NCBI RefSeq assembly: GCF_001406815.1
Contig: NZ_CVRR01000005.1
Coordinates: forward strand, 310,001 to 374,000
DNA from: Roseburia faecis
GTDB taxonomy: Bacteria > Bacillota > Clostridia > Lachnospirales > Lachnospiraceae
DNA: 64,000 bases
Reading direction: 5' to 3'
Under the pieces are notes generated by a model. It had not been told where the DNA came from and did no database searches. It was given only the letters and a program-made list of their open reading frames with translations. This document shows, one piece after another, positions 1 to 64,000 of the stretch (the first letter of the stretch is position 1; the number at the start of each line of letters is the position of its first letter). The translations under genes were made by a program, and so were the position numbers.

Positions 1-237
1 CGCATAACTCTGTCCCGGAAATGCCGGATCTGCATAGGCAGCCACCGCCATATGCGCACGGACTGCCGCCTGAATCCCTGCATCTGTCGGCGTAATCAGG
101 AGGACTTCCTCTGCATGAAGTTTCCACACAGCAAGCGCTTCTTCCGTTATGTTTTCCACCGGAAATGCCGGAAAGCCTGTGGACAATTGCAGAGGATTCC
201 ATTCTTTCTGTTGATAGACCAGTGCCTTTAATTTCAT
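1..237 (-). CDS. Partial hypothetical protein, possibly HAD-like
   Basis: Reading leftwards from an ATG at 237, 79 codons run without a stop to the window edge, so only the N-terminus is present. The product begins MKLKALVYQQKEW and contains LLITPTDAGIQAAVRAHM followed by a YADPAFPGQSY stretch. This pattern of a hydrophobic strand, TPTD, an amphipathic helix and a short strand resembles the 'retrieve a named copy' half of HAD-like phosphatases, but no catalytic DxD motif is visible in this part. It lies downstream of the ppi terminator on the same strand and is probably transcribed separately. Function is not assigned. Confidence 0.55.
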   Translation of the reverse strand, partial: MKLKALVYQQKEWNPLQLSTGFPAFPVENITEEALAVWKLHAEEVLLITPTDAGIQAAVRAHMAVAAYADPAFPGQSYA

Positions 238-243
238 CCTGTC

Positions 244-273
244 AAAAAAAGGCAGACTCTTTCGAATCTGCCT
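244..273 (-). terminator. Rho-independent terminator after ppi
   Basis: On the minus strand AGGCAGA and TCTGCCT pair around a short loop and are followed by a run of seven T. It lies 15 bases past the ppi stop codon. Confidence 0.8.
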
Positions 274-287
274 CTCCTTTCTAAATA

Positions 288-806
288 TTACACGGTTTCC
301 GGTTCCGGATATTCTTCCCCGAAGGTATCCACAACAACTGTTTTCATCACCTGATCTTCCAGCGGACGATCACTGTAATCGGTAGCGGTCTCTGCAATGG
401 CATCTACCACATCCTGTCCCTCGATAATCTTGCCGAACGCTGCATATGCGCCATCCAGATGCGGAGCGTCTTTGTGCATGATAAAGAACTGGCTTCCTGC
501 GGAATCCGGCATCATGGAACGTGCCATGGAAAGCACGCCTGCGGTGTGGCGCAGATCATTTTTGACACCATTCTGTGCAAATTCTCCCTTGATTCCATAT
601 CCAGGGCCGCCCATACCGGTTCCTTGCGGATCTCCTCCCTGAATCATGAATCCTTTGATGACACGGTGGAAAATCAGTCCGTCATAAAATCCCTTTTTTA
701 CCAGACTGATAAAGTTATTTACAGTATTTGGTGCAACTTCCGGATACAGCTCTGCCTTCATCACTTTGCCGTCCGCCATTGTAAATGTAACTACTGGATT
801 TGCCAT
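288..806 (-). CDS. Peptidyl-prolyl cis-trans isomerase, cyclophilin type
   Basis: A 172-residue cytosolic cyclophilin without a signal peptide, expected to catalyse proline isomerisation during protein folding. The family signature is plain: FHRVIKGFMIQGGDPQGTG at about residues 46-64, then GEF, a MARSMMPDSAGSQFFI block at about 94-109 and a conserved F in DGAYAAFGKI. The Arg of FHRV and the QFF motif are the usual active-site residues. It starts 35 bases after murF with an AGAGGAACAA ribosome site, so it probably ends a ddl-murF-ppi transcript that stops at the following hairpin. Confidence 0.93.
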   Translation of the reverse strand: MANPVVTFTMADGKVMKAELYPEVAPNTVNNFISLVKKGFYDGLIFHRVIKGFMIQGGDPQGTGMGGPGYGIKGEFAQNGVKNDLRHTAGVLSMARSMMPDSAGSQFFIMHKDAPHLDGAYAAFGKIIEGQDVVDAIAETATDYSDRPLEDQVMKTVVVDTFGEEYPEPETV

Positions 807-841
807 AATATTTGTTCCTCTTCTTTCTTATATAAATTTAT

Positions 842-2266
842 TTATTCTTTGGTCAGTGCCTCAACAACTTTTGGAAATTCCATAAAATGAGAAGCCTTAA
901 CCAGTACGGTATCTCCTTCTTTTACATATGCCAGAAGTTCTTCCGTCATCTCTTCACGGGTTTTCTTATAATGTACCTCACACTCTGGATTTGCTTTTGC
1001 CTCGCTGGCATATTCCTCCGCAAGTGTACCCGCACAGAACAATGCATCAATCCCGGAAGCGGCAACTGCCTTTCCGATACTTCTGTGAAGTTCCTTTTCC
1101 TCTGCTCCAAGTTCGCCCATATCGCCAAGCACCGCAATCCGTCTGCCCGACGTATGTGCCAGCACATCGATAGATGCTTTCATGGATACCGGATTTGCAT
1201 TGTAACAGTCATCGATCACGGTCATTCCCTTTACATGCAGCAGATTGGTGCGCCCGGCAATGGTCTGCACAGATGCAATGCCCTGTGCAATCTCCCGGAT
1301 GGAAAGTCCCAGCTGCAGTCCGACCGCAGTTCCTGCCAGCGCATTGTATACATTATGTTCACCCGGAATCGGAATCTTCGCATCGAAATCGCCCTGTGGC
1401 GTATGGATCTTTGCACACATTCCTTCGAGTCCATGATTTTCAATGTCTGTCGCATAAATATCTTTTTTGATATCAAATGCGGAATCCGCCCCCACTCCAT
1501 AAAAAATTACCGGTTTTCCGTTTACCTCTTTTTTCGTGGAAAGCTTATCATCATCTCCATTTAAAATTACGGTTCCATCGACCTGCAGATGGTCAAACAT
1601 TTCTGTCTTTGCCTGCAGAATTCCGTCTCTTGTACCAAGATTTTCCAGATGGCACAAACCAATATTTGTGATCACTCCGATATCCGGCCGTGCCATCGCT
1701 GCCAGACGGTGCATCTCTCCAAAATCGGAAATTCCCATTTCTAGTACCGCGACTTCGTGTTTTGCGCGAATCTTAAAAATAGTGAGCGGAAGTCCGATCT
1801 CATTGTTAAAGTTTCCCTCTGTCTTAAGCACTTTATACCGCTGTTCCAAAACGGAAGCTATCATTTCCTTGGTGCTTGTTTTTCCGACACTTCCCGTAAT
1901 TCCAACCACTTTACAGGATAACTGTGTCCGGTAAAAGGCTGCAATTTTTTTCATCGCTTCTGTTGTGGAACTTACCAGAATATAGGGTCCCGTCTCTTCC
2001 GGCAGTGCATGATCCGAAAGCACTACCAGTGCTCCCTGTTCAAATACCTGCGGGATAAAATCATGACCATCCACCCGTGCCCCTTTGATCGGAATAAACA
2101 GATAATCTTTTTGTATCTGGCGGCTGTCGGTCACTGCTCCGGCAATTTCCTTCGTAACCAGGTTCCGGTCTCCGACAAACGTTCCCTCACATGCCGCTGC
2201 AATATTTTCAATTGTCATCCCCGGCATTTTATTTTCCAGTTCGTTTTTATAAAAACATCCAAACAT
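842..2266 (-). CDS. murF: UDP-MurNAc-tripeptide--D-Ala-D-Ala ligase MurF
   Basis: Adds the D-Ala-D-Ala dipeptide to UDP-MurNAc-tripeptide in the cytoplasm, the last soluble step of the peptidoglycan precursor. The three Mur-ligase domains are visible: an N-terminal substrate domain, an ATP site VVGITGSVGKTSTKEMI at about residue 120, and a C-terminal domain with VIDDCYNANPVSMKAS. The ATG at 2266 is preferred because GAGGG sits seven bases ahead, inside the end of ddl, and only two bases separate the ddl stop from it. Two later in-frame ATGs (2227, 2218) lack a comparable site. The coupling with ddl places synthesis and use of D-Ala-D-Ala in one transcript. Confidence 0.95.
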   Translation of the reverse strand: MFGCFYKNELENKMPGMTIENIAAACEGTFVGDRNLVTKEIAGAVTDSRQIQKDYLFIPIKGARVDGHDFIPQVFEQGALVVLSDHALPEETGPYILVSSTTEAMKKIAAFYRTQLSCKVVGITGSVGKTSTKEMIASVLEQRYKVLKTEGNFNNEIGLPLTIFKIRAKHEVAVLEMGISDFGEMHRLAAMARPDIGVITNIGLCHLENLGTRDGILQAKTEMFDHLQVDGTVILNGDDDKLSTKKEVNGKPVIFYGVGADSAFDIKKDIYATDIENHGLEGMCAKIHTPQGDFDAKIPIPGEHNVYNALAGTAVGLQLGLSIREIAQGIASVQTIAGRTNLLHVKGMTVIDDCYNANPVSMKASIDVLAHTSGRRIAVLGDMGELGAEEKELHRSIGKAVAASGIDALFCAGTLAEEYASEAKANPECEVHYKKTREEMTEELLAYVKEGDTVLVKASHFMEFPKVVEALTKE

Positions 2267-2268
2267 GA

Positions 2269-3324
2269 TTATCCCTCATACTTTTTCATGGAAATGGCAA
2301 TCAGCTTCTCGCACAGCTCATTGAAATTGATTCCAATGACAGCAGCTTCCTGTGGCAGCAGACTTGTCGGTGTCATCCCCGGCAGAGTGTTTGCCTCCAG
2401 ACAATACATATGATTATTTTCATCCAGCAGGAAATCTGAACGGGAATAGGTATCCAGTCCAATTACTTCGGCTACCTGCTCTGCATATTTACGCATCTGC
2501 GCAGAAACTTCTTCTGGCAGATCTGCCGGACAGGTCTCTACCGCACTGCCCGCTTTGTATTTATTCTTGTAATCGTAGAAGCCCTGAATCGGCGCAATCT
2601 CAATAACCGGAAGTGCCTTTCCTTCAATCACACCAACCGAGAATTCACGTCCCTTGACATATTCCTCAATGACCAGCTCATCTTCCCAGTGAAACGCTTC
2701 ATCGAGTGCTTTCTTAAACTCTGCTGCATCTCTGACAATCGTCACACCGATACTGGACCCTCCGCAGCATGGCTTTACGACGCACGGAAGTGTCAGCGGA
2801 AGCTTTGTCACATCATCCTCACGATTCTCTTTTTTCATGGCAATGCCTCTCGGTGCAGGAATTCCCGCACTTGCAAACAGCTGTTTTGCCATACCTTTAT
2901 TCATGGCAATCGCGCTGCTCAAATAATCACTTCCGGTATATTTTACACCAAGCAGATCAAAAGCTGCCTGTAGCTTTCCGTTCTCTCCGTTTTCTCCGTG
3001 CAGTGCCATAAACACGATATCTGCCATCTGGCACATACGGATTACATTCGGTCCGAAAAAGCATGGGGACTGATCCTTTCTGGAAGCTTTTACGGCTGCC
3101 AGATCCGGTGCTACCTCCGGGATGTCATCTACTTTTACGCTGATTTCATCCGCACGGTCAAAAATTCCGTCCAGATTTTCCTCTTTATCACTGTAACCCA
3201 TGAACACATCCAGCAAGATCACCCGGTGTCCATTTTCTTTTAATGCAGAAGCAACCATGCTTCCTGTCTTAAATGACACATCCCGCTCTGTGCTGAGCCC
3301 GCCTGCTAATACTATGATATCCAT
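2269..3324 (-). CDS. ddl: D-alanine--D-alanine ligase
   Basis: A 351-residue ATP-grasp enzyme that joins two D-alanines for peptidoglycan. The N-terminal loop LAGGLSTERDVSFKTG, the MALHGENGENGKLQAAFD block, the SSAIAMNKGMAKQLF strand and the C-terminal CLEANTLPGMTPTSLLPQ region are all typical of Ddl. The Tyr/Phe that sets D-Ala versus D-lactate preference cannot be judged here. It is first in the ddl-murF-ppi cluster and has a TTGTGT-N18-TATAAT promoter about 80 bases upstream. Confidence 0.96.
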   Translation of the reverse strand: MDIIVLAGGLSTERDVSFKTGSMVASALKENGHRVILLDVFMGYSDKEENLDGIFDRADEISVKVDDIPEVAPDLAAVKASRKDQSPCFFGPNVIRMCQMADIVFMALHGENGENGKLQAAFDLLGVKYTGSDYLSSAIAMNKGMAKQLFASAGIPAPRGIAMKKENREDDVTKLPLTLPCVVKPCCGGSSIGVTIVRDAAEFKKALDEAFHWEDELVIEEYVKGREFSVGVIEGKALPVIEIAPIQGFYDYKNKYKAGSAVETCPADLPEEVSAQMRKYAEQVAEVIGLDTYSRSDFLLDENNHMYCLEANTLPGMTPTSLLPQEAAVIGINFNELCEKLIAISMKKYEG

Positions 3325-3406
3325 GATCTGTTTTCCTCTTTTCCATTAATAATAATCCTTCGGATACCGGAACCTTTTTATTTTCCGGCATCAGACCTTT
3401 TGTATC

Positions 3407-3436
3407 ATTATATACGTTTGCCCCTGACTAACACAA
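3407..3436 (-). promoter_or_regulatory. Promoter of ddl-murF
   Basis: On the minus strand TTGTGT and a perfect TATAAT are separated by 18 bases, about 80 bases ahead of the ddl ATG. This is the only good sigma-A type match in the gap. Confidence 0.5.
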
Positions 3437-3490
3437 GATATTATTTTCTTTTAGACACTTTTTTAACAATATCCAGCACTTCTTGTACAG

Positions 3491-3522
3491 AAAAAAAGAG
3501 ACTGCTCAGCACTACAGTCTCC
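3491..3522 (-). terminator. Terminator after the 3553-3903 gene
   Basis: On the minus strand GAGACTG and CAGTCTC flank a 10-base loop and are followed by seven T. Confidence 0.8.
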
Positions 3523-3552
3523 TTTTGCACAAACTCCGGTAGGATTCCCCCT

Positions 3553-3903
3553 TTATTCTATTGCTGCCGGCAAAGCCGCTGCCCTGCGATTCTGTTCCAT
3601 TTTCCGCACCAGCTCTGCCATGTATTCGAAAAACTTTCTCTCCAGATAGTTTTTCTCTGTGAGATAACTCCCATATTGATACAAAACATTTTTTAATTCT
3701 TCGGTTTCCGATAACTCCACTTCAAAAATAAACTGCCTTAACAGCTGCATGCGCTCGTCCTCTATGGAAAGAAGCCAGCTGGCAACCAGTTCTAAAAAAT
3801 CTTCCCGCTCTATGAGGAACTGCACGTAGCGCCCAATTTTATTTTCTGTATAAATTTTCTTCTTCTCCTTTTTCTTTTGTTTTCCTACCCGAATTTGTAT
3901 CAA
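3553..3903 (-). CDS. Small basic hypothetical protein
   Basis: A 116-residue protein not recognised as a named family. The N-terminus is strongly basic (KQKKKEKKK), followed by predicted amphipathic helices rich in Glu, Leu and Phe. It has no signal peptide, Cys cluster or membrane segment. The likely start is TTG at 3903, eight bases after GGGGG; no upstream ATG fits. It is a single-gene unit with its own terminator, between ddl and hpf. The coding frame is supported by the ribosome site and terminator but not by homology. Confidence 0.6.
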   Translation of the reverse strand: MIQIRVGKQKKKEKKKIYTENKIGRYVQFLIEREDFLELVASWLLSIEDERMQLLRQFIFEVELSETEELKNVLYQYGSYLTEKNYLERKFFEYMAELVRKMEQNRRAAALPAAIE

Positions 3904-4024
3904 AAACCAACCCCCAATGTCAGTTTCTATATGTAATCATATCTTATTACATATTTGATGTAAAGACGCGATTCGCGTATGCTTTTTACACAAAGTATTA
4001 CTGTATAAATAATGCATTTTACAC

Positions 4025-4050
4025 AAAAAAGGGCATCCAATGGATGCCCT
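4025..4050 (-). terminator. Terminator after hpf
   Basis: On the minus strand GGGCATCCA and TGGATGCCC form a 9-bp stem with a minimal loop followed by TTTTTT. Confidence 0.9.
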
Positions 4051-4064
4051 CCGGTTTCTATGAA

Positions 4065-4595
4065 CTAGCACTCCGGCTCGATCAGACCAAATGTATTTCC
4101 TTTTCTCTTGTATACGACATTGACCTCGTCTGTCTCTGCATTGCGGAATACGAAGAAATCGTGTCCGGTCAGTTCCATCTGCACACATGCATCCTCCGGA
4201 TACATTGGCTTCATACCAAATCTCTTGGTACGCACGATCTTGATCTCCTCATCCTCATCTGCATCGCTGTCGATAAATGCTTCGTTGAAATTGTCTGCCA
4301 CATTCATCTTCTTGGATGCAAGCTTGGTGCGGTACTTTCTAAGCTGACGCTCAATAACCTCCTCTACAAGATCAATAGAAACATACATATCATTGCTGCT
4401 CTGCTCTGAACGAATCACATGCCCCTTAATAGGAATCGTTACCTCAATCTTCTGGCGCTCCTTCTCCACGCTTAATGTAACAAATACATCGGTATCCGGT
4501 GCAAAAAACTTCTCCAGTTTGGAAAGCTTCTCCTCTACCGCTGCCTTCAGTCCCTCTGTCAGTTCGATATTTCTTCCGGTAATTGTAATTCTCAT
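4065..4595 (-). CDS. hpf: Ribosome hibernation-promoting factor, long form
   Basis: A 176-residue long-form HPF that dimerises 70S ribosomes into inactive 100S particles in stationary phase. The N-terminal RaiA/YfiA domain begins MRITITGRNIELTEGLK and continues KLEKFF; the C-terminal dimerisation domain carries KPMYPEDACVQMELTGHDFF and VVYKRKGNTFGLIEP. The ATG at 4595 is chosen over a TTG three codons upstream because AAAGGGG lies at the right distance for the ATG. It is monocistronic, with its own promoter and terminator. Confidence 0.95.
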   Translation of the reverse strand: MRITITGRNIELTEGLKAAVEEKLSKLEKFFAPDTDVFVTLSVEKERQKIEVTIPIKGHVIRSEQSSNDMYVSIDLVEEVIERQLRKYRTKLASKKMNVADNFNEAFIDSDADEDEEIKIVRTKRFGMKPMYPEDACVQMELTGHDFFVFRNAETDEVNVVYKRKGNTFGLIEPEC

Positions 4596-4645
4596 GATGC
4601 CCAACCCCTTTGCTGTGTATTTGATACAAGAAGTATCATGGTTTC

Positions 4646-4673
4646 ATTATATCATAAGTACCAAAAAAAGCAA
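4646..4673 (-). promoter_or_regulatory. Promoter of hpf
   Basis: TTGCTT and a perfect TATAAT (extended by TGA) are separated by 16 bases on the minus strand, about 50 bases ahead of hpf. The leader holds a small GATAC/GTATC inverted repeat. Confidence 0.6.
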
Positions 4674-4708
4674 CGAGTTTTATAAAATTTTATGCATATT
4701 TTATATTT

Positions 4709-5668
4709 TTATTGCAAATATCCATCCTTAACGATATCTGAAAGCTTCTCTGTCGGAACCGAAAATTCTACCAGACCCATATATCCAGGAGCCACCTCAT
4801 ACTTATCAAAGACAAACGTTAACTCTCCATTGTCGCTGATATAAAAATCCGCATCATCCTTAATCTGCTTAAAATCCCATTCCGATTGATCATCATCCAG
4901 AAAATATGCCTTACTGCTGTCCTTTTTCATCTGGGCACGCATCTGTTCTTTTATACTGTCAGAAATACGCTTTTTATAATCACTTCCCTCGTGGAATAAA
5001 TCTTTCAGTGTAATCATCTTTCCGGTCTTCTTGTCAATATTGTATATCTTTGTAAAACTGTCCGAACCGCCCATGGCAATAACCGTATCCACGCGAAGAC
5101 TAAACAGCCGCTCATTGTTTGTGACAATCCGGTAATCCGAAGTGATTTCCTCATGTCCTTCCTCTCCGTCACTGACAGCTGCCACATCTTTCTTGTACCT
5201 CTGAATGATTTTGTCCAAATATCCGGATACCGCTGCATTTAACTCCTTTGATTCTCTTGTCAGTGGTTTTCCATCTGTTCCGATGACTTTTACTTCCGGC
5301 ACCCTGACCGTTGCTTCCATCTGCTTTTTTTCCTGCTTATCCGAATACGTGGTAAAATTCACGATTTTAACAATCGCACCAAGTACCGGCACCTGTTCCA
5401 TTGCATTAGCCACTGTTGGACTGACATTGACACTGATGACCAGCACTGCAACTGCTGCCGCCACTGCTTCTGCCACGCGGACAAACGGAAGCAGGTGACC
5501 TTTCTTTTGATTCCGTTCACTTTTTCCGGCAAACGCTTTGCCGGATTCTTTTTTTTCTCCACACGCATCCTTTTTGCCGCGTTCCATACTTTGCAGCACA
5601 CGTTCTTTTAATTCCGCCGGCACCTGAATGTTATCATATGCCTCTTTGATATCATCTAATCTGCTCAT
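4709..5668 (-). CDS. rsiV: RsiV-like anti-sigma factor
   Basis: A 319-residue single-pass membrane protein predicted to hold the neighbouring ECF sigma factor inactive. Residues 1-60 are cytoplasmic (IQVPAELKERVLQSME, then Lys/Glu rich), a membrane segment covers about 65-85 (VAEAVAAAVAVLVISVNVS), and the outer part carries a DUF4163/DUF3298-like region ending SVPTEKLSDIVKDG. This order is that of Bacillus RsiV, which is also a lysozyme receptor. Its start overlaps the sigma gene stop by 4 bases. No oatA-like O-acetyltransferase is visible next to it, so the stress sensed here is not certain. Confidence 0.85.
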   Translation of the reverse strand: MSRLDDIKEAYDNIQVPAELKERVLQSMERGKKDACGEKKESGKAFAGKSERNQKKGHLLPFVRVAEAVAAAVAVLVISVNVSPTVANAMEQVPVLGAIVKIVNFTTYSDKQEKKQMEATVRVPEVKVIGTDGKPLTRESKELNAAVSGYLDKIIQRYKKDVAAVSDGEEGHEEITSDYRIVTNNERLFSLRVDTVIAMGGSDSFTKIYNIDKKTGKMITLKDLFHEGSDYKKRISDSIKEQMRAQMKKDSSKAYFLDDDQSEWDFKQIKDDADFYISDNGELTFVFDKYEVAPGYMGLVEFSVPTEKLSDIVKDGYLQ

Positions 5669-6147
5669 ACCATCTCCGCCTCCACTTTTCCCCTTAATTT
5701 TTTCAGGCCGCGATAAAGCATTGATTTCACCGTATTCGGATTTTCATGCAGACAATCCGCAATTTCGCGGATTGTCCACTCTTCAAAAACTTTCAGCATG
5801 ATCACCTTACGCTCTTTTTCCTCGAGCGTATCAAGCGCAACCATGATATCCGTGTCCTCATAGCGATCCTCCTGTCCTTCCTCCTGAACCTGATCATCGC
5901 TCACGAACCTTGACTGACGCCGGGTTGCATCTACCGCCGTGTTAATCACAATACGCCACAGCCATGTTTTGATATATTTTTTCTCTTTGATCTGACTTGC
6001 ATTTTTCATGGCTTTGTATACGCTCTCCTGCACAACGTCCATAGCGTCCTGCTCATTTTTCACGTATGAAAATGCAAGCCGGTAAAGCTTTTCATAAGAA
6101 GCCAGGATTTCCTGTTCGACAGCTTTACTTATATCCGGATATTTCAT
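5665..6147 (-). CDS. sigV: ECF RNA polymerase sigma factor, SigV-like
   Basis: A 160-residue sigma-70 family ECF factor. Region 2 contains LAFSYVKNEQDAMDVVQESV and TWLWRIVINTAVD; region 4 contains EEWTIREIADCLHENPNTVK followed by SMLYRGLKKLR. Region 3 is absent, as usual for ECF factors. It is co-transcribed and overlaps the anti-sigma gene. A promoter of the ECF type lies just upstream, consistent with autoregulation. Confidence 0.92.
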   Translation of the reverse strand: MKYPDISKAVEQEILASYEKLYRLAFSYVKNEQDAMDVVQESVYKAMKNASQIKEKKYIKTWLWRIVINTAVDATRRQSRFVSDDQVQEEGQEDRYEDTDIMVALDTLEEKERKVIMLKVFEEWTIREIADCLHENPNTVKSMLYRGLKKLRGKVEAEMV

Positions 6148-6173
6148 GCTCTCTTTTGCCCCTTTCTGTTTAT

Positions 6174-6202
6174 TAGACGTTCGGATGTCCGGAAAAGTTT
6201 CA
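6174..6202 (-). promoter_or_regulatory. Autoregulatory ECF-type promoter of sigV-rsiV
   Basis: On the minus strand TGAAAC and CGTCTA are separated by 17 bases, 27 bases ahead of the sigma gene. TGAAAC plus CGTC is the hallmark of SigV/SigW-type ECF promoters and differs clearly from the sigma-A promoters elsewhere in the window. Confidence 0.8.
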
Positions 6203-6283
6203 GATTATCTTCTTAAATTACAAATTAAAGTGCAAAAATGCTTTACCAATTTACACACATATGTTTTAATAAAATAAATCTAT

Positions 6284-7096
6284 ATGGAAGGGGTGTTTTT
6301 TATATCATTTTATGAAACTATGCTTTTGCAACAGAAACAGCTGCAGCAAAAGCTGACAGACATTCAAAAACAGTTACAACAGCTTCCCGAAGGGAAACTG
6401 ATCTGCACCAGATGTGGTAATCGAACCAAATGGTATCGCAGTGATGGGCATACCAAAACCTATATTCCCAAAGACCAGAAACCTTATGCCTCTCAGCTTG
6501 CTATCCGACGTTATCTTCTGGAAAAGCAAAAGGAATATCAAACTAATTTAGATGCTTTAGCTTATTATTTCCGTCATGACAGTTATAACAGTGGCAAAGC
6601 AGAACAATTACTCACTTATGATAGTGCTTATCATTCACTGCTGGCAGAACATTTTCAGCCAGTATCCCAGGAACTTCAAACCTGGGAATCATCTCCATAT
6701 AACAAAAACAAAAATTATCCGGAACAATTAAAACATAAAACATGCAAAAATGAATTTATGCGTTCCAAATCAGAAGCTATGATTGCCATGAGCCTTTATG
6801 TTCAAAAAATTCCTTATCGCTATGAGTGTGAATTAAAACTCGGCAGCATTACACTTTTCCCCGATTTTACGATTCGTCACCCTGAAACCGGAGAAATATT
6901 TTATTGGGAACACTTTGGAATGATGGATAAATCCGAGTATGTGAAAAATGCATCAGATAAAATTTCTTTGTATATGAAATATGGGATTTATCCAAATGAT
7001 AAACTGCTTGTGTCCTATGAAACGCAAAAGCAGCCACTTTCCACTGAGCAGATCCAGCGACTATTACAATTTCATTTCGACTGCCAGTTTCAATAA
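6284..7096 (+). CDS. Putative PD-(D/E)XK-fold protein
   Basis: A 270-residue cytosolic protein. The N-terminal part is Gln-rich coiled coil (about 12-36) followed by a single CTRCGN pair. The C-terminal third resembles a nuclease-fold core: SKSEAMIAMSLYVQKIPY (helix with Glu), a strand YECELKL, then LFPDFTI and FYWEHFGMM, giving E...PD...WEH spacing seen in PD-(D/E)XK-like proteins. The classical Lys is replaced by His. A GGAAGGGG ribosome site lies just inside the first codons, so the true start may be downstream of 6284. It stands alone on the plus strand, downstream of the divergent sigV promoter, and ends before a repeat element. Confidence 0.75.
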   Translation: MEGVFFISFYETMLLQQKQLQQKLTDIQKQLQQLPEGKLICTRCGNRTKWYRSDGHTKTYIPKDQKPYASQLAIRRYLLEKQKEYQTNLDALAYYFRHDSYNSGKAEQLLTYDSAYHSLLAEHFQPVSQELQTWESSPYNKNKNYPEQLKHKTCKNEFMRSKSEAMIAMSLYVQKIPYRYECELKLGSITLFPDFTIRHPETGEIFYWEHFGMMDKSEYVKNASDKISLYMKYGIYPNDKLLVSYETQKQPLSTEQIQRLLQFHFDCQFQ

Positions 7097-7202
7097 CAAA
7101 TTATTTCTAAAGGTACTGTCGCATTGGGGCATATCAATAGCAACTGAAAATCGGTAATTCATTTCTATCTTTTGCAACATTATCTATATTTGAAGGCACG
7201 CT

Positions 7203-7608
7203 GGTATCTATAGTATTAAAATTACTTGCTCAGGTGACATTTTTGCCTTATTTCACGCTTCAAATCAGATATTTGTCACCTATAGTCTAAAATCACATCA
7301 AAAGATACCGCTTTTTGTCCAAAAGCGGTATCTTTTGATGAATTTTTCTAATATAGAGACTAAACGGTATCCTGCTCATCAATTTTTTTACTATAGAGAC
7401 CACCGTGGTATCTTTTTTCATGTTTTTACTTCTATAGAGACCGCCGTGGTATCTTTTTCATGTTTTTGCTTCTATAGAGACTACCGTGGTATCCTTTTCA
7501 TGTTTTTACTTCTATAGAAACCACCATGGTATCCTTTTCCATGTTTTTGCTTCTATAAGAGACCACGCAATATCTTACATCATATTTCTGCCTATAGAAA
7601 CCATGTCT
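7203..7608. repeat. Composite repeat element, copy A
   Basis: From left to right: GGTATCTATAG; an 8-bp inverted repeat AGGTGACA (7232) / TGTCACCT (7274); a perfect 20-bp inverted repeat at 7296-7315 and 7321-7340 with a five-base loop; then seven units of about 40 bp beginning at 7351, 7391, 7432, 7472, 7512, 7553 and 7592. Each unit reads roughly CTATAGAGACCACCGTGG then TATC, a T run, CATG and TTTTT. The centre ACCACGGTGGT is palindromic. On the minus strand the array starts at the stop codon of the ABC-F gene. A second copy with the same order of parts lies at 14878-15143. Bases 7097-7202 hold nothing recognisable. Confidence 0.85.
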
Positions 7609-9579
7609 CTAGCCTTCCAGCTCCTCAAGCTGCTGGGAAAGTTCCTCCCAGTTTTCCATATCTGCCATGATTTCTTCCTCCAACGCATCGATTTCGCCCT
7701 GAATCTCTGTCAGCTTGGAATAGCTGGACTGATATTCCGGCCGCAGCAGTTCCTGTTTTAAAGCGTCCAGCTTCTCCTCTTTGACTGCCAGTTCTTCCTC
7801 GGCCTTCTTCACTTTTTTTTCAATTTTCGAGCGCTCCTTGCCCGGATTGTAATACGCTTTCTTACCACCGGTTTCCTGTGTGCCTTTGCTCTGCTGAATG
7901 CCACCGTTCTGGCTGATTGCACCGCCTAACGCTGCAGGATTTTTACGATAATCATCCCCGGATTCTGCCGCTTCACGATCCAGTTTTTCCTGATATTCCT
8001 CGTAACCAAACTGATACAGATGTGTCGTGCCGTCCTCAAAAACAAGCAGACGGTTTGCTACCTTGCGCACAAAATACCGGTCATGCGATACGAAGATCAG
8101 CGTGCCGGAGAAATCTTTTAACATACTCTCAAGCGTTTCTTTTCCCACAATATCCATATGGTTGGTTGGCTCATCCAGCACCAGCACATTCGGTCGACGC
8201 TTTAAGATCTTACACAGTGCCAGACGCACCTTCTCCCCACCGGAAAGCATATCAATATTTTTAAATACATCCTCCCCGGTAAACATAAAGGCGCCGAGCG
8301 CATTCCGCGCTTCTGTCTCGGTCAGATTCGGGAACTCATCCCAGAAATCATCCAGCACCGTCTTCCGGCTCGAATACATCGCCATCTGCTGGTCAAAATA
8401 ACCAATCTGCACATTTGTTCCAAAATTGTACTCTCCGGACAGCGGGGCAAGCTGTCCCACCAGGGTTTTTAAAAGTGTCGATTTCCCCAGACCATTTCCA
8501 CCGAGGATTCCCAGCTTTTCCCCTTTTTTCAGATCAAAACTGACCGTAGAAAGCGGATGGTCATATCCAATCGCAAGGTTTGTCACCAAAAGCACATCGT
8601 TTCCGGTTTCTTTGTCCGGCTGGAAATTTGCATGGAATGTCCGGGTATCAAAACGATCCGGAGCTTCGAGTTTTACCATATGTTCAATGGCTTTCTCCTT
8701 GGAATGCGCCATGGACACCTTGGTTGGTTTATTTTTAAACCGGTCAACAATGCGCTGCAATCGTGCAATTTCTTTCTGCTGCGCATTGTAATCTTTCATC
8801 ATCTTATTGTAGTTTTCTTTTTTCCGCTCCATGAAATTGGAGTAATTGCCCGGATAACGGGTCGCTGTGCCGTACTCAATCTCGTACACCACGTCCACCA
8901 CATTGTCCAGAAACATACGGTCATGTGATACCACGACCACAGCCTTCGGATAATTTTTCAGATACGTCTCCAGCCACTCGATCGTTGTGATATCCAGATG
9001 GTTCGTCGGCTCATCCAGAAGCAGAATATCCGGCTTGCTCAACAGCAGCTTGATGAAGGCAATCTTTGTCTGCTGTCCACCGGAAAACTCGGACAGCGGT
9101 TTCTTTCGCTCTTCCTCGGAAAAGCCGAACTTACGGATGATTACATCATACTCTTTTTCAAAATAGTATCCGCCGTCTTCCTTGAATTTTTCTTCCATTG
9201 CGGTATAACGTGTCACGGCCTCTTCGGAATAATCAGTCTCAAGTGCCTGTGCCGCAGCTTCCAGTTCTTTTTTCCGGCGCTCCATCGGAGCAAAGACTTT
9301 ACGCACTTCCTGCTCAAGCGTAACGGAAGGATCTTCAAACGCAATCTGTTTTAAGTAACCGATCTGCGGATTGCCTGCTTTTGCAATAAAAATATCCTCA
9401 TCACTGTCTCTTTTGTCCAGCTCCACATCCCCGTGGATCAGCTTTAAGAGCGTGGTTTTGCCGCAGCCGTTCCGCCCGACGACTGCAATTTTTTCCGTAT
9501 TTCTTATTTCAAAATTGATGTCATGCAGAATCTCTTCATCGGCAAAAGAGACTGCTCCATGGCAGATCTGATATAACAT
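7609..9579 (-). CDS. ABC-F family ATPase
   Basis: A 656-residue soluble protein with two ABC nucleotide-binding domains and no membrane segments, the ABC-F plan of ribosome-acting factors. Walker A motifs are GRNGCGKTT (about 36) and GGNGLGKST (about 359); signature motifs are LSEFSGGQQTKIAF and MLSGGEKVRLAL; Walker B is DILLLDEPTNHLD and VLVLDEPTNHMD. The linker between domains is Lys/Arg rich. A C-terminal coiled coil (about 575-650) is typical of the Uup/YdiF branch. Whether it gives antibiotic resistance or acts in translation quality control cannot be told. It starts 11 bases after the DUF815 gene stops. Confidence 0.93.
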   Translation of the reverse strand: MLYQICHGAVSFADEEILHDINFEIRNTEKIAVVGRNGCGKTTLLKLIHGDVELDKRDSDEDIFIAKAGNPQIGYLKQIAFEDPSVTLEQEVRKVFAPMERRKKELEAAAQALETDYSEEAVTRYTAMEEKFKEDGGYYFEKEYDVIIRKFGFSEEERKKPLSEFSGGQQTKIAFIKLLLSKPDILLLDEPTNHLDITTIEWLETYLKNYPKAVVVVSHDRMFLDNVVDVVYEIEYGTATRYPGNYSNFMERKKENYNKMMKDYNAQQKEIARLQRIVDRFKNKPTKVSMAHSKEKAIEHMVKLEAPDRFDTRTFHANFQPDKETGNDVLLVTNLAIGYDHPLSTVSFDLKKGEKLGILGGNGLGKSTLLKTLVGQLAPLSGEYNFGTNVQIGYFDQQMAMYSSRKTVLDDFWDEFPNLTETEARNALGAFMFTGEDVFKNIDMLSGGEKVRLALCKILKRRPNVLVLDEPTNHMDIVGKETLESMLKDFSGTLIFVSHDRYFVRKVANRLLVFEDGTTHLYQFGYEEYQEKLDREAAESGDDYRKNPAALGGAISQNGGIQQSKGTQETGGKKAYYNPGKERSKIEKKVKKAEEELAVKEEKLDALKQELLRPEYQSSYSKLTEIQGEIDALEEEIMADMENWEELSQQLEELEG

Positions 9580-9590
9580 GTTTTCTCCTT

Positions 9591-10907
9591 TTATTTAAAT
9601 GCATCCGGCTGGGAAGCAAGATAGCTGACAAACTGCTCTGCCGTACGTCCGGAAATGCCTCCATGACTCAATTCCCACTTGTTGGCCTCTGCACGGAGTT
9701 GTTCATCCGGTAAGGTAACCCCTGCTCGTCTTGCCAAATGCAAAACAATATCAAAGTATTCTTTCTGTGTCGGCTTCGAGTAATTAATGGTCACACCAAA
9801 GCGGTTCACCAGAGAAAGTTTCTCTTCAACCGTATCGGAATGGTGACGATCATTGGAATTATCCTGATCGTTTCGGTCATTCCAGCTCTCTTTGATCAGA
9901 TGCCGCCGGTTGGAAGTTGCATAAATCAGAATATTTTCCGGTTTGGTTTCCACACCGCCCTCGATAACAGCTTTTAAGAACTTATACTCAATCTCAAATT
10001 CCTCGAAAGAAAGATCATCCATATAGATGATAAAACGATAGTTTCGGTTTTTGATCTCTGCAATGATTTCAGACAGATACTTAAACTGATGCTTGTAGAT
10101 TTCAATCATACGCAGGCCGTCTTTGTAATACTGGTTGACAATGGCTTTGATACTGGTAGATTTACCGGTACCACTGTCACCAAACAGCAATACATTGTTT
10201 GCTTTCTTTCCCTGTACAAACGCTTCCGTATTGTCTACCAGCTTCTTTTTCTGAATCTCATATCCGACCAGATCGTCCAGCATAACGGTATCCATATTGT
10301 TGATTGCACGGAATGTAAAGTTTCCCTGCGGTGTATCATCAATCCGGAATGCTTTGTTGAGACCAAACATTCCAACACCGTAGTCTTTATAAAAACCAGT
10401 CACTGCATCAAAGAATTCTTTTTCATCCTTTGCCGCCTCCAGTTTTTTGCTTAAAGAGCGGACTTTTTCGCTGACATTTTTGTTGTACATCAGATCCTTT
10501 TTATGGATGGCCTTATAATTGGAAATCTGGCTGAAACAGTTGATTCCCAGATCTTTTTCGATTGGTCCGAAATCATAGTCAAACAAATCTTTAAAAATAC
10601 GGAAATCATTTTCCACCAGTTCATTGACACTTCCATCGCTGGCTCCCACCTTTTCACAGGTCATGCTGAAAGGATTTTCACTCATCATAAGGAAAAATGT
10701 CAGATAATTATGCCACAGATTATCATCAAATCCATAATCTGTTGCCACTTTTAAAATCCGTTTTACCTGCGTATTGATATCGCGGACAAGTCCGGTTTTA
10801 TTATATTCACCGGTCTCATATTTCCCGAATACTTCTCCCATCTGTGCAAGAATTGAATCCTCGTCCAAATCTCCATACATCAGTAACTGTGATATTTCCT
10901 GATACAT
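9591..10907 (-). CDS. DUF815 AAA-type ATP-binding protein
   Basis: A 438-residue protein with an N-terminal helical region of about 200 residues and a C-terminal AAA module. The P-loop is [17 protein letters not shown] at about residue 243 and Walker B is [14 protein letters not shown]; a sensor-1 like [13 protein letters not shown] follows. [18 protein letters not shown] just before the P-loop is the conserved DUF815 lead-in. The family has no settled function. It is the first gene of a pair with the ABC-F protein. Confidence 0.88.
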
Positions 10908-10959
10908 TGTATCTCGCCTCTTTCTTTTCTCTTCCTATTTATTTTACCTATATTACACG

Positions 10960-10990
10960 AAAAAAGGGACTTTGTAAACCAAAGTCCCCT
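10960..10990 (-). terminator. Terminator after phoR
   Basis: On the minus strand GGGACTTTG and CAAAGTCCC form a 9-bp stem followed by TTTTTT. Confidence 0.9.
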
Positions 10991-10998
10991 GTATGCAG

Positions 10999-12330
10999 CT
11001 AAAAAGCTACTGTGATCGTTGTTCCTTTTCCCGGCTCACTTTCCAAATGAAGTACCGCATCATGCAGTTCCACAATATGCTTGACGATAGCAAGTCCCAG
11101 TCCCGTACCACCGGTCTGTTTGGATCTGCTTTTATCAACACGGTAAAACCGCTCAAAAATACGTTCCTGCTGGTCTTTTGGAATCCCGATACCATTGTCT
11201 GACACAGAAAGCATCGGCTGTCCTTTTTCATAGTACACACGCACGTGCACCTCACCACCTTCATTATTATAACGGATCGCATTCTGACACAGATTTTCCA
11301 CAAGTTCCGAAATCATGCCCCTATCTGCCCGCAACATACAGGACACGCCTTCATAATACAGCGTTACATTCCGTTTCTGTGCATTCATCTGCAGATTTTT
11401 CACACAGGTACCGGCTACCTCATCCAGATCTACCTGTTCAAAACACAGCAGATTATCTTCACCGCTGTCCAGCTCGGAAAGCCGGATGATATCATTGATA
11501 AGAGAAAGCAGCCGTGTCGCATTCTGCTGGATTTCAAGTGCAAAGCGGGTCTCCTGCTCCGGATCTACCATATGGTTTTCGATCAGCTCCGCATATCCGG
11601 AAATTGCAGTAAGCGGTGTCTTCAGTTCATGGGAAACATTTGCCGTGAAATCCTGCCGTACTTTTGCTGCCATCAGGATATTTTCATGCTGTTTACGAAT
11701 CGTATTTACAAATGGCACAAGTTCTTTGTATACAGGTTCTTCTATGGTATCTTCCATGTTTTCAGCAAGCCGTTCAATCGGATGCAGCAATTGTTTGGTC
11801 AAAAAATGTGCCAGGACAATACAGATGGAAACAATCAGTATCAGTATCAGCATCACAAATGGGGATGCCGCAAGGAACACACTGTAGACACTGCGTGCCT
11901 GTGTTGCCACACGGATAACCGTTCCATTTTCCAAACGGAGCGCATAATAGTAATTGTCCATCTGCATGGTATCCGACCGCCGGACACTTTCTCCCTCCCC
12001 CTGAAACAACGCCTTCTTTACTTCCGGGCGGTTTTTGTGGTTTGGAAGCTGTGAAATATCCAGATCATTATCAAAAAGTACCGTACCATCCTTTGCAATC
12101 CAGGTAACACGCAGGTCTTCCCCGACTTCATAATATTCGGAAAGTGAAACATTTGTATTGTCCGGATCATCAAACAATCCCGTGCCGGAAAGCAGTCTTG
12201 CATTGATCTGCAGATCCTTGCGCACCTGTCCCTGAAACAGTTTATAATAAATACCGGTCATACAGACCATGGTTACAATCACTGCAATACCTGCAATCAG
12301 AATCAGCCGTAAATTGATTCGTTTCTTCAT
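10999..12330 (-). CDS. phoR: Sensor histidine kinase, PhoR-like
   Basis: A 443-residue membrane kinase paired with the response regulator nine bases upstream. Membrane segments lie at about 8-30 and 150-172, with an extracytoplasmic domain between. HisKA contains VSHELKTPLTAISGYAEL (the phospho-accepting His), and the HATPase domain has the N box NLCQNAIRYNNEGGEV, DNGIGIPKDQQERIFERFYR and GGTGLGLAIVKHIVE. Its position after pstB-phoU and the response regulator, together with PhoP-type boxes at the locus, supports phosphate sensing. Confidence 0.9.
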   Translation of the reverse strand: MKKRINLRLILIAGIAVIVTMVCMTGIYYKLFQGQVRKDLQINARLLSGTGLFDDPDNTNVSLSEYYEVGEDLRVTWIAKDGTVLFDNDLDISQLPNHKNRPEVKKALFQGEGESVRRSDTMQMDNYYYALRLENGTVIRVATQARSVYSVFLAASPFVMLILILIVSICIVLAHFLTKQLLHPIERLAENMEDTIEEPVYKELVPFVNTIRKQHENILMAAKVRQDFTANVSHELKTPLTAISGYAELIENHMVDPEQETRFALEIQQNATRLLSLINDIIRLSELDSGEDNLLCFEQVDLDEVAGTCVKNLQMNAQKRNVTLYYEGVSCMLRADRGMISELVENLCQNAIRYNNEGGEVHVRVYYEKGQPMLSVSDNGIGIPKDQQERIFERFYRVDKSRSKQTGGTGLGLAIVKHIVELHDAVLHLESEPGKGTTITVAF

Positions 12331-12339
12331 AACAGCTCC

Positions 12340-13008
12340 TTACTCTATCACATATCCCACATTTCGAACGGTACGGATTTTGCTTCCCGCTTCTCCAAGC
12401 TTCTGCCGCAGTGTCTTGATATGCATATCAACGGTACGGGATTCCCCTTCAAATTCCGTTCCCCATACATGACGCATGATGACCTCTCTGGACAATACAA
12501 CACTCGGATTGGTCATCAGCAGACGAAGCAGTTCATACTCCTTAAACGTCAGCTCTACCGGTTTGTCGTCTACAAAAACCATATGGCGTTCGTGATCCAG
12601 TGTAATATTTTCAACCTGCAGGATCTTGACATCCTCCGTCTCCGTCCGCCGCAAAAGTGCTTTTACTCTCGTAATCAGCTCCATAATAGAAAATGGTTTC
12701 TTAATATAATCATCCGCACCTTCATCCAGTCCTTTGATCATATCCATTTCTGCGGTCTTTGCTGTCACCATAATAATTGGCAGTTTCTTTGTTGCAGGAT
12801 TTTTCCGCAGTTTACGCACGATATCATACCCACTCTCATCCGGAAGCATAACATCCAAAAGCACCAGATCCGGCATAATATCCTCCAGTTTTTTATAAAA
12901 TGTAGTTGCCTTTTCAAATGCGCAGACCATATAATTGCTGTTTTTCAATGCAATTGTCTCAATCTCTCTGATATTTTCATCATCTTCTACGATATAAATC
13001 AATGCCAT
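12340..13008 (-). CDS. phoP: OmpR-family response regulator, PhoP-like
   Basis: A 222-residue regulator with an N-terminal receiver (LVLLDVMLPDESGYDIV carrying the phospho-Asp near residue 52, and IMVTAKT, KPFSIMEL) and a C-terminal winged helix (LTFKEYELLRLLMTNP and SRTVDMHIKTLRQKL). It most probably binds the TTTACA direct repeats found ahead of pstS, pstB and its own gene. Its own promoter lies between phoU and phoP, so it can be made without read-through from pstB-phoU. Confidence 0.92.
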   Translation of the reverse strand: MALIYIVEDDENIREIETIALKNSNYMVCAFEKATTFYKKLEDIMPDLVLLDVMLPDESGYDIVRKLRKNPATKKLPIIMVTAKTAEMDMIKGLDEGADDYIKKPFSIMELITRVKALLRRTETEDVKILQVENITLDHERHMVFVDDKPVELTFKEYELLRLLMTNPSVVLSREVIMRHVWGTEFEGESRTVDMHIKTLRQKLGEAGSKIRTVRNVGYVIE

Positions 13009-13110
13009 AACTTTTCCCTCTGTCTATCTTTATATATATCTCTGCAACATCAAGCAGGACGGCCATGCCTGCACAAGACCGCCCTCTCACACGTATTCTA
13101 TCTGTTTCTT

Positions 13111-13166
13111 ATCATAGCATACGACATGTAAAATCCAAAGTATCGTTTATGTAAAATTTATGTAAA
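13111..13166 (-). promoter_or_regulatory. PhoP-box promoter of phoP-phoR
   Basis: TTTACA hexamers (written TGTAAA on the plus strand) start at 13127, 13150 and 13161, spacings 23 and 11, one helical turn apart. A TATGAT -10 lies at 13111-13116, ten bases from the nearest hexamer. No good -35 is present, as expected of an activator-dependent promoter. Confidence 0.7.
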
Positions 13167-13179
13167 ATTCTATCCACTG

Positions 13180-13833
13180 TCAGGATTCTTTTATTTCTTT
13201 TTTATCATTCAATGCAAAGATAACCCATTCTGCAATATTGGTCGCGTGGTCTCCGATTCGTTCAAAATATTTTGCAACCATCAGCATATCCGCCGCCTGC
13301 TCGCCTTTTTCCGGATCATGCCGGATCAGTTCAATGATATCTGCCTTATTTTTATCAAACAGGTCATCTACAATATCATCATGCCTGATGACTTCCTGTG
13401 CCTTATTCATATCCTTTTCCACATATGCTTCGATGCTGCGGATCAACATAATTACGGTTTCACTCGCCATCTTTTTGATGTCATCCAGATTCAGCACATA
13501 CGGTTCTTTTGAAAGCATGATTGTGATTTCCGAGATATCTGCTGCATGGTCTCCGATTCGTTCCATATCCGTTACCATCTTCATGGCTGCGGAAATCACA
13601 CGCAGATCCCTTGCAACCGGTTGTTGCTGCATCAGCAGATTAAAACAGATGTTTTCAATTTTCTTCTGTTCATGATCCACATCAGAATCTGAATTCATGA
13701 TTTTTTCTGCAAGCTGCGCATTCTGAGCTATCAATGCTTCTATTGCTTTCTGGATGGAATCCTCGATCATGGTTCCCATATACATCATTTCCTGATTGAG
13801 CAGTCTAAGCTGCTCGTCGAACTTTGAGCGCAT
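13180..13833 (-). CDS. phoU: Phosphate-signalling protein PhoU
   Basis: A 217-residue all-helical cytosolic protein made of two PhoU repeats: MVTDMERIGDHAADISEI at about residue 81 and MVAKYFERIGDHATNIAEW at about 183, both carrying the E-x(2,3)-D metal-binding pattern. PhoU links Pst transport to the PhoR kinase and damps phosphate uptake. Its ATG overlaps the pstB stop by one base. Confidence 0.96.
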   Translation of the reverse strand: MRSKFDEQLRLLNQEMMYMGTMIEDSIQKAIEALIAQNAQLAEKIMNSDSDVDHEQKKIENICFNLLMQQQPVARDLRVISAAMKMVTDMERIGDHAADISEITIMLSKEPYVLNLDDIKKMASETVIMLIRSIEAYVEKDMNKAQEVIRHDDIVDDLFDKNKADIIELIRHDPEKGEQAADMLMVAKYFERIGDHATNIAEWVIFALNDKKEIKES

Positions 13834-14594
13834 TAACCAAACCTCCCTGTAATATAATCTTCTGTCCGTTTATCCTTCGGATAAGAAAAAATTGTTTTCG
13901 TATCGCCAAACTCAACCATTTCCCCTACAAGGAAAAATGCCGTATCATCCGATACACGCACTGCCTGCTGCATATTATGGGTAACAACAACTACCGTGTA
14001 TTTCTTTTTCAGATCCTCCATCAATTCTTCAATCTTTGATGTGGAAATCGGATCCAGTGCAGATGTCGGCTCATCCATCAGCAGAACCTCAGGCTGTACG
14101 GCAAGTGCACGGGCAATACAGATACGCTGCTGCTGTCCACCGGAAAGACCCAGAGCGGATTTCTTTAAACGATCCTTGACCTCATCAAAAATAGCTGCTC
14201 CGCGCAGACTTTCTTCAACGATGGCATCCAGTTTTGACTTATCTTTCATTCCATGTACACGCGGACCATATGCAATGTTGTCATAAATACTCATCGGAAA
14301 CGGGTTCGGCTGCTGAAACACCATGCCAATTCTTTTCCGAAGAACGGTTGTATCTACGCCTTCCGCATAGATATCCTCATCATCCAGTTTCACTTCTCCT
14401 GTGATTCTCACGCCATCCACCAGATCATTCATCCGGTTTAATGTTTTTAAGAATGTTGATTTTCCACATCCGGACGGTCCGATAAAAGCGGTCACGCAAT
14501 TCTCACGAATATTCATGTTTACATCCTTGAGTGCATGGTTTTCACCGTAATACAGGTTCAGATCACGGACAGTAATTTTTGTTCGTTTTTCCAT
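13833..14594 (-). CDS. pstB: Phosphate ABC transporter ATP-binding protein PstB
   Basis: A 253-residue ATPase of the high-affinity phosphate importer. Walker A is [19 protein letters not shown], the Q loop [12 protein letters not shown], the signature [15 protein letters not shown] and Walker [14 protein letters not shown]. PstB is usually directly after pstA; here about 6 kb of unrelated genes separate them. It therefore relies on its own promoter, which carries a PhoP box array. Confidence 0.97.
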
Positions 14595-14659
14595 GTTTCT
14601 CTCCTCATCTGCAATGGTTTTCTCTCACTGCAATTATCCATTTCTTAGGATTTATGAAT

Positions 14660-14734
14660 ATTATAAAGAGAGATTGTAAAATGCACTGGACTGGGAATGT
14701 AAAATTTTTGCAAAATCAATGTAATGGATGTAAA
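14660..14734 (-). promoter_or_regulatory. PhoP-box promoter of pstB-phoU
   Basis: TTTACA-like hexamers (plus-strand TGTAAA, TGTAAA, TGCAAA, TGTAAT, TGTAAA) start at 14675, 14698, 14709, 14720 and 14729, spacings 23, 11, 11 and 9. A perfect TATAAT at 14660-14665 lies nine bases from the first hexamer. This is the same geometry as the pstS promoter. Confidence 0.8.
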
Positions 14735-14877
14735 GTTTCTTGATACGCCAAATTTGCAGGTTGATGTTTTAAATATAAGATTTCTCTAAGTGACGTAAGA
14801 AGGGGGGACATTTCTTCCTGTTGGTTGGAGAAAATATAATTGAAAGACATCCCGATAAATTAATTGATGATAAGGCC

Positions 14878-15143
14878 CGGTATCTATAGATGAAAAATTA
14901 AAGCCTAAGGTGACGTTTTCCCGAAATTTTAATGCTAGAAATCTGGACATGTCACCTATATGGTAAAAATTGCTTCTCCGGATACCGCTTTTTTCATAAA
15001 AGTGGTACCTGAAGAAGCAATTTTTGATCTATAGAGACTTTCCGGTATCTAAATATTAAATTTTCGGTATATAGGTACCACAACGGTATCTTTTACATGA
15101 ATTTTATCGGCATAGAAACCACGACGATATCTTTCCGATGAAT
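14878..15143. repeat. Composite repeat element, copy B
   Basis: Same order of parts as the element at 7203-7608: CCGGTATCTATAG; AGGTGAC/GTCACCT inverted repeat (14908-14957); a near-perfect 28-bp hairpin at 14965-15025 whose inner arm GATACCGCTTTT is shared with copy A but whose outer arm is different; then three 40-bp units starting at 15029, 15069 and 15110. On the minus strand the array begins directly at the stop codon of the DUF1275 gene. Bases 14735-14877 hold nothing recognisable. Confidence 0.8.
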
Positions 15144-15830
15144 TTACCGGTCCATCTTTTCCACAAACATGAGCAGAAAACTGATCAGAAGCAGTCCGCT
15201 CGATACCCAGATCATATGATATCCAAACCGGATAGAGAGATTTCCTCCAATACCAGCCCCGAGTCCGAAAAATAAAATAATGCCAAAATAATACAGTGCC
15301 TTTTTTAATTTTTCTGTGTCATGGGTCTGCAGATAACCGGTAAATGCTTCTGTTCCACTACGAAGATTTCCGATGCACATTGTGCTTGCATAAGAATATC
15401 CGCTTACTTTCCGGAACGTCTGTACCTGCATTGCACATGCAAACGATACCAGTACGGTAGCCAGCAGATCCAGGTGTTTTGGCATGAATCCAACAAAAAA
15501 CAGAATCACAATTTCCATCAAAAGCACACCCTGCCGCCAGTGCAGTTTCTTAGCATATTTAAAGATCACATGAATCTTCTCTGCAAAGAAAACGCCCGAC
15601 GCAAATGCCAGAAGCGGTAATAAGTATCGTAACACATCCAGCCATTCTCCCATCATCAGGTGCGTACTCATCAAAACAATATTTCCCGTCTGTGCGTTGG
15701 AAAATACTTCCTCACGCGTAAAGTATGTATACGCATCCTGAAAACCTCCGGACAGTGCCAAAAACACACTTGTGACAAATGCTTCCGACATTTGGACGTC
15801 CGCATTTGTCTTAGGATTTCCTAGTTTCAT
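15144..15830 (-). CDS. DUF1275 (YoaK-type) membrane protein
   Basis: A protein of about 228 residues with roughly six membrane segments. It starts KLGNPKTNADVQMSEAFV and carries the family block GGFQDAYTYFTREEVFSNAQTGN followed by RYLLPLLAFASGVF; CIGNLRSGTEAF repeats the motif in the second half. The ATG at 15830 is favoured over the GTG one codon earlier by an AGAAGGA site. The family is widespread and its substrate unknown. It is the gene closest to pstB in the insert that splits the pst operon. Confidence 0.85.
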   Translation of the reverse strand: MKLGNPKTNADVQMSEAFVTSVFLALSGGFQDAYTYFTREEVFSNAQTGNIVLMSTHLMMGEWLDVLRYLLPLLAFASGVFFAEKIHVIFKYAKKLHWRQGVLLMEIVILFFVGFMPKHLDLLATVLVSFACAMQVQTFRKVSGYSYASTMCIGNLRSGTEAFTGYLQTHDTEKLKKALYYFGIILFFGLGAGIGGNLSIRFGYHMIWVSSGLLLISFLLMFVEKMDR

Positions 15831-15903
15831 CACTTCACATCCTTCTTTTTAATATATAAACTCTATATATTATAGTGTGCTTTTATACAAAATTCAACCT
15901 AAA

Positions 15904-16338
15904 TTATAAGAATGACCGCATATGAATGCTTAATTCTTCTTCCTGTTTTATCAATTTCTTTGCAATATCCTTTGTTTCCTCATCTGCAGCCTGATACTGG
16001 TTCAGATAACGGCTTAAAGATTTTACTCCCATGTTACAGCCGTCCGTTATCAGATCTGCGATCGTTGCATCCGATTCATCCATGGCAAGTTTTACATTTG
16101 TTTTCATCCAGGACATTCCCTGTGCCATCGGATTTGGATCTTTTCCCGTATCGTGACATTGTTCGAGTTTATTCTGAATTTCTTCTTTCAGTTTTTCATG
16201 CCCTTCTTTACATATTTCCAGCAGTTTTTTTAATTTTTCATTGGTGGTTTTTTCGAGGACCTCCCCGATGGATGCCGTTCCCATCTTGATTCCCGCATCA
16301 CATTCTCTCAATAATTTTATAGTATCCGGTTCCGTCAT
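15904..16338 (-). CDS. Helical hypothetical protein, ferritin-like
   Basis: A 144-residue all-helical soluble protein with a strong AAAGGAGGAAG ribosome site. The sequence has heptad-like helices (ECDAGIKMGTASIGEVLEKT, then KLKKLLEICKEGHEKLKEE), and an HxxxxxE pair reminiscent of DUF2383-type ferritin-like bundles, but metal ligands are incomplete. Two Cys residues (about 13 and 43) lie in helices. Function is unknown. Confidence 0.7.
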   Translation of the reverse strand: MTEPDTIKLLRECDAGIKMGTASIGEVLEKTTNEKLKKLLEICKEGHEKLKEEIQNKLEQCHDTGKDPNPMAQGMSWMKTNVKLAMDESDATIADLITDGCNMGVKSLSRYLNQYQAADEETKDIAKKLIKQEEELSIHMRSFL

Positions 16339-16424
16339 TTCTTCCTCCTTTATGAAATTGGTTTATTACGGTTTCCGTAATGATTGTCATTCATAAGTAT
16401 TCCCGGATTTTCTGTTAAATATTT

Positions 16425-16748
16425 TCAGGCACCTTTTCTTACTATAAATTTCTCATTATATGTTGTTACGGCTTTCAGCCACCCGTTTGCTGCTTTTTTA
16501 TCACCACTTGACTGGGCGAGGGCGTAACCGCTTACTAACAGGTCAAGGTAATACGTGTTGTACTCATCATTCAGGACACGTTTTTTGACCTCGTCCATTT
16601 CCCTGGTGACACCCTGGGCAAGTACCTCTTTTTTAAAACGGGAATTGCCCTGGTAAATACTCCGGAGTACCTGGGACCCGATCATGTTTTTGTTTGCGAT
16701 ATCCCTTTGCCCCTTCTGGGTACCGTAGTATCTTCGATCTCCAGCCAT
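16425..16748 (-). CDS. Small hypothetical protein behind Fic
   Basis: A 107-residue basic protein starting MAGDRRYYGTQKGQ and ending KFIVRKGA, mostly helical, with no membrane segment. It begins 12 bases after the Fic gene, so the two are probably co-transcribed. It could be a partner or antidote of Fic, but the Fic protein already carries its own inhibitory motif. Not recognised. Confidence 0.55.
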   Translation of the reverse strand: MAGDRRYYGTQKGQRDIANKNMIGSQVLRSIYQGNSRFKKEVLAQGVTREMDEVKKRVLNDEYNTYYLDLLVSGYALAQSSGDKKAANGWLKAVTTYNEKFIVRKGA

Positions 16749-16759
16749 TACTGCCAGTT

Positions 16760-17860
16760 TTAACTGATCTCTTTCATGATCTCCTTTTGGTGGTCTTTGG
16801 TAAACTCGCTTAATTCGTAAGACCGGATTCTTTGATTTGCAAATACGGGAACTGCAAATCCGTTTTTAACCAGAACAGCCAGCCTGTTAATGACTGTCTT
16901 ATTACTTACCGACAATTCTCTGCTGACCTCAATCGGAGTAAACTCTCCCCGATAGTTTCTAATCAGAAATTGCAACAGTTCTTTTTCTTTCCCCTTCAAG
17001 AACGATAAACTTCCGGCAATGTCTTCCTCTTCGGAAGCAAGCTGTAAATCGCAGACCTTTCCGGAATAGAGTTTTACCATCCGCAGGAAATAATTAATCC
17101 AGATCTCAGGATGTGGCGGGTTTTCTCTTCCAGAATAATACAATGCAGGAAGCCCCATCTGGATAGCTTCGTAATATTCATCAATATCGTATGCAAAATA
17201 CTCCTCCAGAGATCCAATTCCATTAAAACCGTAGCCGTTCAAGTCCATAATATAACCGGATAACAGTCTTGCAGTTCTTCCATTGCCATCTTCAAACGGA
17301 TGAATTGTCACTAATTGGTAATGTACAACAGCTGCTACTATCAGAGGGTGGTCATCCGTTGTATTTACATATTCCACCAATTCATCCAGAAGCTCCGGTA
17401 TGTCGCAATATTCCGGTGGAATATAATCAGGATTTCCCGTCTTGGAATCATACACGGCAAACAGCACCCCGGGAGGCATGGATCCCCTGAGTCCGATTTT
17501 CTCCTTGGAAGCACCCTTTTCCACCAATTTCTGCACATCCAAAATAAGCTTTTGGGAAAATTTTTCTTTCTTGCTTACTTTTTCCTCAAGATAATTCAAA
17601 GCGAGAAAATAATTCCGCACTTCCTGCTCCGGTTTCAGATAATGCTTCCTTTCATCGCGCTCGATTACTTCATCTACCTGTTTTTCCGACAGCGGATTGC
17701 CTTCAATTTTGTTTGAAGCGTAAGAACTTTTTTTCTTCGAATTTTTACGAAGCCTGTTCATAACTGGTTTGGACAACTTCACGGATGATACCTTGTATCT
17801 GTTGTGCTCGATCTCTGTGATATAACTTAAAATCTCATTTGTTAATGTCACCTTCATCAT
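16760..17860 (-). CDS. Fic-domain protein (AMPylase-type)
   Basis: A 366-residue protein with the Fic core HPFEDGNGRTARLLSGY at about residue 192, containing catalytic His and the phosphate-binding GNGR. SSYASNKIEGNPL at about residues 45-57 matches the [ST]xxxE[GN] inhibitory helix in front of the Fic core, so this is a self-inhibited class II Fic. A winged-helix-like segment (TPIEVSRELSVSNKTVINRL) follows at about 308-327. Fic proteins transfer AMP or other nucleotides to target hydroxyls; the target is unknown. It lies in the accessory block that splits the pst operon. Confidence 0.92.
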   Translation of the reverse strand: MMKVTLTNEILSYITEIEHNRYKVSSVKLSKPVMNRLRKNSKKKSSYASNKIEGNPLSEKQVDEVIERDERKHYLKPEQEVRNYFLALNYLEEKVSKKEKFSQKLILDVQKLVEKGASKEKIGLRGSMPPGVLFAVYDSKTGNPDYIPPEYCDIPELLDELVEYVNTTDDHPLIVAAVVHYQLVTIHPFEDGNGRTARLLSGYIMDLNGYGFNGIGSLEEYFAYDIDEYYEAIQMGLPALYYSGRENPPHPEIWINYFLRMVKLYSGKVCDLQLASEEEDIAGSLSFLKGKEKELLQFLIRNYRGEFTPIEVSRELSVSNKTVINRLAVLVKNGFAVPVFANQRIRSYELSEFTKDHQKEIMKEIS

Positions 17861-17977
17861 ATAGAAAAATCCTTCCTTTCAAATATTATTATACCCAAAT
17901 GGAAGACTTTTTTCCATTAAAATTCCACTATTGTTTCACTATTTTTCACTATTTTTACACTATTTTTCATTAACCAC

Positions 17978-18112
17978 ATGTGCATACCCACCCCAGCTTC
18001 CTGCCACCAGAACACGGGTAGCTGGCGGGGCGCGAACCTCGCCATTCTTGAATTGGATTCCGGGGAAAAGATCGCGGTGAAACCATCTGAGATTAAGATT
18101 TTGGAAGAATAG
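17978..18112 (+). pseudogene. Possible gene remnant
   Basis: A 44-codon open frame with no ribosome site. Its last 25 residues (ILELDSGEKIAVKPSEIKI) look like the C-terminus of a normal protein, whereas the start reads as non-coding. The upstream bases 17925-17971 are a low-complexity TTTTTCACTA repeat. Probably a truncated gene end left in the insert. Confidence 0.3.
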
Positions 18113-18146
18113 CATTTGAAGGGAATATGTCAAGGAATTTTGTTTC

Positions 18147-18175
18147 TTGTTTTCCCATTCAATTTTTGGTACAAT
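18147..18175 (+). promoter_or_regulatory. Promoter of type I toxin 1
   Basis: TTGTTT and TACAAT, with the extended TGG just ahead, are 17 bases apart. The predicted transcript starts near 18182 and has a leader of almost 80 bases in which CCCTCT (18226) can pair with AGAGGG (18245), hiding the ribosome site. Confidence 0.6.
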
Positions 18176-18259
18176 AAGTATGTAATCGAACAGAAGTACG
18201 GATGCGATTTTCCGATTGTTGACTGCCCTCTAGTATTACGAAAGAGAGGGTGATGCCCT

Positions 18260-18346
18260 ATGAGTACATCAGAAGTATTAACTTTGCTGCTTGTAGTCTT
18301 CGCGGCACTGTCTTACATAGACAACCATAACAACAAAAAGAAATAG
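18260..18346 (+). CDS. Type I toxin peptide, holin-like
   Basis: A 28-residue peptide: MSTSEVLTLLLVVFAALSY followed by a polar tail IDNHNNKKK. A single membrane helix with a basic tail is the plan of TxpA/BsrG-type 'putative holin-like toxins'. GAGAGGGTGATG lies ahead of the ATG and is predicted to be locked in a leader hairpin. A convergent antisense transcript overlaps its 3' end. A second module of the same design lies at 19.9 kb. Confidence 0.75.
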   Translation: MSTSEVLTLLLVVFAALSYIDNHNNKKK

Positions 18347-18430
18347 CATCCCACCGCCTAAAGTGAAGGATGCTATTTCATAGTATGAATTAACTGAGGG
18401 CAAATCGGAAATTGCTTCCGATCAGCTTCT
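18334..18430 (-). ncRNA. Antisense antitoxin RNA 1
   Basis: Predicted RNA of about 97 nucleotides. It starts a few bases after a near-consensus minus-strand promoter and ends at a 12-bp hairpin (18340-18351 with 18368-18379) followed by a T run. The 3' part is complementary to the last codons of the toxin gene and its downstream region, the layout of RatA/SR4-type antitoxins. Confidence 0.7.
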
Positions 18431-18436
18431 AACTAG

Positions 18437-18465
18437 ATTATAACGGAAGGCGCTTGAGAAATCAA
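18437..18465 (-). promoter_or_regulatory. Promoter of antitoxin RNA 1
   Basis: TTGATT and a perfect TATAAT are separated by 17 bases on the minus strand. The -35 lies inside the hairpin that is shared with module 2. Confidence 0.75.
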
Positions 18466-18473
18466 GTGCCTTT
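18446..18473 (+). terminator. Hairpin ending the toxin 1 transcript
   Basis: AAGGCGCTTGA and TCAAGTGCCTT pair around GAAA. The same hairpin occurs at 20089-20115, where it is followed by a better T run. Confidence 0.55.
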
Positions 18474-18498
18474 CGCTCAATAAGGACTTCCTGATTCC

Positions 18499-18717
18499 TT
18501 ACGCAGAATACAGCTTTCCAATTTCTTCCCACCACTCTTGCGGTATCTCCGGAATTTTCTCTTCATCTTCTGCAAAGGCAAGCGCCTGCAGGATATCCGA
18601 CAATCCAATAAAAAACTTTCCCTTCTTGTCCCCGGCAACCGCAAAGGTATGCTCATCCTTCTGCAAGGAGAATCCGTCCAGGAATGCCTTTTCCAATGCT
18701 TCTTCTTTTCTGTTCAT
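18499..18717 (-). CDS. Small hypothetical protein
   Basis: A 72-residue acidic protein (MNRKEEALEKAFLDG to GKLYSA) with a predicted beta-strand centre (HTFAVAGDKKGKFFIGL) and a helical, Glu-rich C-terminus. It starts nine bases after the frameshifted gene at 18727 and may have been its partner. Not recognised. Confidence 0.5.
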   Translation of the reverse strand: MNRKEEALEKAFLDGFSLQKDEHTFAVAGDKKGKFFIGLSDILQALAFAEDEEKIPEIPQEWWEEIGKLYSA

Positions 18718-18726
18718 ATGCTTTCC

Positions 18727-19352
18727 TTATATTTCCGGCACTAACTTATACGCCAGCTCCTGCAATCCCGGTTTCACAACTTTCTTTTCTGATGCCGTCA
18801 GATTTGGATACCGGTATTCGTTAATGTCTTGTTTCTGAACAATCCTCGTCTTATCTTTCTGAAATACTTTTCCATCTGGTCCAACCTGCCTGTCTTTTCT
18901 GTCTCTTGTTGATAATCTGACTGCGATTGTTACCTTTACGCTATCATCTTTGAAGTAATATTTTTGCTCGTGCTCCACAAAATCCAGCCGAAGATCCATC
19001 CATTTTCCTGTCTTTTCAACACACAGATACAGGATTTCCTTCCCTTCTTTGGAAATAACAGGGAAAAGGCTGAGATCTTTTCTTTCGCGAAGAAATTTAT
19101 GCAGCCAGCTTTCCTTTCTGACACGGACATGCCAGAGCGAAATATATTTTCCTGAAAAATACAAAAGCATCCATGGAATATTGTACAACGTTTCTCCGCA
19201 ATACATATAGGCTTCTGAAGCCAGATATCTCCGCAACATGCATTCAACCTCTTTTTGGGCAGCAGAAGTCCCAGATCCTGGCTCAGAATATATACTGCAG
19301 ACAAAATATTTTCCCGAATACTATTGTATATCTCCCGATTGATTGGCTGCAT
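18727..19352 (-). pseudogene. Frameshifted hypothetical gene
   Basis: Two overlapping minus-strand frames read as one protein. From the ATG at 19352 the N-terminus is MQPINREIYNSIRENILSAV...SQDLGLLLP; at a CCCAAAAAG stretch near 19255 the sense shifts one frame into QKEVECMLRRYLASEAYMY, which continues to KPGLQELAYKLVPEI at 18727. Neither frame alone looks complete. The protein is about 200 residues, basic, with no clear family. A one-base indel in the A tract is the simplest explanation; phase variation is possible but a run of five A is short. Confidence 0.55.
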
Positions 19353-19786
19353 ATGCTCATATATGTCTGCTTTCCGTGGTGTCTGTCTCCCTGTATACGC
19401 CGGACAATAAGAAAACGTACGCTCATTGTAAGAAAACTGCTTTACACTTTTCCTTATATGCTATCTCTCAAATGCAAACGAAGTATCTTTCCCATGAAAA
19501 TAACAGAATAACAAGATTTAGAAATTTTTTTAATTTTTTTCCAAAATTCTTTGACGATTTTTGAAATGGCGCAATATGTATATTGTAAAGACAAACATGT
19601 ACCATACAAGTGGTACATGGATTGAAATTTACACTGCATAATCACCGAGAATGCTTGGAAGCTTACAGAAGTATAACCTTCTTTTCTCCTGCTTTTCCTC
19701 ATTGAATAGAGCATGGAGATTTTACATTACACTTCTGAAATGCCAAAAAGGAAGAATTAGAAAAATATAAAATTCACCAAAATCTT

Positions 19787-19816
19787 TTAACATTCTTATA
19801 AATGGCAACATATGTA
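19787..19816 (+). promoter_or_regulatory. Promoter of type I toxin 2
   Basis: TTAACA and TATGTA are 18 bases apart. A related copy of this block (TTGACG, 18 bases, TATGTA; CCAAAAT ahead) lies at about 19540-19580 without a toxin gene behind it, suggesting a lost third module. The 19353-19540 stretch holds nothing else recognisable. Confidence 0.4.
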
Positions 19817-19900
19817 AAATGAAGCCAAAAGGAAAGAATGGTATTCAATATGCTTTTTGGCATGCTTCTTAATAATTTTAAAAAGAAAGGAGGCGATAAC

Positions 19901-19990
19901 ATGATTACATATTCAACCTTATTTGAGTTTTGTAAATTAATTGTTGCTATTATCAGTTTAATTTTCCAGATCTTTAACCATAAAAAATAA
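19901..19990 (+). CDS. Type I toxin peptide 2
   Basis: A 29-residue hydrophobic peptide, MITYSTLFEFCKLIVAIISL then IFQIFNHKK, with a strong AAAGGAGGCGATAAC ribosome site. One membrane helix and a basic tail match small type I toxins. Its 3' region resembles that of module 1 (AAATCRGAAAT.. and the AAGGCGCTTGA hairpin), showing that the two modules are paralogous even though the peptides differ. Confidence 0.65.
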   Translation: MITYSTLFEFCKLIVAIISLIFQIFNHKK

Positions 19991-20072
19991 CCCAATAGAG
20001 TGATACTATTTTACTTTATTAAATAATAAAATTAATAGAGAACAAATCAGAAATCACTTTCCATCAGTTTCT
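19982..20072 (-). ncRNA. Antisense antitoxin RNA 2 (predicted)
   Basis: By analogy with module 1: a minus-strand TTGATT at 20102-20107, 17 bases, and a weak -10 TCTAAA at 20079-20084. The RNA would run to a small AATAG/CTATT hairpin followed by TTTTTT that overlaps the toxin 2 stop codon. Confidence 0.45.
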
Positions 20073-20088
20073 AAGTAATTTAGAATGA

Positions 20089-20122
20089 AAGGCGCTTGAG
20101 AAATCAAGTGCCTTTCGTTTTA
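20089..20122 (+). terminator. Terminator of toxin 2 transcript
   Basis: AAAGGCGCTTGA and TCAAGTGCCTTT pair around GAAA and are followed by CGTTTTATT. Shared with module 1. Confidence 0.65.
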
Positions 20123-20230
20123 TTGTGGGATAATCAGTTTTCTAAGAAACCCGTAAAACAGCCATTGACTGATTTCACAGAGAAATTTATAATCCAAGAA
20201 AAAAGCAATTACAAAAAGGAGAATGTGCAT

Positions 20231-20695
20231 ATGACATATACGGTTGGACAAATGGCAAAAATGCTTGGGCTTGCGGGTTCCACGCTGCGATATTACGATA
20301 AAGAAGGCCTTCTTCCCTTTGTGGAACGTTCTTCCGGCGGTATCCGGATGTTTCGGGAGAAAGACTACGAATGGCTGCAGATCATCGAATGTCTGAAAAA
20401 AGCAGGAATGTCAATCAAAGATATCAAAAAATACATTGTCCTTCTGCAACAGGGAGATTCCACAATTCAGGAACGTTTAGAGTTATTCCAGCACCAGCGC
20501 ACCGTCCTGCTGGAGCAGATGGCTTCCCTGCAGCAGACACTTAATACCCTGGATTATAAATGCTGGTATTACGAAACCGCATTAAAAGCCGGCACCACCG
20601 ATGTACTGCAAAACATGCCTATAGAAGATATTCCGGAACAATTTCAGGAGGTGCGGCAGAACCTGACGCATGTTCCCATGCCTACCAGCGCATAG
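20231..20695 (+). CDS. MerR-family transcriptional regulator
   Basis: A 154-residue regulator. The N-terminal winged helix is typical: YTVGQMAKMLGLAGSTLRYY, then DKEGLLPFVERSSGG and IRMF. A dimerisation coiled coil follows at about 75-120. No Cys pair for metal sensing is visible at the usual places. The ATG at 20231 has AAGGAG ahead; earlier in-frame codons run back into the toxin 2 terminator. No target gene is evident next to it; both neighbours face away or converge. Confidence 0.9.
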   Translation: MTYTVGQMAKMLGLAGSTLRYYDKEGLLPFVERSSGGIRMFREKDYEWLQIIECLKKAGMSIKDIKKYIVLLQQGDSTIQERLELFQHQRTVLLEQMASLQQTLNTLDYKCWYYETALKAGTTDVLQNMPIEDIPEQFQEVRQNLTHVPMPTSA

Positions 20696-20712
20696 CTTTT
20701 CAAAAATACGCA

Positions 20713-20752
20713 AAAATCCTTCGGAAGCGACCTTCCAAAGGATTTCTTTATA
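20713..20752. terminator. Bidirectional terminator between merR and pstA
   Basis: AAATCCTTCGGAAG and CTTCCAAAGGATTT form a long imperfect stem with T-rich flanks on both strands, between convergent genes. Confidence 0.75.
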
Positions 20753-20757
20753 TATAT

Positions 20758-21636
20758 TTATCTGCGGTTGACATCAAATTTCTTTGCCAGTGCTTTGGTA
20801 AGCAGGTTAATGCCAAGAACAATCATCAGCAGAACCACTGCAATACCGAATGCCACTCCGAATTCACCCTTGGTCGCGCTCAGGTAAAGCTGAATGGTAA
20901 GTGTTCCTGCCGGCATTTTCGCCTTTGTAAACAGATCGGCAAAGCTCTTCGGGAGGAGACCCGAGCTTCCCGCCGTAAACAACAGGGCTGCTGACTCACC
21001 GACAATTCGTCCGATGGCAAGAATAACACCGGTGATGATTCCCGGCATCGCTGACGGCAGTAAAATAGTCCTTATCATATGCCACTTTCCTGCTCCCAGA
21101 CCGATGGCACCGCTGCGGTAACTGTCCGGAACGGTTTTTAATGCTTCCTGTGTATTTCGCGTGATCAATGGAAGTACCATCAGCGTCAAGGTAAAGGAAC
21201 CCGTCAGGATCGAATACTTCAAATGAAGTGTCTGTCCGAAAAACATCATACCAAACAGACCAAAAATAATGGACGGAATACCTGCCAGCGTCTCGGTTGC
21301 GAACTCAATCATGCTGACCAGTTTTCCCGGTTTTGCGTATTCATTCAAATAAACCGCTGCACCAACACCGATGGGGGTAGCAATCAGCATGGTTACAATT
21401 ATGATATAAAGCGTATTTACAATATTTCCAGCAATACCGGTTGTTCCTTTTAACACCGAAGTGACACTGGTAAGGAATTCCCAGTTGACGCTCCGGATAC
21501 CTTTGACAAATACATACACTATGATTCCGAGAAGCAGCGCAACGGAAAGAATTGCACACACATAGATGGCAACATAAGTAAAGAAATCCGCCGGATGTCT
21601 GGTTTTCGTACGAATACTTGTATTACTTCCTGTCAT
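20758..21636 (-). CDS. pstA: Phosphate ABC transporter permease PstA
   Basis: A 292-residue inner-membrane permease with six predicted segments. It carries the MetI-type loop near EALKTVPDSYRSGAIGLGAGKW and ends KALAKKFDVNRR. The N-terminal TGSNTSIRTKTRHPADF tail is cytoplasmic. It overlaps pstC by 14 bases. A terminator directly behind it means pstB, 6 kb away, cannot depend on read-through. Confidence 0.96.
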   Translation of the reverse strand: MTGSNTSIRTKTRHPADFFTYVAIYVCAILSVALLLGIIVYVFVKGIRSVNWEFLTSVTSVLKGTTGIAGNIVNTLYIIIVTMLIATPIGVGAAVYLNEYAKPGKLVSMIEFATETLAGIPSIIFGLFGMMFFGQTLHLKYSILTGSFTLTLMVLPLITRNTQEALKTVPDSYRSGAIGLGAGKWHMIRTILLPSAMPGIITGVILAIGRIVGESAALLFTAGSSGLLPKSFADLFTKAKMPAGTLTIQLYLSATKGEFGVAFGIAVVLLMIVLGINLLTKALAKKFDVNRR

Positions 21637-22543
21637 TTTTCAACGGCTCCTTTCTTCTCGCCTGCGCAAGCACCAGATTGATGATCATAATAAAGATAAA
21701 CAGTACCAGACCTACGGTAAAGAGTACTTCCCGGTGAAGCCCTTCCGCATAACTCATCTCGCTGACAATCTGTGTGGTCAGGAAACGTACCGAGTTGAAT
21801 GGAAGCGGCAGATTTACCGAACCTCCGGCAACCAGATTGATTGCCATGGCTTCTCCGAGCGCGCGGCCGATACCAAGAACCACACCTGTCATAATACCGG
21901 ATCTTGCTGCCGGAATCATAACTTTAAATATCGTCTGGATATGTGTTGCTCCGAGGGCAAGCGAAGCAGATTTTAAATGTCCGGGTACTGCTCGGATGGA
22001 GGAAACACTGATATTGATTACCGTAGGCAAAATCATGATTGCCAGTACAATAATCGCAGAAAGCAGATTGGAACCACCGGTAAACTGATGGGTTGTACTT
22101 CCCGCAAACACCCGTTTTTCCAGGCGGTACATCAATGGATTTAAAACCATAAGTCCAAGCAATCCATATATTACAGACGGAATTGCTGCCAGCAGCTCTA
22201 CCGCCGGCTGTACAATCGCTGCCAGCTTTTTATTGGAAACCTCTGTGATAAATACTGCTGTCAGAATTCCAATCGGTACACCGATCAGAATTGCCACTGC
22301 AGTACCTGCAATAGAAGTCAGAATAATATATAAAATACCATAAGATGGTGTTGCTGCTGTCGGCTGCCATACAGTTCCAAATAACAGGTCTATCACCCCG
22401 ACCTTTGCCAGTGCCGGGGTGCCCTTTGCAAACATATAAACCGTTATGGAAAGAACTGCTACGATGGCAACGGCTGCGCATATAAGAAATATTACTTTTG
22501 CAATCGTCTCCACGATGTGCTTTGTTGCTTTGCCGCCTGTCAT
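21623..22543 (-). CDS. pstC: Phosphate ABC transporter permease PstC
   Basis: A 306-residue membrane permease paired with PstA. Typical PstC stretches are YGILYIILTSIAGTAVAILI, IPSVIYGLLGLMVL and the loop SSIRAVPGHLKSASLALGAT. It starts 43 bases after pstS and overlaps pstA. Confidence 0.96.
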   Translation of the reverse strand: MTGGKATKHIVETIAKVIFLICAAVAIVAVLSITVYMFAKGTPALAKVGVIDLLFGTVWQPTAATPSYGILYIILTSIAGTAVAILIGVPIGILTAVFITEVSNKKLAAIVQPAVELLAAIPSVIYGLLGLMVLNPLMYRLEKRVFAGSTTHQFTGGSNLLSAIIVLAIMILPTVINISVSSIRAVPGHLKSASLALGATHIQTIFKVMIPAARSGIMTGVVLGIGRALGEAMAINLVAGGSVNLPLPFNSVRFLTTQIVSEMSYAEGLHREVLFTVGLVLFIFIMIINLVLAQARRKEPLKNDRK

Positions 22544-22586
22544 ATCTTTATCCTCGTTTGCCTGTTTACGTGTTTCTTAATTTACA

Positions 22587-23498
22587 TTATTTGCTGTTTG
22601 GGATGATCAGTCCTACAGACTTGATAACATTCTGTCCGTCTGCAGAGTTGATAAAGTCGAAATATGCCTGTACCTGCTTACTCTGCTCAGAAATCTCACC
22701 CTTGGTAGCCATTACGAACGGTCTCTGTAATACATAGTCTCCTGCAAGAATATTGTCTTCTGTCGGCTCTACAGAGTTGATCTTTAATCCATTTACGGTG
22801 TCATCCAGCACATCCAGGGATACATATCCAACTGCTCCCGGAGTTGCTGCAACCTTTGCCAAAACAGCACCTGTAGAATCAAGTTCCTGCGCATATTTGC
22901 AGGAATCCTTTACATCCATCAGTTCCTCAAACGCATCTCTTGTACCAGATCCCGCCTCACGGCCGATGACTACGATCTGCTCATCCGGTCCGCCGAGATC
23001 TTTCCAGTTTGTAATCTCTCCGGTATATACTTTTGCAAGATCTTCAGACTTAATATCTGTGACTGTGTTTGCTGTATCTGTAATAACTGCGATACCGTCA
23101 ATTGCCACAATATTCTCTACGACACCCTGGCTTTTCTCATCGTCAGAAAGGGCACGGGAAGCATCTCCGATATCAACGCTTCCTGCCTCCAGAGATTCAA
23201 TTCCTGCACTGGATCCTGTAAACTCTGCGGTTGCGGAAACATTCGGATATTTCTCCATGAATGCTTCGTTCATGGCATTTGCAAGCTTCTCCATGGAAGT
23301 ACTTCCTGCCAATGTAACGGTTCCGCTCAGATCCGATCCATCTGTTGTATCTGCATTTGCAGTTGTATCAGATGCCGTTGTATCTGTATTTGCATCAGCG
23401 TTTGCATCACTGCTGTCAGAACCACATCCCATCACACCTGCAGCGACCATTGTTGTTGCTGTCAGTAAAGCCATCATTTTTACAAGTTTGTTTTTCAT
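22587..23498 (-). CDS. pstS: Phosphate-binding lipoprotein PstS
   Basis: A 303-residue lipoprotein. The signal peptide ends VAAGVMGCG, giving lipidation at the Cys near residue 25, followed by an Asp/Thr/Ala-rich linker to about residue 58. Phosphate-binding motifs are LAGSTSMEKLANAMNE, EFTGSSAGIESLEAGSVDIG and VVIGREAGSGTRDAFEELM. It is the first gene of pstSCA and has a PhoP-box promoter. Confidence 0.96.
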   Translation of the reverse strand: MKNKLVKMMALLTATTMVAAGVMGCGSDSSDANADANTDTTASDTTANADTTDGSDLSGTVTLAGSTSMEKLANAMNEAFMEKYPNVSATAEFTGSSAGIESLEAGSVDIGDASRALSDDEKSQGVVENIVAIDGIAVITDTANTVTDIKSEDLAKVYTGEITNWKDLGGPDEQIVVIGREAGSGTRDAFEELMDVKDSCKYAQELDSTGAVLAKVAATPGAVGYVSLDVLDDTVNGLKINSVEPTEDNILAGDYVLQRPFVMATKGEISEQSKQVQAYFDFINSADGQNVIKSVGLIIPNSK

Positions 23499-23542
23499 GA
23501 TTTTCTCCTCTTTCTTTCATGTTGTTCCTCATTACAGTTGTT

Positions 23543-23597
23543 ATCTTATCGGGTCTGTGTAAAATGCATAACCAGACTAATGTAAATTCAATGTAAA
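23543..23597 (-). promoter_or_regulatory. PhoP-box promoter of pstSCA
   Basis: TTTACA hexamers (plus-strand TGTAAA) start at 23558, 23581 and 23592, spacings 23 and 11; a fourth lies at 23611. A TAAGAT -10 at 23543-23548 is nine bases from the first hexamer, exactly as at pstB. Confidence 0.8.
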
Positions 23598-23636
23598 AAA
23601 TATGTTGTCCTGTAAAACGACAAAACTTACGAATGT

Positions 23637-23668
23637 TTTAAGTTTATTTAAGGTTCCCGTCTTATCTT
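23637..23668 (+). promoter_or_regulatory. Direct-repeat promoter ahead of kinase relic
   Basis: TTTAAG at 23637 and 23647 are followed by GTTCCC and a TATCTT -10. The same TTTAA(A)G repeat plus GTTCCC occurs at 24594, which suggests one OmpR-family regulator once served both. Confidence 0.45.
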
Positions 23669-23670
23669 CT

Positions 23671-23781
23671 ATGTATAAAGATGTTACCGTAGTCTACGCC
23701 ATTGTAACCGCACACAAAGGGAAAATTTCTGCCAAAAGTGAAGATGGAAATTCCCTGACTTTTTCCATTCTTCTCAATTAA
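23671..23781 (+). pseudogene. Histidine kinase C-terminal relic
   Basis: A 36-codon frame, MYKDVTVVYAIVTAHKGKI then SAKSEDGNSLTFSILLN and stop. The second half is what the last strands of a HATPase domain look like (AIV.AHKGKI.AKSEDG..L.F.I.L). The GLGL motif and all earlier domains are missing. An internal deletion appears to have joined a promoter region to the last 30 codons of a kinase gene. Confidence 0.6.
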
Positions 23782-23798
23782 ACATCCCATGTTTCCAC

Positions 23799-23849
23799 AA
23801 AAAAGAGAAGAAGATTCTTACATAGCATGCAGAATCTTCTTCTCTTTTT
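23799..23849. terminator. Bidirectional terminator
   Basis: A perfect 14-bp stem (GAGAAGAAGATTCT with AGAATCTTCTTCTC) has an A run before it and a T run after it, between the kinase relic and the converging zinc-ribbon gene. Confidence 0.9.
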
Positions 23850-23866
23850 CATTGGATCTTTATAAG

Positions 23867-24445
23867 TTATTTCAAAAATCCGAAATTGCTGACTATAGCA
23901 GCTTCCTTTGCCTTTCCATTGCAGACGTTAACAAAACTGATGATACGGACAACCAGTAAAATGATAAAACATATGGCTGCTGCAATCGGAACGACAACGG
24001 TCCAGCAGAACACTACGGTAATCAGTCCCAGCAGAACTTCAGACACAAGGATCCTGATTCCCTCACGCACATGAAATCCGACATAAGGAGAATCCTTTGC
24101 CACAAGAAGTGCCACGATGGTTCCCAAAATTCCCAGAAGATATGGAAGCATTGCAAACAGTTTGTGATCTGCAATATCCTTTCCGTCAAATTCTGCGGAA
24201 TGATCCTTTGGATCTACATAAGGCTGCCCGTACGGCATCCCATTGTTCATCTGTGGATTGCCATAATACGCTCCGTTGTTTCCCTGTGGATTTCCGTAGC
24301 CGTATGGCGTCCCCTGCGGATTTCCCTGCTGTGGTCCTCCCTGCGAATTCTGATTTTCCTGTGTTCCTGTATGTAAGCTGGCTCCACATCTGGTGCAGAA
24401 CGCACTGTCATCCGGCATTTCACTGCCGCACTTCGGACATATCAT
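23867..24445 (-). CDS. Zinc-ribbon membrane protein, DUF4870-like
   Basis: A 192-residue protein. Residues 1-22 are a zinc ribbon (MICPKCGSEMPDDSAFCTRC), followed by a Gln/Gly/Pro/Asn/Tyr-rich linker to about residue 80, then a membrane domain of three segments: KLFAMLPYLLGILGTIVALL, VREGIRILVSEVLLGLITVV and a final IIS.VN.CNGKAKEA motif typical of DUF4870. The ATG at 24445 follows GAGGAGGAATTT; the longer frame starting at 24565 has no such site. Function is unknown. Confidence 0.85.
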   Translation of the reverse strand: MICPKCGSEMPDDSAFCTRCGASLHTGTQENQNSQGGPQQGNPQGTPYGYGNPQGNNGAYYGNPQMNNGMPYGQPYVDPKDHSAEFDGKDIADHKLFAMLPYLLGILGTIVALLVAKDSPYVGFHVREGIRILVSEVLLGLITVVFCWTVVVPIAAAICFIILLVVRIISFVNVCNGKAKEAAIVSNFGFLK

Positions 24446-24593
24446 ATAAAATTCCTCCTCTTCGTTTGAAATAAACTCTGCGAACATCTCCGCGCTTTTT
24501 ATTTTATATAAGTTTATGTTGCAAGTCAATTTAGATTCTCTTAAGTTTTCCTTTTCTTTCTTCATAAATTGTTTTCAGAATACCTGTGTGCCT

Positions 24594-24626
24594 TTTAAAG
24601 TTCATTTAAAGTTCCCCCGCTATACT
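24594..24626 (+). promoter_or_regulatory. Direct-repeat promoter ahead of VTC relic
   Basis: TTTAAAGTTC repeats at 24594 and 24605 (11-bp spacing) are followed nine bases later by TATACT. This is the geometry of an OmpR-family activated promoter, matching the one at 23637. Confidence 0.5.
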
Positions 24627-24654
24627 GATCCTATCAAAATAAAGGAGAACCATC

Positions 24655-24889
24655 ATGAGTGATCAAATGATCTTTAAACGATACAAAATGAAATATCTGC
24701 TCAACCGTACACAGTACCGGCAGATAACAGAAGCCTTTGAGGGCCGGATGAAACCGGATATCCACGGAAAAAACACCATTTGTAATCAGTTGTCCCAAGC
24801 TCACCAGCGGAGAAACGTACACGCTCCTTGCCGGTGATACCACCACAACTGTTACATTGGATTCCCTTGTAAAATCGGTAAAAAAATAA
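24655..24889 (+). pseudogene. VTC-domain head fused to carbohydrate-binding tail (deletion relic)
   Basis: The ATG at 24655 with GGAG starts MSDQMIFKRYKMKYLLNRTQ and runs to GKNTICN, the first 43 residues of a VTC-type polyphosphate polymerase (FKRYEMKYLL is the family signature). Homology then stops. From 24794, in another frame, comes PKLTSGETYTLLAGDTTTTV, then TLDSLVKSVKK and a stop: the C-terminus of carbohydrate-binding proteins often encoded in VTC/CotH operons. A single deletion of everything between would give this. Confidence 0.65.
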
Positions 24890-24911
24890 AGTGTGCGTTT
24901 ACCGCACACTT
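24880..24911 (-). terminator. Terminator after nadA
   Basis: On the minus strand AAGTGTGCG and CGCACACTT pair around five bases and are followed by TATTTTTTT. A second GC-rich hairpin (GCGCCC..GCGGAG) fills 24914-24960. Confidence 0.8.
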
Positions 24912-24981
24912 TCGCGCCCTTGCGGAGACACAGCATCATCTTTGACTCCGCAGGGCGCGCATCTTTGCAGGCTGACCTGCT

Positions 24982-25902
24982 TTAATTGCCAAGTTCCAGC
25001 ATGGTATCAATACAGCGTTTTGCTTTTATACGCACTTCTTCGTCCAGCTTGATTTCCTCTCCGCCGGTGCCCTTTACACACTGGTATACATCTCCGAGTG
25101 TGGTCAGTTTCATATTGTGGCAGACACAGTCTCTTGATAATGGATAAAACTGCTTGTCCGGACATGCAAACTGCAGATGCTGCACGATACTGTTCTCGGT
25201 TCCGATAATGAATTCCTTTGCATCACTTTTCTTTGCATAGTCCATGATTCCGGTTGTACTTCCCCGATAATCCGCCAGTTCGGAAACCTCCGGCAGACAT
25301 TCCGGATGTACCAAAAGAAGTGCGTCCGGATGTGCCTTTCGTGCTTTTTCCACATCCCGTTTCGACATGCGGACATGCGTTGGACATCCCCCCTGCAGCA
25401 GTTTGATATTTTTCTCCGGCACCTGATCAGCCACCCATTTTCCCAGATTGCAGTCCGGGATAAACAAAATATTTTTATTCTCTATATTCTTTACAATCTG
25501 AACTGCCGATGAGGAAGTTACACAGACATCACAAATCGTTTTTAACTCGGAAGTCGTATTAATATACGCTACCACGGTATAATCCGGATACATCTTTTTC
25601 ACCCCGGAAATCAGTTCCACATCCATCTGCTCTGCCATCGGACATCCCGCATTGCTGTTGGATAACAATACCCTTTTCTGTGGGGACAGAATCTTGACCG
25701 TCTCTGCCATAAAACGGACTCCGCACATCAGCACAGTGCTCTGCGCTGCCTTGGCAGCCTGCACGCTCAGCCCATAGGAATCCCCTACATAATCAGCCAC
25801 CTCCCAGATATCATGACTCTGATATGCATGTGCCAGAATACAGATATCCTTTTCTTTCTTCAGGCGGATGATCTCGTCCTGCAGTTCTCTTGTCGTTAAC
25901 AT
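24982..25902 (-). CDS. nadA: Quinolinate synthase NadA
   Basis: A 306-residue [4Fe-4S] enzyme that makes quinolinate from iminoaspartate and dihydroxyacetone phosphate for NAD. Three Cys ligands are visible in VLMCGVRFMAET, ICDVCVTSSSAV and SRDCVCHNMKL. The substrate region ILAHAYQSHDIWEVADYVGD and DCNLGKWVADQVP are typical. Neither nadB nor nadC is adjacent in this window, so iminoaspartate must come from an enzyme encoded elsewhere. Confidence 0.96.
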   Translation of the reverse strand: MLTTRELQDEIIRLKKEKDICILAHAYQSHDIWEVADYVGDSYGLSVQAAKAAQSTVLMCGVRFMAETVKILSPQKRVLLSNSNAGCPMAEQMDVELISGVKKMYPDYTVVAYINTTSELKTICDVCVTSSSAVQIVKNIENKNILFIPDCNLGKWVADQVPEKNIKLLQGGCPTHVRMSKRDVEKARKAHPDALLLVHPECLPEVSELADYRGSTTGIMDYAKKSDAKEFIIGTENSIVQHLQFACPDKQFYPLSRDCVCHNMKLTTLGDVYQCVKGTGGEEIKLDEEVRIKAKRCIDTMLELGN

Positions 25903-25970
25903 AAAATACTCCTTTTCACGAAATACCCTTCTATACAGACATTTCTTGTTACATTCAACATATTACATAG

Positions 25971-26004
25971 AGTATACTCACATGCCCGTCAGGTGTCAAG
26001 ACAC
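25971..26004 (-). promoter_or_regulatory. Promoter of nadA with palindrome over -35
   Basis: A perfect TTGACA and TATACT are 17 bases apart on the minus strand. The palindrome GTGTC-AA-GACAC at 25993-26004 covers the -35, a likely repressor site. NiaR would be the natural candidate but its site consensus is not confirmed here. Confidence 0.7.
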
Positions 26005-26011
26005 AAAAGGG

Positions 26012-26548
26012 TTAAAACCACGGAAGCCTGTGAAACGGGATGATAAGGATTTCCTTCGACTTCATGTCATCCGTTGTAATGTAGGTATGTTTCCAATATC
26101 GCGCATCCAGGGAAATTTCCCGGTTATCCCCCAACATGAAATAAGAGCCCTCCGGAACGGTAAAGGTTTTATCTTCTTCTCCACAATCCGTTTCGACAGT
26201 GTCATCCAGATAAGCCGATTCATCCAGCGGTTCCCCATTGATGTATACTTTTCCTCCGACAAAAGAAACCGTCTCCCCCGGAAGTCCGATCACACGTTTG
26301 ACCATGGTTTCATTTTCATCTTTCTGATAAAACATGACAATATCGCCGCGTTGTGGTTTTTCTTCCTCATATGCATGACGGTCTCCGATGAGCCAGTCAT
26401 GAACCATCAGTGTCGGTTCCATACTCTCAGATGGCACCCGCCCGATCATCAAAAAACAACGGAATGTGATAATAATGGCAAGAAGAACTGCTATGTAAAT
26501 CACCCACCCCACGATATCTTTTCGTTTTTGTTTTGTCTGTTCGTCCAT
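26012..26548 (-). CDS. lepB: Signal peptidase I
   Basis: A 178-residue membrane protease that removes signal peptides from exported proteins. One N-terminal membrane segment (GWVIYIAVLLAIIITFRCFL) is followed by box B VPSESMEPTL with the catalytic Ser, box D MVKRVIGLPGE with the catalytic Lys, and box E GDNREISLDARYW. In box E the usual second Asn is replaced by Glu-Ile. It is a single gene. Confidence 0.94.
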   Translation of the reverse strand: MDEQTKQKRKDIVGWVIYIAVLLAIIITFRCFLMIGRVPSESMEPTLMVHDWLIGDRHAYEEEKPQRGDIVMFYQKDENETMVKRVIGLPGETVSFVGGKVYINGEPLDESAYLDDTVETDCGEEDKTFTVPEGSYFMLGDNREISLDARYWKHTYITTDDMKSKEILIIPFHRLPWF

Positions 26549-26683
26549 AGATTCCTCCCTGTATGTTTTTCATTTGGAATTAATCATATCATACCAAAGG
26601 CAAAGATGTATAAATTTTTTTAAGATTGTAAGTAACGTGAAAAATTTATGCAATTACTGTAAATCTCTGTGGATATTTTCGGT

Positions 26684-26713
26684 TGTGAGAACCTCGGTGT
26701 TTATGTTAAGATG
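26684..26713 (+). promoter_or_regulatory. Possible glmS promoter
   Basis: TTGTGA and TAAGAT are 18 bases apart, about 50 bases ahead of the ribozyme core. The match is moderate. Confidence 0.35.
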
Positions 26714-26759
26714 GGGGTGTCTGTTATAGAAAGGAGAAACAGATTTCGAAAAGTTAAAA

Positions 26760-26919
26760 ACTTTAGCGCCATGTACCCTGTGATACAGCTTTCGCTGTAC
26801 CACAAGGGTTAACGAGGATTCAGGTGATCGAAGATTCGGCGGATGCCTGAACGCAGAAAGGGGCTGCGCATACGAATCACAAACAGGATGGTAACATCCG
26901 AACAAAGGATTCGTACCCC
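26760..26919 (+). ncRNA. glmS ribozyme
   Basis: The conserved glmS core is present in order: AGCGCC (self-cleavage expected before G 26766), GGTTAACGAGG near 26807, GGTGATCGAAGATTCGG then CGGATGCCT, and the AACAGGATGG / CATCC..GATTCGTACCCC part. It lies upstream of glmS and cleaves the mRNA when glucosamine-6-phosphate is plentiful. Two further stems follow before the gene: GCCAATTGC/GCAATTGGC and GGTGATAACAC/GTGTTACC. Confidence 0.93.
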
Positions 26920-27074
26920 GATGGAGCCAATTGCATGAGAATTTGCTTACGCGAAGCAATTGGCATAGGTGATAACACTTACGTGTTACCACATAATGTA
27001 CAATGAAAAATATTCTGACGAACGAAAACAATATCGGAATCATAAAATTATATGAGAAAAAGGAGATTTCAATT

Positions 27075-28889
27075 ATGTGTGGAATTATTGGATTTACAGG
27101 TAAATTAAAAGCCCAGGATGTCTTATTGACAGGACTTGCAAGTCTCGAATACCGTGGATATGACAGTGCGGGAATTGCATACTTTAAAGATACCGGAAAA
27201 ATTTCACTTCGGAAAACTGTCGGAAAAGTAAAAGATCTTCGTGCCATCTGCGATGATGATAACAATTCTACGTGTGGAATCGGCCACACCCGCTGGGCAA
27301 CCCATGGTGGCGTTACCAATGCCAATGCACACCCTCATAAGGTCGGACAGGTTGCATTGATCCACAATGGTATCATCGAGAACTATCATGATCTCGCCAC
27401 CAAATACGATCTGACGGATGAACTGATTTCCGAGACGGATACCGAAGTTGCCGCCGCATTGATCAATAAACTCTACGAAGGAGATCCAAAAGAAGCTCTG
27501 CGCAAAGCAGTAGCCGAAATTGAAGGTTCCTTTGCCTTCTGCGTTCTGTTCAAGGATCATCCTGGTGAAATTTATGCGGTAAGAAATGTCAGCCCTATGG
27601 TTGCAACATACTGTGATGACGGTGCTTTTATTGCATCCGATCTGACTGCTTTTATCGCATACAACAAGCGTTATTTCATCGTGCCGGAATATCATATTTT
27701 AACTATGACTGCGGACGGCATTACGTTAGAAGATTTAGACGGTCATTCCGTAGAACCGGAATATATGGAAGTAAACTGGGATGTTACCGCAGCCCAGAAA
27801 GATGGTTATCCGCATTTCATGATCAAAGAAATTCATGAACAGCCGGCTGCCATCACAAGAACCATTACCCCACGTATCAAAGATATGCTTCCGGATTTTT
27901 CGGAAGATGCTATTGCGGATTCCTTCTTTGAAAATGTAAGCGACATTACGATCGTTGCCTGTGGTACTGCAATGTACGCGGGAATGGTAGGAAAAACCAT
28001 GATCCAGAACCGCCTGCATATTCCGGTTACCGTGGCAATCGCATCGGAGTTCCGCTATGAAGAACCGGTAATCAATGAAAAATCCATGGTGATCGTTGTA
28101 TCCCAGTCCGGAGAAACCATTGATACTTTGGAAGCTCTTCGCCTTGCAAATAAATATACAAAGAAAACACTGTCCATTGTAAATGTAAAAGGCTCCAGCA
28201 TTGCACGTGAAAGCAGCTATGTATTATATACACATGCCGGTCCGGAAATCGCTGTTGCAAGTACAAAAGCATACACCGTTCAGGTTGCTTCTTTTTACCT
28301 GCTTGCATGCAAACTTGCCATGACACAGCAAAAGATTTCTGTCGAAGAGGCACGTACATTTGTTGGAACACTGCAGGAAATTCCAAATTACATCGAGGAA
28401 GTTCTTGCACAGGCTCCTGATATTGAACAGCTGACCAAACGCATGATCAATGCCAACAACGCGTTCTTTATCGGTCGTGGACTCGATTATACCCTTTGTA
28501 TGGAAGGTGCTTTGAAATTAAAGGAAATTTCTTATATTCATGCCGAAGCCTATGCTGCCGGTGAATTAAAACACGGAACCATTGCCCTGGTCAGTGAAGG
28601 GGTTCCTGTCATTGCCGCTGCTACCCAGAAACATGTATACAGCAAAGTTATTTCCAATATCCGGGAAGTAAAAGCCCGTGGTGCTTATGTCATTCTTTTG
28701 TCCAAAGACAAAGAAATCACAGATCCTTCTATCTGTGATGTACACATCAATCTTCCGGATGTATCCGACGAATTTACGATTTTTGAATCTGTTGTAATTT
28801 TCCAGCTGATTGCATATTACACATCCGTTGGAAAAGGCTTAAATCCGGATCAGCCACGTAACCTGGCAAAATCTGTAACGGTAGAATAA
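27075..28889 (+). CDS. glmS: Glutamine--fructose-6-phosphate aminotransferase
   Basis: A 604-residue enzyme making glucosamine-6-phosphate for cell-wall synthesis. The mature N-terminus MCGIIGFTG provides the Cys-1 nucleophile of the glutaminase domain; the two SIS domains carry VACGTAMYAG, VVSQSGETIDTLEALR and GRGLDYTLCMEGALKLKEI, and the protein ends NLAKSVTVE as usual. The ATG at 27075 has AAGGAGATTTC ahead; the frame continues upstream to 27003 but the family always starts with Met-Cys. Controlled by the upstream ribozyme. Confidence 0.98.
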   Translation: MCGIIGFTGKLKAQDVLLTGLASLEYRGYDSAGIAYFKDTGKISLRKTVGKVKDLRAICDDDNNSTCGIGHTRWATHGGVTNANAHPHKVGQVALIHNGIIENYHDLATKYDLTDELISETDTEVAAALINKLYEGDPKEALRKAVAEIEGSFAFCVLFKDHPGEIYAVRNVSPMVATYCDDGAFIASDLTAFIAYNKRYFIVPEYHILTMTADGITLEDLDGHSVEPEYMEVNWDVTAAQKDGYPHFMIKEIHEQPAAITRTITPRIKDMLPDFSEDAIADSFFENVSDITIVACGTAMYAGMVGKTMIQNRLHIPVTVAIASEFRYEEPVINEKSMVIVVSQSGETIDTLEALRLANKYTKKTLSIVNVKGSSIARESSYVLYTHAGPEIAVASTKAYTVQVASFYLLACKLAMTQQKISVEEARTFVGTLQEIPNYIEEVLAQAPDIEQLTKRMINANNAFFIGRGLDYTLCMEGALKLKEISYIHAEAYAAGELKHGTIALVSEGVPVIAAATQKHVYSKVISNIREVKARGAYVILLSKDKEITDPSICDVHINLPDVSDEFTIFESVVIFQLIAYYTSVGKGLNPDQPRNLAKSVTVE

Positions 28890-28928
28890 AAAAAACTGTC
28901 GCGCGAAAATTCGTGCGACAGTTTTTTT
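28890..28928 (+). terminator. Terminator after glmS
   Basis: CTGTCGCGCGAA and TTCGTGCGACAG form a 12-bp stem followed by TTTTTTT; the A run before it makes it work in both directions. Confidence 0.9.
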
Positions 28929-28960
28929 GACATAGAGCCTTTCTAAAACTTTTGAAGGCA

Positions 28961-29000
28961 AAAAAAGAACCCCAGAAGCTCTCTAAAAGCCTCTGAGGTT
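28961..29000 (-). terminator. Terminator after tRNA-Pro
   Basis: On the minus strand AACCTCAGAGGC pairs with GCTTCTGGGGTT and is followed by CTTTTTTT. Confidence 0.8.
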
Positions 29001-29047
29001 GCCCCTGCCAAGGATTCTCTCACCCATGTACCGGAATCCTTGTATCG

Positions 29048-29121
29048 TCGGCGCGACAGGATTTGAACCTGCGACCTCTGCGTCCCGAACGCAGCGCTCT
29101 ACCAAGCTGAGCCACGCGCCG
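29048..29121 (-). tRNA. tRNA-Pro (anticodon CGG)
   Basis: A 74-nt cloverleaf on the minus strand. The acceptor CGGCGCG pairs with CGCGCCG; the anticodon arm is CTGCG-TTCGGGA-CGCAG, giving anticodon CGG; the T arm GCAGG-TTCAAAT-CCTGT is standard. CCA is not encoded. Confidence 0.95.
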
Positions 29122-29187
29122 TTTCAACTGCCCAATTATAGTAACACATTCTCCGGTGTTTGTCTAGTGAATTTTTTTAATTTATGG

Positions 29188-29193
29188 TACAAT
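29188..29193 (+). promoter_or_regulatory. Extended -10 of the SDR gene
   Basis: TGGTACAAT, an extended -10, lies 25 bases before the start codon; no clear -35 precedes it. Confidence 0.4.
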
Positions 29194-29217
29194 ACAAAAA
29201 AAGAATGGAGAAGAACA

Positions 29218-29949
29218 ATGAAACATACTGCTTTGATTACAGGTGCATCCCGTGGAATCGGTGCAGCCCTGGCATGTCGATTTGCCGCTGAAGGCTATCA
29301 TCTGGCTCTTTGCTGCCATAACTCTTATGAAACGCTGCAGGCACTTGCCACAAAACTTGAAACAACCTACTCCATACAGGTGCTTTGCTTCCGTGGTGAT
29401 GTAGGAGACTATACTTTTATCTGTGACATGGTGCAAAAAACACTGGATACCTTCGGCCAGATTGATGTGTTAATCAACAATGCCGGCATCTCTTATATCG
29501 GTCTGCTCACCGACATGGATATTACCGACTGGAACCGGATTATTGCGACAAACCTCACATCCGTCTTTTCCACCTGCAGACAGGTCATCCCCTCCATGGT
29601 TCATGCCAAATCCGGACATATCATCAATATTTCTTCTGTATGGGGAAATGTCGGAGCTTCCTGCGAAGTTGCCTATTCTGCATGCAAAGGCGGGATCAAT
29701 TCCCTTACACGCGCTTTGGGCAAAGAACTTGCCCCTAGCAATATCCAGGTAAATGCCATCGCCTGTGGGGTAATCGATACGGATATGAACCGTTGTTTCT
29801 CCGAGGAAGAACGCTCTGCACTCATCGAAGAAATTCCTGCCGGCCGTATGGGATCCCCGGAAGAAGTTGCTTCACTGGCATATTCTCTTGCCACAGCAAG
29901 CAGTTACCTGAATGGACAGATTCTCACCTTAGACGGTGGATGGATTTAA
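29218..29949 (+). CDS. SDR-family oxidoreductase, FabG-like
   Basis: A 243-residue NAD(P)-dependent short-chain dehydrogenase. Motifs: cofactor loop TGASRGIGAALA, NNAGISYIG, catalytic Ser in ISSVWG, and YSACKGG with the Tyr and Lys, ending LTLDGGWI. The ATG at 29218 has a GGAGAAG site. It is similar to 3-oxoacyl-ACP reductases, but stands alone outside any fatty-acid operon, so its substrate is not assigned. Confidence 0.9.
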   Translation: MKHTALITGASRGIGAALACRFAAEGYHLALCCHNSYETLQALATKLETTYSIQVLCFRGDVGDYTFICDMVQKTLDTFGQIDVLINNAGISYIGLLTDMDITDWNRIIATNLTSVFSTCRQVIPSMVHAKSGHIINISSVWGNVGASCEVAYSACKGGINSLTRALGKELAPSNIQVNAIACGVIDTDMNRCFSEEERSALIEEIPAGRMGSPEEVASLAYSLATASSYLNGQILTLDGGWI

Positions 29950-29991
29950 TTTCTTATCTCTTTGGAAATCTTTTTCCATTTATTTAAGAAT

Positions 29992-30015
29992 TAAAACGCA
30001 ATACGCGTTTTCTCT
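29992..30015 (+). promoter_or_regulatory. Palindrome between SDR and XRE genes
   Basis: AAAACG-CAATACG-CGTTTT is followed by a pyrimidine-rich stretch ending TTTTTT. It could be a weak terminator of the SDR gene or an operator of the regulator behind it. Confidence 0.35.
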
Positions 30016-30049
30016 GTTTTTTATATCAACTTTCTATAAAATCATTTGT

Positions 30050-30313
30050 ATGAAAACGAATGATAAAAATAAATACAAAGATTTTGGTGACCGTCTGAGT
30101 CTGATTATGTATAAACAAAATATTTCCAATATCCAGCTGGCAAATGCAATGTTTGTTTCGCCGTCCACGATCAGCGGATACCGTACCGGTCGTCGTTCTC
30201 CGACCGTTGCGGATCTTGCAGCCATCGTGCAGATTCTGAATGTTTCTGCAGATTACCTCATCGGAACCAGTGAAATTACAACCAGACCCGATACCACCGA
30301 AAAAAAGAGTTGA
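30050..30313 (+). CDS. Small XRE-family regulator
   Basis: An 87-residue helix-turn-helix protein: LANAMFVSPSTISGYRTGRR is the HTH, preceded by FGDRLSLIMYKQNISNIQ and followed by VADLAAIVQILNVSADYLIG, the usual Cro/C1 ending. The ATG at 30050 has no good ribosome site; the frame extends upstream into the SDR 3' end but without similarity. It is probably translated weakly. Its target is unknown. Confidence 0.8.
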   Translation: MKTNDKNKYKDFGDRLSLIMYKQNISNIQLANAMFVSPSTISGYRTGRRSPTVADLAAIVQILNVSADYLIGTSEITTRPDTTEKKS

Positions 30314-30345
30314 GCACGCCCTGTTTCCAGAGCGGTGCTCAACTC
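30307..30345. terminator. Bidirectional terminator
   Basis: GAGTTGAGCAC and GTGCTCAACTC form an 11-bp perfect stem with A run before and T run after, between the converging XRE and glgX genes. Confidence 0.9.
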
Positions 30346-30349
30346 TTTT

Positions 30350-32509
30350 TTATAAATCATGTTCTGCCAGTAAAATTACCGTAGAACGTTCCGGAACACG
30401 CACACGTGTCTGATCTCCCTGTGTCTGGGCTTCAAAATCTGCCCCATCCTGGTATTCACAGAAAGTATTTACTACAAGTTTCCAATGATAAGACTCCGGC
30501 AACGAAGGCAGGCGCATCTCCAAAGGCTCCCAATACGCATTCATTCCGTAAAAGATCATATCATCATCCGTATCATCGGCATTTCTTCCCGCATACATGA
30601 TTCCAATTAAATGTGTATTATAGTCCGTATAATTCCGGTTCGGCTCTCCGTTATGGATACTTACGGAAGGTAACCCGCAGACTGCCGGCTTTGTATCCCT
30701 TCGCAGAATCGGATGCTTTGCACGGAAATGGATCATAAAACGGGCAAAATCATGAATCTCCTGAAATTCTTCCAGTCTGTTCCAGTCCAGCCAGGAAATA
30801 ATATTATCCTGGCAGTATGCGTTGTTATTTCCATACTGCGTATTACAAAATTCATCCCCTGCAAAAAACATAGCCGGTCCACGGCTGCATAACAACGCGG
30901 CAAATGCATTCTTCACGAGTCTGCGTCGCAGGCTCATAACCGCCGGATCATCCGTCTCACCTTCCACCCCGCAGTTCCAGCTCAGGCCGTTGTTATCCCC
31001 GTCCGTATTGTTCCATCCGTTTTTCTCATTATGCTTTTCATTATATGAATACAGATCATACAACGTGAACCCATCATGACAGGTCAGAAAATTGACGGAT
31101 GCACTATATCCGCGGCTTGCCGGATCATACATGTCGGAGGATCCGGTGATACGTGTAATTGCACGCCCTGCGACGCCACTGTCGCCCTTTAAAAAGCTTC
31201 TCATATCATCACGGTATCTTCCGTTCCATTCGGCCCAGCGGTTCCATGACGGAAAACTTCCAACCTGATACAAGCCACCCGCATCCCAGGCTTCTGCGAT
31301 CAGCTTCATATCCCCCAGAATAGAGTCAAATGCAAGGGCTTCCAGAATCGGCGGATTCTCCATCGGTGCACCATTCTGATCTCTTCCCAGAATCGATGCC
31401 AGATCAAACCGGAATCCATCCACACGGTACTCTACTGCCCAGTGCCGCAGACAATCCGTAATAAACCTCCGAACCACCGGATGGTTGCAGTTTAAGACAT
31501 TGCCACAGCCGCTGAAATTATAATAATATCCATCCGGTGTAAGCATATAATAAATATTGTTATCAATCCCCTTAAAGCAAAAACATGGACCGTCTTCATT
31601 TCCCTCTGCCGTATGGTTGAATACCACATCAAGAATGACTTCAATTCCATTTTCTTTCAGTTCGCGGATCAGACGCTTTAATTCATCACCCTCATGATTA
31701 TGCTCCTGATGAAATGCATAACTTGTATTCGGGGCAAAAAAGGAAACCGTATTATAGCCCCAGTAATTGTACAACTGCACGCCATCCACCACACGGGCAC
31801 TTTCCATTTCATCAAATTCAAAAATCGGCATGAGTTCTACCGCATTGATTCCCAGATCTTTCAAATACGGAATTTTCTGTCGCAGACCTTCAAATGTTCC
31901 CCCACCTTTTACACCGGAGGACGCATCTTTGGTAAATCCCCTGACATGCATCTCATAGATCACCAGATCTTCAAATTTGTAATTCAGATTCCGATACCGC
32001 CCCCAGTCAAAATCACTTTGCACCACACGGGCTTTATAGACAAAATCCTTTCCGCCTTCCGGTTTTTCTCCCCAATTTCTCTGACCGGTAACAGCTTTCG
32101 CATATGGATCAAGAAGCGTATGTTTTCTGTTAAACAGTAACCCTCTCGCCTGATCGGCAGGACCGTCCATCTGATAGGCATACTCAAAATCCTCTGCTTT
32201 TAAGCCAAAAACAAGGATAGAATACGTATTTCCAATTTTATAACTTTCCGGAATGCGGATTCTTGCATACGGTTCCTGTGCCGCCGGCCGGAATAACAGC
32301 AGGACACAGCTCGTAGCTCCATGGGAGCTTACGGTAAAACTTACCCCTTCCTCTGTCTGATATGCACCATTCATCTGATAAAATCCCGGACGTACATCAA
32401 ATCCACCGATATTATCGAGTGGATGAATGACTTCCCCGAGACTTTCCATTTCTTCGTCTATCGGCCAGCTTTTCTGTTTTGACGGATAATTCCAAAAACT
32501 TGCATTCAT
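30350..32509 (-). CDS. glgX: Glycogen debranching enzyme GlgX (isoamylase type)
   Basis: About 719 residues, GH13 family, hydrolysing alpha-1,6 branches of glycogen or related glucans. An N-terminal CBM48-like domain (FDVRPGFYQMNGAYQTEEGV) precedes the barrel. Catalytic regions: DVVFNHTAEG, YRVDGFRFDLASILGRD (nucleophile Asp), LIAEAWDAGG (acid/base Glu) and VNFLTCHDGFTLYDL. The ATG at 32509 is preferred because AAGAGGA precedes it; an ATG 13 codons earlier has only a distant GGGGG and lies in an AT-rich, promoter-like stretch. No other glycogen gene is adjacent. Confidence 0.92.
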   Translation of the reverse strand: MNASFWNYPSKQKSWPIDEEMESLGEVIHPLDNIGGFDVRPGFYQMNGAYQTEEGVSFTVSSHGATSCVLLLFRPAAQEPYARIRIPESYKIGNTYSILVFGLKAEDFEYAYQMDGPADQARGLLFNRKHTLLDPYAKAVTGQRNWGEKPEGGKDFVYKARVVQSDFDWGRYRNLNYKFEDLVIYEMHVRGFTKDASSGVKGGGTFEGLRQKIPYLKDLGINAVELMPIFEFDEMESARVVDGVQLYNYWGYNTVSFFAPNTSYAFHQEHNHEGDELKRLIRELKENGIEVILDVVFNHTAEGNEDGPCFCFKGIDNNIYYMLTPDGYYYNFSGCGNVLNCNHPVVRRFITDCLRHWAVEYRVDGFRFDLASILGRDQNGAPMENPPILEALAFDSILGDMKLIAEAWDAGGLYQVGSFPSWNRWAEWNGRYRDDMRSFLKGDSGVAGRAITRITGSSDMYDPASRGYSASVNFLTCHDGFTLYDLYSYNEKHNEKNGWNNTDGDNNGLSWNCGVEGETDDPAVMSLRRRLVKNAFAALLCSRGPAMFFAGDEFCNTQYGNNNAYCQDNIISWLDWNRLEEFQEIHDFARFMIHFRAKHPILRRDTKPAVCGLPSVSIHNGEPNRNYTDYNTHLIGIMYAGRNADDTDDDMIFYGMNAYWEPLEMRLPSLPESYHWKLVVNTFCEYQDGADFEAQTQGDQTRVRVPERSTVILLAEHDL

Positions 32510-32565
32510 GTGCTGATTCCTCTTATCATTATTATTTACTTGCCACATAAAATTATATTATCCCC

Positions 32566-33711
32566 CTACTCTTCCCTGATGATTACCCTGCCATTTGCGT
32601 CAAATCCGATTTTACTGTACTTTTCCGAATACTCATTCATATGATCAATAATCGTCTGTTTTCTGTCGCCTTTTGCTATGGCAGGCTGAAAATTATTTCT
32701 TTCTGATGTGGAAGAAATGCTGCATGGTATCATATCGGCTGATATATCTGTCTGCAGTACCCCATCCACAAAGGTAAAGGTCTGTTCATAGATCGCCGTA
32801 TCTTTGTCTTTTGGATTCCTGTTCCCCCCAAAGCAGAAATTTCCAAGACTGTAGCAGATCATTTTTCCGTTGTATAATTCCATTCCCTGCAATACATGAG
32901 GATGTGTACCGACCAGCAGATCTGCTCCCCAGTCAATCACCTGGTGTGCCAGCTTCTGCTGATAATCATTCGGATAATGATCCCCCTCTATCCCCCAGTG
33001 GCAACAGGCAATTACCAGATCCGCTCCTTCTTCCCGAAGTTCTGCAATCCCATCCCGGATATAATTGGCATGTGTTTCATCAGCGGACAGCTGGCTTGCG
33101 GAGACAATTCCGATTTTGATACCATCCTTCGTGGTATAGGTATCCACATGATCATTGAATCCGAAGATAATCCCTGCTTTATTTAACACTTCTCTGGTAT
33201 CATCAAGTCCCTGCTGCCCATAATCAAACGTATGATTATTTCCCAGACTTGCCCCCTCCACAGAACTGTCTGTCATAATACCAACATACTCCGGTTTTCC
33301 TTTTAAGTTCCACGTTTTTTCCACACGCTCGGTCGCATTTGACAACACACATTCCAGATTGATCAGTGTAAAATCATCCTGCTCAAAAATACTTCTGATA
33401 TTTTTAAAAAAATAATCCTGCCCGTATTTATCATAGTATTCATGAAAGGAACCTGCATACCCATGCGTCTGTGTTGCCCCAAGCGTACAGTCACCTGTCG
33501 CCGTAATTTTTACCGTCTGTATCACCGGTTCCTGCTGCGTTTCAGTTGCAGTCCCGGTTTCCGTTTCTTCCAGCGTACCCGGTTCTTCCGTCATCTGTGT
33601 CTCCGTGATTTTTTCCGTAGAAGAGGGCAAAGCCGATGACGTTGCTGCAGGAGAAGAACATCCCGTCAGCAAAAATCCTGCCATTAGGATTGGCAATATC
33701 CATTTTTTCAT
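32566..33711 (-). CDS. CapA-family lipoprotein
   Basis: A 381-residue exported lipoprotein. The signal peptide ends GFLLTGCSS with the lipidated Cys near residue 18, followed by a Ser/Thr/Glu-rich linker to about 65. The PGA_cap metallophosphatase fold follows: TATGDCTLGATQTHGYAGSF, FTLINLECVLSN, SLGNNHTFDYGQQGLDDT and VGTHPHVLQGME, with the His/Asp/Asn metal ligands. Family members are linked to poly-gamma-glutamate capsules, but no capB or capC is nearby. Its start overlaps the methyltransferase stop by 4 bases. Confidence 0.9.
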   Translation of the reverse strand: MKKWILPILMAGFLLTGCSSPAATSSALPSSTEKITETQMTEEPGTLEETETGTATETQQEPVIQTVKITATGDCTLGATQTHGYAGSFHEYYDKYGQDYFFKNIRSIFEQDDFTLINLECVLSNATERVEKTWNLKGKPEYVGIMTDSSVEGASLGNNHTFDYGQQGLDDTREVLNKAGIIFGFNDHVDTYTTKDGIKIGIVSASQLSADETHANYIRDGIAELREEGADLVIACCHWGIEGDHYPNDYQQKLAHQVIDWGADLLVGTHPHVLQGMELYNGKMICYSLGNFCFGGNRNPKDKDTAIYEQTFTFVDGVLQTDISADMIPCSISSTSERNNFQPAIAKGDRKQTIIDHMNEYSEKYSKIGFDANGRVIIREE

Positions 33712-34514
33712 ACGTTTTCAGACTCCTCTTTCACAAGAATATCCACCGTGTGACCGCTTGCACCCATAAGATCCATCCGTTCACAGGTTGCCAGATGATA
33801 CTGCAGAAACGCATCAAACTCTTCTTCCGTCAGCGCATTTAAAAACGGACGCATATAATTTGCTGCACCGTCTGCCGCTATGATCTGCCGGCGCCTGACC
33901 TCTACCTGCCGGTCCAATGCTTCAATATCTTCCAGACGAACCATGGAATACAGAGGATTGGCTTTTGAAGTACAGTGATAATCCTCTGTGAGCATTCCCT
34001 CCTGAAGCGCCTCCAGAATATGTTTTTCCTTAAACGCATACGTGATAACGGAAAATTCATTCATAATATACGCCACGAGAATCCTGCCTCCGGGTCTGGT
34101 CACCCTCACCGCCTCCCGCAGCGCAGCAAGCTTGTCCTTTTCCTCATGCAGGTGATACATCGGCCCAAACAACAGGGTTACGTCAAAGGAATCATCGGAA
34201 AATTTTTTCAGATTCATTGCATTTCCCTGATATGCATGCACTCCTGCACCCTTCTGTTTCAGGCGTCCCAGATTATGCTTTACCAGTTCCACGGCCGTCA
34301 CATCGAACCCTTCCTGTGCCAGCGGTACGCTGTATCGTCCGGTTCCCGCCCCGATATCAAGGATATGGATTTCCTCTTTTGCACGTTCTTTCACAATTTC
34401 ATCCAGACACTGATGGATATAATGCATGCTTGTCACAAATTCCACCCTGCCGTGTCGGCTGTCCAGACGCTTCTCTTCATTAAATTTATTATAATAGGCT
34501 TCTAAGTCTGTCAT
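33708..34514 (-). CDS. Class I SAM-dependent methyltransferase
   Basis: A 268-residue methyltransferase. Motif I is ILDIGAGTGRYSVPLA at about residue 52; then DVTAVEL, YQGNAMNLKKFSDDSFDVTL and FGPMYHL, EAVRVTRPGGRILVAYI. No target recognition domain is visible, so the substrate is unknown. It sits nine bases after coaBC and overlaps the capA-like gene, so all three may be one transcript. Confidence 0.88.
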   Translation of the reverse strand: MTDLEAYYNKFNEEKRLDSRHGRVEFVTSMHYIHQCLDEIVKERAKEEIHILDIGAGTGRYSVPLAQEGFDVTAVELVKHNLGRLKQKGAGVHAYQGNAMNLKKFSDDSFDVTLLFGPMYHLHEEKDKLAALREAVRVTRPGGRILVAYIMNEFSVITYAFKEKHILEALQEGMLTEDYHCTSKANPLYSMVRLEDIEALDRQVEVRRRQIIAADGAANYMRPFLNALTEEEFDAFLQYHLATCERMDLMGASGHTVDILVKEESENV

Positions 34515-34523
34515 ATTTTAATA

Positions 34524-35717
34524 CTAACACATTTTCTTTAAAATTTCACTCACAATCGCTGATGCGACATCCGCTTTGCTCATTATTTCCAGTTCCCTGC
34601 AGTCATCTGCCGTAATCAGCGTCACCACATTGGTATCTGTACCAAATCCGGCTCCGGCTACCTTCAGGTTATTCGCCACAATCATATCTGCATTCTTTTT
34701 TGCAAGTTTTGCACGGGAATTCTCCAGCATATGTTCCGTCTCCATGGAAAATCCACACAGAAACTGTCCCGGTTTTTTGTGCGCGCCCAGATACGAAAGG
34801 ATATCTTCCGTGCGTTCCATCGTAAGAGTGGCATCCCCGTCTTTTTTCTTGACTTTTTCATCGACCGGGTGATCCGGACGATAATCCGCCACAGCTGCCG
34901 CTTTGATAATAATATCCTGTTGCTCTGCTGTCTCCTTTACGGCTGCTGCCATATCCGCGGCAGATACAACCGGAACGACCTTTACAAACGGCGGCGGAGT
35001 GATTGCCACCGGTCCCGTGATCAGCGTCACTTCCGCGCCACGGCGCATACAGTTTTCCGCAATTGCATAGCCCATTTTTCCGGTAGAGTGATTCGTAATA
35101 TAACGCACCGGATCAATCTTCTCCTGTGTCGGTCCTGCTGTGACCATCACTTTCTTTCCGACCATGTCCTTTTCGCAGGCAAGATCTTTCATAATATAAG
35201 AAAACAGTGTTTCCGGTTCCGGCATTTTCCCGGCTCCGGTATCCCCGCAGGCAAGATAACCACTCGCCGGATCAATGATATGAAACCCATAATGCTCCAG
35301 CTTTTTGATGTTATCCTGTACGATCGGATTTTCAAACATATTGGTATTCATGGCAGGGGAAACATACTTCGGGCATTTTGCCGCAAGAATCGTTGTTGTC
35401 AGCATATCATCTGCGATTCCGTTTGCCATCTTGCCGATCACATTAGCAGAAGCCGGTGCTACCATAAAAATATCTGCACGCTTTGCCAGTGCCACATGCT
35501 CGACATTGAACTGGAAATTCCGGTCAAACGTATCGACCAGACACTTGTTGCTTGTGAGCGTCTCAAACGTGATAGGATTAATAAAATTGGTTGCATTTTC
35601 CGTCATGATCACATGCACATCCGCATGCTGCTTGACGAGCGCACTTGCCAGATAGGCGATTTTATAGGCAGCGATACTTCCGGTCACACCGAGTACCACA
35701 CATTTTCCTTTTAACAT
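34524..35717 (-). CDS. coaBC: Bifunctional CoaBC (PPC decarboxylase / PPC synthetase)
   Basis: A 397-residue fusion that makes and decarboxylates phosphopantothenoyl-cysteine for coenzyme A. The FMN-binding CoaC half shows GVTGSIAAYKIA, VAPASANVIGKMANGIADD, PAMNTNMFENP and ACGDTGAGKMPEP (catalytic Cys). The CoaB half starts about residue 187 with VMVTAGPTQEKIDPVRYITN and HSTGKMGYAIAE. An ECF S component that may import pantothenate lies upstream, separated by two unrelated genes. Confidence 0.96.
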   Translation of the reverse strand: MLKGKCVVLGVTGSIAAYKIAYLASALVKQHADVHVIMTENATNFINPITFETLTSNKCLVDTFDRNFQFNVEHVALAKRADIFMVAPASANVIGKMANGIADDMLTTTILAAKCPKYVSPAMNTNMFENPIVQDNIKKLEHYGFHIIDPASGYLACGDTGAGKMPEPETLFSYIMKDLACEKDMVGKKVMVTAGPTQEKIDPVRYITNHSTGKMGYAIAENCMRRGAEVTLITGPVAITPPPFVKVVPVVSAADMAAAVKETAEQQDIIIKAAAVADYRPDHPVDEKVKKKDGDATLTMERTEDILSYLGAHKKPGQFLCGFSMETEHMLENSRAKLAKKNADMIVANNLKVAGAGFGTDTNVVTLITADDCRELEIMSKADVASAIVSEILKKMC

Positions 35718-35776
35718 TGTCTCTTACTCCTTTGCAGAAAAAATCACATCTTCTGCTATTTTATCACACTTTTTCC

Positions 35777-36742
35777 CTAAAACAATTGAATTTTTGTCAT
35801 CTGTTCCAGTATGGAATCTTTGACAGAATCGTTCAGATATGCTGGATTTAATTTTCTTTTTGCATATGCAAGGTAAGAACCATTTGTCTCTTCAATCAAA
35901 ACTGCCGTAAAAAACCGCTCCCAGCTAAAATATGTTTTGCTTTCCACATATTCCCACGGCTTTTCCAGCACCTGATCTGCCCATTTGCTTTTTACTACTT
36001 TTGCCTTTAATATCAGCCATTCAAATGACTCCGGCAAATAAAGCACCACTTGATCTTTTCCACCAATCAATTGCATCACTCTGTCAATTTCAGAACCAAA
36101 TGCCGCGCCGTCTGCAATTACAAGTATGCGTTCATTTTTATGCATATTTAAATAATGGAAAACATTTGACTTTCCATTCATTGTCTCACATTTCAATTGC
36201 TGTTGCCTACATACAGAATTAAAAAACTGATAACCGGAATTACTGTCTTCCGTTATTACAACCTCTGGTTTGGTATCCTTCTTTAAAGTCTGTGCTCCAT
36301 ATATTCTGTAAAACTCATGATAACACGGTTTTAATGTTCCGTATTTTCCTGAAGTACGAATTCCATAGATTTCCTCCACACTATACGGCAAAGAAGGCAA
36401 GGATTCCCTGGAAACAATGATATAATAATTATCTGTTTTCTGAATAGTATCTGCGAATTCTACTGTCTTGATGAATTCGTTTCCCTCATCAATAAATACA
36501 ATACTATCCTGCATTGCTGATAACTGTTCTTTCCATAGTGAACCTTCGAGCACATAACATTTTTTGTCACACGCCAGTTCCACAGGGGTCCCGGATGGAT
36601 TGTTTACATATTCCCGAATCATATCTACCAATGTGGTTTTTCCTGTCGCACTGTCTCCCCGGATGACCGTCAGATTTCTTCGAATTTCAAAATCATATTT
36701 TAAGCGCTTTGTTGATACAATAATTCTATGTTTTCCCTTCAT
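35777..36742 (-). CDS. P-loop ATPase paired with DUF4869 protein
   Basis: A 321-residue ATPase. Walker A is VIRGDSATGKTTLVDMI at about residue 26 and Walker B DSIVFIDEGNEF near 85. The central part includes YYIIVSRESLPSLPYSVEEI; the C-terminal half contains ILVIADGAAFGSEIDRVMQL, which resembles a TOPRIM-like or receiver strand order. It has no membrane segment. The start overlaps the DUF4869 stop by one base, so the two are translationally coupled. Function is unknown. Confidence 0.8.
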   Translation of the reverse strand: MKGKHRIIVSTKRLKYDFEIRRNLTVIRGDSATGKTTLVDMIREYVNNPSGTPVELACDKKCYVLEGSLWKEQLSAMQDSIVFIDEGNEFIKTVEFADTIQKTDNYYIIVSRESLPSLPYSVEEIYGIRTSGKYGTLKPCYHEFYRIYGAQTLKKDTKPEVVITEDSNSGYQFFNSVCRQQQLKCETMNGKSNVFHYLNMHKNERILVIADGAAFGSEIDRVMQLIGGKDQVVLYLPESFEWLILKAKVVKSKWADQVLEKPWEYVESKTYFSWERFFTAVLIEETNGSYLAYAKRKLNPAYLNDSVKDSILEQMTKIQLF

Positions 36743-37179
36743 TAAACAAATTCTCCTGCAATCGACACCAGTTCTTCCATTGAATGGACAATCTCACCCG
36801 TATTCAAAATACGAATGACAAAAGGATCTTTTCCAAAATTCATTAAATGCCGCAGATTAATTGTACGGTCTTCGGATTCTGCTATTTTTAATAACCATTT
36901 TGCACAATTATCCCCACAGGTTGATGCATTAAAAATTTTATCCTTATCAAATTTTACAAGGATTAATGTCTTTACTCCCCCGGATAAACCTGTCGGTGGA
37001 ATTTTTCCCAAAACAGGACTGTCAATTACGCCACTATCCAGCACCGTTGATTGATCCACATCCTGAATCATTTCTTTTACAAACGGATCTATAATCCAAC
37101 TGTCCTCATAATCATACTTAAAATACGCTGCCGTGTTATACACAGACTCCTGCATGTCGCCGTAATAAATATTAAGCAT
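36742..37179 (-). CDS. DUF4869 domain protein
   Basis: A 145-residue protein starting MLNIYYGDMQESVYNTAAYF. Family landmarks: WIIDPFVKEMIQDVDQSTVL, DSPVLGKIPPTGLSGGVKTL and FNASTCGDNCAKWLL. The ATG at 37179 follows AAAAGGAAG; the frame upstream to 37236 lacks a ribosome site. It is coupled to the ATPase behind it. The pair has a different, more AT-rich look than coaBC, and separates coaBC from the ECF S component. Confidence 0.8.
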   Translation of the reverse strand: MLNIYYGDMQESVYNTAAYFKYDYEDSWIIDPFVKEMIQDVDQSTVLDSGVIDSPVLGKIPPTGLSGGVKTLILVKFDKDKIFNASTCGDNCAKWLLKIAESEDRTINLRHLMNFGKDPFVIRILNTGEIVHSMEELVSIAGEFV

Positions 37180-37264
37180 ACATCTACTTCCTTTTAAATT
37201 TATACCTTTTTCTATTTTAGCATACTCCTGTTCCATACACTATCGCTTTTTACCAAAAGGACAG

Positions 37265-37303
37265 CAAAAAAGGCAGCCTGTGTTTCATTCCGGCTGCCTT
37301 TTT
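37265..37303 (-). terminator. Terminator after the ECF S-component gene
   Basis: AGGCAGCC and GGCTGCCT form an 8-bp stem with T runs on both strands. Confidence 0.85.
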
Positions 37304-37311
37304 AAAACATA

Positions 37312-38133
37312 TTATTTCTGGATTGGTTTTAATTTATTTAGTACCATGCCAAGTGCTGCTACAATGATTGCAGCCACAATCGCTTCAATGACTCCGTTAA
37401 AACTGATGACACCACCGATGATTCCAAGCACGGCTCCTGCATCGACACTCAGGGCTTTTGCATAGGCATCTTTGTATAACACAAAAATTCCGCCCATAAC
37501 CAGTATCGTATTGACCATTGCGCCTGTTACACCCGCATAGACAAATGCACAGACTGCGCCGGATTTCAGTACCGTATACACTTCCAGTGCTATAAAAACG
37601 AACCATCCAACCAGTGCACTTACTGCATACAATGCAATATCTGACAATGGCTTCTTATCAAACACATGAAGCAGAAACGCACGCGCACCAAGAAACAGGA
37701 ACACACCGATCAGGATATTAAACACACTTGCCCAGAGAATTTTGTGCCGGGAAGAAAGTGCTTTCTTTACTCCGATATATACAAAATATGGCAGGATTCC
37801 TACAAGAATACGCGGTACAAAACAGATAAACGCACTCTTTACGATTCCGCTGGTGCCTACCATGCTGGCCGCCAGCACCGGGGAAAATACAAATGCCGAA
37901 AGTGAGGTCGGCATAACCGTATTCTTGATAAAGCTGGTCAGACCAAAGATAAATCCCAAAAATCCGCCCTTCTTCGGTCCACAGAATAACGATCCTAAAA
38001 TAACAGGGATGTGGATGATGGTCGCATTGATCACCACAAGTGGGATGTAGCCCAGCGGTGTAAACGCCATAATGATAATGATTGCTGCAAACAGAGCGGT
38101 CAGTACCAGCTCCGCGGTCTTATTGTTTCGCAT
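37312..38133 (-). CDS. ECF transporter S component, possibly pantothenate
   Basis: A 273-residue membrane protein with about six segments, starting KTAELVLTALFAAIIIIMAF. LFCGPKKGGFLGFIFGLTSF and the MVNTILVMGGIFVL block are typical of ECF substrate-binding subunits. It lacks its own ATPases and would use a shared energising module. Location upstream of coaBC, before the two inserted genes, suggests a role like PanT; this is inference from context. A GTAAAC/GTTTAC inverted repeat lies upstream. Confidence 0.75.
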   Translation of the reverse strand: MRNNKTAELVLTALFAAIIIIMAFTPLGYIPLVVINATIIHIPVILGSLFCGPKKGGFLGFIFGLTSFIKNTVMPTSLSAFVFSPVLAASMVGTSGIVKSAFICFVPRILVGILPYFVYIGVKKALSSRHKILWASVFNILIGVFLFLGARAFLLHVFDKKPLSDIALYAVSALVGWFVFIALEVYTVLKSGAVCAFVYAGVTGAMVNTILVMGGIFVLYKDAYAKALSVDAGAVLGIIGGVISFNGVIEAIVAAIIVAALGMVLNKLKPIQK

Positions 38134-38203
38134 TGGTTCCTCCTGTTCCAGATGAAAGCGGATGTTATGTTTTCCGTCTCTCTCTTTTTTCTTTTGCGAA
38201 TAA

Positions 38204-38230
38204 AGTAAACATCAACTTTATCAGTTTACA
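38204..38230 (-). promoter_or_regulatory. Inverted repeat ahead of ECF S gene
   Basis: GTAAAC and GTTTAC are 13 bases apart, about 75 bases upstream of the start codon. A candidate operator; the regulator is not known. Confidence 0.4.
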
Positions 38231-38257
38231 CCCTGCTCCTCTTATGGTCAAGTCACA

Positions 38258-38764
38258 TCATACCATCGGTTTTTCCAAAATCTGAATCACCGTATTTCCT
38301 TTCATTTTCAGGAAAAACGGCATTCCCGGTTTTGCATCCGTATAAGTTTCCATATATTTTTCAAAAATCATTTTATCTTTTGTTACTACACGAATATCGG
38401 CATCTGTTCCCCCAAATTCTCTTGTCCAATCCAAAAAGGAGTACTCCGTCTGATCTGTCAATGTTACATCCTCTGTTTTTTCATCCTTATTGTATATATA
38501 ATATCCGTCAGGCATATCGTCATCCGTGTGTTTGTAACTTGCCAGTCGATCACTATCCCCGGAACTGATATACTCCACGGGATCGATGACCAGTGTATTT
38601 CCATTGATTTCCTTTATATAAGCGCAGAGTTCTGTTGTATCCTCCTTCATACTGTCTGCAGTTTCTGTCTCCTCAGCTTTTTCTGTAACTGTCTGTTTTC
38701 CACATCCTCCAAGTCCTGAAATGCACGCACACATCATAAATAAAATCCATCTCTTTTTCATCAT
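38258..38764 (-). CDS. Small lipoprotein
   Basis: A 168-residue lipoprotein; the signal peptide ends CISGLGGCGKQ. The mature part is acidic, with LCAYIKEINGNTLVIDPVEY suggesting a small beta-barrel as in proteins that bind an ion or ligand at the cell surface. It starts 12 bases after the DUF4367 gene, as third gene of the second ECF sigma operon, and may be a target or co-sensor. Not recognised further. Confidence 0.75.
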   Translation of the reverse strand: MMKKRWILFMMCACISGLGGCGKQTVTEKAEETETADSMKEDTTELCAYIKEINGNTLVIDPVEYISSGDSDRLASYKHTDDDMPDGYYIYNKDEKTEDVTLTDQTEYSFLDWTREFGGTDADIRVVTKDKMIFEKYMETYTDAKPGMPFFLKMKGNTVIQILEKPMV

Positions 38765-38776
38765 TTTCTCTCTCCT

Positions 38777-39448
38777 TTACCAGATCCAGTGTTTGTATAT
38801 TTTTTCAATTTCTTCTTTTTGGATTGTATCTCCAGCCAGCACATATACGCTGTTTCCATATTCCCCATATGCCCAAAATGTCTCATCCGTATACCGATAT
38901 AAAAAAACAGTCATTCCGTTTATTCTGATTTGTTCCACAGAATTATAATTTGTGTCAAAAATCATTTTCTCATTTGTCACAATTGTTTGCTGGAAAATCA
39001 AATGCTTTTTGTCATTTCCATATTCCAAAACGGATGTGGTATCCGTAATTTTTTCTTCGTTCAGCCGATAGTTGTCTGGAATATACTGCGGTTTTAAAAT
39101 AGCATCGGAAATCTTCTCTTTGTCCGATTCATAAGAGTAAATACTGATGTTACCATCCAGCACCATTTTTATCGTATGAAAAAACCGTACCCGGTAAGCC
39201 TCCACACTCATCGTGACGGTGAGTGCTCCCACAAGCATCACAACCGCTGCTGCCGCAATTTTCTGTGTGATTTTCTTCAACTGTTTTTCGGCATACATAT
39301 ACTTTTCTTTCTGTATCAGCCGCTTCATACGCTTTCTGAATTTATCTGAAAAAACGTAATCTTTTTGCGTGCACACTTCCAGTTGCCGTACCATTGCCGC
39401 ATCAACGATCGGCATTTTTTCATAAAGCCATTCGTCCGTTACTTTCAT
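38777..39448 (-). CDS. Anti-sigma factor, DUF4367-like
   Basis: A 223-residue single-pass membrane protein. The N-terminus (1-65) is cytoplasmic and basic, the membrane segment is IAAAAVVMLVGALTVTMSV at about 68-86, and the outer domain has PDNYRLNEEKITDTTSVLEY and MTVFLYRYTDETFWAYGE, the DUF4367 pattern. It overlaps the ECF sigma gene by 4 bases, which supports the anti-sigma assignment. Confidence 0.8.
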   Translation of the reverse strand: MKVTDEWLYEKMPIVDAAMVRQLEVCTQKDYVFSDKFRKRMKRLIQKEKYMYAEKQLKKITQKIAAAAVVMLVGALTVTMSVEAYRVRFFHTIKMVLDGNISIYSYESDKEKISDAILKPQYIPDNYRLNEEKITDTTSVLEYGNDKKHLIFQQTIVTNEKMIFDTNYNSVEQIRINGMTVFLYRYTDETFWAYGEYGNSVYVLAGDTIQKEEIEKIYKHWIW

Positions 39449-39987
39449 TCGGTATCTCCCTTCTTGATTTTTTCCAGTTCTTTTTCAATTAGCCGTTTTC
39501 CTCTGGCAATCCGCTGCCGGATCGTCCCCTCCCGAAGTCCGCATATTCTGGCAATCTCCCAGTTTTCCAGATGTGTGGAATATTTTAACAGAAATATATC
39601 TCTGTATTTTGGTGGAAGATTTTTTAAAATATCTAACACTCCATGTTCTTCCTCCGGTGCCATATAAGTAAGCTGCCCGGTTTCTTCCGGAAGTTCATCC
39701 ATATAGATTTCCCTGCTTTGTAACCGGTTTCTTCTGCGGTAAAGATCAATGGCTGCATGTTTTGTAATCGTAATCAGATAACGTTTCGTGGCAGTCTCCT
39801 CCGGCTGTCCGACGTTTTCCATATGTTTTGCCACCCGTACAAATGCTTCCTGCACGGCATCTTCTGCCAACTGGTAATCATGCAGAATATCCACCGCCAC
39901 TTTCAACATCAGATAACGATAGTTTTCGTACAGGATCACAAATTTTCGTTTTTCTTCGGGTGTGTCCACCATCATCAGTAAAATCAC
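39445..39987 (-). CDS. ECF sigma factor
   Basis: A 180-residue ECF sigma. Region 2: VDILHDYQLAEDAVQEAFVR and RYLITITKHAAIDLYRRR; region 4: THLENWEIARICGLREGTIR then QRIARGKRLIE. The GTG at 39987 has GAGGA at the right distance, and the internal ATGs four and five codons later do not. Co-transcribed with the DUF4367 protein and lipoprotein. Confidence 0.9.
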   Translation of the reverse strand: MILLMMVDTPEEKRKFVILYENYRYLMLKVAVDILHDYQLAEDAVQEAFVRVAKHMENVGQPEETATKRYLITITKHAAIDLYRRRNRLQSREIYMDELPEETGQLTYMAPEEEHGVLDILKNLPPKYRDIFLLKYSTHLENWEIARICGLREGTIRQRIARGKRLIEKELEKIKKGDTE

Positions 39988-40020
39988 GCGCGTTCCTCAC
40001 TTTTGTTTTGTCTCTGCTAA

Positions 40021-40051
40021 CTATAACGAACCTGTCGGTTCCATTGTTACA
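40021..40051 (-). promoter_or_regulatory. ECF-type promoter of the second sigma operon
   Basis: TGTAAC and CGTTAT are separated by 17 bases, the same spacing as the sigV promoter but with different hexamers, which would keep the two sigma regulons apart. GGAACC-GACA-GGTTC in the spacer is palindromic. Confidence 0.6.
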
Positions 40052-40124
40052 TATCTAGACATTGATGTCGTAAAATTTGCGCGTGTCTTAGGCTGTAAAA
40101 CAGAAGACTCGTTACAAATATAGT

Positions 40125-40204
40125 AAAAACCGCCGCGGAAATCCGCGGCGGTCTCTTTTCACACTTATATAAAATGAAATTATTTGCACATCTCAGCCTT
40201 TAAA
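40125..40204 (-). repeat. Duplicated etfA 3' end and terminator (copy 1)
   Basis: This stretch matches 42138-42222, the end of etfA and its terminator, at most positions. It includes a GC-rich stem ACCGCCGCGG/CCGCGGCGGT, the AAATAATTTCAT block and codons for LKAEM-C-K-stop where etfA has LKAEMKNK-stop. It begins about 12 bases after the BlaR1-like gene ends, and also serves as that gene's terminator. Confidence 0.8.
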
Positions 40205-40216
40205 ACAACTCATGCA

Positions 40217-41668
40217 TCAATCAAATAAAGAATATTCTTTTTCTGCCCCCACATTTGATACTACACATAACAATGCCCCATAATTTGGAGTAACATTTTT
40301 GTTAATGGCAAGAAAACACGTTTCGCCTTCACCTATATAATACACATCGCTTACGCTGTAATATTCTGCGGTCTCCACCCCCATCGGTTCTGTTTTCGGA
40401 TTCCAGCTTTCTTTTTTATCTAATTGATTCTTTTGTTGTTTTGTTTTCAAATCATACTGCAACTGTTTTTCATTATCACTTAGCTGGATATACCGTCCAT
40501 CCTTCGATACATGAATAAATGTTGCATCATCTCCCTGTAATCCCTTAAAATGATTTTTTTCAAAATCAACATAATCCGTCAGGTCTGAAGAGGAAAGATC
40601 ATAAACATACACCCCCATATTGTCATAAACAACTAATTGTTCCTTTCCGACATAACCAATTTTAGGCATTGTATCATCAAAATTTAAAGTTGATTTGTAA
40701 CTTGCCAGCCTTGCAAGTTCTTTCGAATCAACATTATTCAAACCAATTTTTTTATAAAGAAAACTTCCAAATAATACTACTAATAACAATCCACTGGCAA
40801 CAACTATATATATTGTTTTTTGGCAGCTATATTCTTTCCCAATATTTTTAATCCGCATCTTCAATGTACTCCTTTCGCAAATAAAAGGTCGCATAGCTGA
40901 TACATATTTTAATCTACCTTTATCACATAACCGAAGTAATGTTCTGGCATAAAATTTTCTTTCCTCCATTGATGTATTTTGTAATGTCTGTTCATCACAG
41001 GCCATTTCTATATCTTTATTTACTCCAAAATAAATTAACCAACATAAGGGATTATACCAATTTAAAGCAAGAGCTATATAATACAACATCATCAATAGAT
41101 AATCTTTGCGTTTTATATGGGTCTTTTCATGCTGTAACACTATCTGCCGTTGCTCTGGACTCAAATCAAATGGCAAAAATATTTTTGGTTTAACTAAGCC
41201 GATAACACAAGCCATGCTTTCTTTCCACTCATAGATTTCATCCTGTGAAGATATCTTCTTTGCATTCTTTGTTCTTCTACAAACAGCAATCCTCTGTATA
41301 ATATAATATACAGCAAAAACCAAAAGACCTATATACCACAATATCATAAGAATATTTATATTCTTCTTTTTTCCCATGTATGGTTTCGATGTATTTTCAT
41401 CTTTTGGAAATATTTGCAAAGAATTATCACTTTTCATTTCCTGTGCAGAAAGATTTTCATTCTTTTCAACAAATGTTTCCGAATACAAAATGCCATATTC
41501 CGTATATATAGATACCGGAAACAATAAACGTATCAAAAGTATCACCCACAACATTATTTTTATGTAATTAGACTGTTTTCTTAATAAAAATCTTATAAAC
41601 AAAAATAGTATAATAACTATTATTGTTCCACTCAAAGAACCACTATAAAATTTAAAAAAATCATTCAT
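40217..41668 (-). CDS. BlaR1-like M56 membrane metalloprotease
   Basis: A 483-residue sensor protease. Four membrane segments lie in the first 320 residues; the zinc motif is VLQHEKTHIKRKDYL at about 179, followed by WYNPLCWLIYFGVNKDIEMA and CDEQTL. The outer C-terminal domain (about 320-483) is beta-rich (YVGKEQLVVYDNMGVYVYDL) and has no penicillin-binding SxxK domain, so it is not a classical beta-lactam sensor. It overlaps the BlaI-like gene by 8 bases. Base composition is clearly more AT-rich than that of the flanking genes. Confidence 0.88.
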   Translation of the reverse strand: MNDFFKFYSGSLSGTIIVIILFLFIRFLLRKQSNYIKIMLWVILLIRLLFPVSIYTEYGILYSETFVEKNENLSAQEMKSDNSLQIFPKDENTSKPYMGKKKNINILMILWYIGLLVFAVYYIIQRIAVCRRTKNAKKISSQDEIYEWKESMACVIGLVKPKIFLPFDLSPEQRQIVLQHEKTHIKRKDYLLMMLYYIALALNWYNPLCWLIYFGVNKDIEMACDEQTLQNTSMEERKFYARTLLRLCDKGRLKYVSAMRPFICERSTLKMRIKNIGKEYSCQKTIYIVVASGLLLVVLFGSFLYKKIGLNNVDSKELARLASYKSTLNFDDTMPKIGYVGKEQLVVYDNMGVYVYDLSSSDLTDYVDFEKNHFKGLQGDDATFIHVSKDGRYIQLSDNEKQLQYDLKTKQQKNQLDKKESWNPKTEPMGVETAEYYSVSDVYYIGEGETCFLAINKNVTPNYGALLCVVSNVGAEKEYSLFD

Positions 41669-42029
41669 GTAGTTCCTCCTTATATTCGTCTATTACTTTC
41701 TCCAATTCTTGAATATCTTCTCTTGTCAGATTTCTTTCTTTAATAAACGAAAGGACAAATTGCGGTAATGAATTTGAAAAATATTCCTTTATAACTTCTT
41801 TTCTCTGACCATTTTCATAATCTGCTCTTGATTTTAATACAGTAATAACTGCCTCTGAATTACAAACCATTTTTTTATCAACTAATTTTTTCAAATTAGT
41901 ATAGGTTGTTGACTTTTTCCAATTAAACCGCTCTAAACATTCTTTAACAAGTTTATTTGAAGGAATTTGACCCTTCTCCCAAATTACTTCCATCAATTTT
42001 AATTCTGCTTTTGTCAAATAAGTTTTCAT
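41661..42029 (-). CDS. BlaI/MecI-family repressor
   Basis: A 122-residue winged-helix repressor: LTKAELKLMEVIWEKGQIPS and NWKKSTTYTNLKKLVDKKM are the DNA-binding part, followed by a helical dimerisation tail. The ATG at 42029 has GGTGA ahead. It should be inactivated when the BlaR1-like partner cleaves it. A perfect palindromic operator lies just upstream. No beta-lactamase or other effector follows, so the pair may control genes elsewhere or only itself. Confidence 0.9.
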   Translation of the reverse strand: MKTYLTKAELKLMEVIWEKGQIPSNKLVKECLERFNWKKSTTYTNLKKLVDKKMVCNSEAVITVLKSRADYENGQRKEVIKEYFSNSLPQFVLSFIKERNLTREDIQELEKVIDEYKEELHE

Positions 42030-42068
42030 TTCTATCACCGTATTTATTATTTTACCTATTTATTTTTG

Positions 42069-42100
42069 GTCTAAACTACTTAGACTACTTTTAGTCTAAG
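42069..42100 (-). promoter_or_regulatory. BlaI-type operators
   Basis: CTTAGACTA and TAGTCTAAG form a perfect 9-bp inverted repeat with four central bases (42079-42100). A second palindrome, GTCTAA-ACTAC-TTAGAC at 42069-42085, overlaps it. They lie about 40 bases ahead of the repressor start. Confidence 0.75.
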
Positions 42101-42137
42101 TCATTTAAACCTGTTTGTCAAGTATTTCCTCACACAA

Positions 42138-42222
42138 AAAAACCGCCGCGGAAATCCGCGGCGGTTTCTTTTCACATCTTTATGTAAGATGAAATTATTT
42201 ATTCTTCATTTCAGCCTTTAAA
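42138..42222 (-). repeat. etfA 3' end and terminator (copy 2, native)
   Basis: The native end of etfA. The terminator stem ACCGCCGCGG/CCGCGGCGGT (42142-42165) is followed on the minus strand by TTTTTTTGTG. Its near copy at 40125-40204 lies on the other side of the BlaI/BlaR1-like module. Confidence 0.85.
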
Positions 42223-43244
42223 GCTTCTGTCAGAGCTGGAACGATCTTGTTCAGATCTCCAACGATACCGTAATCAGCTACGGAGAAGATTGGAGCATCC
42301 TCATCCTTGTTGATTGCGATGATCAGGTCAGACTCCTCCATACCAGCTACGTGCTGGATTGCTCCGGAAATACCGATTGCAAAGTAGATCTGTGGACGAA
42401 CGGTCTTACCAGTCTGTCCTACCTGATAATCCTGTGCTAACCAGCCGTTTTCTACAGCGGCACGGGAACAGCTTACCATTCCACCGAATACATCGGCAAG
42501 ATCCTGCAGCATCTTGAAGTTCTCTTTGCTTCCAACTCCACGACCACCAGATACAAGAACCTTTGCATCCATGATGTTCTCTACGTTTCCAACTGCCTTA
42601 ACAACGTTAAGGATGTCAACGTAACGGTTGTTCTTCTCAAGTGTAGGATTAAACTCGATCACTTCTGCCTTGCGACCAGCCTCTTTTGGAAGCTTCTGCA
42701 TAACACCAGGACGAACGGTAGCCATCTGAGGACGGTTGTCCGGGCAGGCGATGGTTGCGATTGTGTTTCCACCGAATGCAGGACGGGTCATCAGTAACTG
42801 GTTGTGCTTCTGCTCGTCTTCCTTACCAGGAACTGCGTTGATTGGGAAATCACCGATCTCAAGCTTTGTACAGTCAGCGGTAAGTCCAGTTGCAACTCTT
42901 GCAGATACGGTAGGACCAAGGTCACGACCGATTGCTGTTGCACCAACTAACATAATCTCTGGCTTGTACTCATTGATGACTGCTGCAAGAGCCTGTGCAT
43001 ATGGCTCTGTACGGTATGTCTCAAGTTCAGGGTTGTCCACTACGATAACCTTGTCTGCGCCATACTCGCCTAACTCATCTGTTAAGCCCTTTACGTTTGA
43101 TCCAAGAAGGACTGCTGTTACGTCTGTTCCTAAATCTTTTGCAAGCTCCTTTGCCTTTCCGATTAACTCAAAAGCGATAGAGCTAAGTTCATTGTCTACC
43201 TGCTGTGCGTAGATAAATACGCCCTTATATTCTTCTAAACCCAT
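42195..43244 (-). CDS. etfA: Electron-transfer flavoprotein alpha subunit
   Basis: About 349 residues, FAD-binding. It starts MGLEEYKGVFIYAQQ and carries the ETF signature in the C-terminal domain: VLVSGGRGVGSKENF, YQVGQTGKTVRPQIYFAIGI, SGAIQHVAGM and IIAINKDEDAPIF. The ATG at 43244 is favoured over the preceding GTGs. With EtfB and Bcd it forms the bifurcating crotonyl-CoA reductase that drives ferredoxin reduction. It ends the thl-hbd-bcd-etfB-etfA operon. Confidence 0.97.
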   Translation of the reverse strand: MGLEEYKGVFIYAQQVDNELSSIAFELIGKAKELAKDLGTDVTAVLLGSNVKGLTDELGEYGADKVIVVDNPELETYRTEPYAQALAAVINEYKPEIMLVGATAIGRDLGPTVSARVATGLTADCTKLEIGDFPINAVPGKEDEQKHNQLLMTRPAFGGNTIATIACPDNRPQMATVRPGVMQKLPKEAGRKAEVIEFNPTLEKNNRYVDILNVVKAVGNVENIMDAKVLVSGGRGVGSKENFKMLQDLADVFGGMVSCSRAAVENGWLAQDYQVGQTGKTVRPQIYFAIGISGAIQHVAGMEESDLIIAINKDEDAPIFSVADYGIVGDLNKIVPALTEALKAEMKNK

Positions 43245-43270
43245 GTTATTCACCACTTTTCTCTATAATC

Positions 43271-44053
43271 TTAGATAATATGTTTCTCTTTGAATTTTCC
43301 GATTAAGTATGCAACGGACTCTGCAGGATCCAGATTTACTTTCTCTCCTGCACCCTTCGGTACCTTATCAGATGCCTTAGCGATCTTTGTTGGAGATCCT
43401 TTCAGACCAAGGTTAGAATCATCTACATCCTTTAAGTCTGCTCTGCCCCATACGGTAACTTCTTTGTCACATGCATCGAAAATTCCACCCGGAGTCATAT
43501 ATCTTGGCTCGTTTAACTCAGAAAGAGCAGTGATCAGGCAAGGCATTTTAGCCTTAACTTCATGATATCTGTCCTCATACTGACGCTTAACGATTACGGA
43601 ATCTCCCTCAACCTTGATATCCTCAGCATAAGAGATTACCGGAAGTCCAAGATGCTCAGCGATCTGTGGTCCTACCTGTGCGGTATCACCATCGATAGCC
43701 TGACGTCCTGTGATAATCAGATCATAATCTAAGTTACGAAGTGCACCGGCGATTGTTGTGGAAGTAGCCCATGTATCAGCTCCACCTAATACTCTGTCGG
43801 TAACAAGAATAGCATCGTCAGCTCCCATAGCCATAGCCTCACGAAGAACAGCATCTGCCTTTGGAAGTCCCATGGTAAGAACAGTAACCTTTGCACCGTT
43901 CTGATCCTTAATTCTAAGTGCTGCCTCAAGACCAGCTTTGTCATCTGGGTTCATGATAGCAAGCATTGCAGCTCTATCGAGTGTTCCGTCTGCGTTGAAC
44001 TTTACGCCGCCCTTTGTATCCGGAACCTGTTTAATACATACTACGATATTCAT
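43271..44053 (-). CDS. etfB: Electron-transfer flavoprotein beta subunit
   Basis: A 260-residue partner of EtfA. It begins MNIVVCIKQVPDTKGGVKF and has INPDDKAG-like NPDDKAGLEAALRIKD, VTVLTMGLPKADAVLREAMA and ITGRQAIDGDTAQVGPQIAE, which line the flavin and AMP sites. The bifurcating FAD sits in this subunit in Clostridium Etf. Co-transcribed with etfA, 26 bases apart. Confidence 0.97.
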   Translation of the reverse strand: MNIVVCIKQVPDTKGGVKFNADGTLDRAAMLAIMNPDDKAGLEAALRIKDQNGAKVTVLTMGLPKADAVLREAMAMGADDAILVTDRVLGGADTWATSTTIAGALRNLDYDLIITGRQAIDGDTAQVGPQIAEHLGLPVISYAEDIKVEGDSVIVKRQYEDRYHEVKAKMPCLITALSELNEPRYMTPGGIFDACDKEVTVWGRADLKDVDDSNLGLKGSPTKIAKASDKVPKGAGEKVNLDPAESVAYLIGKFKEKHII

Positions 44054-44102
44054 GTATTATTTATCTCCTTTTCTTCAATCTTGTTGTGACGCAACTGTAC
44101 GA

Positions 44103-45257
44103 TTATCTTAATAATGATCCAGAAATAACCATACGCTGAACTTCGGAAGTTCCTTCGTAGATCTCTGTGATCTTGGCATCGCGCATCATACGCTCTACGT
44201 CGTACTCACGGATATATCCGTATCCACCGAATAACTGGACAACTTCTGTTGTAACAGCCATAGCGGTCTCTGCTGCGAATAATTTAGCCTTGGCAGCTTC
44301 TACAGAATAAACCTTCTGTGTAGCCTTAGCCATGGCAGCCTTGTAAACAAGAAGCTGAGCAGCTTCGATTCTTGCAGCCATATCAGCAAGCTTGAACTGT
44401 GTATTCTGCTGCTGTGCGATAGAACGGCCAAACTGCTTTCTTTCCTTTGTGTACTCGATACAACGATCCAAAGCACCTTCTGCAATACCAAGTGCCTGAG
44501 CAGCGATACCGATACGTCCACCATCGAGTGTGTGCATTGCGATTGGGAAACCTCTTCCTTCCTGACCGAGTAATGCATCCTTTGGAATTCTGCAGTCCTC
44601 GAAGATCAGCTCGTATGTAGAAGATCCACGGATACCCATCTTCTTTTCCTTTGTACCGAAGGAGAATCCAGGAGCACCCTTCTCTACGATAAATGCGGAG
44701 AAGTTTTTCTTCTTTCTTCCCCTCTTGTCCTCGGTAATGCTTGTGATTGCGATTACGATGTAAACATCTGCAACCTTACCGTTTGTGATGAAACACTTAG
44801 ATCCGTTTAAAACCCACTCATCACCATCTAATACAGCCTTTGTCTGGCAGCCCTGTGCGTCTGTACCAGCGCCTGGCTCAGTAAGACCAAAAGCACCGAG
44901 CTTCTCGCCCTTTGCAAGCGGTACTACATATTTCTTCTTCTGCTCTTCGGTACCGAATGTCATGATTGGATCGATACAAAGGGAAGTATGTGCAGATACG
45001 ATAACACCGGTAGTTGCACAAACTTTGGATAACTCCTCAACACATGTAACGTATGTCAGAGGATCACATCCCTGTCCGCCGTACTCCTTTGGAACCGGAA
45101 TTCCCATGAATCCGTATTTTGCCATCTTTGCAACAGTCTCAGCCGGGAACTGCTCTGTCTCATCTGTCTCCTGTGCAAGAGGTTTTACTTCTGTCTCAGC
45201 GAAATCTCTAAAAAGACCGCGAGCCATCTCATGTTTCTTGTCTAAAGTAAAATCCAT
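44103..45257 (-). CDS. bcd: Butyryl-CoA (short-chain acyl-CoA) dehydrogenase
   Basis: A 384-residue FAD enzyme reducing crotonyl-CoA to butyryl-CoA together with EtfAB. Landmarks: [33 protein letters not shown], the helix [20 protein letters not shown] and the C-terminal catalytic region [18 protein letters not shown]. Length is that of the family. It lies between hbd and etfB in the butyrate operon. Confidence 0.97.
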
Positions 45258-45302
45258 GATTTTAACACTCCTTAATTATGATTTATTTTTATTTATACTT
45301 TT

Positions 45303-46175
45303 CTACTGTGCGTCTACAGGTGTCTTTGTGCGGTCTGCATTGTAGATGTAGAATCCCTTACCAGACTTAGCACCAAGGTTACCACCACGAACCATCTTAC
45401 GGATGAGTGGGCATGCACGGTACTTGCTGTCACCTGTCTCGTTGTAAAGTACATCCATGATTGCAAGGCAGATATCAAGACCAATGAAATCACCTAACTC
45501 TAAAGGTCCCATTGGATGGTTAGCGCCAAGCTTCATAGCTGCGTCGATACCAGCGATATCGGAAACACCTTCCATCTTGATGAAAGCAGCTTCGTTGATC
45601 ATTGGGATTAAGATACGGTTTACTACGAAACCAGCAGCCTCATTTACCTGTACCGGAGTCTTTCCGATCTCTACAGCGATCTTCTTGATTGCTTCAACAG
45701 TCTCAGCAGGAGTATTTACACCAGCGATAACTTCTACTAACTTCATACGGTCAGCAGGATTGAAGAAATGCATACCGATCATTGGACGAGTAAGTCCGTT
45801 TCCGATCTCTGTGATAGAAAGAGAAGAAGTATTGGAAGCGAAGATACACTCTGGCTTGGCAATCTTGTCTAACTCAGCAAATGTAGTCTTCTTTACATTC
45901 ATATCCTCGAAAGCAGCCTCAACGATCAGGTCGCAGTCCTTGCAGAGGTCTTCTTTTAAACCTGGAGTGATCTTGGCAAGAATGCCGTCAACCTTCTCCT
46001 GTGTCATTTTCTCTTTTGCAACAAGTCTTGCATATCCTTTTGCAATCTTGTCTTTTCCGCCTTCAGCCCACTCCTGCTTGATATCGCAGAGTGCTACTTC
46101 ATATCCGTCAACCTGTGCGAATGCTTTAGCGATTCCCTGGCCCATTGTACCAGCACCGATAACTCCAACCTTCAT
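45303..46175 (-). CDS. hbd: 3-hydroxybutyryl-CoA dehydrogenase
   Basis: A 290-residue enzyme reducing acetoacetyl-CoA to 3-hydroxybutyryl-CoA. The dinucleotide motif is VGVIGAGTMGQGIAKAFA; catalytic-site stretches are IGMHFFNPADRMKLVEVI and EAAGFVVNRILIPMINEA, and the C-terminal domain has ANHPMGPLELGDFIGLD. It is second in the operon. The next step, crotonase, is not encoded here. Confidence 0.97.
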   Translation of the reverse strand: MKVGVIGAGTMGQGIAKAFAQVDGYEVALCDIKQEWAEGGKDKIAKGYARLVAKEKMTQEKVDGILAKITPGLKEDLCKDCDLIVEAAFEDMNVKKTTFAELDKIAKPECIFASNTSSLSITEIGNGLTRPMIGMHFFNPADRMKLVEVIAGVNTPAETVEAIKKIAVEIGKTPVQVNEAAGFVVNRILIPMINEAAFIKMEGVSDIAGIDAAMKLGANHPMGPLELGDFIGLDICLAIMDVLYNETGDSKYRACPLIRKMVRGGNLGAKSGKGFYIYNADRTKTPVDAQ

Positions 46176-46258
46176 TTTAGTTCCTCCTAAATATTAAATA
46201 TATTCACATTTCAAGGGGATGCAGCGCACCCCCTCTATGTATCTTATCTGGCAAAAAA

Positions 46259-47443
46259 TTAGTATTTCTCAACGATTGTAGAACATCCCATTCCACCACC
46301 GATGCAAAGTGTAGCAAGACCTCTGTTAGATCCACGCTTCTGCATCTCATGAAGCAGTGTAACAAGGATACGGCATCCAGAAGCTCCTACCGGATGTCCA
46401 AGTGCGATTGCACCACCGTTTACGTTTACCTTGCTCATATCGAACTTTAAGTCTCTTGCAACTGCGATAGACTGGGCAGCAAATGCCTCGTTAGCCTCGA
46501 TCAGATCGAAATCATCGATAGAAAGACCGGTCTTTGCAAGAACTTTCTTTGTAGAAGCAACAGGACCAACACCCATGATCTCCGGCTCAACTCCGCCAAG
46601 AGCTCCAGCTACCCATGTAGCCATTGGTGTAACACCAAGCTCCTTAGCCTTCTCTTCGCTCATAACAACGATTGCTGCAGCACCATCGTTGATTCCGGAA
46701 GCGTTACCAGCTGTAACAAGTCCACCCTCTTTACCAGAGCAGCAGCGTAACTTGGAAAGAGACTCAGCAGTTGTTCCAGGACGAGGTCCCTCATCCTTTA
46801 CGAAATCAACCATTTCCTTCTTAACCTTTACAGGTACCGGAACGATCTCATCATCAAACTTGCCGGCTGCGATAGCTGCCTCGCACTTCTGCTGGCTGTT
46901 TGCAGAGAACTCATCAAGTTCTTCTCTTGTAATACCATACTTGTCACATACGTTCTCAGCGGTGATCATCATGTGGTAGTGGTTGAATGCATCTGTTAAT
47001 GCATCGTTAACCATTGTATCGATAATTGTTGCATTGTTCATTCTGTATCCGAAACGAGCCTTTGTCATAGCGTAAGGAGCCATAGACATGTTCTCCATAC
47101 CACCGGCTACAACGATATCAGCCTCACCAGCCATGATCATTGTTGCAGCATCGTTTACACACTTAAGACCGGATCCACAAACAACGTTGATTGTGATTGC
47201 CGGAACTTCGATCGGTAAACCAGCCTTGATGGAAGCCTGACGAGCTACGTTCTGTCCCTGAGCTGCCTGGATTACACAACCCATCTTAACTTCGTCAACC
47301 ATCTCCGGCTTAACACCTGCTCTGTTTAAAGCTTCTTTAATTACAATTGCACCTAAATCTGCTGCTGGAGTATTGCTTAATGCTCCACCCATCTTGCCGA
47401 TTGCTGTACGGCAAGCACCTGCTAATACAACTTTCTTTGCCAT
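46259..47443 (-). CDS. thlA: Acetyl-CoA C-acetyltransferase (thiolase)
   Basis: A 394-residue biosynthetic thiolase that condenses two acetyl-CoA. Nucleophile Cys in [14 protein letters not shown], the [11 protein letters not shown] block, [17 protein letters not shown] with the catalytic His, and the last Cys in [15 protein letters not shown]. It is the first gene of the butyrate operon and has AAAGGAG before its ATG. An AGGGG/CCCCT stem at about 46213-46234 lies in the gap to hbd and may mark an mRNA processing site. Confidence 0.97.
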
Positions 47444-47482
47444 TCTTCGTTCTCCTTTAAATCAAACTCGCACCCAATGATG

Positions 47483-47500
47483 CTGTTAATTTTTTAACAA
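47483..47500 (-). promoter_or_regulatory. Rex-type operator
   Basis: On the minus strand TTGTTAAAAAATTAACAG matches the clostridial Rex consensus TTGTTAA-N4-TTAACAA at all but the last base. It begins five bases downstream of the -10 of the thl promoter, where a bound repressor would block transcription until NADH rises. Confidence 0.8.
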
Positions 47501-47505
47501 TGTCT

Positions 47506-47534
47506 ATAATACCACATTTTCCGCACAAAATCAA
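47506..47534 (-). promoter_or_regulatory. Promoter of the thl-hbd-bcd-etfBA operon
   Basis: TTGATT and TATTAT are 17 bases apart with an extended TGG before the -10. The leader to thlA is about 60 bases. Confidence 0.75.
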
Positions 47535-47653
47535 TGAAAACCTACGTTGTTCATAAAAAATTCTTCATTTATTGCAACCGGCTCTGTTTCATGGTATATT
47601 TATGGTATATTTCAAGCAATACTGAGGGGAATCCAAACGGGGGATCATGTGAT

Positions 47654-48820
47654 ATGAAATTTGTAAGAACAGAAGACTTAAAGGCAGGCATGCGTCTTGC
47701 CAAACCAATTTACAATAAAAAAGGTGTGCTGCTTTATGAGCGCAATTCCGCACTCACCGCGCCGGGAATTGCCAGTGCAAAAAATTTCGGTCTGATCGGT
47801 GTCTACATTCTCGAGCCGGCCGAACCGCTTCCTCCGCTTTCCCGTGAAGATCTGGAGTTTGAGCAGTTACAGACAGTATACATTTTCCGTCTCCGGGAAG
47901 TGTTAAACTGCATTACCGAGCGCAGAAAACTCGAAAAATACCCGGTATTTCTGGAAGATATTCTTTCCCACTACGGGTCTTTAAAACATCGTGTGAATTT
48001 TAACCAGAATCTGCGCAGCAGTGATGATTTCATGTACAAGCATGCGATCAGCACCGCAATACTTGTAACCATGATGGGCGCCCATCTGAGACTACCGCAG
48101 GAAAAACTCCGTATACTGACCACGGCTGCCCTTCTTTATGACAATGGATACCAGAATGTTCCGCGGAATATTCTGGAAAAAGGAATGAACGACCTGTCCT
48201 CATCCGATCAGGATGTCATCCAGCTTTCTCTGGAAAAAGGACTCGTTCCGCTTTCCATGTACCGGAATGATTTTGACTTTTTTCCACGCGCACTGGCTCT
48301 GATGCAGACCTATGTATATGAAGACCACCTGGAAAAACTCGCAACCGCTCCGGATCAGGAATTACAGGAAATGGCATCCATTCTGCGCATCGCCGACTGG
48401 TTTGACCAGATGACTGCGATGAACAGCGGCCATGAACCGATGTCAGAAATTGCCGCCATGCAGTATTTCAAAAAATATCCAAAGAAGTTTCTTCCGGTGC
48501 TTGTCACAGCACTTGCAGAGTGTATTCATATTGTTCCAAAGGCCGCCAGTGTTGATCTTTCCACAGGTGATAAAGGCATTGTTCTTATAGAAAACACCCG
48601 TGATTTTATGCGTCCGGTTGTCCTGCGCCTTTCTGACAATCAGATCTACGACCTGAGCGACAAAAACGTTTATCAGGAAATGCAGGTGACCGACATCATG
48701 AAAACCATGGATAACCGTGTTGCCATGGATGAAGAAACCCTAAAGCAATTTGTACCGGATGAAAAGCTCCGACAATTAACGCAGGAATTCCGTAGAAAAC
48801 TTGCTGCCGGGAAAAAATAG
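47654..48820 (+). CDS. Degenerate HD-GYP-like protein
   Basis: A 388-residue cytosolic protein with an N-terminal domain (FVRTEDLKAGMRLAKPIYNK) that often precedes HD-GYP domains. The following helical domain keeps the fold but not the active site: KHAISTAILVTMMGAH, and LTTAALLYDNGYQNVPRNIL where active enzymes have LLHDIG. The GYP motif is absent. It is therefore unlikely to hydrolyse cyclic di-nucleotides and may act as a binding or regulatory protein. The ATG at 47654 follows GGGGG; the frame extends upstream without support. Confidence 0.8.
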   Translation: MKFVRTEDLKAGMRLAKPIYNKKGVLLYERNSALTAPGIASAKNFGLIGVYILEPAEPLPPLSREDLEFEQLQTVYIFRLREVLNCITERRKLEKYPVFLEDILSHYGSLKHRVNFNQNLRSSDDFMYKHAISTAILVTMMGAHLRLPQEKLRILTTAALLYDNGYQNVPRNILEKGMNDLSSSDQDVIQLSLEKGLVPLSMYRNDFDFFPRALALMQTYVYEDHLEKLATAPDQELQEMASILRIADWFDQMTAMNSGHEPMSEIAAMQYFKKYPKKFLPVLVTALAECIHIVPKAASVDLSTGDKGIVLIENTRDFMRPVVLRLSDNQIYDLSDKNVYQEMQVTDIMKTMDNRVAMDEETLKQFVPDEKLRQLTQEFRRKLAAGKK

Positions 48821-48838
48821 CATAACCGTAATCACCTT

Positions 48839-48866
48839 CCCCATGATTTATTCATGGGGATTTTTT
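48839..48866 (+). terminator. Terminator after the HD-GYP-like gene
   Basis: CCCCATGA and TCATGGGG pair around a short loop, followed by ATTTTTTATTTT. Confidence 0.9.
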
Positions 48867-48875
48867 ATTTTCCAC

Positions 48876-48904
48876 TTGACGTGTTTCCTCTATTCTGTTA
48901 TATT
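48876..48904 (+). promoter_or_regulatory. Promoter of the padR operon
   Basis: TTGACG and TATATT are exactly 17 bases apart, 75 bases ahead of padR. Confidence 0.75.
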
Positions 48905-48929
48905 TACTTCATCAGACGTAGTACATCTA

Positions 48930-48941
48930 TCGTAGCAACGA
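48930..48941 (+). promoter_or_regulatory. Candidate PadR operator
   Basis: TCGTAGCAACGA is palindromic except for its fifth and eighth bases, and lies about 20 bases after the expected transcription start, a place suited to autorepression. Confidence 0.4.
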
Positions 48942-48979
48942 CAGACGAAATATGACAGATAAAGTAAGGAGGAATGCAT

Positions 48980-49333
48980 ATGGCAATCAGCAGTGATGTT
49001 ATCCGTGGTTACAATGACACCATGATTCTTTATCTTCTGCTGGATCAGCCATCCTATGGTTATGAAATCTCCAGACAGATCAAAACGCTCTCCCATGAAA
49101 AATATATTATCAAGGAGACCACGCTCTATTCTGCGTTTACACGTATGGAGAAAAATGGCTATATCACATCTTTTCAGGATCAGAACACTGCAACCGGCAA
49201 ACGCCGTACCTACTACCAGATCACTGGCAAAGGGCGTGCTTACTATCAGGAAAAATGTGAGGAATGGCTGCTTACGCAGGAAGTTGTAGAACAGTTTATC
49301 AGGAAAGGGGAAACGGAAAATGGAAGCTATTAG
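48980..49333 (+). CDS. PadR-family regulator
   Basis: A 117-residue winged-helix regulator. DTMILYLLLDQPSYGYEISR and IIKETTLYSAFTRMEKNGYI are the hallmarks of PadR, followed by GKRRTYYQITGKGRAYY. The ATG at 48980 has AGGAGG seven bases ahead. It overlaps the next gene by 14 bases. PadR proteins of this class usually repress the membrane genes that follow. Confidence 0.92.
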   Translation: MAISSDVIRGYNDTMILYLLLDQPSYGYEISRQIKTLSHEKYIIKETTLYSAFTRMEKNGYITSFQDQNTATGKRRTYYQITGKGRAYYQEKCEEWLLTQEVVEQFIRKGETENGSY

Positions 49334-50327
49334 AAATTATCTGGAAACTATGTTTTTAAATCTTCCAAACACGCCAGAAGTATACAAAGCCAAAAACGAG
49401 CTCTGGCAGATGATGGAAGACAAATACACCGAGTTAAAAAATGAGGGAAAATCGGAAAATGAAGCGGTTGGCACCGTCATCGCGGAATTTGGAAATCTTG
49501 ACGAACTTGCAGAAGATCTTGGGATCAAACAGTTTGTTCACCAGCCGCGGCAGGAGCAGACTCCCAATGCTGTATCGCTCTCTATGGAAGATGTCAGACA
49601 GTTTCTGCGGGAACATTCCCGTCATTCCTACTTTGTGGCACTAAGCGTATTTTTGTTTATCCTTTCTGCCTGCTGCCCGATCTTTTTCGGGGCTGCTGCA
49701 GATACTTCGCTGCGCAGCAGTGATGTACTTGATGCATCCGGTATTATTCTGATGTTTGTTTTCATAGCCATCGGTGTGGGCATGCTTGTCTATTCGAATG
49801 TATGCATGGGACACTGGAAACACTTAGAGGAAGGAAATTTCGTTACTGATTTTGCCACCACAGACTACATCCATCACGAAATGGAACATTATAAAAGCAC
49901 ACATGCGCTCCTGCTGACCATAGGTATCATGCTGTGCATCTTAAGTGTTGTCCCACCGATCCTTTTAGATGCGGCATCCAGTTTTGCGGCAGATACACTT
50001 GAGGACTGTTCCGCCGGGTTTGTATTAATCTTTGTTGCCATCGGCGTTTTCCTGATTGTAATCAGTTCCATGCGCATGGGCGGATATCGCACACTGCTGC
50101 ATCTGAACAACCAGAACACCATTGGCGGAAACTACGTTCCGGAGCAGCAGGACCGCCAGCAGTACCATAATTCCACACTGGCTGCAATCATGTCCGTCTA
50201 CTGGCCAACCATCACCTGCCTTTACCTGATCTGGAGTTTTCTTTCGTTCGACTGGTGGATTACCTGGATTGTCTGGCCGATTGCTGCGATTGTAGAATCC
50301 CTGATCAAAAACATCAGTAAAAACTAA
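49320..50327 (+). CDS. HAAS/permease-prefix domain membrane protein
   Basis: A 335-residue protein. Residues 1-65 form a helical HAAS-like domain (TPEVYKAKNELWQMMEDKYT and EAVGTVIAEFGNLDELAEDL) known from proteins that pair with PadR. Four or more membrane segments follow: YFVALSVFLFILSACCPIFF, SGIILMFVFIAIGVGMLVY, LLLTIGIMLCILSVVPPILL and a C-terminal pair. It is the middle gene of padR-HAAS-DUF4097. Expected to act in envelope stress control. Confidence 0.85.
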   Translation: MEAIRNYLETMFLNLPNTPEVYKAKNELWQMMEDKYTELKNEGKSENEAVGTVIAEFGNLDELAEDLGIKQFVHQPRQEQTPNAVSLSMEDVRQFLREHSRHSYFVALSVFLFILSACCPIFFGAAADTSLRSSDVLDASGIILMFVFIAIGVGMLVYSNVCMGHWKHLEEGNFVTDFATTDYIHHEMEHYKSTHALLLTIGIMLCILSVVPPILLDAASSFAADTLEDCSAGFVLIFVAIGVFLIVISSMRMGGYRTLLHLNNQNTIGGNYVPEQQDRQQYHNSTLAAIMSVYWPTITCLYLIWSFLSFDWWITWIVWPIAAIVESLIKNISKN

Positions 50328-50343
50328 TGGGAGGAGAACTGTC

Positions 50344-51171
50344 ATGAAACGAAATGTTTATTTAATCCTTATTACCGTCATTACGATTCTCTGTATCATT
50401 GCAGGAACCGGCTACCATCTGGTGCGTTTTGGTCTCTCCGTGGCAGAAGGACTGCCGTTTTTCAGCGAATTTATAGAGGCCATCTCTGACTGGGATGATG
50501 ATGATGACGATAGTGATGACAATGATGATAGCGATAATGGTATATCCACATCCGTAGATGCCAGCCAAAAAAATCTGGATGCCTTCTCATCCATCAATGC
50601 CGACTTAAATGTTGTCGATTTAACCATCCAGCGGGGGAACACTTTTTCCATCACCTGCAAAGCCAGCAAAAAGCTTACCCCGGAATATAAAGTAGAAAAC
50701 AACTGCCTGACAATCACACAGTATGCCAAAGCCCACAATGCTCTCGGCAGAAACAAAAAATGCTCCGTAACCATCACGGTCGCCGATACTTTAACCGATT
50801 TAAAACTCCATACAAACGTGGGCGATGTTGACCTGTCCGGTCTGAACGTTCTGTCACTTGACCTGCGTGCCGATGTCGGAGATATTGATCTGGAGAACTG
50901 CACTCTGGAGACTTCCACACTGGATGCAAATGTGGGCGATATTGATCTGGAAGATTGTACCTTTACTTCCATGGAAATTACCAGTAATGTAGGAGATGTC
51001 GATCTCGATTGCAAGGAAGACCTGTCCGGTTACCATATAGAATTAGGAACCGGTGTCGGAGATGTAAATGTTAATGATACCTACTGTCACCGCAGTTACT
51101 CCAACCAAGGCGATTCCTCACACTCGCTGACCATTTCCAACGATACCGGGGATATCAGCTTAACCTACTGA
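50344..51171 (+). CDS. DUF4097 putative adhesin / envelope protein
   Basis: A 275-residue exported or anchored protein. A membrane segment at about 6-24 is followed by an Asp-rich stretch (WDDDDDDSDDNDDSDN) near residue 50 and then a right-handed beta-helix. The helix rungs carry a repeated NVGDVDLSG, DVGDIDLENC, NVGDIDLEDC, NVGDVDLDC, GVGDVNVND pattern, about 20 residues apart, ending NDTGDISLTY. This is the DUF4097 pattern. The poly-Asp stretch might bind cations. Last gene of the operon. Confidence 0.88.
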   Translation: MKRNVYLILITVITILCIIAGTGYHLVRFGLSVAEGLPFFSEFIEAISDWDDDDDDSDDNDDSDNGISTSVDASQKNLDAFSSINADLNVVDLTIQRGNTFSITCKASKKLTPEYKVENNCLTITQYAKAHNALGRNKKCSVTITVADTLTDLKLHTNVGDVDLSGLNVLSLDLRADVGDIDLENCTLETSTLDANVGDIDLEDCTFTSMEITSNVGDVDLDCKEDLSGYHIELGTGVGDVNVNDTYCHRSYSNQGDSSHSLTISNDTGDISLTY

Positions 51172-51175
51172 TTCC

Positions 51176-51216
51176 AAAAAAGAGCGGAACACCTGACGGT
51201 GCCCGCTCTTTCTTTT
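51176..51216. terminator. Bidirectional terminator
   Basis: AGAGCGG and CCGCTCT, with an inner ACACC/GGTGT stem, form a long hairpin with A-rich and T-rich flanks, between convergent genes. Confidence 0.9.
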
Positions 51217-51226
51217 TCATTATCTT

Positions 51227-51808
51227 TTATTTTAATGTAAGAAACAGATTTGCTTTCTTGAGTGCCGGACGAAGTGCCATGTAGATAATTACTGCAACAA
51301 CGGCAGAAATGATGGCATTGACAGAAGTCGTTGTGATATTCCATACCAGTGCCACTTCTGCAGCCGGTTTTCCCATCAGCACACGCTTGTAAAAATATCC
51401 GAACAGTGGATCAAATACCACATTAAATCCAAGTCCGCAGACCGTGGCAATAATTGTCCACTTTAATACATGCTTATTGTCATTTGATGTAGAGATATGA
51501 CCAATCTTGTGTGCAATCAGTCCTGTGATCAGACCGATACAAAATTTCAAAATAAATGTCTTTGGCGCATACACAACATAAACTGGATTAAACAGATCTC
51601 CGATTGTCATACCGATCGCTCCGCCGATTCCACCGTATACACCGCCAACAAGCAGTGCACCCAGCACACAGACAGCATTGCCAAGATGAAACGAAGTTGC
51701 ATCTCCACCCGGCAGGGTAATCTGAATTTGAAGAAATGTAAAAATCACATAGGATAATGCTGCCATCAGCGCAGTCAATGTCAATTTGTAAATATTTTCG
51801 TGTTTCAT
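51227..51808 (-). CDS. ECF transporter S component
   Basis: A 193-residue membrane protein starting MKHENIYKLTLTALMAALSY. The block LPGGDATSFHLGNAVCVLGA then LLVGGVYGGIGGAIGMTIGD and APKTFILKFCIGLITGLIAH is typical of a vitamin-type S component. Six membrane segments. The substrate is not clear. The ATG at 51808 has GAGG ahead; a TTG two codons earlier does not. A perfect 9-bp inverted repeat lies directly upstream. Confidence 0.85.
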   Translation of the reverse strand: MKHENIYKLTLTALMAALSYVIFTFLQIQITLPGGDATSFHLGNAVCVLGALLVGGVYGGIGGAIGMTIGDLFNPVYVVYAPKTFILKFCIGLITGLIAHKIGHISTSNDNKHVLKWTIIATVCGLGFNVVFDPLFGYFYKRVLMGKPAAEVALVWNITTTSVNAIISAVVAVIIYMALRPALKKANLFLTLK

Positions 51809-51824
51809 AACCAATTCCTCTTTT

Positions 51825-51850
51825 CTGTAAAATCTAACGATATTTTACAG
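51825..51850 (-). promoter_or_regulatory. Candidate operator of ECF S gene
   Basis: CTGTAAAAT and ATTTTACAG are a perfect inverted repeat with eight bases between, 17 bases ahead of the start codon, overlapping the ribosome-site region. Confidence 0.5.
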
Positions 51851-51892
51851 CAGAATGGTTATATGTAAATATCCAGTTTTGTATATTTTTAT

Positions 51893-51917
51893 AGGGTCAG
51901 ACAATATCTGACCCTAT
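51893..51917 (-). terminator. Stem-loop after trpZ
   Basis: TAGGGTCAGA and TCTGACCCTA form a perfect stem two bases after the ATPase stop. It lacks a T run on the minus strand, so it may protect or process the mRNA end rather than terminate. Confidence 0.5.
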
Positions 51918-51919
51918 TT

Positions 51920-52693
51920 TTAATTTCCGCACTCTATTGAAATTTCATTAAAGGTTCCTAGAATATCATCGACCTGCATCGCCTTCTTTTCGGCTCCCGC
52001 CTTGTCAATGATCGCATGTCCCTGATGCATCATCAGAAGACGGTCCCCGTATTCCACGGCATAACGAAGGTTATGAGTGACCATAATCGTCGTGACCTTT
52101 TTCTCTTTTACAATTTTTCCGGTGAGCTGCATCACAATCTCGGCGGTCTTTGGATCAAGTGCTGCGGTATGTTCGTCCAGAATGAGAAATTCAATCGGTT
52201 TCATCGTTGCCATAAGAAGTGCCAGCGTCTGTCTCTGTCCTCCGGAGAGTGCCCCGACCTTTGTATGCATTTTATCTTCCAGTCCCAGACCAACACTTGC
52301 AAGAAGCTCACGGTACGCATTGATTCTTGCATGATTCGTTCCGCGTCCCAAACCATACGTTTTTCCTTTATTGTCTGCTATAGCCAGATTCTCCAGAATC
52401 GTCATGGACGGGCAGGTTCCCTTCGATGGGTCCTGAAATACCCGTCCAATACTCTGGTGGCGGATAAAATCTTTTTTCTTTGTAATATCCACGCCGTTTA
52501 CCATAATCTTACCACCGTCCACCGGAATACTTCCACAGATGATATTAAGCATGGAAGTCTTTCCGGAACCGTTACTTCCGACAACAGAAACAAACTGTCC
52601 GTCCTCGATGGTCAGGTTAAAATCATCAAACAGGCAGATCTCATTGATCGTGCCGGGATTATACATTTTGTGAATGTGCTGTAATTCCAGCAT
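51920..52693 (-). CDS. trpZ: TrpXYZ-type ABC transporter ATPase
   Basis: A 257-residue ATPase. Walker A VVGSNGSGKTSMLNIICG, Q loop VFQDPSKGTCPSMTILEN, signature GALSGGQRQTLALL and Walker B FLILDEHTAALDPKT. The insertion around YGLGRGTNHARINAYRELLA is characteristic of the branch that pairs with COG2984 binding proteins. Its ATG directly follows the permease stop. Confidence 0.92.
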   Translation of the reverse strand: MLELQHIHKMYNPGTINEICLFDDFNLTIEDGQFVSVVGSNGSGKTSMLNIICGSIPVDGGKIMVNGVDITKKKDFIRHQSIGRVFQDPSKGTCPSMTILENLAIADNKGKTYGLGRGTNHARINAYRELLASVGLGLEDKMHTKVGALSGGQRQTLALLMATMKPIEFLILDEHTAALDPKTAEIVMQLTGKIVKEKKVTTIMVTHNLRYAVEYGDRLLMMHQGHAIIDKAGAEKKAMQVDDILGTFNEISIECGN

Positions 52694-53575
52694 TTACGCC
52701 ACCTTCTTTCTCTTTTTGCGATCCATGCCAAGTACAAGGATCACAAGGAATAACACTGCCGTAATCAGTTTCAAATCAGAGGACGGCATACCAAGCCGGA
52801 TGGCAATTGCCACACAGGCTTTGTACACAATCGAGCCGATCACGACGCTCGTCGTCACACGGATAAATGTCACCTTTTTTAACAGACTGATACCGATGAT
52901 AACGCTCGCAAGACCGATCACCATCGTTCCGGTTCCCATCGAAATATCAAAATACCGCTGCTGCTGTGCAAAAATACATCCGCTTAATGTCACCAGACCG
53001 TTTGCAATCGCAAGGCCAATGATTTTAATTACACCTTTGTCCACGCCCATAGATGTCACGATCGTTTCGTTATCACCAACCGCACGAAGCAGATAACCGG
53101 ACTTGGTATTCATATACCAGTCCAGTAAAAATTTCATGATCAGTGTAATAATCAGGATAATAATGGTATTGGCAAATGGTGCCAGCGCACCGGAAAATAC
53201 CTTCTTTACCAATGCATTGTCAAACAACGTTGTCATATTATAAATCGGAAGATTTGCGCGTCCTGCAATCCGAAGATTTACCGTATAAAGAGCTGTCATC
53301 ATAATAATACCGGACAGCAGATCCCGGACTTTTAATTTTACATGAATCAGTCCGGTTAAAGTACCTGCCACAGCACCTGCCGCAAATGCGATCACCAGTG
53401 TCAGAACCGGATTCATCCCTTTGGAGATCAGCACCGCAGAAAGTGCCGCCCCAAGAGGGAAACTCCCATCTACCGTCAGATCCGGAAAATCCAGAATCGT
53501 GTACGTGATATAAATGCCGAGGGCCATAATCGCATAGATCATACCCTGCTCCAAAACGCTTAATACTAATGTCAT
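52694..53575 (-). CDS. trpY: TrpXYZ-type ABC transporter permease
   Basis: A 293-residue permease with eight or more membrane segments. GIYITYTILDFPDLTVDGSF and PLGAALSAVLISKGMNP open the protein; RAVGDNETIVTSMGVDKGVI is the cytoplasmic coupling loop. It is similar to permeases of the branched-chain/COG4120 group. Second gene of the T-box controlled operon. Confidence 0.92.
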   Translation of the reverse strand: MTLVLSVLEQGMIYAIMALGIYITYTILDFPDLTVDGSFPLGAALSAVLISKGMNPVLTLVIAFAAGAVAGTLTGLIHVKLKVRDLLSGIIMMTALYTVNLRIAGRANLPIYNMTTLFDNALVKKVFSGALAPFANTIIILIITLIMKFLLDWYMNTKSGYLLRAVGDNETIVTSMGVDKGVIKIIGLAIANGLVTLSGCIFAQQQRYFDISMGTGTMVIGLASVIIGISLLKKVTFIRVTTSVVIGSIVYKACVAIAIRLGMPSSDLKLITAVLFLVILVLGMDRKKRKKVA

Positions 53576-53601
53576 GTCATACCCCTTTATAACTTTATAA
53601 C

Positions 53602-54633
53602 TTACTCTACTGTAATCTCATCAAATGTCTGTGCAGCATCTTTGATGTAGGATTCGTCCAGCTTCATGCCAATTTTATCAGCGGCTGCTGTATTGACGTA
53701 CAGCTCTGCTTTTGATGCTGTAATGTATGGAGTGTCAGAAGCCTTTGCTTCTCCCTTTAAGATCTTTGCTGCCATCTTTCCGGTTTCAATTCCAAGCTGA
53801 TAATAATCAATTCCCATGGATGCAACACATCCGGATTTTACCTGCTCGATCTCGCTTCCAAATACCGGGATCTTTGCACTGTTTGCCTTATCAAGAACCG
53901 TCTGTAACGCATTTACTACCGTATTATCGGTCAGGTTACACAGACAATCTACCTTGCCAACCAGATCCGTTGCTGCAATCTCAATATCTGCGGAGGTATT
54001 GATACCCGTGTCAACAATCTCAAAGTTATAATTGCCTGCCAGCTTTTTGTATTCTTCGATGGTGCTGCAGGAATTTGCCTCACTTGTGGTATAAAGGATG
54101 CCGATCTTCTTTGCATCCGGAAGCATCGCACGGATCATTTTCAGCTGTTCCTCCACCGGAAGGATATCAGAAGATCCTGTGATATTTCCAATGCTGGAAC
54201 CATCTTCGTTTGCCAGGCCGGCAGAAACCGGATCAGACACTGCAGTATAAACAACCGGAATGTCCGTATTCATGGTAGAGTTGTATGCGCTGGCTGCACA
54301 AGGTGTTGCAATTGCACAGATCAGATCATCCTTTGCAGATACAAAGCTGTCAGCAATCGTGCTTGCCGTACCGGTATCGGTCTGTGCATTCTGATAATCC
54401 ACCGTCAGGTTTTTGCCTTCCTCAATGCCTTCTTCTTTTAATCCTTCCAGAAATCCTTCGCGGCAGTTATCCAAAGATCCATGCTCCGCAAACTGGGAAA
54501 TTCCCACTTTATAACCACTCTCTGTCGCTGCATTCTGTGTTCCTGTAGCTGCATTTCCACTGTTTCCGCATCCTGCCATAAGTCCCATTGCACATACGGC
54601 TGTCAAAACCATTGCTAATACTTTCTTTTTCAT
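53602..54633 (-). CDS. trpX: TrpX-like substrate-binding lipoprotein
   Basis: A 343-residue lipoprotein with signal peptide ending AVCAMGLMAGCGNSG. The mature part has the two-lobed COG2984 fold: VGISQFAEHGSLDNCREGFL, VDYQNAQTDTGTASTIADSF, AIATPCAASAYNS, PVVYTAVSDPVSAGL and ASMGIDYYQLGIETGKMAAK. A T-box with a tryptophan (UGG) specifier in the leader points to tryptophan as the substrate. Confidence 0.9.
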   Translation of the reverse strand: MKKKVLAMVLTAVCAMGLMAGCGNSGNAATGTQNAATESGYKVGISQFAEHGSLDNCREGFLEGLKEEGIEEGKNLTVDYQNAQTDTGTASTIADSFVSAKDDLICAIATPCAASAYNSTMNTDIPVVYTAVSDPVSAGLANEDGSSIGNITGSSDILPVEEQLKMIRAMLPDAKKIGILYTTSEANSCSTIEEYKKLAGNYNFEIVDTGINTSADIEIAATDLVGKVDCLCNLTDNTVVNALQTVLDKANSAKIPVFGSEIEQVKSGCVASMGIDYYQLGIETGKMAAKILKGEAKASDTPYITASKAELYVNTAAADKIGMKLDESYIKDAAQTFDEITVE

Positions 54634-54710
54634 AATCTTTTCCTCGCTTTCTTTTTCTGACTAACTAACTTCAGAAACAAACCTTTCCCGGCTTTTCTGA
54701 CTCTGAAAAT

Positions 54711-55058
54711 CAAAAAACCGTCTCAGGAAATAAATCCTGAGACGGTAATAAAGCCTTTGCTTTCTTATCGCGGTACCACTCAAATTGACAGTCATCTGTC
54801 CGCTCTGTCACATACCTTCATATGCGCCGAATTGGTAACGGGTTCGGTTCCCGGCGACACCTACTCAATAAACCATATCAAAAATATGTTTCCTGCATTA
54901 ATCGCCTCCGCATAACGGAATCCATGCGATCTGCTCCTTTTCAGGTCGCCCTCAAAAGTCCATTCAACAAATCCTTCCATACTGCATCGCACCACCTGCA
55001 GCTCTCTGGGATATCCAGATAAGTCTACTCCTCTTTCTCATCGGTTTGTTCTCTTATT
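54711..55058 (-). promoter_or_regulatory. T-box riboswitch, tryptophan-specific
   Basis: On the minus strand: stem I with AGAGAGC and GGTGGTGCGATGCAG, a specifier loop GAATGGAC in which TGG (54962-54960) is the likely Trp specifier, a CCGGGAACCGAACCCGTTA stem, the T-box AATTTGAGTGGTACCGCG (near 54771-54787), and a strong terminator ACCGTCTCAGGA/TCCTGAGACGGT with TTTTTT (54711-54747). It terminates transcription when tRNA-Trp is charged. Confidence 0.9.
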
Positions 55059-55063
55059 GCTAT

Positions 55064-55092
55064 ACTTTAATCCTTTTATCTGTATTTGTCAA
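55064..55092 (-). promoter_or_regulatory. Promoter of T-box-trpXYZ
   Basis: A perfect TTGACA and TAAAGT are 17 bases apart on the minus strand, starting four bases after the MCP stop codon. Confidence 0.6.
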
Positions 55093-55095
55093 CCG

Positions 55096-57540
55096 CTAAA
55101 TCTGGAAGAATTTCAGATCTCCCGCCAGACTGTCTGCCATCTCATTTAACTCTTTTGCTTTTTCAACCAGCTGCTCAATCGTCTGATTCAGTTCCGTCAT
55201 GGAAGCGGTTGTTTCCTCTGTAGATGCCGCATTTTCCTCGGAAATGGAAGACAGACTGACAATTACTTCTTCTACCTTATTGCGGGCATCATCGCAGATA
55301 CCTGTGCTGGACTTGATATGAGCAGTCTCTTCACTGGACTTTTGGATTCCATCTCCGAGTGTACGGAAATGTTCCTGTGTACTTGCAAGTTTTTCCTGCT
55401 GGTTCTGCATGATCTCCGTCACTTCGTCTACAATGCTAACGGTCTGTTCTGCTTCATTTGCCAGTTCTTCAATAATTCCGTTGATAATATCTGCCGAAGA
55501 ACTTGACTGCTCTGCAAGCTTCTGAATCTCACTTGCAACTACCGCAAATCCCTTTCCTGCCTCTCCGGCTCTTGCTGCCTCAATGCTTGCATTCAGGGAA
55601 AGCAGGTTGGTCTGGCTTGCAATGGAAGTAATCAGTTCCGTCGCTTCACGGATCTTCTGCACCGATTCATTTGTGGTATGTGTCTGCTGTGCCACCTGCG
55701 CAAAAGCTTCCGTTGTACGACTGTTGGCACTTCCGAGTTCCTCCATAAACTGTGTGGATTCCACACTTACCTGCTGCATCTGCTCAGCCATCTCTCCAAG
55801 CTGGTCTACATCTGCTACGATCTCCGCAAAAACATCTCCCATTTTTGAAATCTGTGTCGATGCTACATCTACCTCACTGGCCTGATTGGTCGCTCCCTTT
55901 GAAATTTCCTCTACCGCGCTTCCGATTTCTCCGGATGTCATATTACTGTTCTTTGCCATTACATCCAGTTCGTTTCCGGATTTCTTTACGTGCTTGGAAA
56001 TTTTCTGTGCGGATTTGATCACCTCAGAAAGTCTTTCCAGGAACTGATTGACATACGCACCAAACGCTGAGAACTCATCCTTGCCGTTTGCTGCGGCACG
56101 AACGGTCAGGTTTCCTTCTGTCATCTGCTGCAATGTATTTTTAAAGTTTTTGATACTCTCATTCATGGTTCGGCTGATCAGCAGTGTCAGCATAATCAGA
56201 ATACCTGCACTTAAAAACAGCACAAAAATCATAATTGCTGTCAGTCTCGTTCTGGATGCACTGGTATCTTTTTCCACCTCTTTCTGTACCGTGGCTGTTG
56301 TCTTTGTCAAATTATCTGCCAGCGTAATATTTTCTTTTTTCAGCTTCAGAACCTGCTCGTCCACCTTGTTCATTGCTTCAAACTGAGACTGCTTGTCTGC
56401 CAGCTTGCTGCTCACATCACTCTGCTGTCCCTTATCAAAAATATACAGTGGAATATTATCTGTCATCTCTTTGAACTGGGCTTCCAGTGCTTTGGCTTCA
56501 TCCGCCACATCATTTCCTTCCATAACATGTTTGCTGTATGTCGCAAAATTATCGTTGATGGAAGCAAATGTTCCGCTGAAATCATATTTGTCCGAAAACG
56601 CTGCAGCAAGAGACAATTCCGCATAGTTTCCCTTTTCGAGATAAGCTTCAAACGTAACGGTACTGTAATCCTGCATCGCGTAGGAAGTAATCGGAAGCTT
56701 AATCGATACTTCTTCCCACTTTGCATTGGATGCCGTAAACTTACTGTTGAAATAAATTGCTTTTCCTTTATTAAAATCAGTGATTTTCTGATCTTTTAAT
56801 GCATCACCGTAAGAACCGGAAATATCCTCATCCGTTACTTTGGAAAGATCTATTTTTTCTTTTTTACTGCCTTTTTGAAAACTGATGTTACTAAAATATA
56901 CTTTTCCCGCATATCCTGCACCGTTACCACCGATTCTGGCAACGAGATAATCTCTCTTTCCGCCTTCCGGAATTTTTCCCTTATAAACAAACTTTGTATA
57001 TGTTTTTCCGTCAATTTTGATTGTCTGTCCACCGCCGCTGATGGATGACCAGCTGCCATCCAGCCAGGACTGATCATCTTTGACAGCAGCAAATGTATTT
57101 GCAAGATCCTCATCATTGGCAATGAATTTCTGATATTCTCCCACATCCGAAGTGTAACCTCTCTGTGATGCCAGTTCACGGATCTGTGAATAATTATCCT
57201 TGCACTCTCCGATGGTTTCTGCCACCGTATCCAGTTTCTTCTTCTCCAGAATGGAGGCAGATTTTTTGGCCGCCTTGCTGTCATTTTCCATATCGGATAA
57301 ATTCTTTACAATTTTTTCGAGGTAGGAATCATCCAGAAAGTAAAGATAAGAAGTTTCCAGACTCTGATTCTCACTCTGTGCCACATTAATGGCATTAATT
57401 TCTTTTAATACCTCATTGTTCCGGCTGTTCTTATTTAACGCGGTAATTCCGCCACTTCCCAAAATCACAGATGCTGCAATTGCAACTCCGCCCATTAAAA
57501 GGATTTTTCCTTTAATGCTCTGTACGAGTCTCATCTTCAT
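55096..57540 (-). CDS. Methyl-accepting chemotaxis protein with large sensor region
   Basis: An 814-residue transmembrane receptor. Membrane segments lie at about 10-30 and 436-460. The outer part is about 400 residues: helical parts flank a beta-rich insert (about 150-320) with [39 protein letters not shown] and [20 protein letters not shown], resembling a jelly-roll carbohydrate-binding module. A HAMP domain follows the second segment, then the signalling domain with the hairpin tip around [20 protein letters not shown] and [28 protein letters not shown] precedes the ATG. Confidence 0.93.
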
Positions 57541-57701
57541 ATTCTGTACTCCTCCTTCATTCTTCTCTGGTACTTTCCATTTATTTTCTAATAAATTTTA
57601 TCATTAAAAATACTTAATTTCAATATTTTATCAGCTTAAATTTAGCTAATATTTCGCATTGTTTTTTGGTGTTTTTTTCTTTTATTACTTTATATCCATA
57701 C

Positions 57702-57748
57702 AAAAAAGACGTCTTTTGCAGACAAAGCCCACAAAAAACGTCTTTTTC
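57702..57748 (-). terminator. Terminator after the APC permease gene
   Basis: On the minus strand AAAAGACGT and ACGTCTTTTTT form an A/T-flanked stem with a long loop, just after the permease stop. Confidence 0.7.
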
Positions 57749-57752
57749 CTTT

Positions 57753-59156
57753 TTATCGCCAGATTCCCCGGCGTCTGCGAATCGTATCATACATATCGTG
57801 TTCCATTGCCATAACTTTTTCCACCGGAACACTTTTAAAAACCGGCATCTTCATTTTAAACCGAATCCAGAAGAAGGAATATACACCCAGTGCAAAAAAT
57901 ACTGCAGCAGATAAAAATAGAATCGCATTGCGTTCCACCGGGTCTGTTGAAATGTTACAAATCATAAAAATAGTACCCGCAATTCCGATAAGCGGAAGCA
58001 CCGGTCCAAACGGAACTTTGAAACTTCTTGGTGCTTTCGGAAGACGGTGCCGCAGCACCAGCACATCAATATGTGCAAAAATATAAGACACCATCCAGAA
58101 TACCGATCCAACCAGAATAAAAAAGGAAATTGCATCCGATGAATCACTGCTGATAAATGCAAATACAAGAATCAGAATACTGATGAACCACACACCGACA
58201 AACGGCACATTGTTTTTGTTCAGTTTTTTAAAGCAGCGCGGCATCATATTCATTTTTGCCATTCCCTGACAGATACTTGCCAGCCCGTTGATCGCAGAGT
58301 TCTGGGAACTGATCAGTGCCAGCGCCGCCACAAAAGCCATCCATATTTTTCCGACATTTCCCAGAAGATTTTCCCCGTACAGCAGATGCGGGGCTGCAGA
58401 ATCTGCCAGCTTGTCCCATGGGGTATAATTGTGAAATCCGAACACCAGAACCGACTGCACAACACAGATCAGTCCCAGCCCAAGAAACATACCGAGCGGT
58501 ACATTCCGCTTGGCATTTTTGACATCCTTCGAAATCGGAATCACATATTCTGCACCAATAAACAGCCAGAATGCAACTGCGGTCATGGAAACAATCGTTT
58601 TCCAGTCTGCGGAAAGAACCATCGGCTGACTCACCTTTTTTCCTGTGCCAAGTCCCAGCATGCCGATGACACCCATAATCACCATCGATCCGACCATCAG
58701 ATATGCCACTGCATCCTGAATCTTTGCAAACATATCCACACCCTTTAAATTGGCAATCAGAAGAATGACCGTCACCAGAACGGTATAGGAAAAGTTTGGA
58801 ATCGGCAGATGAAAAATTTCTCCCATGGCATATGCGAAAATTGAGGCTTCCACACCGGAAGACAATACATTGCAGAACAGATACCCTCCCACCATGGAAA
58901 TCATCGTCGGAAACGGTCCCAGGCAGGCAAGCGTGTACTGTGCCAGTCCCCCGGTCGTATTCGGCATCAGGGCATTGAGTTCCGACAGGGATGCAATGGT
59001 TGTCATGTTAAACAGACAGGCAATTACCATGGCAAAAATAAAGGTCACGCCAATCGTCCCTGCGCCCTGTCCGAGTGAAACCAGACAACTCGTTGCAATG
59101 ACAAGTCCTACAGAAACAGAAATAACACTTTTGAGTCCTAACTTCTTTTCTTCCAT
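57753..59156 (-). CDS. APC-family amino acid permease
   Basis: A 467-residue permease with about 12 membrane segments. It starts KKLGLKSVISVSVGLVIATS, has the conserved LGQGAGTIGV first segment, FWLFIGAEYVIPISKDVKNA in the sixth, and a basic C-terminus. It starts 17 bases after the P-II gene. Its place in a catabolic cluster suggests uptake of an amino acid or amine used by the oxidoreductases upstream. Confidence 0.9.
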   Translation of the reverse strand: MEEKKLGLKSVISVSVGLVIATSCLVSLGQGAGTIGVTFIFAMVIACLFNMTTIASLSELNALMPNTTGGLAQYTLACLGPFPTMISMVGGYLFCNVLSSGVEASIFAYAMGEIFHLPIPNFSYTVLVTVILLIANLKGVDMFAKIQDAVAYLMVGSMVIMGVIGMLGLGTGKKVSQPMVLSADWKTIVSMTAVAFWLFIGAEYVIPISKDVKNAKRNVPLGMFLGLGLICVVQSVLVFGFHNYTPWDKLADSAAPHLLYGENLLGNVGKIWMAFVAALALISSQNSAINGLASICQGMAKMNMMPRCFKKLNKNNVPFVGVWFISILILVFAFISSDSSDAISFFILVGSVFWMVSYIFAHIDVLVLRHRLPKAPRSFKVPFGPVLPLIGIAGTIFMICNISTDPVERNAILFLSAAVFFALGVYSFFWIRFKMKMPVFKSVPVEKVMAMEHDMYDTIRRRRGIWR

Positions 59157-59173
59157 AAACAGACTCCCATCCC

Positions 59174-59518
59174 CTACAACGCTTTTTCGCCCTCATCACC
59201 GGTGCGGACGCGGATGACATTATCCAGTTTATAGATAAAGATCTTTCCATCTCCGATGTGACCGGTATACAGCTGTTCCTTGATGATCTCTACGATGGAA
59301 TTCACACGCTCCGTTTCCACAACAATATTGATCTGCTGTTTTGGAAGCAGTTCCATCTCTTCAAGCTCATCCACTTCATACTCTCTGGTTCCTTTTTCCA
59401 CACCGCATCCAAGTACCTGCATCACGGTCATTCCCCGCACACCGGCTTTGCTGAGTGCTGCTTTTAAGCTGGAAAATTTTGACATGCCTGTAATTACTTC
59501 AATTCTTGACAAACTCAT
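59174..59518 (-). CDS. P-II family regulator
   Basis: A 114-residue P-II protein: LKAALSKAGVRGMTVMQVLG, then the T loop (about 37-59), INIVVETERVNSIVEIIKEQ and the C-terminal signature TGHIGDGKIFIYKLDNVIRV. The T loop is unusual: GCGVEKGTREYEVDELEEME is acidic, the position of the uridylylated Tyr-51 is Glu, and the Gln that contacts 2-oxoglutarate in GlnB/GlnK is replaced by Glu. It lies next to an APC permease instead of amtB, so it probably controls that permease. Confidence 0.9.
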   Translation of the reverse strand: MSLSRIEVITGMSKFSSLKAALSKAGVRGMTVMQVLGCGVEKGTREYEVDELEEMELLPKQQINIVVETERVNSIVEIIKEQLYTGHIGDGKIFIYKLDNVIRVRTGDEGEKAL

Positions 59519-59545
59519 GGTCTTTCCTCCTTGGTATAATGCTCT

Positions 59546-60358
59546 TTACAATTCCAGTTCCGGAATCTTTGTTCCTGTAATGAGCCGCTCATAACCCTGT
59601 GGGGTAATCCCGGCATACTGTTTAAAATCTTTGATCATATGTGCTTCGTCATAATAGCCGCACTGCTGCGCCAGTGCATCTAGCCGGATCCTCTCCGGCA
59701 TTTTATTTATGACATGCAGCAGCTTCTGAAACCGGACAAACCGTTCAAAATTCTTTGGCGAAATTCCATGCACCTGCTGAAAAACACGCCGGATATAACA
59801 TTCCGAATATCCGGTTTCCTCTGCCAGCTGCCGGATACAAATGCATCCATCGGTATCATAAATTCTCTCCCTGAGATAATTTTCCAGCTTTTGTATGCCA
59901 TCCGCCAGTTCTTTTCCACGCAGTTTTGCATATTCCGTCGTAAATACATTGACACGCTCCGAAATATTTTTACTCCCGGCAAGTTTTTCGGTCAGGTGAT
60001 CTCCAAACAGATTGCCATCAATCTCGAGATCTTTGTTAACCAGATCCCGGATGGAAAGTTCTTCCGGCAGAATACAGCTTCCCGGCTGAAAACGGACCCC
60101 AAAATATGAACGTCCGTCCTCAAACTCCCAGCCTTTTGCGGCAAGAACCGTTCCGCCAATATACGTCTTAACATCCTGCTCTCCGATTCCAAACAACAGG
60201 TCCACACTGCCATCCGGCACCGCTTTCATCTCTACCTTTGAATTTTTCTTTTTGGAAAATTCATAAAAGTGGGAGATTCCGGATTTCATTTCTTTTTTTA
60301 CCTCATAATCATCTGTATCCAGCACCAGATACGGCTGCATTGGCATGACGTTTTTCAT
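59546..60358 (-). CDS. AraC-family transcriptional regulator
   Basis: A 270-residue regulator. The N-terminal 160 residues form a cupin-like sensing domain (VEMKAVPDGSVDLLFGIGEQ and GRSYFGVRFQPGSCIL); the C-terminal AraC domain has CIRQLAEETGYSECYIRRVF and QQCGYYDEAHMIKDFKQYAG, ITPQGYERL. It probably activates the surrounding catabolic genes. It lies between the cyclodeaminase-like gene and P-II. Direct repeats TTTAAGTAC and a GC-rich stem occupy the gap upstream (60365-60425). Confidence 0.92.
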   Translation of the reverse strand: MKNVMPMQPYLVLDTDDYEVKKEMKSGISHFYEFSKKKNSKVEMKAVPDGSVDLLFGIGEQDVKTYIGGTVLAAKGWEFEDGRSYFGVRFQPGSCILPEELSIRDLVNKDLEIDGNLFGDHLTEKLAGSKNISERVNVFTTEYAKLRGKELADGIQKLENYLRERIYDTDGCICIRQLAEETGYSECYIRRVFQQVHGISPKNFERFVRFQKLLHVINKMPERIRLDALAQQCGYYDEAHMIKDFKQYAGITPQGYERLITGTKIPELEL

Positions 60359-60429
60359 TTTCTTTCGCCCCTTGTACTTAAACCTCTGCCAGGGCCGCCC
60401 GGCAAAAAGTACTTAAAAAGGCGTACCTT

Positions 60430-61560
60430 TTATGCCATATCCGGCTGATCCCATAAAGGCAGTTCCACGCCGATACCTTCTTTTAATGCATTGCGGTATA
60501 CAGTACCGCCCCAGGCAATGTCCTCAACAGGCATACCGCCTACCGAGTATACAATGATCTCATCATCGCTCTCCCGTCCCGGATGCTTTTTATTAATGAT
60601 ATCGGCAATATCTACAATATCTTCCCGCTGAATCCGTCCTTCGTGCAGATAATCCGTAAACTTGGAACCTATGATCTGTACCATCTCATAACTCGGATAC
60701 GGAAATTCCTCTGCCCAGGCTTCATACAGTTTATAGTTATCCACCACTTTCTTGCAGCGGTTGATCAGAAAATCATCATCAAACCGTGCAGCCGATGGCA
60801 GACAGATGAGTGCACCTTTTTTGACCCAGTCTTCTGCAATATATGGGAAATCGATTTCTTTTACCGGTGCGGTGGAAGTAACACAGATGATGTCACTGTC
60901 TTTTACGGCCTCTTCCATCGAATCACATACGATGACCTGCTGAATCTGCGGACATTCCTTCTTTACGAACTCTTCAAATGCATGCAGGGAACGCTGTCCT
61001 CTTCCTTTCACTTTTACCGTAGTAATCTTCGGGCAGACGCTTAAAAAAGCCAGCAGACAGGTTCTTCCCATAACACCCGGTCCGATAATGGTAACCGTTT
61101 CGGAATCTTTTCCTGCCAGATATTTTGCCCCGACTCCTGGAATTGCTCCGGTACGGTAACAGCTGACAAGATTTGCAGACATCAGTGCCAGTGGCGCCCC
61201 GGTATCTTTATCGTTCAACATCATCATCAGAATGGAACGCGGCAGACCGGAAGCTTTATTCTCACAGTTACTTCCATACCACTTCATTCCTGCCATCTGG
61301 TATTTTCCTCCAAGATATGCCGGCATCGCCATAAACCGGCGGTCGTCTGCATTTTTCGGCATTCCCTCAAACTGCGGATCATCCGGAAAAATGACCTGTG
61401 CACCGTGGGAATTATGGTTGACTCCGGCCATCACATAATCGCCTTTGTTCAATGTAACCAGCAGATCTTCCATTGCCTCCACACACTGATCCATGTTCTT
61501 TACTCCGGCCTTGATCATATCCGGTTCACTCAAATATAAAAATTTAATCCTGGTATCCAT
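60430..61560 (-). CDS. Ornithine cyclodeaminase / tyramine oxidase subunit B family
   Basis: A 376-residue NAD-binding enzyme starting MDTRIKFLYLSEPDMIKAGV. Family features: MAMPAYLGGKYQMAGMKWYG, LMSANLVSCYRTGAIPGVGA, the nucleotide motif VTIIGPGVMGRTCLLAFL and IICVTSTAPVKEIDFPY. The ATG at 61560 has AGGAGG eight bases ahead. Members deaminate or reduce small amino or imino acids. Databases call a similar group 'tyramine oxidase subunit B', a name without strong support here. Confidence 0.85.
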   Translation of the reverse strand: MDTRIKFLYLSEPDMIKAGVKNMDQCVEAMEDLLVTLNKGDYVMAGVNHNSHGAQVIFPDDPQFEGMPKNADDRRFMAMPAYLGGKYQMAGMKWYGSNCENKASGLPRSILMMMLNDKDTGAPLALMSANLVSCYRTGAIPGVGAKYLAGKDSETVTIIGPGVMGRTCLLAFLSVCPKITTVKVKGRGQRSLHAFEEFVKKECPQIQQVIVCDSMEEAVKDSDIICVTSTAPVKEIDFPYIAEDWVKKGALICLPSAARFDDDFLINRCKKVVDNYKLYEAWAEEFPYPSYEMVQIIGSKFTDYLHEGRIQREDIVDIADIINKKHPGRESDDEIIVYSVGGMPVEDIAWGGTVYRNALKEGIGVELPLWDQPDMA

Positions 61561-61613
61561 ATGCATTTCCTCCTTATGTTTTCAGAGGTATGGAATATCA
61601 AAGCAAATAAACA

Positions 61614-61648
61614 AAAAAGACGCCATAGTATCACCTACTATAGCGCCT
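61614..61648 (-). terminator. Terminator or attenuator between FAD gene and cyclodeaminase-like gene
   Basis: On the minus strand CGCTATAGTA and TACTATGGCG pair around GGTGA and are followed by TCTTTTTT. It lies 85 bases after the FAD gene and 50 before the next gene. Confidence 0.8.
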
Positions 61649-61734
61649 TTGCTACTTATTCGTGCTTATAATATACCATACTATCTTTTTGATTGCTACT
61701 CCTGTATTCTTTTTTATACAACAATCCTGCTATC

Positions 61735-62862
61735 TTAGATCACTGCCTGAAACCGGTCATACCGCAGTTCATGCAGATCCAGTGTGGTTTCTTTTCCCAT
61801 GGCCAGTTCGGATAACAGTTTTCCGACAATCGGTGAAATTCCAAATCCGTGTCCGGTAAAAGCACAGGCTAACAGCAGTCCCGGCACTTCTTTAACCGGT
61901 CCGAGTACCGGTACTCCGTCCGCACACAGATCTTCATATCCGGCCCAGGTACGGACGATCTTTGCATCGGCAAGTTTTGGAATGTATTTCATAATTCCCC
62001 GGCAGATGCACGGAGCAGTGATACTTGAAGTAATCATATGCCCATTGTCACGGTTTTCTGCCTCAAATCCGGAAGCACCTCCGAATACAAAAGATCCATG
62101 ATTCGTCTGATGGCCGTAGAAATCCGCATCTGCGGTACCAAGCATCTGTGGAAACATCTTTGGCTCAGCCTCCGTAACCAGTGCCTCGATCAGCTCTTTG
62201 CGCATCGGGATGTCAATGCCGACACTCGCTGCAATCGAACGGCTTTCGTATCCGGATGCCAGTACAATGGTTTCTCCTTCATACACATTTTCTGCGGTTA
62301 CCACACGTCTGGCTTTTCCTTTGATCTTCTGGATCTCGAGCACATCCTCACCTGTGATAAACTCTGCGCCAAGCTCTCTGGCTCTCTTGTAAAAACCGAG
62401 GGTTGCAACGAGCGGATTGGCATGTCCGTCGGTCGGGCACCAGCTGGCAACCGTAATCTCATCGCTTAAGTATGGGTTGATCTCACGCACTTCTTTTCCA
62501 TCGATCATCCGCACATCCAGTCCCAGTGCAACGGCACGGTCCGTCAGTCCCTGTAAGATTTCTTTATGCTTTGCTGTCTTTCCGAGACGAAGGTTTCCTT
62601 CTTTATGGTATTCCACATCCACACCGAGTTCTTCGGACAGTGTCGGCCACATGTGTTCCACGGCATACATGGCAAGCGGAAGTTCTCTTGGATCACGTCC
62701 GGACTGTCTTACACCGCCTCCGTTTCTTGAGGAACCACCGTTTCCGATATAATCGCTTTTTTCGAGTACGATCACGGAAACCCCTTCTTTTGCCAGATAA
62801 TAAGCTGTTGCGCATCCGATGATTCCACCACCGATAATTACTACTTCCGCATTATTCTTCAT
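61735..62862 (-). CDS. FAD-dependent oxidoreductase, DAO family (beta subunit)
   Basis: A 375-residue flavoenzyme: FAD motif VVIIGGGIIGCATAYYLA, then GNGGSSRNGGGVRQSGRDPR, and VPVLGPVKEVPGLLLACAFT, GHGFGISPIVGKLLSEL at the C-terminus. Similar to D-amino acid oxidase/sarcosine oxidase beta subunits of three-part dehydrogenases. The ATG at 62862 has AAGGAGGG at the right distance and overlaps the BFD-like gene by 11 bases. Confidence 0.92.
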   Translation of the reverse strand: MKNNAEVVIIGGGIIGCATAYYLAKEGVSVIVLEKSDYIGNGGSSRNGGGVRQSGRDPRELPLAMYAVEHMWPTLSEELGVDVEYHKEGNLRLGKTAKHKEILQGLTDRAVALGLDVRMIDGKEVREINPYLSDEITVASWCPTDGHANPLVATLGFYKRARELGAEFITGEDVLEIQKIKGKARRVVTAENVYEGETIVLASGYESRSIAASVGIDIPMRKELIEALVTEAEPKMFPQMLGTADADFYGHQTNHGSFVFGGASGFEAENRDNGHMITSSITAPCICRGIMKYIPKLADAKIVRTWAGYEDLCADGVPVLGPVKEVPGLLLACAFTGHGFGISPIVGKLLSELAMGKETTLDLHELRYDRFQAVI

Positions 62863-63193
62863 CTTCCTCGCCCTCCTTTGCCTCTGCCGCAAACACGCGC
62901 ATCTCGATCGGACGCATCGGTGCCCGGGATGTTGCCGGTTCCAGTTCTGCCGGGGATACGTTCAGTTCTCTTGCCACGATTCCTTTGACCAGCTTTGCAC
63001 AGGTCTGTCCCTGACAGAGTCCCATGCCGGTTCTTAAATACCGGCGGATCTCCGTCAGTGTGAACATTCCATCGTGCACCGCTTTGCGAATTTCCCCTTT
63101 GGTTACTTCCTCGCACCGGCAGATGATCATATCGTCATCCGGTCCCGGTACGAAAGGTCCGATATCTCTTGATCTATCATTAATCTCATGCAT
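62852..63193 (-). CDS. BFD-like [2Fe-2S] subunit
   Basis: A 113-residue iron-sulfur protein. The four Cys ligands are IICRCEEVTKGEIRKAV (two) and GMGLCQGQTCAKLVKGI (two). Such proteins are the small subunit of octopine/opine, D-hydroxyproline and HcnABC-like dehydrogenases. It lies between the two flavin subunits and overlaps the downstream one. Confidence 0.9.
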   Translation of the reverse strand: MHEINDRSRDIGPFVPGPDDDMIICRCEEVTKGEIRKAVHDGMFTLTEIRRYLRTGMGLCQGQTCAKLVKGIVARELNVSPAELEPATSRAPMRPIEMRVFAAEAKEGEEDEE

Positions 63194-63214
63194 AATTTTT
63201 TCCTCCTCTGTGAA

Positions 63215-64000
63215 TCAGGCTTCTGCCTTACGATAAAATCTGGCCTTCATTGCCATATCTGCCGGCACCTTAATCGTCAGCAGATTCGTGTGGTCAAATG
63301 CCTTCGATGTCCTGACGGATACCACTTCCGCCTCACAGATTTTTTCACCGCTCCGGCTCATTCCGTATCCCTTTTCTCCCTTTTCCGGAAGTGGAAGGAA
63401 TTCATATGGAAGCGTCACGGTTGCAAATCCCGGCTCATACGTTTCATCGACTAAGAAGATTGCCTGTCCGGAGCAGGATGCCACGCACATACCGCATCCG
63501 ATGCAATCCACATCCGGATCTACCACCGGAAGGGAGGTAATATTTTCTCCAATCCTGATGCAATGCTTCGGGCATGCATCCTGACATGGGTTACACGGAA
63601 TGTTCTGTGTACATTCCATCACCGGATGAACACCGACTTTGTGTGTCACGCCCGGGAAGCGTTCGATTTCATCATCTGCAACATATCCTTTTTTCAGAAG
63701 ATTCATGGAAATATCGATTCCTTCTTCTGTCTTCTCGATAAGTTTTCCACGATTCTTTGGAGCAAACATGCCCTGACGCAGTCCGTCAAGTGCATCCTCC
63801 TGTTCTTTTACCTTTGTCTTTAATTCTTCCTCATCCATATATCCCAGGTAATGGGCAGCTGCGATTCCTGCGATACGTCCCTCGATCATGGCAGAGCTGG
63901 CTTCCTCGATCCCCGATACATCGCCTGCTACGAAAATTCCCTTAATTGAGGTTTCGCCATATGCATCACAGATCGGAACCTGTCCGCCACGCTTTGGATT
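63215..64000 (-). CDS. FAD/NAD-linked oxidoreductase alpha subunit with two 4Fe-4S clusters (5' end cut)
   Basis: The frame is open to the window edge, giving the last 261 residues. It starts inside a flavoprotein: GIFVAGDVSGIEEASSAMIE is the C-terminal FAD site of the pyridine-nucleotide-disulfide fold. A ferredoxin-type domain follows with CTQNIPCNPCQDACPKHC and DCIGCGMCVASCSGQ. The fusion with a 4Fe-4S domain suggests electrons go to ferredoxin or a similar anaerobic carrier. It is first in the alpha-BFD-beta operon. Confidence 0.92.
   Translation of the reverse strand, partial: NPKRGGQVPICDAYGETSIKGIFVAGDVSGIEEASSAMIEGRIAGIAAAHYLGYMDEEELKTKVKEQEDALDGLRQGMFAPKNRGKLIEKTEEGIDISMNLLKKGYVADDEIERFPGVTHKVGVHPVMECTQNIPCNPCQDACPKHCIRIGENITSLPVVDPDVDCIGCGMCVASCSGQAIFLVDETYEPGFATVTLPYEFLPLPEKGEKGYGMSRSGEKICEAEVVSVRTSKAFDHTNLLTIKVPADMAMKARFYRKAEA

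What the first reader, a model, noticed from the sequence alone, without database searches (positions are those of the whole stretch)
7203..7608. Composite 3'-UTR repeat element: 40-bp palindromic array plus long hairpins
Seven units of about 40 bp start at the stop codon of the ABC-F gene, followed (on the minus strand) by a perfect 20-bp hairpin with core GATACCGCTTTT and then by an AGGTGAC/GTCACCT hairpin. Each unit has an ACCACGGTGGT palindrome and a CTATAGA box. I do not recognise it as REP, ERIC, BOX or CRISPR. It may be a non-autonomous mobile element, a protein-binding array or a structured 3' UTR.
Basis: seen in the sequence. Interest (0 to 1): 0.82.

Follow-up and report, generated by a model that had tools for sequence, protein, structure and literature searches.

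The report
Nuclease-linked inverted-repeat arrays in Clostridia
The odd repeat cluster sits beside an undescribed nuclease-like gene, and relatives of that gene in many gut bacteria often sit beside their own, differently spelled repeat cluster, which suggests an unrecognised nuclease-plus-target-site element that spreads within genomes.

Summary
The true unit is a ~36-bp inverted repeat: a 6-8-bp arm (here GGTATC/GATACC), a 23-25-bp AT-rich spacer, and the arm again inverted. The array starts 106 bp after ORF 6284-7096, a 270-aa protein with no Pfam or NCBIfam match. Its C-terminus is PD-(D/E)XK-nuclease-like (PADLOC PDC-S68 domain, 6e-30; AlphaFold2 pLDDT 91). Relatives occur in 134 of 397 genomes of the family and 54 of 391 of the class. 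At least two fixed-spacing units with one shared arm flank 45 of 80 relatives in public genomes, against 1 of 60 far-flank controls. Arms differ between loci (GGGACAT, TGGGTAT, CGGGGTA, GTATTC) and track protein relatedness (Mantel r 0.47, 0 of 2000 permutations). Arrays with the window's arms lie at several other sites of its genome, away from its nuclease genes. Best reading: site array of a dedicated nuclease, spreading as a selfish or mobile module with solo derivatives. Association and geometry are shown; binding, cutting and mode of spread are inferred. It works like REPIN/RAYT but is not a member.

The parts
6284..7096 (+). 270-aa PD-(D/E)XK-like nuclease gene, partner of the array
   Evidence: PADLOC PDC-S68 C-terminal domain E 6e-30; AF2 pLDDT 91.1; E164, D194, E209, H210 invariant in 64 sequences; homologues flanked by arrays
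7203..7213 (-). Left outer arm GGTATC + TATAG (reverse-oriented end); the block homologous to the dispersed copies starts at this arm (7201-7203)
7232..7281 (.). AGGTGAC...GTCACCT inverted repeat (arm variant, longer spacer)
   Evidence: also in the C6, C37a and C5b copies
7296..7340 (.). 20-bp perfect hairpin, core GATACCGCTTTT/AAAAGCGGTATC; the core CCGCTTTT..AAAAGCGG recurs in the GGGACAT array of congener G018
7327..7361 (.). Inverted-repeat unit A (GGTATC-23-GAGACT)
   Evidence: read; not listed by the unit search
7366..7401 (.). Unit B (GGTATC-24-GAGACC)
7407..7442 (.). Unit C (GGTATC-24-GAGACC)
7448..7482 (.). Unit D (GGTATC-23-GAGACT)
   Evidence: read; not listed by the unit search
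7488..7522 (.). Unit E (GGTATC-23-GAAACC)
7528..7564 (.). Unit F (GGTATC-25-GAGACC)
7569..7602 (.). Unit G, degenerate (AATATC-22-GAAACC), ending just before the ABC-F stop codon
   Evidence: read; not listed by the unit search
14843..15134 (+). Second copy of the element in the window, with units GGTATC-24-GGTACC (15044-15079) and GGTATC-24-GAAACC (15085-15120); the nearest nuclease homologue is the one at 6284-7096

Best explanation
The array is the cognate site array of the adjacent nuclease, and gene plus array form one selfish or mobile module. SHOWN: (1) the units are fixed-geometry inverted repeats (6-8-bp arms, spacers of 19-27 bp where searched at 18-27); (2) the neighbouring gene belongs to a large undescribed PD-(D/E)XK-like family of Clostridia; (3) many members carry such units within 600 bp, each locus with its own arms, and arms track protein relatedness; (4) the window's arms also occur in arrays elsewhere in its genome, away from the three nuclease homologues found there; (5) at least two members (G018, L144) stand between direct repeats made of the array. 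INFERRED: a nuclease dimer binds one inverted repeat, one protomer per arm. It cuts or nicks in the AT-rich spacer. Break repair using another array then expands, moves or converts arrays and carries the gene along, and recombination between flanking arrays leaves solo copies.
For:: at least 2 units with the same exact 6-mer arm within 600 bp of the gene in 45 of 80 nuclease loci; 1 of 60 far flanks of the same loci (that one, L181, has TGGGTA, the arm of its own near array); 4 of 27 usable ABC-F loci (30 fetched), two of which (G018, G056) are arrays next to a nuclease gene and two of which look like chance; 15 of 19 loci of a class-wide set (6 of 9 from the own family, 9 of 10 from families f5, f18, f34, f45); count of a 7-mer plus its complement at least 6 in 35 of 80 loci, 2 of 60 far flanks, 0 of 800 shuffles; exact 7-bp inverted repeats with 14-25-nt spacers (range chosen on seeing the histogram), 226 near (90,569 bases) against 46 far (84,071 bases). 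Mantel r 0.47 over 45 loci, 0 of 2000 permutations; arms identical while spacers within an array are 51% alike on average (33% in L151 with 8 units; 28% between arrays). GGTATC-24-GATACC-type arrays at other sites; homology of the C59 copy to C6, C37b and C5b starts and ends at arms; flank-to-flank repeats of 40 bp or more in 11 of 72 loci (8 direct, 3 inverted; 278 bp at 92% in G018) against 0 of 60 controls; 5 of the 8 direct cases are at loci with detected units; invariant catalytic-type residues; several of the best fold matches are restriction-endonuclease-like.
Against: 35 of 80 loci show fewer than 2 exact-arm units. The window locus itself scores only 1 in the exact-arm test because its right arms (GAGACC) differ by one base from the complement of GGTATC, and own C33 also scores 1. 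Arm-protein tracking is expected from linkage alone and is no stronger for the N-terminal part (0.449) than for the C-terminal part (0.437). No Foldseek match reaches E 0.001, and prefoldins rank among the first. The N-terminal domain resembles prefoldin weakly and no known DNA-binding domain. No target-site duplication was recognised at the one site compared. 4 of 19 class-set loci lack arrays, and that set has no far-flank control. 3 of the 8 direct-repeat loci (L167, L194, L196) have no detected units. Nothing was tested for binding or cutting.
Confidence: 0.62

Rival explanations
1. Autoregulatory operator array: the protein binds the inverted repeats to control its own gene or neighbours, and cutting plays no part.
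For: Dimer-like symmetric sites next to the gene; 22 of 45 loci have units upstream.
Against: 23 of 45 loci have units only downstream. Catalytic-type residues E164, D194, E209 and H210 are invariant in 64 sequences. Arrays also lie far from the gene. Flanking direct repeats up to 278 bp.
Confidence: 0.15
2. RNA-guided or RNA-processing system: the array is transcribed, arms form RNA stems and spacers act as loops or guides, as in TIGR-Tas or CRISPR.
For: Locus-specific repeats beside a nuclease-like gene, units about 36 nt, spacers diverse in some arrays.
Against: One-mismatch arms (arrays of 3 or more units) show no strand bias: 17 G.U on the gene strand, 12 on the other, p 0.46. The window arms keep a non-wobble mismatch (read). 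Spacers within arrays are often similar (mean 51%, up to 82%). No Nop-domain match (compare passages of PMC12045711). No Rfam hit in the arrays of 20 loci scanned.
Confidence: 0.12
3. The arrays are ordinary palindromic repeats (REP/BOX/MITE-like or terminators) moved by some unrelated transposase; their closeness to the nuclease is a shared liking for intergenic space.
For: Terminator-like hairpin readable from both sides; composite copies flanked by another palindrome family, P1.
Against: Enrichment beside the nuclease over far flanks (45 of 80 against 1 of 60; far flanks are partly coding, so this control is not purely intergenic) and the arm-protein tracking. The only Y1 transposase matches of the genome are interrupted or fragmentary; other transposase families were not searched.
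Confidence: 0.11

Closest known systems
REPIN / RAYT (REP-associated tyrosine transposase)
   Same: Short inverted repeats in doublets or arrays, dispersed in extragenic space, with family-specific repeats beside the gene of a dedicated enzyme (abstract of PMC3116915).
   Different: RAYTs are HUH (Y1) enzymes (recalled); here the protein is PD-(D/E)XK-like. Arms are private to each locus or lineage, with a near-constant spacer and tandem units.
TIGR-Tas
   Same: Array of short repeats conserved within a locus and different between loci, upstream and/or downstream of one gene; RNAs of 36 nt (passages of PMC12045711).
   Different: TIGR uses 8-12-nt edge and loop repeats with 9-nt spacers and a Nop-domain protein, sometimes with RuvC or HNH; here inverted arms, spacers over 19 nt, PD-(D/E)XK-like, no strand bias.
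BOX elements of Streptococcus pneumoniae (recalled, no call)
   Same: Modular core plus a variable number of tandem units, intergenic, dispersed.
   Different: No linked nuclease is recalled for BOX; sequence and unit differ.
PDC-S68 / PDC-S69 / HEAT_CxxC_PDDEXK (PADLOC candidates)
   Same: C-terminal nuclease domain is related (6e-30, 1.5e-4 and 0.0019).
   Different: PDC-S68 models are 1202-1273 positions long; here the domain follows a ~100-residue helix-sheet-helix domain. Whether PDC-S68 genes have arrays was not examined.

Membership tests
REPIN/RAYT | Partner is a Y1 (HUH) transposase (PF01797) | tested here: not met
   Window protein has no PF01797 match; the Y1 matches of the genome are on one contig, interrupted or fragmentary
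REPIN/RAYT | Inverted repeat doublets dispersed in extragenic space | tested here: met
   Copies at other sites of the genome; that every copy is extragenic was read for the window copies only
REPIN/RAYT | Repeat family linked to its own enzyme gene | tested here: met
TIGR-Tas | Nop-domain protein | tested here: not met
   No Pfam family above cut-off in the window protein or one homologue
TIGR-Tas | Two alternating 8-12-nt repeats with 9-12-nt spacers | tested here: not met
   Window array read directly: inverted 6-nt arms, 23-25-nt similar spacers. Related arrays: my unit finder only looked at 18-27 nt; the wider inverted-repeat histogram (3-60 nt) has its peak at 14-25
TIGR-Tas / CRISPR | Array transcribed and processed into guide RNAs | not testable with these tools
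   Only indirect: no strand bias of arm mismatches
PD-(D/E)XK superfamily | Restriction-endonuclease fold with acidic active-site motif | tested here: inconclusive
   High-ranking fold matches are of this kind (8gh6 prob 0.96, 7lo5 0.94, 3ijm 0.91; superfamily of 8gh6 and 7lo5 recalled) but none at E <= 0.001; E164, P193-D194 and E209-H210 invariant; PADLOC PDDEXK-type models match
Known Rfam RNA family | Covariance-model match above gathering score | tested here: not met
   None at the array in the window (below gathering only weak hits) nor at arrays of 20 related loci, where the two matches are a glmS and a TwoAYGGAY element
DNA transposon / MITE | Target-site duplication at the ends | tested here: inconclusive
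   Only one site compared with empty congener sites, by eye; no clear duplication

The most novel reading that the evidence does not exclude
A new kind of selfish genetic module of the Clostridia: a small dedicated PD-(D/E)XK nuclease together with arrays of its private target, a 6-8-bp arm inverted around a ~20-27-bp spacer. Arm specificity diversifies quickly with the protein, several mutually different modules coexist in one genome, and nuclease cutting of arrays drives their copying, so that nuclease-free solo arrays scatter through the chromosome.
Probability: 0.55. Interest if true: 0.88.

Novelty: categorically new. Interest (0 to 1): 0.82.

Why it matters
The protein family has no name in the Pfam, NCBIfam or PDB searches made here, yet relatives occur in about a third of the genomes sampled from the family (134 of 397) and in other families of the class. 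If the arms are what the nuclease reads, nature offers probably hundreds of protein-site pairs that differ in arm sequence: a ready data set for learning how a small nuclease changes its DNA specificity. It would also be a nuclease-driven counterpart of REP/RAYT elements built on an unrelated enzyme, and could explain part of the palindromic repeats of gut Clostridia genomes.

Tried and rejected
Known RNA family: no Rfam match in the array at gathering score; weak hits below gathering, IS605-orfB-I among them, taken as noise. Phage origin: one 'phage' record, MT837195.1, matched, but it is an unverified, unannotated faecal scaffold of chromosomal DNA sharing gene and flanks with contig C37 of this genome. 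A pattern-based scan of IMG/VR confirmed no relative of the nuclease, and the unit pattern had no match there. Plasmids: no match. Wider search for the DNA element itself: within the genus only matches of 25 bases or less outside the own genome (at most 13 and 11 candidates scored per genome); family, two matches of 26 and 32 bases outside it (2 candidates scored per genome); genome contigs pattern, 0 (the own genome may be left out there). The element was not traceable by its letters; the protein was the way out. RAYT/Y1 partner: rejected. A genome-wide pattern for GATACCNC hairpins found only the known one and one other place. N-terminal domain as a known DNA-binding fold: not found. N-terminal against C-terminal arm tracking: no difference. 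pdb_via library: not available. A tree groups the window protein with that of G018 (100/99) but was not used to count arm changes. Not in print, as far as searched: (open-access PMC only; two searches asked only for TIGR and PDC-S68) returned nothing describing this pairing; for PMC12045711 I saw passages, for PMC3116915 the abstract and outline, for the others the search listings only.

Scope limits: the arm finder uses exact 6-mers and spacers of 18-27 nt, so degenerate arrays are missed. Far-flank controls existed for 60 of 80 loci and are partly coding DNA; ABC-F controls for 27 of 30. L148 and L150 are identical copies from one contig and both counted in the 80 (neither reached 2 units). 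For alignment A3, 13 of the 80 loci were left out for internal stops, odd length or no stop, and four more (L150, L179, L190, L205) by my choice; A4 used 28 loci plus the window. The tree left out rows with stops or under 220 residues. In the Mantel script X stood at each stop. The window and the 19 class-set loci were not part of the Mantel test.

Full report
OBSERVATION. The reported array is present. Its register needs correction. The ACCACGGTGGT palindrome is the junction between neighbours; what repeats is an inverted repeat of the arm GGTATC with a 23-25-nt spacer that carries the CTATAG box at its edge. The window array has seven such units (7327-7602; four pass the one-mismatch search, three more are read by eye), preceded on the plus strand by a reverse-oriented arm (7203), an AGGTGAC/GTCACCT repeat and a 20-bp perfect hairpin. 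In other copies of the same genome the units are regular: GGTATC (once GGTACC), exactly 24 nt, then GATACC, GGTACC or GAAACC, 36 bp in all, in the C6, C37a, C37b, C59, C70 and second window copies.

COPIES IN THE GENOME. DNA searches of the own genome (3.33 Mb, 100 contigs) find homologous copies on C6, twice on C37, on C59, a partial one on C70, a second one in the window at 14843-15134, and the long hairpin alone on C3. The C6 copy is 94% (C37b), 88% (C37a) and 87% (C5b) identical to copies elsewhere. The nuclease searches found three homologues in this genome, on C5 (window), C9 and C33 (six candidates scored), so the other copies have none beside them as far as searched. The block that C59 shares with C6, C37b and C5b starts and ends at arms (its match to C37a runs on into P1), and the window copy starts at its left arm. 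Several copies are nested with a second palindrome family, P1, with GGGGACAT-type ends; a P1 query has 10 matches in the genome, itself included. No other genome among 62 of the genus has more than a 25-base match.

THE PARTNER GENE. The ORF at 6284-7096 ends 106 bases before the array. It has no Pfam family above cut-off, no NCBIfam family, no solved-structure relative and no convincing PHROG. PADLOC models match its C-terminal part: PDC-S68 at 6e-30, PDC-S69, HEAT_CxxC_PDDEXK. AlphaFold2 on 64 sequences gives pLDDT 91, pTM 0.66: a helix, a three-stranded sheet and a long helix (about residues 9-102), then a nuclease-like domain. E164, P193-D194 and E209-H210 are invariant. High-ranking Foldseek matches of the whole model are restriction-endonuclease-like (R2 element protein 0.96, DrdV 0.94, 3ijm 0.91), prefoldins rank close behind, and none passes E 0.001. 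The N-terminal model alone resembles prefoldin weakly. The nuclease assignment is therefore probable and the DNA-reading part is unknown.

THE LINK. In congener G018 the homologue (56% identical) lies in the same intergenic region, between ABC-F and hpf, but in the other orientation and beside an array with other arms, GGGACAT. In G056 a homologue, cut by the end of the locus, also follows ABC-F and a GGGACAT array. G005 and G037 have ABC-F directly followed by hpf. That led to a test on relatives. Relatives occur in 134 of 397 family genomes and in 54 of 391 class genomes, in several families (at most six candidates were scored per genome; some matches are the nuclease domain in larger proteins or the N-terminal domain alone). 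Of 80 loci from public genomes, mostly titled Lachnospiraceae, 45 have at least two units with one exact 6-mer arm at 18-27-nt spacing within 600 bases of the gene; far flanks of the same loci give 1 of 60, and ABC-F genes 4 of 27, two of them nuclease-linked arrays. An independent statistic gives 35 of 80 against 2 of 60 far flanks and 0 of 800 shuffles, and a spacing histogram has its excess at 14-25 nt near the gene (226 against 46). A class-wide set gives 15 of 19: 6 of 9 in the own family and 9 of 10 outside it. Rows against: 35 of 80 and 4 of 19 have fewer than two exact units, and the window locus itself scores one by this strict test because its right arms are one base off.

ARMS. Arms differ from locus to locus: GGGACAT, TGGGTAT, TGGGCAT, TGGGCGT, CGGGGTA, GGGTCT, AGTATC, TATCGC, ACGGAC in a further family member, and outside the family GTATTC, AGGCCG, TTACGG, GGACAC, TTCTAC and others. 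Related proteins have related arms (Mantel r 0.47, 45 loci, 0 of 2000 permutations), as linkage alone would also give. Within arrays arms stay identical while spacers drift: mean spacer identity is 51% within arrays and 28% between, and 33% in L151 with eight units. Arms were chosen as exact matches, so only the contrast with the controls makes this telling. The three homologues of the own genome have three different arms: GGTATC, GGGACA and GTACTAC (the last three pairs at 34-35 nt, or one at 24 if read the other way round). Among units with one mismatch, 29 of 32 are of the G.U/A.C (transition) type, with no strand preference (17 against 12, p 0.46), which fits double-stranded DNA sites better than an RNA stem.

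MOBILITY. Eleven of 72 loci (69 public, 3 own) have repeats of 40 bp or more between their two flanks (8 direct, 3 inverted) against 0 of 60 controls; G018 has 278 bp at 92%. In G018 and L144 the direct repeat is the array itself; five of the eight direct cases are at loci with detected units, three are not. So some genes sit between directly repeated arrays, from which recombination could leave a solo array. Pairs of related genomes with the same flanks carry diverged or inverted nucleases: L133/L136 have flank DNA 93 and 94% identical, protein 72%, gene inverted; L171/L173 flanks 94 and 85%, protein 53%; L192/L204 flanks 88 and 80%, protein 59%. L163/L169 (protein 85%) and L142/L149/L153 (80-90%) show the slower end. 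The locus can turn over faster than its surroundings. No target-site duplication was recognised.

INTERPRETATION. The best-supported reading is a nuclease with its own site array, spreading as a selfish module with solo derivatives. Shown: geometry, linkage, locus-specific arms, dispersal of the window's arms, flanking direct repeats in some cases. Inferred: dimer binding, cutting in the spacer, spread by break repair. It works like REPIN/RAYT but fails the defining feature, a Y1 enzyme. It shares the look of TIGR arrays but not the Nop protein or, in the window array, the 9-nt spacers. The label 'categorically new' rests on no match in the protein and RNA libraries and on eight paper searches of open-access text; subscription papers and most preprints were not searchable.

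Noticed in passing
MT837195.1 (L055), 6500-7482: A record filed as 'Bacteriophage sp.' looks like chromosomal DNA of this species or a very close one. By eye it joins the left flank of copy C37b to the right flank of C37a, so either the 34-kb segment between these two inverted copies flips, or the scaffold is chimeric.
   Followed up: partly
G000:C37:152019-152209 and 9 further matches (L211-L220); window about 14812-14850: P1, a palindrome of roughly 170 bp with GGGGACAT-type ends beside several array copies; its ends resemble the arms (GGGACA) of the array at the C9 nuclease, suggesting it is a solo derivative of that second module.
   Followed up: partly
G000:C9:36753-37547 (L124): The C9 homologue has GGGACA-type arms on both sides and, downstream, five tandem ~50-bp direct repeats that each start with (G)GGACATATG.
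   Followed up: partly
Class-level genomes such as G559:C79, G494:C92, G698:C302: ORFs of about 100-130 aa match only the N-terminal domain of the nuclease; they might be stand-alone binders or remnants.
   Followed up: no
G000:C70:134704-135071: An IS200/IS605 element whose tnpA reading frame is interrupted, beside a long tnpB-like frame; the Y1 transposase matches of this genome are here and in a fragment 3 kb away.
   Followed up: no
window 7201-7611 and hpf upstream about 4560-4720: The interval between ABC-F and hpf is a hot spot: the window genome and two congeners carry a nuclease module there (two orientations, two arm types), at least two other congeners are empty, and in the window the array abuts the ABC-F stop codon.
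   Followed up: partly
window 26754-26923, 54735-55050: glmS ribozyme and a T-box leader, ordinary Rfam matches.
   Followed up: no
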